From Desulfobacterales bacterium (GTDB lineage Bacteria > Desulfobacterota > Desulfobacteria > Desulfobacterales > Desulfosalsimonadaceae): a stretch of 34,138 bases of DNA. The DNA lies in assembly GCA_025453995.1 (NCBI GenBank), contig JALOPH010000018.1, positions 1 to 34,138 of the forward strand, read 5' to 3'. The notes below the pieces were generated by a model. The model did no database searches, was not told where the DNA came from, and saw only the letters and a program-made list of their open reading frames with translations. A program made the translations under genes and the position numbers. Positions 1 to 34,138 of this stretch are shown here, in pieces; the stretch's first letter is position 1, and every line of letters begins with the position of its first letter.

Positions 1-1
1 T

Positions 2-895
2 TATACCAGCGGTTTAAAACTGACCTGGAGTTCGGCTGTTCGCGATGATTACCCGGATGTCTGGCCGCACCGATGGTTCTATCCGGTCATCCGGTATCTA
101 CCTTTTGAAAAAACGCCTGACAGAAGAAGAAACATCAGCGTCTCTCTGGGACAGAATATTTACACCCCTCTGGACATCGAAGCAGAAGAAGTGATCGAAG
201 ATGACCGCCCTTATGCGGGGATAAGTTATTTCAGCTTCGGGTTTCACAACAGGATTGATCGGGATATGGATACTCTTGAAATGGTGCTGGGTATCGTCGG
301 TCCGAGTTCCTATGCCGAAGAATGTCAGGAAGCGGTTCACAATATATTTGATGATATTGACCCCAAGGGATGGGATAACCAATTAGACAACGAACCGGTA
401 CTCAACATCATCTATGAGCATAAAAAAAAGATCACTCAATCCGGTCTGGCTGGCGGGTTCGGGCATGATCTTATACTCAATACAGGCGGCACTTTGGGCA
501 ATGCCATGATTTTTTATAACCTTGGACTTAATCTCAGGCTTGGCTGGAATCTTCCGGATGATTTCGGCAATTATCCGATTCGTCCGGCAAGCGCCATCAA
601 TGCGGCTTTTGATGCAAAAGACCCCCGGTATTCTGCTCAAAATCAAATCGGTATTTACCTGTTTGCGACGACTGAGGGCCGTGCGGTGATGCACAATATT
701 TTTCTGGACGGCAACACCTTTACCGACAGCCACAGTGTTGATTCCAAACCGGTTGTTGCCGACTGCATGGGCGGCCTGGGCATCATTGCAGGGCCGTCCC
801 AGATTTATTTCGCATACGTGTATCGTTCAAAAGAATTTGATGACCAGGAAGAATCCCAAAAGTTCGGAAGTATCAATATTTCATATTCTTTTTAA
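2..895 (+). CDS. LpxR-family lipid A deacylase / DUF2219 outer-membrane protein (5' partial)
   Basis: The reading frame is open from the first bases, so the N-terminus lies outside the window. Translation begins YTSGLKLTW, matching the conserved YTxG segment of the LpxR (DUF2219) family. It continues with GQNIYTP, DDRPYAGISYF, GWNLPDDFG and HNIFLDGNTF, all hallmarks of that family, and ends in an aromatic ISYSF, as outer-membrane beta-barrels usually do. LpxR of Salmonella removes the 3'-acyloxyacyl chain of lipid A in the outer membrane. The Asn-Asp pair expected just upstream of YTSG is off-window, so catalytic competence cannot be judged. A GTG at 191 is the first start codon in the visible frame, but the family alignment runs well upstream of it, so it is not the true start. 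The family assignment is firm; the deacylase activity is inferred. Confidence 0.85.
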   Translation, partial: YTSGLKLTWSSAVRDDYPDVWPHRWFYPVIRYLPFEKTPDRRRNISVSLGQNIYTPLDIEAEEVIEDDRPYAGISYFSFGFHNRIDRDMDTLEMVLGIVGPSSYAEECQEAVHNIFDDIDPKGWDNQLDNEPVLNIIYEHKKKITQSGLAGGFGHDLILNTGGTLGNAMIFYNLGLNLRLGWNLPDDFGNYPIRPASAINAAFDAKDPRYSAQNQIGIYLFATTEGRAVMHNIFLDGNTFTDSHSVDSKPVVADCMGGLGIIAGPSQIYFAYVYRSKEFDDQEESQKFGSINISYSF

Positions 896-966
896 CTCAA
901 ACATACTCACAGCATTATGACCCGTTGCGTGTGATAAATGGTCACAATTAATGATAAGGGGGCTCC

Positions 967-1770
967 ATGCGAATCGTCAATGAACCACAAGTGTATCTGG
1001 TCGCCAAAACCCAGCTTGTTTCCGAAGGATTGAACGCCTATCTGAAGGACATCGGAAATCCGGACTGGCAGGCGGACCCGGCGGTTTCAGGGGGAGAAAA
1101 TCTCATCGAGGCCGCGGGACGTATGTGCTACCGGAGCTGGCAGCCATATGACCCGAAAAAGCCCGAAGCCACCAACCCCAATGTCACCCAGGTCCGCAAA
1201 GGCAATGAGCAGTATGTGGCCAATGTGCTGAAAAGCGGCCATGGCTCCATTCTGGAGCATGTCAGCATGACATTCATATGCCGCAATGTATCGCGCGTCT
1301 TTACCCATGAACTGGTCCGTCACCGTGCCGGCATGGCTTACAGTCAGGAAAGCCTGAGGTATGTGAGACTCGATGATATTCCCTTCTGGCTCCCCGAAGA
1401 AGCCAAAAGCAACCCGAAAGCAGAGGCCAGATTCAAGGATGTTATCGACTTTCTGGAAAAGACCCAGAAGGAACTGTCCGATATTTTCGGCATCAAAGAC
1501 CTAAACGACTTCACCACTAAAAAGCATCTCACCTCCATGTTTCGCAGGCTGGCTCCGTGCGGCCTGGGAACATCCATTGTGGTGACCGGGAACCTGAGGT
1601 CCTGGCGGCACATCATCGCAATGCGCACTTCGCCCCATGCAGAAGCGGAAATCCGCATCGTTACCGGAAAAATCGCCCGGATCTGCAAAAATGAGTATCC
1701 GAATGTTTTTCAGGATATGGAATTCGATTCTGATGCCGGCGAATGGACATTTAAATATCCGAAAGTGTGA
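967..1770 (+). CDS. thyX: FAD-dependent thymidylate synthase ThyX
   Basis: ThyX makes dTMP from dUMP using methylene-tetrahydrofolate and FAD/NADPH, and replaces ThyA. The 267-residue protein has the RHR signature at residues 118-120 followed by YSQESLRY, an upstream GHGSILEH segment and a downstream RTSPHAEAEIR segment that corresponds to the C-terminal substrate-binding motif. The classical signature is RHR-x7-S; here there are eight residues between RHR and the Ser of SLRY, so the loop is one residue longer than in Thermotoga or Mycobacterium ThyX. A GGGGG ribosome-binding stretch lies a few bases before the ATG. The next gene starts 10 bp downstream, so the two are probably co-transcribed. 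No folate genes are nearby. Confidence 0.95.
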   Translation: MRIVNEPQVYLVAKTQLVSEGLNAYLKDIGNPDWQADPAVSGGENLIEAAGRMCYRSWQPYDPKKPEATNPNVTQVRKGNEQYVANVLKSGHGSILEHVSMTFICRNVSRVFTHELVRHRAGMAYSQESLRYVRLDDIPFWLPEEAKSNPKAEARFKDVIDFLEKTQKELSDIFGIKDLNDFTTKKHLTSMFRRLAPCGLGTSIVVTGNLRSWRHIIAMRTSPHAEAEIRIVTGKIARICKNEYPNVFQDMEFDSDAGEWTFKYPKV

Positions 1771-1780
1771 AAATCAAAAA

Positions 1781-2557
1781 ATGATCTTTGAAAAGAAGAT
1801 TCAGGTCCGTTATGCTGAAATAGGCATCGGGGGCCGCTTGAAGCCGGTCAGTATCTTCAATTATTTCCAGGATATAGCCAGCGAGCATACTGCGGAAATG
1901 GGTGTTTCCGCGTGGGATCTTCTTCCAAAGGGGCTTGCATGGGTGATATTCAAATATGAACTTGAAATTTATCGGTATCCGATCTGGAAGGAATCCCTCA
2001 ACATCCGAACCTGGAGATGCTCGCTTCAAAAATTATATGAGCTTCGCAAGTACGAAATATATGATGAAAAAAAAAACCTTCTGATCGATGCCAAAAGCTC
2101 CTGGATATTAACAAGCCTGACGTCCAAGAAGCCTGTCAGAATCGACCGCCACCTGCCGTTCCTTCTGACAGAGCATCATCTTGAAATTAATAATGATCTG
2201 CCTGCGCTTGAGTCGATAAGCCGTGCTGACTTCAGCCGGACGTTTCAGATCCGACTGCATGACCTGGATTTTAACCGTCATGTCAACAACTCGATTTATC
2301 CGGTATGGGCTATTGAAAGTGTCCCGGCCGAAATTTTAACCACTCATGCGCCGCAAAAAATCATCATCAATTATATCGGCGAATCCTTATATGGCGATCG
2401 GATTCTTTCCTTCACCCAAAAACTGGATTCCGGTTCGACCGGATCATTTTTACATTCCCTTGCCAGTGAACAGACGCAAAAAGAAATCACCCGGATCAAG
2501 ACGGTTTGGAAAGAAAATGATGAAAATTCAATAAACGAACCAGAACCGAGCGCATAG
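1781..2557 (+). CDS. Acyl-ACP thioesterase (FatA/FatB-like)
   Basis: This 258-residue double hot-dog protein hydrolyses acyl-ACP to free fatty acid. The C-terminal hot dog carries DLDFNRHVNNSIYPVWAIE (about residues 165-183), with the Asn and His of the acyl-ACP thioesterase active site and the classic HVNN-Y-W-E pattern. The N-terminal half (VRYAEIG, SIFNYFQDIASEH, WVIFKYELEI) matches the first hot-dog fold. The frame is open further upstream, inside thyX, but the ATG at 1781 gives a protein that begins at the usual family N-terminus (MIFEKKIQVRY). No strong Shine-Dalgarno sequence precedes it, which suggests translational coupling to thyX 10 bp upstream. The following alpha/beta hydrolase could act on related acyl substrates, but that is only a positional hint. 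Confidence 0.88.
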   Translation: MIFEKKIQVRYAEIGIGGRLKPVSIFNYFQDIASEHTAEMGVSAWDLLPKGLAWVIFKYELEIYRYPIWKESLNIRTWRCSLQKLYELRKYEIYDEKKNLLIDAKSSWILTSLTSKKPVRIDRHLPFLLTEHHLEINNDLPALESISRADFSRTFQIRLHDLDFNRHVNNSIYPVWAIESVPAEILTTHAPQKIIINYIGESLYGDRILSFTQKLDSGSTGSFLHSLASEQTQKEITRIKTVWKENDENSINEPEPSA

Positions 2558-2590
2558 GCGACTGAACCTATAAAAAATACCCGCTCATTC

Positions 2591-3418
2591 ATGGAACCCA
2601 ATTTAATCCATTCTTTCACCTCATCGTTTATCTCCATCGACAGGTTTAACATTCATTACGTACATCAAGGGGATGGAATCCCTCTGATACTGCTCCATGG
2701 CGGCGGCACTTGGCTCTATTCGTTCAGGCACAATATTGGCGAGCTTTCACGCCATTTCTCAGTCTACGCCATCGACCTGCCGGGCCACGGCTATTCAAAA
2801 CCGATGGCCGGGCAAATCCATTACAACATGGATACCGTCTTATCCACACTGACTGTATTCATGGAAAAACTTGGCATATCTGCAACACATCTGGCCGGCC
2901 ACTCTTGGGGGGGCGGCTGGGCGATCCATTTTGCCGCCAGATTCCCGTCAAGGGTTTCAAAAATGATCCTGATAGATTCCAGTGGGTTAAACCGGCATGA
3001 ACATCTTCTATGGGAGATCATGAAAATCCCCATCATTGGCGAGGTCCTGTTGAAATTTATCAACACGCAAGCCATCAGGAAAGGATTAAATGACAGTTTT
3101 TATGATAAAACCCGCGTGACCCCGGAAATGGTCTCCCGAATCCTTGTACCCCTCAAAATCAGAGAGATCAGAAAGGCTCAGTTAAGCTATGCCAGAAATT
3201 CAGACTGGAGAAGAACCGAAAAATGTCTTACACATATCAGACGCCCTGTTCTGATCTTGTGGGGGCGCCATGACCGCTATATTCATCTGAAATACGGACA
3301 GCGGATGGCTGATCTGATGGCTGATGCCCGGCTCGTGATTCTGGAAAACTGCGGACATTCAAGCCATGAAGAATGTCCTGACACGGTCAACCGCCTGATG
3401 GTTGAATTTTTAAAATAA
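2591..3418 (+). CDS. Alpha/beta-hydrolase fold protein
   Basis: This 275-residue cytoplasmic alpha/beta hydrolase has no visible signal peptide. It shows the oxyanion segment LLHGGG (residues 34-39), DLPGHGYS (62-69), the nucleophile elbow GHSWGG with Ser105, the acid-bearing strand ILWGRHD and the catalytic His in NCGHSSHEE near the C-terminus, so a complete Ser-Asp-His triad is visible. A lid with helices around MKIPIIGEVLLKF lies between strands 6 and 7. The substrate cannot be read from the sequence; esterases, haloperoxidase-like and C-C hydrolases share this pattern. It lies 33 bp after the thioesterase gene and may share its transcript. An AT-rich gap with a promoter-like sequence follows, so the unit probably ends here. 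Confidence 0.85.
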   Translation: MEPNLIHSFTSSFISIDRFNIHYVHQGDGIPLILLHGGGTWLYSFRHNIGELSRHFSVYAIDLPGHGYSKPMAGQIHYNMDTVLSTLTVFMEKLGISATHLAGHSWGGGWAIHFAARFPSRVSKMILIDSSGLNRHEHLLWEIMKIPIIGEVLLKFINTQAIRKGLNDSFYDKTRVTPEMVSRILVPLKIREIRKAQLSYARNSDWRRTEKCLTHIRRPVLILWGRHDRYIHLKYGQRMADLMADARLVILENCGHSSHEECPDTVNRLMVEFLK

Positions 3419-3433
3419 CTTTATGGATTTGGA

Positions 3434-3463
3434 TTGACATGGGATTCAATTTTGAACTAAATT
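3434..3463 (+). promoter_or_regulatory. Candidate sigma70-type promoter for the OmpA lipoprotein gene
   Basis: A perfect -35 TTGACA at 3434-3439 is followed after 18 bases by TAAATT (3458-3463), in a very AT-rich stretch ending about 70 bp before the OmpA-type gene. The -35 is convincing; the -10 is only 4 of 6. Confidence 0.45.
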
Positions 3464-3530
3464 TAATATATGAAAATTTATTATGTTTTACGGCATCCAT
3501 CATAATATCAATATAACTTAAGGAGACACC

Positions 3531-4202
3531 ATGAAAACCGGAAAACCGAATTTTAAAACCGTTTCAACGATCCTCATGATCGTCTGCTTTATGGGCACCC
3601 TTTCCTGCGCCAGCTGGGAAGGCGCTTCAAAAGAAACCAAAGGGACCATTATCGGCACCGGCGCCGGAGCAGCTGTTGGCGCAGGCCTGGGCGCGGCGCT
3701 TGGCGGAAATACCAAATCCACCCTGGCCGGAGCAGGGATCGGGGCGCTTGTGGGCGGGATCGCCGGCAACCGGCTCGGCGCTTACATGGACGAGCAGGAT
3801 CAGAAACTTCAGGCAATTGCGGCGCAATCCGATGCCATGAGCTATCAAAGAAGCCAAAACGTCCTCACGGCTACATTTAAATCCGACTTGATGTTCGATC
3901 TGAATTCAGCGACAATCAAGCCGGGCGCCTATGCGGACCTCGACCGGGTGGCGACTGTTCTGAGGGATTATCCGGATACCCGGATTCAAGTGGCTGGCCA
4001 TACCGACAAGACTGGATCTGAAACATACAACCAGGAGCTTTCCGAACGCCGGGCCATGGCAGTTAAATCCGCGCTGATTCAACGGGGCGTGGCGGATTAC
4101 CGTATCGACACCATCGGGTTTGGAGAATCCATGCCCATATCTTCCGAGGACGCGATCAACCGGCGGGTTGAAATCCGAATCACGCCGGTGCAGCAGGGAT
4201 AA
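3531..4202 (+). CDS. OmpA-family outer-membrane lipoprotein with glycine zipper (YiaD/Pal-like)
   Basis: This 223-residue protein has a lipoprotein-type signal peptide: basic start, hydrophobic core STILMIVCFMGTL, and Cys at residue 26 in TLSC (a weak lipobox). A glycine-zipper segment of GxxxG/AxxxG repeats follows (about residues 38-83, such as GAGAAVGAGLGAALGG), which probably inserts in or packs against the membrane. The C-terminal OmpA domain (about residues 105-223) includes the peptidoglycan-binding pattern AGHTDKTG...YNQELSERRAMAV. The protein should tether the outer membrane to peptidoglycan. The start is well supported by AAGGAG seven bases before the ATG. Length and layout agree with YiaD-like lipoproteins. 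It appears monocistronic, with a candidate promoter upstream and a large inverted repeat downstream. Confidence 0.9.
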   Translation: MKTGKPNFKTVSTILMIVCFMGTLSCASWEGASKETKGTIIGTGAGAAVGAGLGAALGGNTKSTLAGAGIGALVGGIAGNRLGAYMDEQDQKLQAIAAQSDAMSYQRSQNVLTATFKSDLMFDLNSATIKPGAYADLDRVATVLRDYPDTRIQVAGHTDKTGSETYNQELSERRAMAVKSALIQRGVADYRIDTIGFGESMPISSEDAINRRVEIRITPVQQG

Positions 4203-4225
4203 GCCCGCGCCACCTTTTTTTCATA

Positions 4226-4262
4226 TTTTTTGGGCATAAATCATTCATTTATGCCCAAAAAA
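4226..4262. repeat. Perfect 16-bp inverted repeat with 5-nt loop
   Basis: The arms at 4226-4241 and 4247-4262 are exact reverse complements around the loop CATTC. The stem has a TTTTTT/AAAAAA outer part and a GGGCATAAAT inner part. It begins 23 bp after the OmpA-type stop codon, where a terminator is expected. The T-run is on the 5' side and the A-run on the 3' side for either strand, the reverse of a canonical intrinsic terminator, so the role is open. Confidence 0.8.
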
Positions 4263-4347
4263 TACACCTGCAAATTCTTCATCAACTGATGAGCCGCCAT
4301 CTGGTTATGAATCGGCGCCGCACGGTCGTTTATGCGATACCCCCCTT

Positions 4348-4485
4348 TTACCACCATCTGAACCCCAATTCGTAAACCTTTACGTTCATGCCGGAACCTT
4401 GCGTTTCAAGGTCTGACCGCGCCCATGCCGGCCGTATAAGCGCAGACAATGACAAGATCCATAACCAACTCTTTTTATTTTTCAT
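4348..4485 (-). CDS. Possible very small exported protein (uncertain)
   Basis: This is a 45-codon frame starting MKNKKSWLWILSLSALI and followed by PAWA, which reads like a Sec signal peptide, then a short tail ending in GFRWW. There is no clear Shine-Dalgarno sequence before the ATG. It could be a real micro-protein, the start of a decayed secreted-protein gene, or chance in a non-coding region. No family is recognised. Confidence 0.25.
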   Translation of the reverse strand: MKNKKSWLWILSLSALIRPAWARSDLETQGSGMNVKVYELGFRWW

Positions 4486-4838
4486 AAATAAATCGCCCGT
4501 TGTTGTTTGGTAAGATCTTTTCCTATAGAGAAAGCGCAGAGAAAGACTCAATAGAGGTAAAACGTCAAATTAACGCCATAATGAAATCAAGACCAATTGA
4601 TTCGTTGTCTATCATGACGGTACCCTTATAAATGTCACGCACCCGCTGTCTATTGTCACACAAAGTTCACTTGACTCAAAGAATGAATTTATATAACCAT
4701 TAATATATTATCATCTGACATGGATAATCGCTTGCATGTCATTGGTAATTACCCTGATTATTGGCAGCATAACTGTTCTGTAGAAAATGTCTCCTGTTTC
4801 GCATAAACCATTTAGGATTTAGACGCTTAAATCAGCCA
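4486..4838. other. AT-rich intergenic leader of the glycogen genes
   Basis: This 350-bp stretch upstream of the debranching-enzyme gene has no convincing coding frame or RNA gene. It becomes strongly AT-rich from about 4660 to 4720, as expected of a promoter region for the long downstream gene set. No strong ribosome-binding site is visible before either ATG at 4839 or 4854. Confidence 0.5.
4671..4697 (+). promoter_or_regulatory. Weak candidate promoter for the glycogen gene set
   Basis: TTGACT at 4671-4676 and TATAAC at 4692-4697 are separated by 15 bases, shorter than optimal, inside the most AT-rich part of the leader. The transcript would carry about 135 nt of 5' leader. Other hexamer pairs are possible. 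Confidence 0.25.
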
Positions 4839-7800
4839 ATGCATGCCATCCAAATGAATCAATCGCCGGAGCCCGGCACCCATGTGATCAAATTCAGGGG
4901 AGACACCATAACTTTTACGCTGGATTTGAGTGAAACCCTTTCAGGCCGTGCATGGTTGCGGACCAACCTCGGCCAGGCCGGCGAAGTCCGAAAAGAGATC
5001 ATCCGCGCCATCACCCACGATGAACCGCTGCTCGGGCATGGGTGGTATGACATTCCCATGATACCGGTCAATTCACGCAGTTTCAGGCTCACTCTGGGAA
5101 TCTATGAAACCGGTCATTTTGAGGCAAAATGCTTTTTCCTGCCTGTCCATGAAAAAACACCTATTTGGCCGCCGGGTGAAAATCTTTCCATCAATGTTCA
5201 ACCGGCAGACACTTGCTGCGCCAATATCATTTACAATGCATTTGTTCGGCAGTTCGGCCCTAATAAAAATGGCGCGTTCCGGACTGAACGTGAAAACTTG
5301 AATTCCGTCAAACTCCTTGATGAAGCCGGATACACGGTTATTCCGCCTTCCGGAACTTTCCGGGATTTGATTGCACACCTTGACTTTATTATCGGTTATC
5401 TGGGATGCAGGATGATTCATCTTCTGCCCATCAATCCCACCCCCACCACTTACGGGCGAATGGGCCGTTTTGGAAGTCCGTATGCTGCCCTTGATTTTAC
5501 AGCAATTGATCCGGCCCTGGCAGTATTTGATCCAAAGGCGACACCGCTGGAGCAATTCATCGAACTGGTGGACGCCGTTCACGCCAGAAACGCCAAGATA
5601 ATGATCGATATCGCCCCAAACCATACCGGCTGGGCGGCGGACCTTCATGAGACCCACCCCCAGTGGCTGGTGCGGGACAAGGAAGGAAAAATCGAGGCTC
5701 CGGGCGCCTGGGGCGTGGTGTGGGAAGATCTGACCCGGCTTGATTACAATTTTAAAGAACTCTGGCAGTACATGGCCGATGTTTTTCTGACCTGGTGCCG
5801 GCGGGGCGTAGACGGATTCAGATGTGACGCGGGGTATATGATTCCGGTTCCTGCATGGTCTTACATCATTGCTTCTGTCAGGGAGGAATTTCCGGATACC
5901 ATTTTCTTTCTGGAAGGACTGGGCGGTAAAATCTCCGTCACCAGAGACCTTCTGAATACGGCAAACTTTAACTGGGCATATTCAGAACTTTTTCAGAATT
6001 ATGACCGCGGCCAGATTGAGCGCTATCTGCCCGAGGCCATAGAAATATCCCGTCATGACGGCATCATGGTGAATTTCGCTGAAACCCATGACAATAACCG
6101 CCTCGCATCATCTTCGCTTTCATATGCATCCATGCGCGTGGCCCTGTGCGCGCTGAGCTCCCCAAATGGCGGATTCGGCTTTACAAACGGCGTTGAGTGG
6201 TTCGCCACTGAAAAAATTGATGTGCATGACGCCCGCTCCCTGAACTGGGATGCGGAAACCAATCAGACCCAATGGCTCCGCCAGATCCATCACCTGCTCC
6301 GGACACACCCGGCTTTTTTTGAACAGACGGACATACGCTTGATTCAGAAGGGACAGGGAAACAATATCGTCATCTTCAGAAGCCACCGGCCAAGCGGCAA
6401 AAAACTTTTAATCCTTGTCAATCTGGGCGCCGATCACCCGACAACAGTATGGTGGAATCCTTGCGACACGGGGATTTACGCAACGCATTATACTGACCTG
6501 CTCAACGGGGAGACTGTGGATGTTAACATTCATGGAGATTTATACGCCTGCAACCTGCCGCCGGGCCGTGTATGCTGTTTGACGCCCGATCCTGACGACA
6601 ACAAATGGACCCGCATCGACGACTCCACCCCCATGACGACCCCCAACCGCATTCGCCATCAACGTCTGCGGGCGCTTGCATTGGATATTCGACGCATTTA
6701 CGCGGATAATGCAGACCTGGAGGATTTTGATCCGGATTCGGCCGCCCTTGACCTTGCCAGGGACCCGATAGAATTCTGCAGAAAAATAAACCCGTTTTCA
6801 GATGAAACGCGCGTGACCCTCTGGCATTGGCCCTCTGATGTTTCGCGTCAAGTCATGATACCTCCGGACTATTTTTTCATGGTATACGCGGATGTTCCCT
6901 TCCGGGCGACCCTGAGCAAGGAATTAGGCGGATCAGATCGGGTTTTCGGCGTTGCAGACGGTTTAGAGGCTGAAGACGGAACCTTTTTTTCACTATTTCT
7001 ACCCCAGTCCGATATCTCCCGGCATACGCCCGCAACTTTAAAAATTTCCACTTTCAACAAGTCGGAGGCAAAGCATTCGGATGCGCCGCTTCTTTTTTTG
7101 ACCGATGGCGATCATGTGTCGGTTCGAAAAATATTCAACCGCCGGGAGGCCATCTATACCCCGCTGCGGTTTCTGGGGACAAACGGCAAAGGCGCCATGA
7201 TGAGGGCGCATGCGGCATGGGGAAAGATCGAAAGCAAATACGACGCCCTGCTGGCGGCCAACCTGCATCCCCAATACCCGGTCAACCGGACGATGATGCT
7301 GATCCGCTGCCGCGCATGGCTGGTTTACCAGGGGTATTCATCAGACATATCCATCGACTGCCTGGACCGGGTTGCGTTTGATGATGGTCGATATTTCTGG
7401 AGATTTACAACACCCTGCGGACAGGGGCAGCATGTCTCACTCGATATCATGGCTGAAATGACTGAGGGGTTAAACCAGGTTCGACTGACCTTTACCCGAA
7501 GTGCATCGGGAACACGCAAAGACCGGCTGTCTGACCAAAAGCAGGTGGCCCTGATTCTGCGGCCTGATATCGACGACCGGAGCTTTCATGAAAACACGAA
7601 AGCCTACCAGGGATCGGAGCATCTTTTCCCGTCGAGCTGTCAGGCCCGGACGGATGGCTTTTCCTTCGCCCCCTGCCCGGATCATCTCATGGATGTCCGC
7701 GTCTCTTCCGGTGAATTTTTTACGGAACCGGAATGGCAATACATGGTTCACCTGCCCGCTGAAGCCGAACGGGGAATGGACCCCCATACTGACCTTTTCA

Positions 7801-9143
7801 GCCCCGGATATTTCAGAATTTTTCTTGAGGGTGGAGACAGTGTCCAAATGACCGCTACTGGACAAACCTTGCCCCGGGCCCCGGTCCAACCGCCGGAACC
7901 TTTGGCGCCCCTTCCGTCATCACCGCAAAAATTGCCCGCGCTTCAGGAGCCGCTTGAAGCCATGCTTGTCGCGCTTAAACAATTCATCGTGAGCCGCGAC
8001 AATCTGAAAACCGTCATCGCGGGATATCCCTGGTTTTTGGATTGGGGACGGGACACGCTGATTGCAACCAGGGGCCTGATTTCCGCCGGACATGTCGAAG
8101 TCTCAAAGAGCATTCTGAAACAGTTCGCCAAATTCGAAGAAAACGGAACCCTGCCCAATATCATCCATGGTGAAAAGGCCGCCAACCGGGATACTTCCGA
8201 CGCCCCGCTCTGGTTTTTTGCCGCCTGCGGAGACTTGATCCGACAGACCGGCTCAACCAGGTTTCTAAAAGAATCTTGCGGATCAAGAGCCATCGGAGAT
8301 GTTTTGGTATCTATTGCAACATCCTACATCAATGGGACATCTAACGGCATCCATGTTGATCCGTCAACCCAGATGGTCTTCAGTCCGCCGCATTTCACGT
8401 GGATGGACACCAATTTCCCGGCAGCTACTCCCCGGGAGGGATACCCCGTTGAAATTCAATCCCTGTGGCTTTATGCCTTGAGATTGCTTTCCAGGGTTGA
8501 TAAAATAAACAAAAAAATGAAATGGTCGGACCGCGCCGACCGGCTCGGAGATTTTATCTTAAAATTATTTTACATGCCGGATGAAGGATATCTTGCGGAT
8601 TGTCTTTGCTCCCATTCCGGGAATACCGCCTTGCATGCTGAAATTGATGATGCGTTAAGGCCGAATCAATTGTTCGCCATTACACTGGGAGCGGTCACCG
8701 CGCCGGATGTCATCCGGCGGATGATTGGCCGGTGTGAATCGCTGCTTGTTCCCGGCGCCATCCGGAGTCTTGCGGACAAACCCGTGAAACGCTCCCTGCC
8801 GGTGATACACAACGGCATCTCCTGCAATGATCCCTTGCGTCCTTATAAGGGCGTATATACTGGCGATGAGGATACCCAGCGAAAACCCGCATATCATAAC
8901 GGCACTGCCTGGACGTGGGTTTTCCCTTCTTTTTGCGAGGCATGGGCAATGGCTTTCGGCAATGCCGCGAAAAAAACCGCGACGGCCCTGCTCTCCACAA
9001 GCTCACTTTTGATGAACTCAGGTTGCGCGGGACAGCTTCCCGAAATCGTTGACGGGAATTTCCCGCACACCCACCGCGGCTGCGACGCCCAGGCCTGGGG
9101 AGTCAGCGAATGGATAAGGGTGTGGAACATGCTTAAACGTTGA
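4839..9143 (+). CDS. Bifunctional glycogen debranching enzyme (GH13 module + GH133 amylo-1,6-glucosidase)
   Basis: This 1434-residue cytoplasmic enzyme should transfer and hydrolyse branches of glycogen limit dextrin. Residues about 125-580 form an alpha-amylase-type (GH13) module with region I DIAPNH (257-262), nucleophile Asp330 in GFRCD, general acid Glu359 in FFLEG and the HD pair 417-418 in ETHDNN, so all catalytic residues are present. A less conserved stretch of about 450 residues follows, probably beta-rich. Residues about 1035-1434 are a glycogen debranching (GH133/GDE C-terminal) domain with GYPWFLDWGRDT (1062-1073), RDTSDAPLWF and a late GTAWTWVFPSFCEAW segment. The order matches the eukaryotic AGL/Gdb1 debranching enzyme, where the GH13 part is a 4-alpha-glucanotransferase. 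Whether the GH13 part here is a transferase or a hydrolase is not decided by sequence. It is the first of five co-directional glucan genes. Start choice is uncertain (4839 or 4854). Confidence 0.88.
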   Translation: MHAIQMNQSPEPGTHVIKFRGDTITFTLDLSETLSGRAWLRTNLGQAGEVRKEIIRAITHDEPLLGHGWYDIPMIPVNSRSFRLTLGIYETGHFEAKCFFLPVHEKTPIWPPGENLSINVQPADTCCANIIYNAFVRQFGPNKNGAFRTERENLNSVKLLDEAGYTVIPPSGTFRDLIAHLDFIIGYLGCRMIHLLPINPTPTTYGRMGRFGSPYAALDFTAIDPALAVFDPKATPLEQFIELVDAVHARNAKIMIDIAPNHTGWAADLHETHPQWLVRDKEGKIEAPGAWGVVWEDLTRLDYNFKELWQYMADVFLTWCRRGVDGFRCDAGYMIPVPAWSYIIASVREEFPDTIFFLEGLGGKISVTRDLLNTANFNWAYSELFQNYDRGQIERYLPEAIEISRHDGIMVNFAETHDNNRLASSSLSYASMRVALCALSSPNGGFGFTNGVEWFATEKIDVHDARSLNWDAETNQTQWLRQIHHLLRTHPAFFEQTDIRLIQKGQGNNIVIFRSHRPSGKKLLILVNLGADHPTTVWWNPCDTGIYATHYTDLLNGETVDVNIHGDLYACNLPPGRVCCLTPDPDDNKWTRIDDSTPMTTPNRIRHQRLRALALDIRRIYADNADLEDFDPDSAALDLARDPIEFCRKINPFSDETRVTLWHWPSDVSRQVMIPPDYFFMVYADVPFRATLSKELGGSDRVFGVADGLEAEDGTFFSLFLPQSDISRHTPATLKISTFNKSEAKHSDAPLLFLTDGDHVSVRKIFNRREAIYTPLRFLGTNGKGAMMRAHAAWGKIESKYDALLAANLHPQYPVNRTMMLIRCRAWLVYQGYSSDISIDCLDRVAFDDGRYFWRFTTPCGQGQHVSLDIMAEMTEGLNQVRLTFTRSASGTRKDRLSDQKQVALILRPDIDDRSFHENTKAYQGSEHLFPSSCQARTDGFSFAPCPDHLMDVRVSSGEFFTEPEWQYMVHLPAEAERGMDPHTDLFSPGYFRIFLEGGDSVQMTATGQTLPRAPVQPPEPLAPLPSSPQKLPALQEPLEAMLVALKQFIVSRDNLKTVIAGYPWFLDWGRDTLIATRGLISAGHVEVSKSILKQFAKFEENGTLPNIIHGEKAANRDTSDAPLWFFAACGDLIRQTGSTRFLKESCGSRAIGDVLVSIATSYINGTSNGIHVDPSTQMVFSPPHFTWMDTNFPAATPREGYPVEIQSLWLYALRLLSRVDKINKKMKWSDRADRLGDFILKLFYMPDEGYLADCLCSHSGNTALHAEIDDALRPNQLFAITLGAVTAPDVIRRMIGRCESLLVPGAIRSLADKPVKRSLPVIHNGISCNDPLRPYKGVYTGDEDTQRKPAYHNGTAWTWVFPSFCEAWAMAFGNAAKKTATALLSTSSLLMNSGCAGQLPEIVDGNFPHTHRGCDAQAWGVSEWIRVWNMLKR

Positions 9144-9167
9144 TGAATTCAGAATCAAGGAGGATAT

Positions 9168-9485
9168 ATGAGCCTGAAAAAACAGTATTTAAAATCTAAG
9201 CCCGTGTGTAAAGTGACATTTAAATTGACCAAGGAAGACGCCCTTGGCGCAAAAAATGTCAACATCGTCGGAGAATTCAATAACTGGAGCACCAAGGAAA
9301 CGCCCATGACGCGTCAAAAAAACGGAGCATTCAGCCTCACACTGGAACTTGAAAAGAACAGGGATTACCAGTTCAGATATCTGATCGACGATCAGCTCTG
9401 GGTCAATGACCCGGCGGCGGATAAATACGTCCCCAGCGGATATGCCGGCAGTGACAATTCCGTCGTTGTCATAAAGAAAGGCTGA
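9168..9485 (+). CDS. Stand-alone CBM48 glycogen-binding protein (AMPK-beta/isoamylase N-domain-like)
   Basis: The whole 105-residue protein is a single carbohydrate-binding module. It has the VNIVGEFNNWS segment (about residues 31-41), then FSLTLELEKNRDYQFRYLID and WVNDPAADKYVPS, the typical layout of the CBM48 fold that binds alpha-glucan through conserved Trp residues. No catalytic domain or signal peptide is attached. AAGGAGGATAT lies directly before the ATG, giving one of the strongest ribosome-binding sites in the cluster, so it may be made in excess. It lies 24 bp after the debranching gene and 6 bp before the phosphorylase gene, clearly within one operon. A role as a glycogen-targeting or scaffold subunit for neighbouring enzymes is inferred. 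Confidence 0.9.
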   Translation: MSLKKQYLKSKPVCKVTFKLTKEDALGAKNVNIVGEFNNWSTKETPMTRQKNGAFSLTLELEKNRDYQFRYLIDDQLWVNDPAADKYVPSGYAGSDNSVVVIKKG

Positions 9486-9491
9486 TAGCTC

Positions 9492-11993
9492 ATGACCCAT
9501 ATTCAAACATTTCAAGTATACCCTAAAGTTCCTGAAGCGCTGGCTTTTGCCGAAAAAATGGTCAGGAATCTATGGTGGACGTGGAACTTGGACGCCATTG
9601 AGCTGCTGAGGCGCATCGATCCGAAGCTCTGGAGCAAATCCGGCCGGAATCCGATCCAGTTTTTTACCCTCATTTCCCAGAAACAATTGGAAAACATCAT
9701 GCATGATGAGAGCTATATGTCTCATCTTCAACGCGTGAAAAAGCTTTTCGAGTTAGCCGTTGAACAGTCTGAAACCTCGCCAGGCATTGAATCTTACGGC
9801 AAGGTGGCATACTTTTCCATGGAATACGGTATCCATGAAAGCCTCCCCTTATTTGCCGGCGGCCTGGGCATGCTTGCCGGAGACCACCTGAAATCCGCTT
9901 CAGACCGTGATGAACCGATTGTCGCCATCGGGCTCATGTATCGCAGGGGATATTTTCATCAGTACCTGGACCAGAATGGATGGCAGCAGGAAGAATATCC
10001 GGAAACCGACCTCTATCAGCTTCCCATAGAACGGGCTTTGGACACAAAGGGAAATCCGGTATACATTTCCATCTCCGGACCCGACGGGTATATTTTCGCC
10101 CAGGTATATAAAATCATGGTGGGCCGGGTCCCGCTTTTCCTATTAGATACCAATGTGCGGGAAAATTCACCGGAAAAACGAAACCTCACCTCAAGACTAT
10201 ATGCTTCAGACGGAAAAATCCGACTGGCCCAGGAAATTATCCTGGGAATCGGCGGCATGCGGGCCCTGCACTGCTCGTTTGCCGTGATTGAATGGCTTCT
10301 CCAGACCATGCGGAGAAACAACATAGACCTGAAAACCGCCCTGGAAATCATTCCCAGGACTACCGTCTTTACCACACACACGCCGGTGGCTGCCGGACAT
10401 GATGAATTTTCATTGGATCTCGTAAGGCCCTACCTCGACTATTACGCCCATGAATTTCAGGTGCCGGTTGAAGAAATCATATCCTGGGGGCAGATCGACA
10501 AGAACAACAGCCTTGCCCCTTTTTCCATGTTCGGACTTGGATTGAGAATGGCCCAGTATTGCAACGGCGTCAGCCGCCTGCACGGCGAAGTGGCCCGAAA
10601 AATGTGGATCAATGTCTGGCCGAACCGTCCGGTTGATGAAATTCCCATCCGCCATATCACCAACGGGGTGCACATCCCATCCTGGATATCCATTGAAAAT
10701 TCCATGCTGTTTGAACGTTATCTGGCGCCCAACTGGTCCAACATGACATGGAAGACGGGAAATCTTTTCAATCGCATCGACGATATTTACGACGAAGAGC
10801 TCTGGCGGGCGCATGAAATGACGCGGGCCAGACTGATTCGCACCTGCCGCTCCCTCATGGTTCAGCAGTACGGAAGGCGCAACGCCCCAAAGTCCATCAT
10901 GGAAGGCGCTGCTTCCGCCCTGGACCATGACGCCCTAACGATTGGATTTGCAAGACGCTTTGCCACTTATAAACGGGCGTATCTGATGCTGCGGGACCCG
11001 GCCCGGTTTGAAGCCATCCTCACTTCGAGGGATTTCCCGGTACAGCTGATTATTGCGGGCAAAGCCCATCCCAGGGACAATGAGGGCAAGGAGGTCATCC
11101 AGAAATTAATTGAATTTGCGCGCAGAGAAAAAGTCCGTCACCGGGTCATATTTCTTGAAGACTATGACCCCTATATCGCCCGGCATTTGATTCAGGGATG
11201 CGACATCTGGCTCAACACCCCCCGGCGTCCCTATGAAGCATGCGGCACGTCCGGCATCAAAGCAGCCGCAAACGGCGTGCTGAACGTAAGCGTTCTGGAT
11301 GGATGGTGGTGCGAGGGATATTCTGAAGAAACCGGCTGGAAAATCGGAAATGGTGAAGACTTTCATGATTTCGAATATCAGGATGATGTGGAGAGTCAGG
11401 CGCTTTATAACGTGCTTGAAAACGAGGTGATCCCCTGCTTCTACGACCGGAAAAACGGCGACACGCCCGACCGGTGGATCAAGATGATGAAAGCGTCCAT
11501 GAAAATGGCGTTCAGGCTCTTCTGCGCCCACGGTATGGTGGGTCGATATGTTGAAACATGTTACATCCCTGCTTCGCTGAGCCATGACCGGCTGCTCAGC
11601 AACGACGCGCAAGAGGCGAAAAACCTCAAGGCGCTTCACGAACGTCTGAAAAATGAATGGAAGAACATCCGCATCGCGCATCCGCTTAGAAATATGGATG
11701 GTCCTTTCCGCGTGGGAGATCGCTTCAATGTCACCGTTTCAGTATTTCTGGGGAACCTCACGCCGGATGAAGTGGAAGTGGAGCTTTGTTATGGACAGAC
11801 AAAAACCGTGGATGAGCTCAATACGGTCAACGCTCAGGCCATGCAGCTTGTCGAAAAACATGATAATGGGAATTTTGTGTATGGATGCACTTTAAAATGC
11901 TCGGTTTCCGGACGATACGGATTAACGGCGCGCGTCATCCCCAAAGGAGACACCCTTCTGAAGTTCGCGCCGGGACTGATCACATGGGCGTGA
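9492..11993 (+). CDS. glgP: Alpha-glucan (glycogen/maltodextrin) phosphorylase, GT35
   Basis: This PLP enzyme removes glucose-1-phosphate from non-reducing ends of alpha-1,4-glucans. The 833-residue protein begins with the DUF3417-type N-terminal domain found in the bacterial/archaeal phosphorylase group (NLWWTWN...LLRRIDP...W). It then has AYFSMEYGIHESLPLFAGGLGMLAGDH split across two strands, the HTPVAAGHDEF segment and, near residue 590, GTSGIKAAANGV, in which Lys590 is the expected PLP-binding lysine, followed by NVSVLDGWW. The C-terminal 120 residues form an extra beta-rich domain (DRFNVTVSVFLGNLTPDEVEVEL). It starts 6 bp after the CBM48 gene, so the two are translationally close. With the debranching enzyme it should form the degradation arm of the cluster. 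Confidence 0.95.
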   Translation: MTHIQTFQVYPKVPEALAFAEKMVRNLWWTWNLDAIELLRRIDPKLWSKSGRNPIQFFTLISQKQLENIMHDESYMSHLQRVKKLFELAVEQSETSPGIESYGKVAYFSMEYGIHESLPLFAGGLGMLAGDHLKSASDRDEPIVAIGLMYRRGYFHQYLDQNGWQQEEYPETDLYQLPIERALDTKGNPVYISISGPDGYIFAQVYKIMVGRVPLFLLDTNVRENSPEKRNLTSRLYASDGKIRLAQEIILGIGGMRALHCSFAVIEWLLQTMRRNNIDLKTALEIIPRTTVFTTHTPVAAGHDEFSLDLVRPYLDYYAHEFQVPVEEIISWGQIDKNNSLAPFSMFGLGLRMAQYCNGVSRLHGEVARKMWINVWPNRPVDEIPIRHITNGVHIPSWISIENSMLFERYLAPNWSNMTWKTGNLFNRIDDIYDEELWRAHEMTRARLIRTCRSLMVQQYGRRNAPKSIMEGAASALDHDALTIGFARRFATYKRAYLMLRDPARFEAILTSRDFPVQLIIAGKAHPRDNEGKEVIQKLIEFARREKVRHRVIFLEDYDPYIARHLIQGCDIWLNTPRRPYEACGTSGIKAAANGVLNVSVLDGWWCEGYSEETGWKIGNGEDFHDFEYQDDVESQALYNVLENEVIPCFYDRKNGDTPDRWIKMMKASMKMAFRLFCAHGMVGRYVETCYIPASLSHDRLLSNDAQEAKNLKALHERLKNEWKNIRIAHPLRNMDGPFRVGDRFNVTVSVFLGNLTPDEVEVELCYGQTKTVDELNTVNAQAMQLVEKHDNGNFVYGCTLKCSVSGRYGLTARVIPKGDTLLKFAPGLITWA

Positions 11994-12003
11994 TTAAATA
12001 TCA

Positions 12004-12045
12004 AGCACGAATAAGGAATGATGAATTACGAATATTGATTCGATT
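12004..12045. repeat. Degenerate GAATAAGGAAT/ATTCG-type intergenic sequence
   Basis: The gap between glgP and glgA holds an AT-rich string of ACGAATAAGGAAT, ATTACGAATATTG and ATTCG units. It resembles the better-formed TTCGAA repeat at 28350-28381 and may be a degenerate copy of a dispersed intergenic repeat. The similarity was judged by eye only. Confidence 0.3.
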
Positions 12046-12074
12046 TAATTAAATTTTGAAATGGCTGAGCAAGA

Positions 12075-13586
12075 GTGAATCAAAATAAAAAAAATCCCAG
12101 AATACTGATTGTGACCCCTGAGACCACCTATCTCCCCCAGGGGATGGGAGACTGGGCGCACAGCATGACGGCAAAAGCCGGCGGCCTTGCGGATGTATCC
12201 GCTGCGTTGATCAGCTCGCTGTTTGACCTTGGGGCCGATGTTCATGTGGCCCTGCCGGACTACCGGCTGATGTTCGACAGCCAGATGGACCCCATCCTCC
12301 GTAAACAGCGTCAGATGATCCGAAGCAGGATGCCCAACGACCGGATTCATCTGGCCGAAGACCGCGCTTTTTTTTATCTCCCGAATGTCTATTCAAGCCA
12401 TGGGCTTGAAAATATGCATGTCTCCCTGGCATTTCAGCGGGAGGTCATCAACCATATCGTTCCCTGGGTCAAGCCCGACCTGATCCATTGCAACGACTGG
12501 ATGACCGCCCTGATACCCGCCATGTCCAGGCGGATGGAGATCCCCTGCCTTTTTACCATTCACAACATCCACACGGTGAAAACAACACTTTCACAGATAG
12601 AGGATCGGGGAATCGATGCGGCATATTTCTGGGATCATTTGTTCTATGAGAATATGGCCGTTGAATACGAATCCACCCGGGAAACGAATCTGGTTGATTT
12701 TATAACCAGCGGTGTATTCGCTGCCCATTATGTCAATACGGTTAGCCCGACGTTTTTAAAGGAAATTGTCGACGGATATCATGATTTCGTTTCCCCCGAC
12801 CTGCGCAGGGAATTGTCCAATAAGTATTACGCAGATTGCGCGGCAGGGATTTTAAACGCCCCGGATCCGAGTTTAAACCCTATGACAGACAATGCGCTGG
12901 TAAGACAGTACGGATATCTGGACCACCGTGTCGGCAAACTCTATAATAAAAGATATCTGCAGAAAAAATTGGGACTGATCGCGGACGACCATGCGCCGCT
13001 TTTCTTCTGGCCGTCCCGTGTGGATAACATTCAGAAGGGATGCCAGCTGCTGGCGGACATTCTCTATGGAGTGGTTCATAGATACTGGAATCAGAATTTT
13101 CAGATTGTATTTGTCGCAAACGGCGGCTTCAAGCGTCATTTCAAGGATATCGTCAACTTTCATAGTATTCATGAGCGCGTCGCCATCTGCGATTTTGATG
13201 AGACCCTTTCCCGGATCGCTTACGCAGGTTCGGATTTCATTTTGATGCCGTCTTTATTTGAACCGTGCGGCTTGTCTCAGTTAATTGCGGCGATTTACGG
13301 ATCACTGCCGGTTGCACGGGACACCGGCGGCATTCACGACACCATTACACATCTGAACCCTGAGGCGAACACCGGCAATGGGTTTATATTTGAAACATAT
13401 GATGCCAACGGTCTTTTCTGGGCCATTCAGCAGGCAATGAATTTCTATAATCTCCCGGCGGAAAAAAAAGAGGAACAGATTAAACGGATCATGATTCATG
13501 CGGAGAAAACATTCAATCATGACGTGACCGCCCGGCATTACATGGATCTCTATGAAAAGATGCTTCAACGGCCACTGCTGTCTTAA
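12075..13586 (+). CDS. glgA: Glycogen synthase (GT5)
   Basis: This enzyme elongates alpha-1,4-glucan from a nucleotide-glucose donor. The 503-residue protein has a GT-B fold with the N-terminal donor loop KAGGLADV (Lys34 onward; KTGGLADV in Escherichia coli GlgA), HCNDWMTALIP, FTIHNIH, NTVSPTF and the C-terminal SLFEPCGLSQL with Glu396, followed by RDTGGIHDTI. All main GT5 signatures are present. The start is a GTG: an in-frame TGA lies only 6 bp upstream and the next Met is well inside the domain, so the GTG is nearly forced, although its ribosome-binding site is weak. The N-terminus is about 20 residues longer than in E. coli. Neither glgC nor another donor-synthesising gene is in the window, so ADP- versus UDP-glucose use is unknown. 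Confidence 0.92.
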   Translation: MNQNKKNPRILIVTPETTYLPQGMGDWAHSMTAKAGGLADVSAALISSLFDLGADVHVALPDYRLMFDSQMDPILRKQRQMIRSRMPNDRIHLAEDRAFFYLPNVYSSHGLENMHVSLAFQREVINHIVPWVKPDLIHCNDWMTALIPAMSRRMEIPCLFTIHNIHTVKTTLSQIEDRGIDAAYFWDHLFYENMAVEYESTRETNLVDFITSGVFAAHYVNTVSPTFLKEIVDGYHDFVSPDLRRELSNKYYADCAAGILNAPDPSLNPMTDNALVRQYGYLDHRVGKLYNKRYLQKKLGLIADDHAPLFFWPSRVDNIQKGCQLLADILYGVVHRYWNQNFQIVFVANGGFKRHFKDIVNFHSIHERVAICDFDETLSRIAYAGSDFILMPSLFEPCGLSQLIAAIYGSLPVARDTGGIHDTITHLNPEANTGNGFIFETYDANGLFWAIQQAMNFYNLPAEKKEEQIKRIMIHAEKTFNHDVTARHYMDLYEKMLQRPLLS

Positions 13587-13619
13587 GGAAACGCTTTTTT
13601 TGCGCATGATCTAAATCAA

Positions 13620-15653
13620 ATGGCAAACCCGAACGCGTACTTTCATCATATAAAAAGAATCGTCACACAGCTTGTCGAAAAAGACCCTCTGCTGGGGCCC
13701 CATGAACCGGCTCTTCGCCGTCGCCTGATCAGAATTGATGAGACAGCGCACCGCCTAACCGACGGCAAGATCCCCCTGGCTGAATTTGCATCCGGCCATG
13801 AATATTTCGGCCTGCACCTCAAGTCGGATCACTGGGTATTCAGGGAATGGGCGCCCAATGCGGAATCAGTTTACATCATCAGCAGCCGCAGCGGATGGGA
13901 GGAGAAATCCGAACTCAAGCTCAAGCCTATCAATGCCGCCGGCGTCTGGGAGATCCTTCTGCCGAAATCTTTTCTCAATCATTTGGATTTATACCGGCTG
14001 AGGATTTACTGGCCGGGCGGAAGCGGTGACCGGATTCCGGCCTATGCCCGGCGGGTGGTTCAGGACCCCGGCACGCTGATTTTCAATGCCCAGGTATGGG
14101 CGCCGGAAACCCCTTACCACTGGCGGCATCCTCATTTCACGTCAAAAACAGACGGCGTTCTGATATATGAAGCGCATGTGGGTATGGCCCAGGAAAAAGA
14201 AGGCATCGGCACGTATGAAGAATTCCGAAAAAACATTCTTCCCCGCATCGTCCGGTCCGGCTACAACACCATCCAGCTCATGGCAATCCAGGAGCATCCT
14301 TATTATGCGTCCTTCGGCTATCATGTATCGAGTTTTTTCGCCGCATCATCGAGATTCGGCACTCCCGATGAATTAAAAGCGCTTATTGATGACGCGCACG
14401 GCGCCGGCATCGCCGTTGTCATGGACCTGATACATTCCCATGCCGTCAGCAACGAGGTGGAAGGATTGAGCCGTTTTGACGGCACGCTTCATCAATATTT
14501 CCATGGCGGCACGCGCGGGAATCACCGGGCATGGGATTCCCGATGCTTTGACTACGGCAAAATCCAGGTGCTTCATTTCCTGCTTTCCAACTGCCGCTTC
14601 TGGCTGGATGAATATCATGTGGACGGGTTCAGATTTGACGGCATCACCAGCATGCTTTACCTGGATCACGGACTGGAAAAAATTTTCACCGGATACGATG
14701 ATTATTTCAAAGAAAACGTTGACGAGGACGCGCTGGTTTATCTGGCCCTTGCCAATAAGGTTATCCATTCACTGCGCCCCGACGCCATGACCATCGCCGA
14801 AGACATCAGCGGCATGCCGGGACTCGCGCTTCCTGAAGCCCGAGGGGGATTTGGGTTTGACTACCGCTTCGCCATGGGTATCCCCGATTACTGGATTAAG
14901 CTGACCAAGGAAACTCCGGATGAAGACTGGCGCCTTGGCCATTTATGGTTTGAGTTGAACAACCGGCGGGCGGATGAAAAGTCAATCAGCTACGCGGAAT
15001 CCCACGACCAGGCCCTGGTCGGGGATCAAACGCTGATTTTCCGGATGGTCGGCGGTGAGATATACGACCATATGTGCGCAGGCGACAAAAACCTGCGCGT
15101 TGATCGCGGGATGGCCCTTCACAAGATCATCCGGCTGATCACGCTGGCCACCGCCGGGCATGGATATTTAAACTTCATGGGGAATGAATTCGGGCATCCG
15201 GAATGGATCGACTTTCCCCGGGAGGGAAACGGCTGGAGTTATCAATTCGCCCTCCGGCAATGGCGCCTGGCGGATGACCCCAACCTCAAATACCGGTTTC
15301 TCGCCAGGTTTGACCGGGACATGATCGTGCTGACAAAAGAATTCGGCCTTTTGGGCGAACAGCTTCCGGAATTGCTTCATGAACATTCAGGGAACAAAAT
15401 TATCGCGTTCAAAAGGTCATCGTTAATATTTGCCTTTAATTTCCATTCTTCTGAATCCTATGCGGATTACCGCATCCCTGCCCCGGCAGGGAAATATCAG
15501 ATGATCCTGAACTCAGACGACGTTGTCTACGGCGGGCACAACCGCGTAGCGCCCTATCAGATCCATTTCACCCGGACGGTCGACAATCAAAATCATATAT
15601 TGAGCCTCTACCTGCCGACCCGCACCGCCATCGTGTTAAATAAAGCGGATTGA
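13620..15653 (+). CDS. glgB: 1,4-alpha-glucan branching enzyme, eukaryotic-type GH13_8
   Basis: This enzyme cuts alpha-1,4-glucan and rejoins the piece in alpha-1,6 linkage. The 677-residue protein has a CBM48 domain (about residues 60-150: YFGLHLKSDHWVFREWAPNAESVYI), then the GH13 barrel with YEAHVGM, DLIHSHAV, nucleophile Asp340 in FRFDGITSMLY, acid Glu394 in TIAEDISGMP and His462-Asp463 in AESHDQ. The FDGITSMLYLDHG and MGNEFGHPEWIDFPREGN segments are characteristic of the plant/animal-like subgroup rather than the usual E. coli-type GlgB. A C-terminal beta domain (IIAFKRSSLIFAFNFH) is complete. It starts 33 bp after glgA and ends 13 bp from the convergent FN3 gene, leaving no room for a terminator outside coding sequence. 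Confidence 0.93.
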   Translation: MANPNAYFHHIKRIVTQLVEKDPLLGPHEPALRRRLIRIDETAHRLTDGKIPLAEFASGHEYFGLHLKSDHWVFREWAPNAESVYIISSRSGWEEKSELKLKPINAAGVWEILLPKSFLNHLDLYRLRIYWPGGSGDRIPAYARRVVQDPGTLIFNAQVWAPETPYHWRHPHFTSKTDGVLIYEAHVGMAQEKEGIGTYEEFRKNILPRIVRSGYNTIQLMAIQEHPYYASFGYHVSSFFAASSRFGTPDELKALIDDAHGAGIAVVMDLIHSHAVSNEVEGLSRFDGTLHQYFHGGTRGNHRAWDSRCFDYGKIQVLHFLLSNCRFWLDEYHVDGFRFDGITSMLYLDHGLEKIFTGYDDYFKENVDEDALVYLALANKVIHSLRPDAMTIAEDISGMPGLALPEARGGFGFDYRFAMGIPDYWIKLTKETPDEDWRLGHLWFELNNRRADEKSISYAESHDQALVGDQTLIFRMVGGEIYDHMCAGDKNLRVDRGMALHKIIRLITLATAGHGYLNFMGNEFGHPEWIDFPREGNGWSYQFALRQWRLADDPNLKYRFLARFDRDMIVLTKEFGLLGEQLPELLHEHSGNKIIAFKRSSLIFAFNFHSSESYADYRIPAPAGKYQMILNSDDVVYGGHNRVAPYQIHFTRTVDNQNHILSLYLPTRTAIVLNKAD

Positions 15654-15666
15654 CTCAATCCTGCTA

Positions 15667-17037
15667 TCATGGCGCTGTCGCGGATTTGCACGGACTCCAC
15701 GCGGAATATCCATACCCCGGAAGAACGGAACCGGATTTTTTGTACGCCCTGATTTTATAGGCATAAGTGATGTCGGGGTTGCAGCTGGTGTCCGTCCAGC
15801 TGTTTTTATTGGCGGCCGCTGAAGCGACTTTGACCCAGTCGGCCGTGGATGAACAATCCCCTGATTTCCGCCATATTTCATATCCGGTTTCATTGGCGCT
15901 CTTGTCTGTCCATGTCAATTGAACGGAGCCTGAACCCGCGCTCTGTGAGACTGTCAGATTCAGTGGCTGATAGGGGACAGTAGCCATGTTTGTGGATGGA
16001 GAATTCCCGGAATCATTGAAAGCGGCAACATAATAAGAGTAAGTTTTATTTAGAGTATTATTTTCGGCAGCAGTGTCTTTGAAGCTTTTCACTTCAGCAC
16101 CGGTGGTTTTCAGAAGCGTCCATGCGCCTGTTCCGATTTTCCTGTAGATCTTGAACCCGTTTTCTGCGGAATTGTCCTGCCAGCTCAAATTCACGGTTGT
16201 GGATGATGCCGATGTCGCCTTCAAGTTTGTCGGCGCGGGCGGGGTGCCGGTTTTTGCTGTTTTGGCCGCCGCGCAATTTGAAGAGGCGGATTCCTCGGAA
16301 TCATTATATGCCCTGACCCGAAATGCATAAGCGGTGTCCGGGGTCAGACCTGAAACCGTATGGGTGGCGGCGTTGGAAGATTTTGTCGTGACCTGCGTCC
16401 AGGCGGTCGCAGAATCGCAATTCCCCTTTTTTTTCTCCACGATAAATCCGGTTTCATTATTGGAGTTATCCTTCCACCCAAGAGCGATCTGGGTTGACGA
16501 TTTTGGCTTAACAGCAGCAGATGAAGGGGGGGAAATGGTTTGTGAACATCCTTCATCAATGGCGCCATTGCAGTTATTATCCTTGTTGTCGCCGCATATT
16601 TCGACAGCGCCCGGATGAACGTCGGGATCCTGATCATCGCAGTCGCCTTCATTGACGCTGTATCCGTCGCCGTCGCCGTCATTTAATTTAAAATAAGCCG
16701 TCACGGATTTAGGGCCGTCGGCAACACTCACGGACAGAGGATTCGAAGTTCCGCTGAAAGAACCTCCCCACCGGTCAAAGACATACCCGGACTTGTGAAC
16801 AGCGGTTAATGAATATGTCTGGCTGCAGGTATAGACAGCAGGATACGAGGTCGGGTTACCTGACCAATCAGAAGACGTGATGCTACCGCTGCCACTGGGG
16901 CTGACATTCACGGTCAGCTCTGGATTGCCTCACCCCGCTGCTGCAGGCGATGGAAGAACCGCTTGTATAAAAATGCCAATACAAACAAAAAGGGGAACAT
17001 ATGCCATCAGATATACACCAAAATATTTTCTGAACAT
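15667..17037 (-). CDS. Secreted MopE-like/fibronectin type III protein interrupted by one in-frame TGA at codon 36
   Basis: The longest uninterrupted frame starts at a GTG (16911). The same frame continues upstream through a TGA (16932-16930) into an ATG at 17037, preceded by AGAAAGG and encoding a perfect signal peptide (MFRKYFGVYL, hydrophobic core, SPAAAG). The mature part has an InlB-B-like repeat (VNVSPSGSGS...FDRWGG), an Asp/Cys-rich DGDGDG...CDDQD...CNGAIDEGC segment of the MopE-like metal-binding type, and three fibronectin III domains with the same Cys pattern in the first and third. It should be exported and may bind metal or partners at the surface. The TGA may be a nonsense mutation, a sequencing error (Trp TGG or lipobox Cys TGT/TGC), or a selenocysteine codon. 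The rest of the frame is intact, which argues against old decay. Confidence 0.7.
16900..16932 (-). other. In-frame TGA followed by a SECIS-like hairpin
   Basis: On the coding strand the TGA (16932-16930) is followed after 11 nt by GCTGAC (16918-16913), the 7-nt loop CGTGAAT and GTCAGC (16905-16900). This is a perfect 6-bp stem. The second loop base is G followed by U, with 18 nt between UGA and that G, within the range usually given for bacterial SECIS elements (16-37 nt). The bulged U of the E. coli element is not obvious. Observed structure is certain; function is speculative. Confidence 0.3.
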
Positions 17038-17111
17038 ACTACAGCCTTTCTTATTCTTTTTTTTTATGAGTGTTGAATCGGTTCTAAACAAATTAATGTT
17101 TTTAAAAAAAG

Positions 17112-17138
17112 TACCACATTGTGGTAGCTGCTTGTCAA
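17112..17138 (-). promoter_or_regulatory. Candidate promoter with overlapping palindromic operator for the FN3 gene
   Basis: On the minus strand a perfect TTGACA (17138-17133) lies about 100 bp before the ATG at 17037. Right behind it, TACCAC-AAT-GTGGTA (17126-17112) is a perfect 6+3+6 palindrome occupying the spacer and the start of the weak -10 region. This arrangement fits a repressor site, but no regulator is identified. Confidence 0.4.
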
Positions 17139-17209
17139 TAAAATAATATCAAGGCAAGGAAGAAAAAATTAAGATGTATGATAAACAGGAAAGGGATTAA
17201 GATGAGAAA

Positions 17210-17231
17210 GGGTCAAATTTCCTCTTGGCTC
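17210..17231 (+). repeat. Left REP-like end of the RAYT element
   Basis: This 22-bp copy begins GGGTCAA, has TCCTCTTG in the middle and ends CTC. It is the inverted partner of 18221-18242, differing at three positions. The transposase TGA stop lies inside it. Confidence 0.65.
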
Positions 17232-18193
17232 TTTCTGATTACACAATGCAATTTCTCAACACGTTCTTTGAGCTTTCGATCCGTTCGCATCTTATTTTTA
17301 AGCCGCTCGATTACGCTGCTGACCGAGCTGTCTTTCACCATTTGAAAACGATCCCCGATTTTTTTCAGGGGTTCCCTTCTCAACTTCCGCATCAGAAAAA
17401 TCGACACATTGCGAGGCTCATTGAATTCCCCTCTTTTGACCTTATATATATCCTCAGTCAGGACGCTGTAGAAATTGCAGACGACATTGATAATCTTATC
17501 CGCTTCCGGAGCAAGTTCCCTGGCCTGGGCGATTTCTCTATGAAATTTGGACCCGTAAAACCGTTCCTTCACCCATTCCGTAAATTTCTGATCTCCCAAT
17601 ACCGCCGGCCATTTTTTCCCTTTAATGATGTTCGATACCTTTTCATCGGCATCAGTCCCGACAAACGCCCGGTATCTCTTCACCCGCTCCGATTCGTCTT
17701 TGCATAACATTGAAAGGATAACTTCCTTGTATAGCCAGTCCCATTTGGGGGAAGCCGACAAATAACCCCGATGGCTGCTCCATGAATAATCATAGGGATT
17801 TGCCTCAATTCCCGCCTCAACCGGATTCCGATGAATATATCGCACCAGCTGCAGCAGATAGCTGTCTTCGCTGACAAGAATTGATTTATATCTTCCCCGC
17901 AGCAGCTGGCCATCGCAACCGTGACGCCGGTTATACCGCTGGGTATAAATGCCGTTGATGTGGCGCATGCTTCTGGAAATGTTTCCTTCCGGCGTCTGAA
18001 TCAAAAGATGATAATGGTTCGGCATCAGGCAATAGGCGCAAATACGGATGTTCCAAGCAGACGACGCCTCCTTGAGAAGCTCTATAAACATGGCGTAATC
18101 TTCTTGATCAAAGAATATCTTCTCGGCTCTCCGGCCCCGGTTCATCACGTGATACCATGCGCCGGGATATTCGATTCTTAATGGTCGTGACAT
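17213..18193 (-). CDS. REP-associated tyrosine transposase (Y1/HUH) with DnaA-like C-terminal domain
   Basis: This 326-residue protein is of the TnpA_REP (RAYT) group, which nick and join single-stranded DNA at REP hairpins. The N-terminal Y1 domain starts with the typical MSRPLRIEYPGAWYHVMNRG and has the HUH metal motif MPNHYHLL (His60, His62), then GQLLRGRYKSILV and the Tyr-containing RYIHRNPVEAG. The C-terminal third (residues about 255-320: RNVSIFLMRKL...KIGDRFQ...SSVIERL) resembles the DNA-binding domain IV of DnaA, an arrangement known in part of this family and probably used for DNA recognition. The reading frame is complete, with no frameshift. The start codon lacks a strong ribosome-binding site. 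It sits between two unrelated minus-strand genes, fitting an insertion. Confidence 0.9.
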   Translation of the reverse strand: MSRPLRIEYPGAWYHVMNRGRRAEKIFFDQEDYAMFIELLKEASSAWNIRICAYCLMPNHYHLLIQTPEGNISRSMRHINGIYTQRYNRRHGCDGQLLRGRYKSILVSEDSYLLQLVRYIHRNPVEAGIEANPYDYSWSSHRGYLSASPKWDWLYKEVILSMLCKDESERVKRYRAFVGTDADEKVSNIIKGKKWPAVLGDQKFTEWVKERFYGSKFHREIAQARELAPEADKIINVVCNFYSVLTEDIYKVKRGEFNEPRNVSIFLMRKLRREPLKKIGDRFQMVKDSSVSSVIERLKNKMRTDRKLKERVEKLHCVIRKSQEEI

Positions 18194-18220
18194 ACTAACT
18201 TCTTATCTTCCTGTATAAAA

Positions 18221-18242
18221 GAGTCAAGAGGAGACTTGACCC
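18221..18242 (-). repeat. Right REP-like end of the RAYT element
   Basis: Inverted partner of 17210-17231. Internally it forms GTCAAG (18223-18228), loop AGGAGA, CTTGAC (18235-18240). It lies just upstream of the transposase start and 2 bp beyond the pcm stop codon. Confidence 0.65.
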
Positions 18243-18244
18243 TA

Positions 18245-19000
18245 CTAATACTTCTTCCCTTCTTCATCCATCATGGGCACGAAGAGAACCGGGAGGATGG
18301 CCTGACGGGTCAATTCACCGCCTTTCTTTTTCAGAAGGATCAGTTCCTGGTCCGGATATTCACCTACGGGAATGATCATGCGGCCGCCCTCGGCCAGTTG
18401 ATCCTGCAGGGGCCGGGGCACATGGGACGGGGAGCAGGTGACGATGACAGCGTCATAGGGCGCGTGTTCCAGCCATCCCTTGTACCCGTCGCCTGTTTTT
18501 ACATGGACATTGGTGTATCCCTGGATCTTTAAAACTGTTTCTGCCCGCTTCCCAAGCGGGTCGATTATTTCAATGCTGTAAACGGTATCACAAAGCTCGG
18601 CAAGGACCGCCGCCTGATAGCCCGACCCGGTGCCGATTTCAAGGACTTTGTCCGTCTTCTTCAAGCTCAAAGCTTCGGTCATAAACGCCACGATATAGGG
18701 CTGGGATATGGTCTGGCCTTCGCCGATGGGAAGGGGTTGGTCCGAATAAGCCATTTGTCGCTGGGGCTCCGGAACAAAGAGATGGCGTTTGACTTTCTTA
18801 AGGGCTGCTAACACCGCCCGGTCCTCAACACCCCTGGCTTCAATCTGATCACGAACCATGGCTTCCCTGAGTTTGGCATATTGTATCTCCTGCTGATTCT
18901 CATCCGGCTGGGCAAACAATAAATTTATACTCAATATGAAAGACATACAGTTCAAAATCAGAGCTGCGGCCATAAATGTTTTTGCTTGTTCGAATCTCAT
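18245..19000 (-). CDS. pcm: Periplasmic protein-L-isoaspartate O-methyltransferase
   Basis: Pcm repairs isoaspartyl residues in aged proteins using S-adenosylmethionine. The 251-residue protein has the family core: MVRDQIEARGV, ISQPYIVAFMTEAL, the SAM-binding VLEIGTGSGYQAAVLAEL and the downstream TGDGYKGW and YDAVIVTCSP segments. Unlike cytoplasmic Pcm (about 210 residues), it begins with about 30 residues that look like a Sec signal peptide (hydrophobic TFMAAALILNCMSFILSINLLFA, then QPDENQ). Export is therefore likely, although a periplasmic SAM supply is hard to explain; the segment could instead be a membrane anchor with the domain inside. A GGAG ribosome-binding site directly abuts a GC-rich hairpin. 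The 3' end touches the RAYT element. Confidence 0.88.
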   Translation of the reverse strand: MRFEQAKTFMAAALILNCMSFILSINLLFAQPDENQQEIQYAKLREAMVRDQIEARGVEDRAVLAALKKVKRHLFVPEPQRQMAYSDQPLPIGEGQTISQPYIVAFMTEALSLKKTDKVLEIGTGSGYQAAVLAELCDTVYSIEIIDPLGKRAETVLKIQGYTNVHVKTGDGYKGWLEHAPYDAVIVTCSPSHVPRPLQDQLAEGGRMIIPVGEYPDQELILLKKKGGELTRQAILPVLFVPMMDEEGKKY

Positions 19001-19013
19001 TTTAGAAACTCCA

Positions 19014-19035
19014 GGAGCGGGGATACTCCCGCTCC
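19014..19035 (-). promoter_or_regulatory. GC-rich hairpin directly before the pcm ribosome-binding site
   Basis: GGAGCGGG (19014-19021) and CCCGCTCC (19028-19035) form a perfect 8-bp stem with a GATACT loop, next to TGGAG (19013-19009), the pcm Shine-Dalgarno sequence. No U-run follows in the pcm direction, so it is not a standard terminator. It could stabilise the mRNA or modulate pcm translation. Confidence 0.45.
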
Positions 19036-19076
19036 GGACATATCCGGTTTATTGGATTACGAATTAAATGTTATTT

Positions 19077-19346
19077 TCATTTAAAATTATAATGCTTTTT
19101 CACCGGTTCCTGGACCTCCCAGATACAGGAAAGGCCTTTGGGAAATGTCACGTAATCCCCTGCGCCGAATGTAAATTTTTTACCGTCCGGTGTCTCCACC
19201 ACCACTTTCCCCTTTAAAAGATAGCATTCTTCCGAAAAATCATAGTACCAGTCAAATTTAGAGACTTCCTTCTCCCAGATCGGCCAGGAAAAGACCCCTT
19301 TTGTTTCCAGAGTTTTTTTATCGGGTTTTTCAATTACAATTTTCAT
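19077..19346 (-). CDS. Small cupin-domain protein
   Basis: This 89-residue protein consists of one cupin barrel of the Cupin_3/DUF861 type: SWPIWEKEVSKFDWYYDFSEECYLLKGKV split over two strands, VVVETPDGKKFTFGAGDYVTFPKGLSCIWEV. These glycine turns (GxGDYVTFPKG) are typical, and EECYLLKG places Glu where cupins carry a metal ligand, but the usual HxH pair is missing, so metal binding is doubtful. The ATG has AAGGAG eight bases upstream. It follows the flavodoxin-like gene by 14 bp and is surely co-transcribed with it. The substrate is unknown; relatives act on ureidoglycolate-like compounds or serve as sensors. Confidence 0.8.
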   Translation of the reverse strand: MKIVIEKPDKKTLETKGVFSWPIWEKEVSKFDWYYDFSEECYLLKGKVVVETPDGKKFTFGAGDYVTFPKGLSCIWEVQEPVKKHYNFK

Positions 19347-19360
19347 ATCCCCATCTCCTT

Positions 19361-19846
19361 TTATGGCTGTTTCAATTTATTCGCGATTTCCGCCACCCTT
19401 TGCCCGAGTTTTTTCGCGTTGGACGAGGCATCCGCATCCGGCACCCCGACGCATGCGGTGCCGAAATGGCCCGTGGCCGACATGGGGTCGCCCACGATCA
19501 CCATGCCGTAAATCAGCATGCACTGGATGATCGACATCATGGTGGTCTCCTTGCCGCCGGTGGGGTCTCCGGATGTGGCAAAAGCCGCACCGACCTTTCC
19601 CTCCATCTTTTTTCTGATTCCCACATAGTCATCAAAGATTTTCTTAAGTTCCGCCGCCATGACCCCGAAATACACCGGAGAGCCGGCGATAATGCCCGCG
19701 GAATTAACAAAGTCCTCTTTTGTCACCTGTTCCGTGCTTTTTAAGAGAGCTTTGGCGCCGACGGAAGAATTAACGCCTTCGGCAATATGCTCCGCCAGAC
19801 GTCTTGTGTTGCCTCCTTTTGAAAAATAGAGAATTAAAATCTGCAT
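19361..19846 (-). CDS. Flavodoxin-fold FMN protein (WrbA/NADPH-dependent FMN reductase-like)
   Basis: This 161-residue protein has the N-terminal FMN-phosphate loop YFSKGGNTRRLAEHI, the GSPVYFGVMAAELKKIFD segment that frames the isoalloxazine ring in WrbA-type quinone reductases, and AAFATSGDPTGGKETT for the second flavin loop. It should be a cytoplasmic electron carrier or NAD(P)H:quinone/iron-sulfur flavoprotein reductase. No cysteine cluster is present, which argues against the iron-sulfur flavoprotein subgroup. AGGAG precedes the ATG. It lies between two cupin genes in a tight minus-strand run, so a joint role in redox handling of a small organic molecule is possible but not shown. Confidence 0.85.
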   Translation of the reverse strand: MQILILYFSKGGNTRRLAEHIAEGVNSSVGAKALLKSTEQVTKEDFVNSAGIIAGSPVYFGVMAAELKKIFDDYVGIRKKMEGKVGAAFATSGDPTGGKETTMMSIIQCMLIYGMVIVGDPMSATGHFGTACVGVPDADASSNAKKLGQRVAEIANKLKQP

Positions 19847-19877
19847 CCATTCACTCCTAATCTTATGGTTAAACAGG

Positions 19878-20225
19878 TCATGATCCGTTATGAATTAGAT
19901 TTTCCGGAAGATATTCAATCCTGACCGGCGAGAAGACTTCAATGGCCACGGAATCCTGAAGCGCCTCTGCGCCATGAAGCGTATTGCCCGGAATGCTCCA
20001 GCCATCGCCAGGCTCGGCCAGAAACGTCTCATCACCGATCATCATTTTGAGTCTTCCTTGCACCAGATATCCGGTCTGTTCATGGGGGTGGCTGTGCAAT
20101 GGAAGACGGCTGCCGCCATCAAGCAGAAACTCGGTCATCAGGGTGTTCCCGCCGAAAACCAGTGTTTTCTGACGAACGCCGGCTATCGGATTAATATATG
20201 AATCTGTGTTTCTTTTATAAAACAT
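19878..20225 (-). CDS. Cupin-2 domain protein
   Basis: This 115-residue single cupin has the complete metal-binding first motif LHSHPHEQTGYLVQG (His, His, Gln/Glu) and the second motif GDGWSIPGNTLHGAEAL with the third His, so a metal-binding cupin is likely. An alternative GTG at 20261 adds twelve residues, but that codon sits at the edge of a GGGGCTTGCCCC hairpin, and the family normally begins close to the MFYK start at 20225, so the shorter form is preferred. Neither start has a good Shine-Dalgarno sequence. It lies 91 bp after the nitronate monooxygenase-like gene and 31 bp before the flavodoxin-like gene. Function is not recognised beyond the fold. Confidence 0.75.
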   Translation of the reverse strand: MFYKRNTDSYINPIAGVRQKTLVFGGNTLMTEFLLDGGSRLPLHSHPHEQTGYLVQGRLKMMIGDETFLAEPGDGWSIPGNTLHGAEALQDSVAIEVFSPVRIEYLPENLIHNGS

Positions 20226-20316
20226 CGGCGAATCCAGATATTTATGAGCAAGAGCAAACACGGGGGCTTGCCCCTGAATTATATATACATTTCCGTGGCG
20301 TCTTAATCCCGAAAGT

Positions 20317-21279
20317 TCATGATGCCAGGCGGGTGATCATTGACTTGGCCTCATCAGATATCCGTTTAAAAAGATCTTTCAGCGTCGGGATGTCATGCAC
20401 CAGGCCAATACCCTGGCCGCATGCAAGAATGCCTGCATTGACATCCCCTTCATCATACATTTTTTTGGCGTTTTCACCCTTGATCACTTCGTAGATCTGC
20501 ATGAATTCAGCTTTGCTGTCTTCGAGCTCAAGGCACTTTTTGGCCGCCTGATTGGCCAATACCCGGTGCGTGGCGTTTAATGACCGCATGATCAGCATGG
20601 TATCCAGTTCAGAGGCGTTCACCAGCGCCTGTTTGATTTTGTCATGAATGGGCGCTTCCCTGGTGGCCAGCAGCCGGGTTCCCATGATGGCAGCCTGGGC
20701 GCCCAAAGACAATACTGCCGCAAGCCCCCTGCCGTCCGACACGCCGCCCCCTCCGATCACCGGCAGTTTCACCGCATCCACCACAATTGGAATCAGTACC
20801 AGGGTCCCGAGATCCAGACGGCCGGTGGCACCGCCGTTTTCATATCCCACCACCGTTACGATGTCCGCGCCCATGGCTTCAACTTTTTGAGCGTAACGCG
20901 CGCCTACGCATTTGTGAATCCACGTCATGCCGAGATCTTTGAATCGCCCCACCAGATTTTCAGGCGCATGATGGCCGGAGGTTTCAACAATTTTCAACCC
21001 GTGATCCGCCATGACGTCGATGTATTCATTGTTGTCAATCTGGGTCATAGCGGGGAACAAATTGATGTTGACGCCGTAGGGCTTTTTTGTCAGATGTTTC
21101 ATGCTGCCGATGGCTTTGTCGAACGCTTCCTTTGACTTGTAGTTGGCCGAGGCCATGATCCCCATCCCGCCCGCCTCCGACATGGCCGCCACATATTCGG
21201 CAGTGGATATCCACATCATGGCACCGCCGATGATGGGGTATTCGATCCCGAGCATTTCCGTCACTTTTGTTTTGAGCAT
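20317..21279 (-). CDS. NPD/FabK-type FMN-dependent oxidoreductase (nitronate monooxygenase-like)
   Basis: This 320-residue TIM-barrel flavoprotein has the N-terminal GIEYPIIGGAMMWIS, GGMGIMASANY, KPYGVNINL, the ENGGATGRL loop and the FMN-phosphate motif PVIGGGGVSDGRGLAAVLSLGAQAAIMGTRLL in separate pieces along the barrel. Members are nitronate monooxygenases, enoyl-ACP reductase II (FabK) or uncharacterised dehydrogenases; in this anaerobic setting an oxygen-using reaction is unlikely and an enoyl reductase or electron-bifurcation-independent reductase is plausible. AGGAGGAG lies directly before the ATG, the best ribosome-binding site in this region. It starts 19 bp after the amidohydrolase gene and is probably part of the same transcript. 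Confidence 0.85.
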   Translation of the reverse strand: MLKTKVTEMLGIEYPIIGGAMMWISTAEYVAAMSEAGGMGIMASANYKSKEAFDKAIGSMKHLTKKPYGVNINLFPAMTQIDNNEYIDVMADHGLKIVETSGHHAPENLVGRFKDLGMTWIHKCVGARYAQKVEAMGADIVTVVGYENGGATGRLDLGTLVLIPIVVDAVKLPVIGGGGVSDGRGLAAVLSLGAQAAIMGTRLLATREAPIHDKIKQALVNASELDTMLIMRSLNATHRVLANQAAKKCLELEDSKAEFMQIYEVIKGENAKKMYDEGDVNAGILACGQGIGLVHDIPTLKDLFKRISDEAKSMITRLAS

Positions 21280-21298
21280 TTCTCCTCCTGTCGATCTT

Positions 21299-22669
21299 TT
21301 AAGTTGAATATTTTTTTCTGGACAAATCTATCAATATATCTCCGCCTTTAACCACATAGCGGATATTTTGCAATGCGCGAATATCCTTCAACGGATCGCC
21401 TTCCACCACAATAAAATCTGCGAATTTTTTTGGTTCTACTGAGCCGACGTCATCGGACATGCCGATAATGCAGGCATTTATGGATGTCGCCGCCTTGAGT
21501 GCTTCAGCGTTTGTATAACCCGCCTGGGTCAGATGTTCAAGCTCCCTGAAATAAAAACCAAAAAAACTCAATCCTGTTCCGCAGGTGTCCGTGCCGACGC
21601 CGATCCGCGCGCCGGCCTTTTTCATCTTCTCGACATTTCTCATGGCCACCGGATATCCTCTTTTGAAAAATTCAATATCCGGATAAAATTTTTCCTTAAA
21701 ATCAGCCGGAGGGTAAGGCTTTCGAAATAGCCTGTCAATCTCCCCCTTTGACTGGCGGAGCGGTTCCGGCATAAAGTCCTGATCTCCAACAACGTTCAGC
21801 CAATCACGCAACATCTCAATGTCAAACGAATCCCCTAAAACCTTCAAGGTGGGGACGATGGCCATTCGTTTATCAACAAATGAATCAATGTCAGCCCCAT
21901 CCAAATCACCGGTCGCGCAATGCTCGAGGGTGTCCACGCCTATCTGGACGCCTTTTTTGAAACCGGCGATCTCCGTATGGTGCATGGCCATCCCTACTTT
22001 TCTTAAATTCGCCACACTCCGGAGTTTTTGAAAACATTGGTCCGAAAGGTTGATGAGTCTGCCGTGAAACAAAAATGATTCTTCGGAATACTGTGTTTTC
22101 AGCCATCTTGCACCCTGGTTGACCAGCCGGTTGGCGACACGGTCTACCTGATCCGGTGTTTCCAATCGTTCCACAAACTGCCCGCCGGTGATCATCGCTT
22201 CGACAAAATTTAATGCGGGCGCCATTTCAGGAACGCCGTTTTTACTGGTGATAAATGAGTGAGACGGAACTATTCTCGGCCCAATGACTTTTCCAGAATC
22301 GATTTTTTTGCGCCACTGGTTGATTTTCTTGGGAAAGGCGCCCATGTCCCGCACGGTGGTGACGCCGTATTTGATGCAATTATAAAAATTTTTCGTCAAC
22401 TGGGCGTTCATTTGCCGCAGCGCGTTCAAAGTGACTTTAAAAATAAAAGGAACGGTGATGTGAATATGCGCGTCGATCAATCCGGGCATCAGCGTATATC
22501 CCTTCAGATCAGTCCACTCATAGTCCGGAAAGTTTGTTTTTTGAGACAAATCTTCCATGCCCGCAATCCGGTCGCCGATTATACGTATCATTCTGTCTGT
22601 TATAATTTCATCTGAAATTCCGTCAAACAAGTTAAGATTATAGAAACCTTTTTTTCGGTTGCCATGCAT
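21299..22669 (-). CDS. Amidohydrolase-superfamily metal-dependent hydrolase
   Basis: This 456-residue protein is of the imidazolonepropionase/prolidase-like amidohydrolase group. It has the entry motif LMPGLIDAHIHI (HxH metal ligands), GVTTVRDMGA, WLKTQ with a lysine that may be the carboxylated ligand, AMHHTEIAG, DTLEHCATG and GVGTDTCGTGL with the catalytic Asp, and the C-terminal composite-sandwich segment VEPKKFADFIVVEGDPLKDI. All metal ligands appear present. The ATG at 22669 has GGGAGG eight bases upstream; a GTG at 22678 overlapping the preceding stop codon (GTGA) is the alternative. It follows the ThiF-like gene by 5 bp, so coupling is likely. The substrate, a cyclic amide or peptide-like bond, is unknown. 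Confidence 0.85.
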   Translation of the reverse strand: MHGNRKKGFYNLNLFDGISDEIITDRMIRIIGDRIAGMEDLSQKTNFPDYEWTDLKGYTLMPGLIDAHIHITVPFIFKVTLNALRQMNAQLTKNFYNCIKYGVTTVRDMGAFPKKINQWRKKIDSGKVIGPRIVPSHSFITSKNGVPEMAPALNFVEAMITGGQFVERLETPDQVDRVANRLVNQGARWLKTQYSEESFLFHGRLINLSDQCFQKLRSVANLRKVGMAMHHTEIAGFKKGVQIGVDTLEHCATGDLDGADIDSFVDKRMAIVPTLKVLGDSFDIEMLRDWLNVVGDQDFMPEPLRQSKGEIDRLFRKPYPPADFKEKFYPDIEFFKRGYPVAMRNVEKMKKAGARIGVGTDTCGTGLSFFGFYFRELEHLTQAGYTNAEALKAATSINACIIGMSDDVGSVEPKKFADFIVVEGDPLKDIRALQNIRYVVKGGDILIDLSRKKYST

Positions 22670-22674
22670 CGCCC

Positions 22675-23583
22675 TCACCTCCCGGCTGCTGATCCATCTG
22701 TCTCATCGGGTTTTTCCGGCATATTTAATTTTATAAACTTCCCGGATTCAAGTTCCGCGTATATCATCCGCTTTTGGAGCAGCTGCCCGCGGTTTAAGAG
22801 AATTTTCAATATCTCCATGACCTGCAGTGATCCGATAATCGAAGGAGTCACCGCGGGTACGCCGAGAAGGGATTCAGCGCCGGCGCCTGATGACTCGCTG
22901 CCGCCGCCATATATCATATCAAGGCTCCTGTCTCCGGGGCAAACGGTCATCACCTGCCCGTCAAATCCCGCCACGGTCCCGTGCACCAGCGGGATATTGC
23001 ATTTCTCAGCCTCTGCCTGCAACAGCAGGCGGTTCGGCATATTGTCGAGGGCGTCTGCGATGACATCCGCGCCTGCAAACAAATCGGGCGCATTTTGATG
23101 AGTAAATGCATCGACAACTGCAATGACTTCAACCGACGGATTGACGGATTCCAATTCCTTCTTTGCAGCTTCTGCTTTAGGCATGTTGATCGTACGGTCA
23201 AAAGCGAAAGCCTGGCGATTCAGATTGGTCTCATCGAATTTGTCAGGGTCCACAATCACCAGAGAACCAATGCCCATCCGAGCAAGAAGAAGAATGATCT
23301 GTCCGCCCAATCCGCCGGCGCCGATGACCGCGACACGGGAGCGGGCCAGTTTAAGCTGGTCCTCAATGTTTACGGATTGGGTGTTACGAATGTATCGATG
23401 AGGCCAGATGCCGAGCAGAAGGGCTTCGATATATATTTCTCTCAAATGAAGCTGATACTCCTCGGCCAGTGTTTGTGCGGGGTTTTCCTTTAAGACGCTG
23501 GTTTCCCTGCCGGACGAATCTCTCAGCAATCGGCAAGCCGAAGAAATTCGGGAATGGATTTCAACACGAAGGTCCGGTCTCAT
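22675..23583 (-). CDS. ThiF/MoeB/HesA-family ubiquitin-like-protein activating enzyme (E1-like)
   Basis: E1-like enzymes adenylate the C-terminal Gly-Gly of MoaD or ThiS so that sulfur can be loaded for molybdopterin/tungstopterin or thiazole synthesis. The 302-residue protein has the ATP-binding GAGGLGG (88-94), the DETNLNRQ segment (Asp and Arg contact ATP), the conserved Lys136 and the ADALDNMPNR loop. The paired CxxC zinc motifs of MoeB are absent. An N-terminal helical extension of about 70 residues precedes the fold. The frame is open to an ATG at 23628, but AAAGGAGG lies between the two and fits the ATG at 23583. It is divergent from a moaD-like gene 73 bp away, a natural protein partner. 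Confidence 0.87.
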   Translation of the reverse strand: MRPDLRVEIHSRISSACRLLRDSSGRETSVLKENPAQTLAEEYQLHLREIYIEALLLGIWPHRYIRNTQSVNIEDQLKLARSRVAVIGAGGLGGQIILLLARMGIGSLVIVDPDKFDETNLNRQAFAFDRTINMPKAEAAKKELESVNPSVEVIAVVDAFTHQNAPDLFAGADVIADALDNMPNRLLLQAEAEKCNIPLVHGTVAGFDGQVMTVCPGDRSLDMIYGGGSESSGAGAESLLGVPAVTPSIIGSLQVMEILKILLNRGQLLQKRMIYAELESGKFIKLNMPEKPDETDGSAAGR

Positions 23584-23590
23584 TTTTTTC

Positions 23591-23619
23591 TTTTCATCCT
23601 CCTTTGTGAAGGATATAAT
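23591..23619 (+). promoter_or_regulatory. Candidate promoter for the MoaD-like gene
   Basis: A perfect TATAAT at 23614-23619 with TTTTCA at 23591-23596, exactly 17 bases apart, points towards the MoaD-like gene. A transcript starting here would begin near 23626, which supports the ATG at 23657 over the upstream in-frame ATG at 23606. Confidence 0.5.
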
Positions 23620-23656
23620 CCGTGTCAAATCAGAGGATTCAACCGGGATGTATGCA

Positions 23657-23896
23657 ATGAAAATCGAAATTCATCTTTTTGCCAGCCTGGCTAAATATCT
23701 GCCTGCAGGGAGTTTGGATAAAACAGTTGTGATGGAGATCAGTCATGGGACTTCCATCATGGACGTCATCAGCCGGATTGAAATCCCGCGGGAGGATGTC
23801 AAACTTATTTTTTTAAACGGTATTCATGCCAGGGATGCCGAAACGCTCAAAGACGGCGACCGCTTGGGTCTTTTCCCGCCCATCGGCGGCGGATAG
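23657..23896 (+). CDS. moaD: MoaD/ThiS-family sulfur carrier protein
   Basis: This 79-residue beta-grasp protein begins MKIEIHLFASLAKYLP, typical of MoaD, and ends LFPPIGGG, giving the C-terminal di-glycine that is adenylated and thiocarboxylated by a MoeB-like enzyme. MoaD supplies sulfur to the dithiolene of molybdopterin or tungstopterin. It is the only plus-strand gene in the right 18 kb. It diverges from the ThiF/MoeB-like gene and converges on the AOR-associated gene, so its links are to tungsten/molybdenum cofactor supply for the AOR. An upstream ATG (23606) would overlap the promoter and adds residues foreign to the family. ThiS cannot be excluded, but no thiazole genes are nearby. 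Confidence 0.87.
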   Translation: MKIEIHLFASLAKYLPAGSLDKTVVMEISHGTSIMDVISRIEIPREDVKLIFLNGIHARDAETLKDGDRLGLFPPIGGG

Positions 23897-23900
23897 CCTG

Positions 23901-24485
23901 TCAGATTGATTCAACGGTCAGAAATGCTTCATCTGAAAAAATATCCGTTTCCAAAAATTCCTGAAAGGAATATTTTTTGCCTTCCACCTCAATCAAGGCG
24001 CGCATATTTTCAAATTTTTCCCGGTTGTGTTTGAAAAACTCGGACAATGTGCCGCCCTTGACGCGGACGCCTTTTTTGAGAAATAAAGGCCCCAGATCAG
24101 CCGCCGCCTGATTGAAAAGCTTCAATAAAACGGTTCCCTCACCGGCAATGCCCTTGAAATGCTTTGAGGCGGACGCGATATTGGACCGAAAAGACGCATA
24201 GACGCCGCCTCTTCTGAAAACAGCGCCCGCAAGCCCCGGCATGGCGCCTGAAAGCGCCACAACTGAACCATCCGTCAGCTCAGCGCCATCAATATCATCA
24301 AGCGCTTTTCCGTTGAGAAAAATCGTCTGGATTTTTTGATCCAGATAGTCGGGATCAATCTCCAGTCCGGCGCATAAAAAATCCCTGAGAGTCACACCGG
24401 TCGGTGTTTTCACATGAACGCCTGTCGACAGAAGTTCAAAGAATACACCGATCCGGCCTGATTCAACACTTACGGCAACCTTCAT
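23901..24485 (-). CDS. AOR-associated protein with an N-terminal beta-grasp (ubiquitin-like) domain
   Basis: I do not recognise a named family for this 194-residue protein. Its N-terminal half reads like a MoaD/ThiS fold: TLRDFL, then IQTIFLNGKALDDID, ELTDGSVVALSGAMPGLAG, parallel to KLIFLNGIHARDAETLKDGDRLGLF in the adjacent MoaD-like protein. Instead of ending in Gly-Gly it continues through AVFRRGG into a second half with TLSEFF...ALIEVEGKKYSFQEFLETD, which may be a second, degenerate copy of the same fold. There is no signal peptide or cysteine cluster. It starts 6 bp after the AOR gene, so the two are surely co-transcribed. A role in cofactor delivery to, or folding of, the AOR is inferred from position and fold only. 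Confidence 0.75.
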   Translation of the reverse strand: MKVAVSVESGRIGVFFELLSTGVHVKTPTGVTLRDFLCAGLEIDPDYLDQKIQTIFLNGKALDDIDGAELTDGSVVALSGAMPGLAGAVFRRGGVYASFRSNIASASKHFKGIAGEGTVLLKLFNQAAADLGPLFLKKGVRVKGGTLSEFFKHNREKFENMRALIEVEGKKYSFQEFLETDIFSDEAFLTVESI

Positions 24486-24491
24486 TTGAAA

Positions 24492-26228
24492 TCAGAAATT
24501 ATACACTTTGTCCAATTCTTCGTCGGTCACCTCAAAGACAACATTATGGGGAGGGAATATTTCTTTTTTGAAATAATCGGGCAGCCGGTCGTCTTTTTGG
24601 GTAAAACCGGCCCGCTGGTTGAAATCCCTTTCCATCCTTAAAATCTTTTTGCCGAGTTCGGCCACATCATCGCCGGTCATATTCAAGCCATAAAAAGCAT
24701 TGATCATGTCCACCAGGGCGTTAAATGTTTCAGGCTGGTCCAATATGGCAAAGGCGATAAACAGACACATGCCGGTGGAATCAATGGCGGCAGTGGCAAT
24801 CTGAAGGTTTCGGGAAAGCTCGATCTGGCCTTCGGGTTTCAAGGGATTCACCGTACCGCCGACGCCAAGGATATTGGCAGTCACCGCATACCCTGCGGTA
24901 TGGTCAGCGCCCTGGGTAGTGGTGGCGTAGGTCACGCCGATGCCCTGGACCGCGCGGGGGTCATAAGCCGGCATGGCCTGATTTTTAACCACCGGCACGC
25001 GCTCCACGCCGAACACTTTCCCGGTTATTCCGGCGCCGCTTCCCAAAATGCGCCCCAGGGGCGAGCCTTTTCCAACCTCTTTCACAAGGTTGATTGCAGC
25101 GGCAGCATCTCCGAATTTAGCCAGGCCTGCTTCCATGGCAACCCCGATCGTAGCGCCCATTTCAATGGTGTCCAATCCATAATCATCATCCAGCCGATCC
25201 ATCATGGCAATAGCGTCGAGATCATCTATGCCGCAATTCCCGCCGTGGGACCAGACGGTTTCATATTCCGGCTGTTTGGTCAAATACTGCCCGTCTTTAT
25301 CCATATATATTCCGGAACAGCGGATGACACATCCCCGGTGGCATCCGTGCGTGGGATCTCCGCCCCTTGCTTTTTCGGTTTCTGCCAGCGCTTCGCCGCT
25401 GATCCGGGAGGCTCCTGGAAAACGTCCTTCCTTAAAATTATAGGTCGGGAAACCACCGGCTTCATTGAGCACATTGGTCAATACATTGGTGCCATAGGCC
25501 GGAAGGCCCTGGCCTGTGACCGGATGCTTGCGCAACCCTTCAACAAAAATCTTATTGGCCGCCTTGAATTTTTCCGGGTCTTTGGGCGATCGCATTTTCA
25601 TTCCCGAATCATCCAAAATAATGGCCTTGACCCCTTTTGATCCCATGACCGCGCCAACACCACCCCGGCCGGCATGACGCGTGGGACGGAGTTCCACATC
25701 CGTAAACGCGATGGACGCGGCACCCAGCTTCATCTCACCGGCCTGGCCGATGGTGACATAGGTGGCTTTTTCGCCATATTGCTTTTTAAGCTGATCGACC
25801 GTGTCATAATTGCCCTTCATCTTAAGGCTGTTGTCGACGTCAATCTGGATCCCGTCTTTATTGATGAAGATTTTATAGAGATCTTCGGTCTTTGGTTTTC
25901 CTTCAAGGACAATCGCCGCATATCCCATGCGGGCCAACACCTGGGCGCCCTGGCCGCCGGCATTGGCTTCCTTGATGCCGCCGGTGAGCGGGCTCTTGCA
26001 CCCAACAGATATACGGCCGGACATGGAAGCAGCCGAACCGCTGAGCAAACCCGGGGCAATGACCAGCTTGTTGTCTTCACTCAGGGGATGGCATGTGGGA
26101 GGCACTTCCGCTGCGACAATGGCCGATGTCAATGCCCGGCCGCCCAAGCCGGCATATTTTCCAATTTCTTCTATGACAAATGACGGAGCGCCCTGAGGCC
26201 CCATCTTGATGCGAAGGATTTTATCCAT
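24492..26228 (-). CDS. Aldehyde:ferredoxin oxidoreductase family protein (tungsto/molybdopterin enzyme)
   Basis: AOR enzymes oxidise aldehydes to acids, or reduce acids or aromatic acyl groups, with ferredoxin using a bis-pterin tungsten or molybdenum centre and a 4Fe-4S cluster. The 578-residue protein has GKYAGLGGRALTS and APGLLSGSAASMSGR, the pterin-binding GGIKEANAGGQGA, RHAGRGGVGAVMGSKGVKAI, the cluster cysteines 296, 300 and 304 in HGCHRGCVIRCS, and a late Cys in STGMCLF. The cysteine spacing is CX3CX3C rather than the CX2CX3C of Pyrococcus AOR. GGAGG lies six bases before the ATG. The substrate cannot be read off; the neighbouring cyclase and keto-acid enzymes suggest an organic acid or aldehyde of a catabolic route. 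Confidence 0.93.
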   Translation of the reverse strand: MDKILRIKMGPQGAPSFVIEEIGKYAGLGGRALTSAIVAAEVPPTCHPLSEDNKLVIAPGLLSGSAASMSGRISVGCKSPLTGGIKEANAGGQGAQVLARMGYAAIVLEGKPKTEDLYKIFINKDGIQIDVDNSLKMKGNYDTVDQLKKQYGEKATYVTIGQAGEMKLGAASIAFTDVELRPTRHAGRGGVGAVMGSKGVKAIILDDSGMKMRSPKDPEKFKAANKIFVEGLRKHPVTGQGLPAYGTNVLTNVLNEAGGFPTYNFKEGRFPGASRISGEALAETEKARGGDPTHGCHRGCVIRCSGIYMDKDGQYLTKQPEYETVWSHGGNCGIDDLDAIAMMDRLDDDYGLDTIEMGATIGVAMEAGLAKFGDAAAAINLVKEVGKGSPLGRILGSGAGITGKVFGVERVPVVKNQAMPAYDPRAVQGIGVTYATTTQGADHTAGYAVTANILGVGGTVNPLKPEGQIELSRNLQIATAAIDSTGMCLFIAFAILDQPETFNALVDMINAFYGLNMTGDDVAELGKKILRMERDFNQRAGFTQKDDRLPDYFKKEIFPPHNVVFEVTDEELDKVYNF

Positions 26229-26286
26229 AAAATACCTCCAATGATTTGTAAGGTTAAGAAAATATAAATAAGAAATGGATTCTTCA

Positions 26287-26317
26287 AATATATGTCAAAT
26301 CCTGCCGCAAGAGTCAA
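26287..26317 (-). promoter_or_regulatory. Candidate promoter region of the AOR gene
   Basis: On the minus strand TTGACT (26317-26312) is followed after 19 bases by TATATT (26292-26287), about 60 bp before the AOR ATG. A second TTGACA overlaps this region. The 250-bp gap to the upstream BKACE gene supports separate transcription. Hexamer spacing is long, so the exact site is uncertain. Confidence 0.3.
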
Positions 26318-26479
26318 GAATTCATCGATAAAGGCTAACTTTTCGGGATTTTTCGGGTAACAATTCTTGATTGAAATTGAGCGCAAAAAACCGGTATCCG
26401 GCTTGCATTTCACCGCCCATCCATGGGTATTCGAAAAACAGGACGCCATCAACGATGCGACATCCAGCTCCTCAGCCGT

Positions 26480-27403
26480 CTACATACTGACTTTATCTCT
26501 GCCTTTGAGCTTTAATATTTTCCTTGTTTCATCCGGGGTATAGGGCTCATAGCCGAATTCTCTGGCAATGCGGACCATCTTTTCCACCAGGGCCGCGTTG
26601 GACGTGGCCATCTCGCCGGGAGACAGCCACAGATTGTCTTCAAGCCCCACCCGTGCAGCGCCGCCCAGAAACAAAGAAGTTGTTGCCAGCGGCAGTTCAT
26701 GACGGCCAGCGCCGATGGTGGAAAACATGAAATTGTCTCCGAACAATTCAACTCCGGTCTGCTTCATGTGCACCAGGTGGGGAATTGTTGATGCGATCCC
26801 GCCGAGAATCCCGGTGACGAACTGAACGTAAAAAGGATTTTCAATCTCTCCCCGGCTGTAAAAATAATGAGCATTGTGAAGATGGCCGATGTCATAAGCT
26901 TCAAACTCCGGTTTGGTGCCGCTCTCCTTGAAGGTCTTCATGATCCGCTCAAGATCTGCAAATGTGTTTCGGAAAATAAAATCCTTGGACATCCCCAGAT
27001 ACTGTGCCTCCCAGTCGTATTTCCATTCCTTGATTTTTTCGAGGACCGGGAACAGAGCAAAATTCATTGATCCAAGGTTACAGGACGCAAGCTCAGGTTT
27101 AAACAGAGGAACGGCAGCTATGCGTTCATCCACTGTCATGTTCATGCCGCCGCCGGTGGTGATGCAGATCACCACATCGCATTTGGCATGGATGGTGGAT
27201 ACAATTTCGCCCATGATGTCCGTGTTGCCCGTGGGCATGCCGTTTTGCGGATCCCGGGCGTGCACGTGAACCGTGGACGCGCCCGAATGAGCCGCTTCAA
27301 TGGCCTGGGCGGCGATATCCCGGGGTTTAACCGGCAAATAGGGCGCCATGGTAGGCGTATGAATGGCGCCGGTGACCGCGCAGTTTAAAATGAATTTTGG
27401 CAT
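26480..27403 (-). CDS. Beta-keto acid cleavage enzyme (BKACE, DUF849)
   Basis: BKACE enzymes condense a beta-keto acid with acetyl-CoA and cleave it to acetoacetate plus a new acyl-CoA (3-keto-5-aminohexanoate in the founding member). The 307-residue TIM barrel has NCAVTGAIHTPTMAPYLP at its N-terminus, the zinc ligands in TVHVHARDP, ITTGGGMNMT, the EAYDIGH segment with the third ligand and VGLEDNLWLSPGE near the end. The frame is open 26 codons further upstream, but GAGGAGG lies just before the ATG at 27403, and the family begins with MPKFILN-like sequence, so that start is chosen. The cyclase gene ends 74 bp upstream. Pairing with AACS further on would allow acetoacetate to be recycled. Confidence 0.92.
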   Translation of the reverse strand: MPKFILNCAVTGAIHTPTMAPYLPVKPRDIAAQAIEAAHSGASTVHVHARDPQNGMPTGNTDIMGEIVSTIHAKCDVVICITTGGGMNMTVDERIAAVPLFKPELASCNLGSMNFALFPVLEKIKEWKYDWEAQYLGMSKDFIFRNTFADLERIMKTFKESGTKPEFEAYDIGHLHNAHYFYSRGEIENPFYVQFVTGILGGIASTIPHLVHMKQTGVELFGDNFMFSTIGAGRHELPLATTSLFLGGAARVGLEDNLWLSPGEMATSNAALVEKMVRIAREFGYEPYTPDETRKILKLKGRDKVSM

Positions 27404-27477
27404 AAGACCTCCTCTCAACAGGCCAGAATCCCAATCCCGATACGCCGGCCAAGCAAGTATACCGGCCCTCGTTTCCT

Positions 27478-28257
27478 TCAATCTTCAATAATGGCAACCG
27501 GCCTGGTCCATCCGGCGGAAGCGGACTTTATTTTTATCGGGAAACAGGCCACCTTAAAACCAAACGGCTTTGGAATCATGCCAAGATTTACCATCTTCTC
27601 CATATGGCAGTATCCTTTTTCAATTCCGGCGAAATGGGCCTCCCATATCACCGATGGGTCACCGGTCTTCTGGAATTCCAACGCCAGATACGGCAAAGGA
27701 CGATCCCATGACCATGCGTCAATCCCGACAACTTTGACGCCCCTTTCCAGCAGATACAATGTTGATTCCCGCGTCATTCCGCAGCCCTTGAAAATATACT
27801 CCGGCTTCCCCCAAAAAACGTCCGCGCCCGTTCGGACCAGGACAATATCTAACGGTTTTAACTCATAGCCAATGTCTGACAGTCTGCCTGAAACATCCGC
27901 GGCGGTGATGCCCTCCCCGTCGCCTTTATGGCTGAAATCGAGCACCACCCCATCCTGAAAACACCAATCCAGGGGGATCTGGTCGATGGTCAGGGCCGGG
28001 AAATCTCTGTCCATAAAAGGGTGATAATGGAAAGGCGCATCCAGATGGGTTCCGGAATGGGTGGTCAACTGCACGAACTCTATCGCCCAGCCAAGGGATT
28101 TTGGAAGTTGTTCTTTTTTTAATCCCGGAAAAAATTGTTCCATTTGCTCAGCGCCCTGGGCATGGGTGAGGTAATCAATCTTGGGGATCATCATTTCAGG
28201 ATCGCTTGGCAGACCTGCTTCTATGGCAATGGATAGGTCGATTATGCGTCGGTTCAT
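27478..28257 (-). CDS. Cyclase / kynurenine formamidase-like metal-dependent hydrolase
   Basis: This 259-residue protein of the cyclase (KynB-like) family shows the metal-binding signature THSGTHLDAPFHY, with IDLSIAIEAG at the start and GVKVVGIDAWSWDRP, a typical active-site strand, in the second half. Family members hydrolyse N-formyl or cyclic amide/lactone bonds (kynurenine formamidase, isatin hydrolase) or form rings. AAGGAG is seven bases before the ATG. It precedes the BKACE gene on the same strand; a ring-opening hydrolase followed by a beta-keto acid cleaving enzyme would be a logical pair for degrading a cyclic keto compound, which is inference. The protein is somewhat longer than kynurenine formamidase (about 210 residues). 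Confidence 0.87.
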   Translation of the reverse strand: MNRRIIDLSIAIEAGLPSDPEMMIPKIDYLTHAQGAEQMEQFFPGLKKEQLPKSLGWAIEFVQLTTHSGTHLDAPFHYHPFMDRDFPALTIDQIPLDWCFQDGVVLDFSHKGDGEGITAADVSGRLSDIGYELKPLDIVLVRTGADVFWGKPEYIFKGCGMTRESTLYLLERGVKVVGIDAWSWDRPLPYLALEFQKTGDPSVIWEAHFAGIEKGYCHMEKMVNLGMIPKPFGFKVACFPIKIKSASAGWTRPVAIIED

Positions 28258-28349
28258 AATACTCCTTTTTTGAAATCCACCTTTTAGATTATTTTTAAAA
28301 CCGCAGAATAATGAACAAGCAATATCAAAGTTTTTCCCAACTTCTCAGG

Positions 28350-28381
28350 TTCGAAATTCCTTGTTCGATATTCGAAATTCC
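28350..28381. repeat. Tandem TTCGAAATTCC motif in the crotonase-cyclase gap
   Basis: TTCGAAATTCC occurs at 28350-28360 and 28371-28381, separated by TTGTTCGATA. The surrounding 135-bp gap is AT-rich and holds no gene. The pattern resembles dispersed intergenic repeats seen in related sulfate reducers and, more faintly, the glgP-glgA gap of this window. Confidence 0.5.
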
Positions 28382-28392
28382 CGATATTTTTT

Positions 28393-29196
28393 TTATTCCC
28401 CCCTAAAGTCCGGCTTGCGCTTTTCAAACATGGCAGACAATGCTTCCATATGATCATTTGTGCTGTGGCAAAACGCCTGGTAGGAAGCGGATTGCTCCAG
28501 AAGCTGGCGCAGGGTCAGGCTCTGACCCATGTACAGAAGGCGCTTGGCCATCCTCAACGCCTGAGCGGGTTGGGAGGCGATTTTTTCAGCCAGCGCCTGA
28601 GCGCGTTGCATCAACGCTTCATGGGGAACCATGTCATTCACCAGGCCGATATTCAATGCGGTTTTAGCATCAATGACCTCTGCGGTAAATGTAAGCTCAC
28701 AGGCTCTGGCCATGCCCACAGTCCGTGGCAGAAAATACGCGCCGCCGTCACCGGGAATCAGGCCCACTGCAAGAAACGTTTCACCGAATTTTGCCTTATC
28801 AGAGGCGATCCGCATATCGCACATCAATGCCAAATCGCATCCGGCGCCAATGGCCGGGCCGTTAACCGCGGCAATGGTCGGGACTTCGACTTCATGGACC
28901 GCCAGTGGTATCCGCTGGATGTTTTTCCGGTAATTTTCCATGACCTGGGCCGGCGTGCCGGCAAACATGCCTTTTTTGTCCGCCATGTCTTTGATATTGC
29001 CGCCAGCTGAAAACGAGGGATCTTTGGCGGTGATGATCATCACTTTGATCGTCATGTCCGCATTGACGATCCGGCAGACATCTTCAATCTCGCCAATGAT
29101 CCGGCTTCCGGTAATGGCATTGCGGATATCCGTTCGGTTTAAGGTCAATGTGGCAATACCGCCTGAAATGTCAAAAATGATATCCTGATAGGTCAT
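28393..29196 (-). CDS. Crotonase-superfamily protein (enoyl-CoA hydratase/isomerase-like)
   Basis: This 267-residue protein has the crotonase fold with the first oxyanion segment FSAGGNIKDM (62-71) and the second NGPAIGAGCDLALMCDMRIAS (112-132). In a gapless alignment to rat enoyl-CoA hydratase the two catalytic glutamates (Glu144, Glu164) correspond to Asp121 and Phe141. Only the Asp of GLIPGDGG (Asp150) lies near the position used by isomerase-type members such as PaaG. It is therefore doubtful as a classical hydratase and may be an isomerase, hydrolase or a hydratase with different chemistry. AAGGAG precedes the ATG by five bases. Position after carboxyltransferase, HMG-CoA lyase-like and AACS genes suggests a methylglutaconyl-CoA-hydratase-like step. 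Confidence 0.88.
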   Translation of the reverse strand: MTYQDIIFDISGGIATLTLNRTDIRNAITGSRIIGEIEDVCRIVNADMTIKVMIITAKDPSFSAGGNIKDMADKKGMFAGTPAQVMENYRKNIQRIPLAVHEVEVPTIAAVNGPAIGAGCDLALMCDMRIASDKAKFGETFLAVGLIPGDGGAYFLPRTVGMARACELTFTAEVIDAKTALNIGLVNDMVPHEALMQRAQALAEKIASQPAQALRMAKRLLYMGQSLTLRQLLEQSASYQAFCHSTNDHMEALSAMFEKRKPDFRGE

Positions 29197-29279
29197 GAAG
29201 CTCCTTTATTCGATATCCAACCGCACCTCTTGATTACGCGCGCGGCTTTGATTTTCGAATGTTAATTCTGCAATCGCAA

Positions 29280-30026
29280 TTAAGGGTTTATGAAAAACCG
29301 CCACGCGCAGAACCAATCCTCCGGGTGGACATCCGGCGGGCAGCCGATGCACTCTGTCTGGATGCGGTCATCAATGGCCCTGGCAAAATATGCATACTCC
29401 ACCAGCCCGGCGGACTTGCAAGGGTAATCCGCCATTCCTTTTCGTTTTCTGGCAGACTGTACCCGGCAGTCGTTCATTTTGAAAACAAAGCTGTCCGGAC
29501 TTTCGTATTCTATGGATTGCTGATTGATATTTGCGTAAAGCCGGTATGCGAGCGCCTTTTTAAGACCGTCAAGTCCGGGATGCCGGGGCATACCCAGAAA
29601 ATTTTTGATGGACCAGGCTTCCACAGGTGAAAACTGGGCCCACACCGAATCATTGCAACGCTTGGCCTCATTCATGCCATGCGCAAATTCCACGGCCTGA
29701 AACCAGACCCCGTCATTGCCCAGCCAGTTGACGGAAAGGCTTTCAACAAGATCATTTAGGGATTTATCCGGCAGGTTCATCAGGGGTTCAGGAAGCCCGT
29801 CTTTCATTTCAAAGCCAAGGGTTTTGGACAGGCGGTTCAGTTGAAGATTCAAACTTTTCTCCGAGGCAGTTGTCAACATCTCAAGGGCTTTATCCAGGCC
29901 CATCTGGTGACGGATTTCCGTAAACCAGAGAACATAATGAATCATCTGCCGGTGAAAAAGATTTAGCGCATATTTGACGCGATCTTCTATGGATAAATTT
30001 TTAAATATGCTGGAATTATCGGTCAT
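29280..30026 (-). CDS. DUF6125-family protein with conserved cysteines
   Basis: This 248-residue soluble protein has no characterised function. It has a helical N-terminal two-thirds (SIEDRVKYALNLFHRQMIHY, KALEMLTTASEKSLNLQL) and a cysteine-rich C-terminal part: NDCRVQSARKRKGM, YPCKSAGLVEY and TECIGCPPDVHPEDWFCAWRF, giving five cysteines that could bind a metal or cluster. This pattern is that of DUF6125 proteins, related to the aminothiazoline-carboxylate hydrolase-like group, which are common near acyl-CoA catabolism genes in deltaproteobacteria. The ribosome-binding site is weak (AAAGG). It sits between the AACS and crotonase genes on the same strand and probably serves the same pathway; it may be an accessory hydrolase or sensor. 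Confidence 0.75.
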   Translation of the reverse strand: MTDNSSIFKNLSIEDRVKYALNLFHRQMIHYVLWFTEIRHQMGLDKALEMLTTASEKSLNLQLNRLSKTLGFEMKDGLPEPLMNLPDKSLNDLVESLSVNWLGNDGVWFQAVEFAHGMNEAKRCNDSVWAQFSPVEAWSIKNFLGMPRHPGLDGLKKALAYRLYANINQQSIEYESPDSFVFKMNDCRVQSARKRKGMADYPCKSAGLVEYAYFARAIDDRIQTECIGCPPDVHPEDWFCAWRFFINP

Positions 30027-30057
30027 ATTTTGCCTTTGAGTAATTTATAAAAATTTA

Positions 30058-30082
30058 TGAGACGCATCAGAGATGGGTCTCA
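30058..30082 (-). terminator. Weak candidate terminator after acetoacetyl-CoA synthetase
   Basis: On the minus strand TGAGAC (30082-30077), a 13-nt loop and GTCTCA (30063-30058) are followed by TAAATTTTTAT. The stem is short and the loop large, so termination would be partial at best; the next gene starts only 31 bp on. Confidence 0.3.
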
Positions 30083-30089
30083 CAAACTT

Positions 30090-32045
30090 TTAATCCGTCT
30101 GGAGTTCCGCGATGCCTGCATAATAATCCAAAGCTTCCGGATTCTTTAAGGCGTCTTTATTCAACACCGGTATGTTCTGAATGACTTTTTTCACTGCCAG
30201 TTCGACTTTTTTCATGTTCAATGTATAGGGAATTTCAGGAACAGCGATGATTTTTGCCGGAACGTGGCGCGGAGAGGCATTGGCCCGGATGTTTTGCCGT
30301 ATCTTCTGCTTGAGCTGTTCTGTCAATTCAAATCCCTGCGCCATCTGTACAAACAAAATAACCCGGACATCATTTTTCCAATCCTGACCGATCACGATGC
30401 TGTCGGCTATTTCTTCCATCTGCTCCACCTGGCGGTAGATTTCCGCTGTGCCGATGCGCACGCCGCCAGGGTTGAGGGTGGCGTCCGAACGTCCATAAAT
30501 TTTCACGCCGCCATGATCATTGATTTCAATATAATCGCCGTGCCGCCAGATATTGGGATAGACATCAAAATAGGCGCTGTGGTACTTCTTCCCGTCCGGA
30601 TCATTCCAGAAATATATGGGCATGGATGGAAACGGCGCAGTGCAGACAAGTTCGCCCTGCCGGCCTATGACCGGCTGGCCGTTTTCATCATAAGCTTCCA
30701 CTTTCATGCCCAGCCCCCGGCACTGAAGCTCACCCATGTAAACTCTTGCGGTTGGGTTTCCCAATGCAAAACATCCGTTTAAATCCGTGCCGCCGGAAAT
30801 CGAAGCCAGCTGGATATCCGGCTTTATAGCGTCATAAACAAACTCAAATCCCTCTTCAGACAACGGTGATCCGGTGGATAGCAGCGCCCTCAAAGCGCTT
30901 AAATCATATTTTTCTTTGGGAATCAGGCCGGTGTTTCTCAATGCCGCAATATAGCCGGCGCTGGTGCCGAAAACGGTGATTTTCTCATCCTGGGCCATCT
31001 GCCATAGCGCGCCTTCATCCGGGTGAAAAGGGTTGCCGTCATAAAGCACCAGGGTTGCGCCCACAGCCAAAGAGCTCGTGAGCCAGTTCCACATCATCCA
31101 CCCGCAGGTGGTGAAATAAAAAATCACATCCTCCCGCTTTAAATCCGTATGAAGAATCAGTTCCTTTAAATGATTGACCAATATGCCGGAAGCGCTCTGA
31201 ACCATGCACTTGGGCAGCCCGGTGGTTCCGGATGAATACATAACATAAAGGGGATGATCCGCGGGAAGCTGTGCAAAATCGACGTCAAGTCCGGACTGGG
31301 CGGACTTGAATTCATCAAACAGAACAGCCCTGGGTATGGACGAAATATCCGGATTTGAATTGGCGTAGGGAACCACCACCAGTTTTTCAACCGATGGAAG
31401 CTGGGAGACAATGCCCGAAATCCGCTCCAGAGAATCCATGGGCTTCCCCTTGAAAAGATATCCGTCAGCGGTGAACAGAACGCGCGGCTCGATCTGACCG
31501 AACCGATCCATGACCCCCTTGATGCCGAAATCCGGGGAGCAGGAAGACCAGGTGGCGCCCATGCTGACAGCGGCCAGCATGGCGATAATGGCCTGGGGCA
31601 TGTTGGGCATGAACCCGACGATTCTTTCACCAGGCTTGATTCCCAAGGCTTTTAGCGATGCAGCCACTCTGGCAACTTCATCATACAGCTGCCTGTATGT
31701 CATACGGACGGACGGTCTGCTCTCGCCTTTGAAAATCAGCGCCGTATGATCATCCCGGTATCTCAACAGGTTTTCGGCAAAATTAAGACGGGCCCCTTCA
31801 AACCATTTGGCGCCGGGCATTTTATCAGTGTTGTCAACAATCCGGTCATAAGAACGGGAATATTTGATTTCAGCAAAGTCCCACAGGACAGCCCAGAAAT
31901 CTGGAATGTTATCAACAGACCATTGGTAAAGCTTACGGTAATCTTTAATATCCAAATGATACTTGTGGTTTATGGCCTGCATAAACCGTTGCATATTGGA
32001 CTGTTTGATCCGATCTTCTGATGGTTCCCAGAGTATTTTGGACAT
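30090..32045 (-). CDS. aacS: Acetoacetyl-CoA synthetase
   Basis: This enzyme activates acetoacetate to acetoacetyl-CoA with ATP. The 651-residue AMP-forming synthetase has the family's N-terminal segment (RLNFAENLL), the ATP loop YSSGTTGLPKCMVQ, FYFTTCGWMMWNWL typical of AACS, STGSPLSEEGF, SGGTDLNGCF, WRHGDYIEI, the hinge YGRSDATLNPGGVRIG and the C-terminal PYTLNMKKVELAVKK carrying the catalytic lysine. The ATG at 32045 with AAGGAG six bases upstream is preferred over an upstream in-frame start that would overlap the lyase gene. It follows the HMG-CoA lyase-like gene by 25 bp, which fits: the lyase product acetoacetate would be its substrate. BKACE further along also yields acetoacetate. Confidence 0.93.
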   Translation of the reverse strand: MSKILWEPSEDRIKQSNMQRFMQAINHKYHLDIKDYRKLYQWSVDNIPDFWAVLWDFAEIKYSRSYDRIVDNTDKMPGAKWFEGARLNFAENLLRYRDDHTALIFKGESRPSVRMTYRQLYDEVARVAASLKALGIKPGERIVGFMPNMPQAIIAMLAAVSMGATWSSCSPDFGIKGVMDRFGQIEPRVLFTADGYLFKGKPMDSLERISGIVSQLPSVEKLVVVPYANSNPDISSIPRAVLFDEFKSAQSGLDVDFAQLPADHPLYVMYSSGTTGLPKCMVQSASGILVNHLKELILHTDLKREDVIFYFTTCGWMMWNWLTSSLAVGATLVLYDGNPFHPDEGALWQMAQDEKITVFGTSAGYIAALRNTGLIPKEKYDLSALRALLSTGSPLSEEGFEFVYDAIKPDIQLASISGGTDLNGCFALGNPTARVYMGELQCRGLGMKVEAYDENGQPVIGRQGELVCTAPFPSMPIYFWNDPDGKKYHSAYFDVYPNIWRHGDYIEINDHGGVKIYGRSDATLNPGGVRIGTAEIYRQVEQMEEIADSIVIGQDWKNDVRVILFVQMAQGFELTEQLKQKIRQNIRANASPRHVPAKIIAVPEIPYTLNMKKVELAVKKVIQNIPVLNKDALKNPEALDYYAGIAELQTD

Positions 32046-32070
32046 GGCTTGCTCCTTTTTTATAAAATGG

Positions 32071-33249
32071 CTAAGCTCTGTAAAGTTCAGTAACGCTCTC
32101 CGGCAATTGTCCATTTAACAGCATAAATGAGCGGCAGGGCATGGCCGGTCGATTAATTTTTTTCTGTCGGGCGGCAAAAGTATCCACCACCTCTGCTCGA
32201 AAGTCGCGCCCAAGGGCCAGCAGCCTCTCTTGATCGATTCCGGTATCCACCCCGATCTCATGAAACATTGTCACCATGTCCTCGGTGGAAATCAGACCAT
32301 GGTTAAAATGATCGCTGTAATAATCGCCCTCGCGTCCCTCAATGGCAACTCCGTCAACCATGTTGGCCGGCTGCCCGCCGATTCCCGACAGACAGGATTC
32401 AAACCGAATAATTCCGGCCTTAAGAGCGGCTGCTGAATTCCTGAGGGCCGAGGCCATGTTCTTGGTGTGGAAATGCGCAATGTAAAGCTTGGGATCGGAA
32501 TAATCGCGGCCGTCCGGCCCAGTGCCCATCTCTTTGGGATCAAGCACACGACTAAAAAATTCGTAGGCTTTGTGATAATCAGTAACCGAGCCGTCATGAT
32601 CGGCGAGTTCGATATCATCGGCACCGCAATCCAGGTAGCGTTTTACAAAGGCAATGGCAAAGTTGAGCTTTTCCGTCATGCTGTATTGCTTATTGAATTT
32701 TTCAAAAGGACTCCCCCATATGGTGCTGACGGTGCCATTAACCACCATTCCCCGGCTATGGGCGGCTTTTATAACCTGTTCGGTCATGGCGAAATACTGA
32801 TCATGGGTCTTGCCCGAGTTGGCTTTCTGGTGTTCCGGACAAGTTGAGGTCATTTGAAGTATGCGGTCCGGGCCGTGCCCTTCATCAAAGTCTTTAAAGG
32901 CGCGCTCCGCGCCTCTTTCATGGATGGAAACCGCTGTAAGCTCAACATCGCCGCCGTTGCGTTTCATCATTTCGCCGATGGTTTTGCCGTTTGGTGCCTT
33001 GGTTTTGCTGCTCAGCAGTCGCTTTATTACTTCCGTGGCATCGGGGAAAAAAGGCACAAATTTCGGATGACCGTAGTTGGTAACTTCCAAACGCTTAAAT
33101 CCTGCTATGATCAGGCCTTCCAGATATTTGACTTTCGTGTTTGTATCAATGATGGTTTCCAGAGATTGCAAGCCGTCTCTGATGGTAATATCGCTGAGTT
33201 CGACTTTTTTCCCTGCAAGTTGCTTTTTGGAAATATAAAAATCTGACAT
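32071..33249 (-). CDS. HMG-CoA lyase-like DRE-TIM metallolyase lacking the signature cysteine
   Basis: HMG-CoA lyase splits 3-hydroxy-3-methylglutaryl-CoA into acetyl-CoA and acetoacetate. This 392-residue barrel has the entry motif IRDGLQ (Arg24, Asp25), VNGTVSTIWGSPFE, DIELADHDG and the metal ligands HFH (259-261). The signature loop reads SGIGGQP (288-294): Gln293 stands where the catalytic Cys of GLGGCP is found in known lyases, although Cys286 lies nearby. It is also about 90 residues longer than usual (near 300), with an insertion around residues 85-150 and an extended C-terminus. It may therefore be a related condensing or cleaving enzyme. AAGGAG precedes the ATG. Neighbours AACS and a carboxyltransferase support an acetoacetate-forming role. 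Confidence 0.85.
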   Translation of the reverse strand: MSDFYISKKQLAGKKVELSDITIRDGLQSLETIIDTNTKVKYLEGLIIAGFKRLEVTNYGHPKFVPFFPDATEVIKRLLSSKTKAPNGKTIGEMMKRNGGDVELTAVSIHERGAERAFKDFDEGHGPDRILQMTSTCPEHQKANSGKTHDQYFAMTEQVIKAAHSRGMVVNGTVSTIWGSPFEKFNKQYSMTEKLNFAIAFVKRYLDCGADDIELADHDGSVTDYHKAYEFFSRVLDPKEMGTGPDGRDYSDPKLYIAHFHTKNMASALRNSAAALKAGIIRFESCLSGIGGQPANMVDGVAIEGREGDYYSDHFNHGLISTEDMVTMFHEIGVDTGIDQERLLALGRDFRAEVVDTFAARQKKINRPAMPCRSFMLLNGQLPESVTELYRA

Positions 33250-33337
33250 TTTTTTCTCCTTTTGGGTGCGTTTAGCTTAGCTCAATGGAATCATTAAATC
33301 CATGGAGCTTATTTTGAATAAGGGTTTTAGGGCGCAA

Positions 33338-34138
33338 TTAAAATCTCACATTCCCGAATCCGGGCTCGCCGATGGGTTTGAGAAGGCTGATTTCTAAGGC
33401 CATCTCAAGCCACTTTCGTATTTCATAAAATTTGATCACCCGGTCGTTTAAAATCCGTGCGCTGCAAAAAAACGGATGAGCCTCGCCGTCATATTTTTCA
33501 GTCATCATTTCATGAAACGCCTGTTTTTCTTCTTTCGACATGGGGTTGCCTTCAGACTCGCGCTTGCGTTCCTCAATGGAGAGCAGCACGCCGGCTGCCG
33601 CGCGTCCGCTCATGACTGAGGTGCGGGAACGCATGGTGACAAACAGGAAATTTGGGCGATACGCCCGGCCGCACATGCCATAATTGGCCGCGCCGTTGTC
33701 CGGGCCTATGACCAGCTGAATCTTGGGCACCTGGGCGCAGGACACCGCCCGGACCATGTCCGCGCCGTATTTGCCGATGCCGCGATGTTCGGATTCCGAA
33801 CCCACCATGTAACCGGGGGAAGCCTGAAGAAAAAGGATCGGCAGCTTTTCATAGCTGCAGCGAACGATCCATTCGGCCGCTTTCCGGGCAGCCTCGTCAA
33901 AAATGACGCCGGTATTATTGGAGGCGATGACGCCCAACGGGAATCCCTTGATGCGGATCTTCCCGGCAAGGATGTTGTCGGCTCTGCCAGGCGAGTAATT
34001 TTTCTTATACTCAACAAAATGGCTGTCATCGGCAATCGTTTCGAGTATGGCGCGGGTGTCGATGCCCTGATGAATTGCAGCGGGCAGGAGATCATAAATC
34101 GCATCTTCGGAAACCAAAGGAGGCCGATCCTCATACCG
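33338..34138 (-). CDS. Acyl-CoA carboxylase carboxyltransferase (beta) subunit, methylcrotonyl-CoA-like (5' partial)
   Basis: The frame is open to the window edge, so only the C-terminal half (about 267 residues) is seen and the start is outside. It has the second carboxyltransferase half: SHFVEYKKNYSPGRADNILAG, IKGFPLGVIASNNTG, LFLQASPGYMVGSESE, GADMVRAVSCAQVPKI, NYGMCGRAYRPNFLF and a C-terminal FGNVRF. This pattern is closest to the methylcrotonyl-/geranyl-CoA carboxylase beta group. Some core motifs differ from the usual: GPDNGAANYG for GGSYGAGNYG, VMSG for VMGG and VIKFYEIRK where most have a DPADTR-like segment. A biotin-carboxylase partner is not visible. It heads the minus-strand catabolic cluster; a decarboxylase alpha subunit is the main alternative. 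Confidence 0.85.
   Translation of the reverse strand, partial: RYEDRPPLVSEDAIYDLLPAAIHQGIDTRAILETIADDSHFVEYKKNYSPGRADNILAGKIRIKGFPLGVIASNNTGVIFDEAARKAAEWIVRCSYEKLPILFLQASPGYMVGSESEHRGIGKYGADMVRAVSCAQVPKIQLVIGPDNGAANYGMCGRAYRPNFLFVTMRSRTSVMSGRAAAGVLLSIEERKRESEGNPMSKEEKQAFHEMMTEKYDGEAHPFFCSARILNDRVIKFYEIRKWLEMALEISLLKPIGEPGFGNVRF

Follow-up and report, generated by a model that had tools for sequence, protein, structure and literature searches.

A glutamine-type clade of HMG-CoA lyase-like proteins and its place in isovalerate/leucine-type operons of Desulfobacterota

The window analysed here, a stretch of 34,138 nucleotides from a Desulfobacterales bacterium, encodes a 392-residue relative of 3-hydroxy-3-methylglutaryl-CoA (HMG-CoA) lyase that carries glutamine in place of the catalytic cysteine, Cys266 of the human enzyme. 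Proteins with this exchange form a clade and are not an oddity, and the gene belongs to an operon of the isovalerate/leucine type. We consider it probable that in Desulfobacterota this protein cleaves HMG-CoA during the anaerobic oxidation of isovalerate and leucine, and that it does so without Cys266. The operon, an isovalerate-only pattern of protein formation, the lack of a canonical lyase over the family cut-off in 12 near-complete genomes, a displaced gene and the residue pattern all point to this cleavage reaction. Below, Gln-type and Cys-type denote proteins with Gln or Cys at position 266, and alignment positions follow the human enzyme.

Results

The window protein lies outside the canonical HMG-CoA lyase family

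The protein matches the Pfam HMGL-like family PF00682 with 71.3 bits (gathering score 29), and its TIM barrel with the RDG and HxH motifs (Foldseek, VIA-align 2) places it in the DRE-TIM metallolyase superfamily. Against the canonical HMG-CoA lyase model (NF004283 / PRK05692, curated cut-off 246 bits) it scores 114.9 bits, and it falls far below the cut-offs of the isopropylmalate and homocitrate synthase models (NF002088, 21.6 bits versus 697; TIGR02090, 18.8 versus 484.75). Its best sequence match among solved structures is 6nds (phmmer, 4.3e-17). Structures were compared using an AlphaFold2 model with a mean pLDDT of 72.6, in which the active-site loop is not confidently modelled (pLDDT below 50 for residues 287-301 and 303-319). 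The nearest solved folds are HMG-CoA lyases, at Z 26-27 for the enzymes of human (2cw6/3mp5), B. subtilis (1ydo) and A. baumannii (6nds) (27.1 for 6nds, 26.9 for 1ydo and 26.6 for 2cw6; VIA-align 2) and Z 25.7-27.1 for HMG-CoA lyase folds overall, whereas 2-isopropylmalate, homocitrate and citramalate synthases, which share the superfamily fold, reach Z 21.1 or less (LiCMS, 20.8-21.1). A preliminary description had called the product HMG-CoA lyase-like, and these matches bear it out, that to NF004283 being below its cut-off.

Table 1. Features of the Gln-type protein and of its operon within the window (residue numbers are those of the 392-residue protein unless the human equivalent is given)
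Feature	Coordinates	Strand	Basis or remark
Methylcrotonyl-CoA carboxylase-like carboxyltransferase, C-terminal half, cut by contig end	33338..34138	(-)	PF01039
Gln-type HMG-CoA-lyase-like protein	32071..33249	(-)	392 aa, ATG start, open frame
R24-D25-G26 (Arg41-Asp42), entry motif and metal ligand	33172..33180	(-)	97-99% conserved in 117 clade members
D217-H218-D219	32593..32601	(-)	Asp204 kept; Thr205 to His and position 206 to Asp, clade-specific
H259-F260-H261 (metal ligands His233, His235)	32467..32475	(-)	alignment
GIGGQP, residues 289-294, Gln293 at the Cys266 position	32368..32385	(-)	185-sequence alignment
Extended lid loop, residues 295-318, with N296, Y310, Y311, D313	32296..32367	(-)	alignment
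Leu319, replacing metal ligand Asn275	32293..32295	(-)	alignment
Acetoacetate-CoA ligase	30090..32045	(-)	NF002937 967.3 bits, TIGR01217 929.5 bits, both over cut-off
DUF6125 protein, recurrent in operon	29280..30026	(-)	PF19620
Second crotonase-family protein, recurrent at operon's end	28393..29196	(-)	NF006699 376.1 bits, over cut-off

In human HMG-CoA lyase, Arg41, Glu72, Tyr167 and Cys266 are critical residues and the metal is held by Asp42, Asn275, His233 and His235, Asn275 being critical as well (excerpt of PMC6941031). The window protein keeps the RDG entry motif and reads GIGGQP where the signature loop is GLGGCP, both as described earlier. That all metal ligands are retained, which had also been claimed, is true of Asp42, His233 and His235, three of the four positions, and not of Asn275, which is leucine. 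Arg41 and Glu72 are kept; Tyr167 is Thr, at a position that also varies among Cys-type sequences. By the family score, the missing Cys266 and the missing ligand, the protein should not be filed as a canonical HMG-CoA lyase.

The approximately 90 extra residues noted before are real, since the protein is 72-97 residues longer than the matched solved lyase chains (295-320 residues). They make up several insertions rather than a single long one. The lengthened lid loop after the glutamine is the one insertion common to nearly the whole clade; of those around residues 83-93, 184-190, 238-248 and 351-361, the 17 more distant relatives in the alignment have shorter versions or none.

Gln-type proteins form a clade with a residue pattern of its own

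Of 185 different HMGL-like sequences in the alignment, 125 have Gln, 59 Cys and one Trp at position 266; 125:59 is no natural ratio, because the Gln-type and Cys-type sequences were drawn from different searches, with near species counted apart. Glutamine is thus found in 125 of the 126 clade members and cysteine in all 59 canonical relatives. The single Trp (L240, genome G113) occurs together with Leu275 and His205. In a tree of 113 rows, built by a quick method with SH-aLRT as the sole support measure, 53 Gln rows and the Trp row split from all 59 Cys rows with a support of 95. The proposal of a distinct DRE-TIM metallolyase subgroup therefore withstood the phylogeny, as a single clade with its own motif and lid loop. 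Since 125 of 126 members carry Gln and the window gene shows dN/dS values of 0.026-0.073 against nine orthologues, the glutamine is neither chance nor a sequencing error.

The 117 sequences of the main clade share with HMG-CoA lyase the residues Arg41, Asp42, Gln45, Glu72, Asn138, Asp204, His233, His235 and Glu279 (97-100% kept), and both histidines are invariant (1.00) in these, in five sequences that we call X-type and in the 59 Cys-type sequences. The main clade departs from HMG-CoA lyase in Cys266 to Gln, Asn275 to Leu, Thr205 to His and a lid loop about 17 residues longer; Ser75 to Asn is a further Gln-type change. Position 275 is Leu in 117 and Asn in eight of the 125 Gln-type sequences, and Asn in all 59 Cys-type ones. 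Glu201, His205, Asp206, Gln266 and Leu275 occur together in 117 of 125, while the remaining eight, made up of the five of the X-type and three outliers, combine Asn275 with Thr205, so the change from Cys to Gln is probably the older one. Loss of Asn275 is accompanied by the new His-Asp pair at 205-206, which may replace the metal ligand or serve as acid/base. The stretch between positions 266 and 279 has 28-29 residues in 120 of 125 Gln-type sequences and 18 in the other five; in all 59 of the Cys-type it has 10-12. The X-type lyases (L242-L246) have Gln at position 266 like the main clade, and the same hydratase adjoins L244-L246; they differ in keeping Asn275 and Thr205 and in a shorter lid of 18 residues, and those of G077 and G240 reach the NF004283 cut-off, unlike the window protein.

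Cys286 had been named as the residue whose action as catalytic cysteine would overturn the earlier assignment. Its column holds Cys in 18 and Thr in 93 of the 125 members, which argues against a clade-wide role; in the window protein's own subgroup Cys286 is kept in 14 of 14. The commonest cysteine column is position 171 (92 of 125), where the window protein has Asn; Asn171 and Cys286 go together in 16 sequences, and 17 of the 125 have Cys at neither position. No single cysteine can therefore serve the whole clade, and subgroups may have a substitute of their own, Cys286 in that of the window protein.

The clade is widespread. Matches at E <= 1e-60 were found in 40 genomes of a set of 60 relatives that includes the window's own, and 80 of 297 genomes of the phylum gave a match at E <= 1e-25, 70 of them at E <= 1e-60. 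Relatives of 83-92% identity are encoded at 16 GTDB-contig loci, all from metagenome-assembled genomes entitled Desulfobacteraceae, Desulfobacterales, Desulfamplus, Desulfobacula, Desulfosudis, Deltaproteobacteria or Proteobacteria. Plasmid records yielded 249 matches, all below 60% identity; the 25 listed have 26-31% and, where annotated, are called hydroxymethylglutaryl-CoA lyase. Among the open-licence papers listed, titles and opening parts of abstracts disclosed no HMG-CoA lyase without the cysteine. A deep HMGL-like group (L226, L229, L231, L234) keeps the cysteine and has Glu in place of the metal ligand Asp42; its genes are convergent to neighbouring Gln-type genes.

The gene is part of an isovalerate/leucine-type operon

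Operons of the liu / yng type for isovalerate and leucine contain genes for an acyl-CoA dehydrogenase, a methylcrotonyl-CoA carboxylase (MCC) carboxyltransferase, a methylglutaconyl-CoA hydratase, the lyase and acetoacetate-CoA ligase. All five gene classes are present here, with predicted substrate specificities. The carboxyltransferase is cut by the contig end, and its N-terminal half (residues 1-266) lies at the end of contig C24 of the same genome, with a regulator-like gene, an acyl-CoA dehydrogenase and a hydratase upstream. Read across C24 and C6, the order is dehydrogenase, hydratase, carboxyltransferase, Gln-type gene, acetoacetate-CoA ligase, DUF6125 protein and crotonase; many relatives have the same order, some with an added XRE-cupin regulator. 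As listed, the ligase frame starts at 32114 and overlaps the lyase gene by 44 bases; the true start is probably the internal Met at 32045, which matches the starts of homologues. The window's DUF6125 protein has a C-terminus with cysteines (EC[IV]GCPPD.HPE.W.CAWRF) in common with those of L066, L030 and L054.

To class the hydratase and the carboxyltransferase we used the proteins encoded at L066, where a 92% orthologue of the window protein is found and the carboxyltransferase shares 86% and 79% identity with the two halves in the window genome. This carboxyltransferase is closest to 9tps (440 bits), named propionyl-CoA carboxylase, followed by the MCC beta subunits 8j4z (429) and 3u9r (422) and by AccD1 (4q0g, 416); the next chain named propionyl-CoA carboxylase, 1vrg, reaches 188 bits. 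By sequence it falls in the MCC beta/AccD1 group. The hydratase scores 359.3 bits against NF005802, just below the cut-off of 363, and the human methylglutaconyl-CoA hydratase 1hzd (231 bits) ranks fifth behind other hydratases. No biotin carboxylase gene lies beside the operon, and among the genome's contigs PF02785 matches occur on C158 and C113 only; a biotin carboxylase subunit is presumably shared with the MCC-like carboxyltransferase. The C158 match accompanies another carboxyltransferase, and that on C113 lies in a 1235-aa frame also matching PF00682.

We surveyed genes within 6 kb at the 72 Gln-type loci flanked by 4.5 kb or more on each side. A hydratase was found at 54, an MCC-like carboxyltransferase at 38, the ligase at 20 and a Cys-type lyase at 13, and none of the four at nine. 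These counts are lower bounds, because longest-frame gene calling can hide genes behind antisense frames, as with the dehydrogenase of L038.

Many genomes with the operon have no canonical lyase over the family cut-off

Canonical lyases were sought in 46 relatives, 38 of which have a Gln-type gene; a genome counts as lacking one if nothing in it exceeds the NF004283 cut-off, and the assemblies are often not complete. Fourteen of the 38 have such a match and 24 have none, two of the latter probably having a canonical lyase all the same (G037, with a fragment, and G039, with a 238-bit match). The other 22 include 12 genomes, that of the window among them, with a completeness of 90% or more and a contamination of 5% or less; in all 12 the carboxyltransferase gene adjoins the Gln-type gene. 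Within 6 kb of the canonical genes L184-L188, L190-L192 and L195, which have long flanks and come from other relatives, we found no operon gene, only AMP ligases in three cases. Two genomes with a canonical gene and no Gln-type gene (G013, G021) likewise show no operon gene on the short contigs concerned.

Some close orthologues stand alone (L072, L073, L074, L076 and L077; L078 adjoins a divergent dehydrogenase). Among the 13 genomes of L068-L080, 11 nevertheless have an MCC-like carboxyltransferase of 72-80% identity, one has a 38% match and one has none. In G355, G357, G359 and G360 the carboxyltransferase is followed directly by the XRE-cupin regulator and a solitary Gln-type gene lies elsewhere; in G355 and G357 the ligase, too, is not beside the operon. 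Three of these four have no canonical lyase over the cut-off, and G359 has one (378 bits). G361 has an operon without the Gln-type gene; its dehydrogenase fragments at two contig ends overlap (residues 1-276 and 256-382), so the gene is probably divergent just upstream of the operon. A second Gln-type gene of G356 lies within its operon.

The isovalerate cluster of Desulfococcus multivorans contains a Gln-type gene

D. multivorans DSM 2059 has one chromosome of 4,455,399 bp with an isovalerate cluster, including a transcriptional regulator, at 3.20 Mbp, and cells adapted to 3-methylbutanoate were the only ones to form the cluster's proteins HmgL, Mcc, EchA2 and AcsA6 (excerpt of PMC5109826). 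In G045, which we take as this strain, TetR-like, dehydrogenase, hydratase, carboxyltransferase, Gln-type lyase, XRE-cupin and ligase genes lie at 3.206-3.216 Mb, the Gln-type gene at 3.210 Mb. From this position we infer that HmgL is the Gln-type protein; it would then share clade (40% identity over aligned positions) and operon with the window protein, on another branch of the clade. HmgL was published as a lyase by name, and the missing cysteine goes unremarked in the excerpt of PMC5109826. Two canonical lyase genes of D. multivorans (397 and 281 bits) lie far from the cluster, at 0.12 and 1.31 Mb, and the Gln-type protein of this strain therefore need not be the HMG-CoA lyase.

Some genomes pair a canonical lyase with a Gln-type gene

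A trio of Cys-type lyase, hydratase and Gln-type genes recurs in ten genomes (G064, G163, G135, G190, G101, G234, G294, G255, G261, G146), one of which has a 90% orthologue of the window protein, and the X-type genomes G077 and G240 have the same arrangement. All ten Cys-type genes exceed the NF004283 cut-off. At E <= 1e-60, nine of the ten genomes gave no MCC-like carboxyltransferase, and G135 has a 38% identity match. In eight of the ten a dehydrogenase lies beside the trio or the contig ends there. The Cys-type partners of the twelve trios form, with the lyases of G122 and G174, one subclade (support 90). Carboxyltransferase and Cys-type lyase occur together at four loci (L142, L143, L149, L151). 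The trios of L140 and L245, and by gene sizes also of L150 and L246, are divergent to apparent ABC transporter genes and an AMP ligase, and these four span three different Gln subgroups.

Discussion

The favoured reading gives each operon product a step. Isovaleryl-CoA would be oxidised, carboxylated and hydrated to HMG-CoA, which the Gln-type enzyme would cleave to acetyl-CoA and acetoacetate, the latter being converted to acetoacetyl-CoA by the adjacent ligase. Arg24 and a metal held by Asp25, His259 and His261 would polarise the substrate as in the canonical enzyme, with His218 taking the place of Asn275 as fourth ligand or acting as general acid/base. In the canonical lyase Cys266 transfers a proton under the closed lid; this job might pass to Gln293 acting with the longer lid, through Tyr310 and Tyr311, or to a water that they hold. 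The recurrent trios, the critical standing given to Cys266 and Asn275, and the canonical lyases in D. multivorans and G359 speak against this reading, as do the candidate substitute cysteines at positions 171 and 286, an operon lacking its own biotin carboxylase gene and the low model confidence of the active-site loop.

If both lyases of a trio cleaved HMG-CoA, their repeated pairing would be hard to explain. The two should differ in task, and the Gln-type protein there may have another substrate. Extended to the whole clade, this would make it an enzyme that cleaves or forms a different 3-hydroxy-3-methylacyl-CoA, for example 3-hydroxyisovaleryl-CoA to acetone and acetyl-CoA, bypassing carboxylation. 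The trio genomes, with hydratase and both lyases and no close MCC-like carboxyltransferase, would suit it, as would the single subclade of their canonical partners; the exchanges Ser75 to Asn and Thr205 to His and the longer lid may alter the acyl pocket, and an 'HMGL-like' protein is induced on acetone in acetone-degrading sulfate reducers (excerpt of PMC8084838). We nevertheless regard it as unlikely, since the carboxyltransferase at 38 and the ligase at 20 of 72 loci fit HMG-CoA and acetoacetate, and near-complete genomes with the carboxyltransferase show no other lyase over the family cut-off. The earlier suggestion of another acyl-CoA substrate or a condensing role accordingly loses ground for the window genome, whose operon predicts HMG-CoA cleavage with acetoacetate passing to the ligase; another substrate is conceivable in genomes that lack a close carboxyltransferase and have a canonical lyase in the same cluster. 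We would give slender odds to a second kind of lyase that cleaves both HMG-CoA and 3-hydroxyisovaleryl-CoA, the latter to acetone and acetyl-CoA, with a catalytic apparatus of its own (Gln293, His218/Asp219 and the tyrosine-rich lid). An acetone route for the trios is a guess; if true, their genomes would break down isovaleryl-CoA free of ATP and carboxylation, and the reverse direction would activate acetone. L062 (G051) was considered as an acetone locus and dropped, as the first residues of its 701-aa and 132-aa neighbours do not resemble those of B12 mutase subunits.

A condensing enzyme of the isopropylmalate/homocitrate synthase kind would share the superfamily fold, and GIGGQPAN can be aligned by eye with what we take to be the GxGERxGN motif of such enzymes; with HMG-CoA lyases as the nearest sequences and folds (the Z range given above), a catabolic operon, isovalerate-specific formation and separate PF00682 genes in the same genome whose products (531 and 576 aa) match isopropylmalate-type synthases in length, we find it very improbable. 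We give no more credit to a relative that is non-catalytic or regulatory and binds to the canonical lyase: the losses of Cys266 and Asn275 and the recurrent pairing in trios would suit it, but Arg41, Asp42, Glu72, Asn138, Asp204, His233, His235 and Glu279 are kept, dN/dS is as low as given above, and many genomes show no canonical lyase to bind. A transcarboxylase, with the CoA carboxyltransferase and the 392-residue protein as counterparts of 12S and 5S subunits, had come to mind through a 'TSQPS' motif, presumably that of pyruvate carboxylase; it was rejected, 5S and pyruvate carboxylases giving Z 17.7-18.9 against 25.7-27.1 for the lyases.

Should HMG-CoA cleavage by the Gln-type protein be true, the reaction would not need Cys266, and His205/Asp206 with the longer lid would be candidates for its replacement. 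A widespread clade without Cys266, and mostly without a metal ligand, yet at home in the isovalerate operon of sulfate reducers, would then account for one step by which leucine and isovalerate are oxidised anaerobically in sediments, and would put a name to the missing enzyme in genomes that score 'no HMG-CoA lyase'.

Genes downstream of the operon

Two genes downstream of the isovalerate operon, at 26480-28257 of the window, share 4 bases: one for a cyclase-family hydrolase and one for a beta-keto acid cleavage enzyme, which at 420 bits narrowly misses the cut-off of 430 for the 3,5-dioxohexanoate cleavage equivalog. The stretch 22675-26228 holds genes for an aldehyde ferredoxin oxidoreductase-like protein, a small protein without Pfam match and a ThiF-family protein; L056 has similar genes after its operon, and L054 has only the oxidoreductase gene there.
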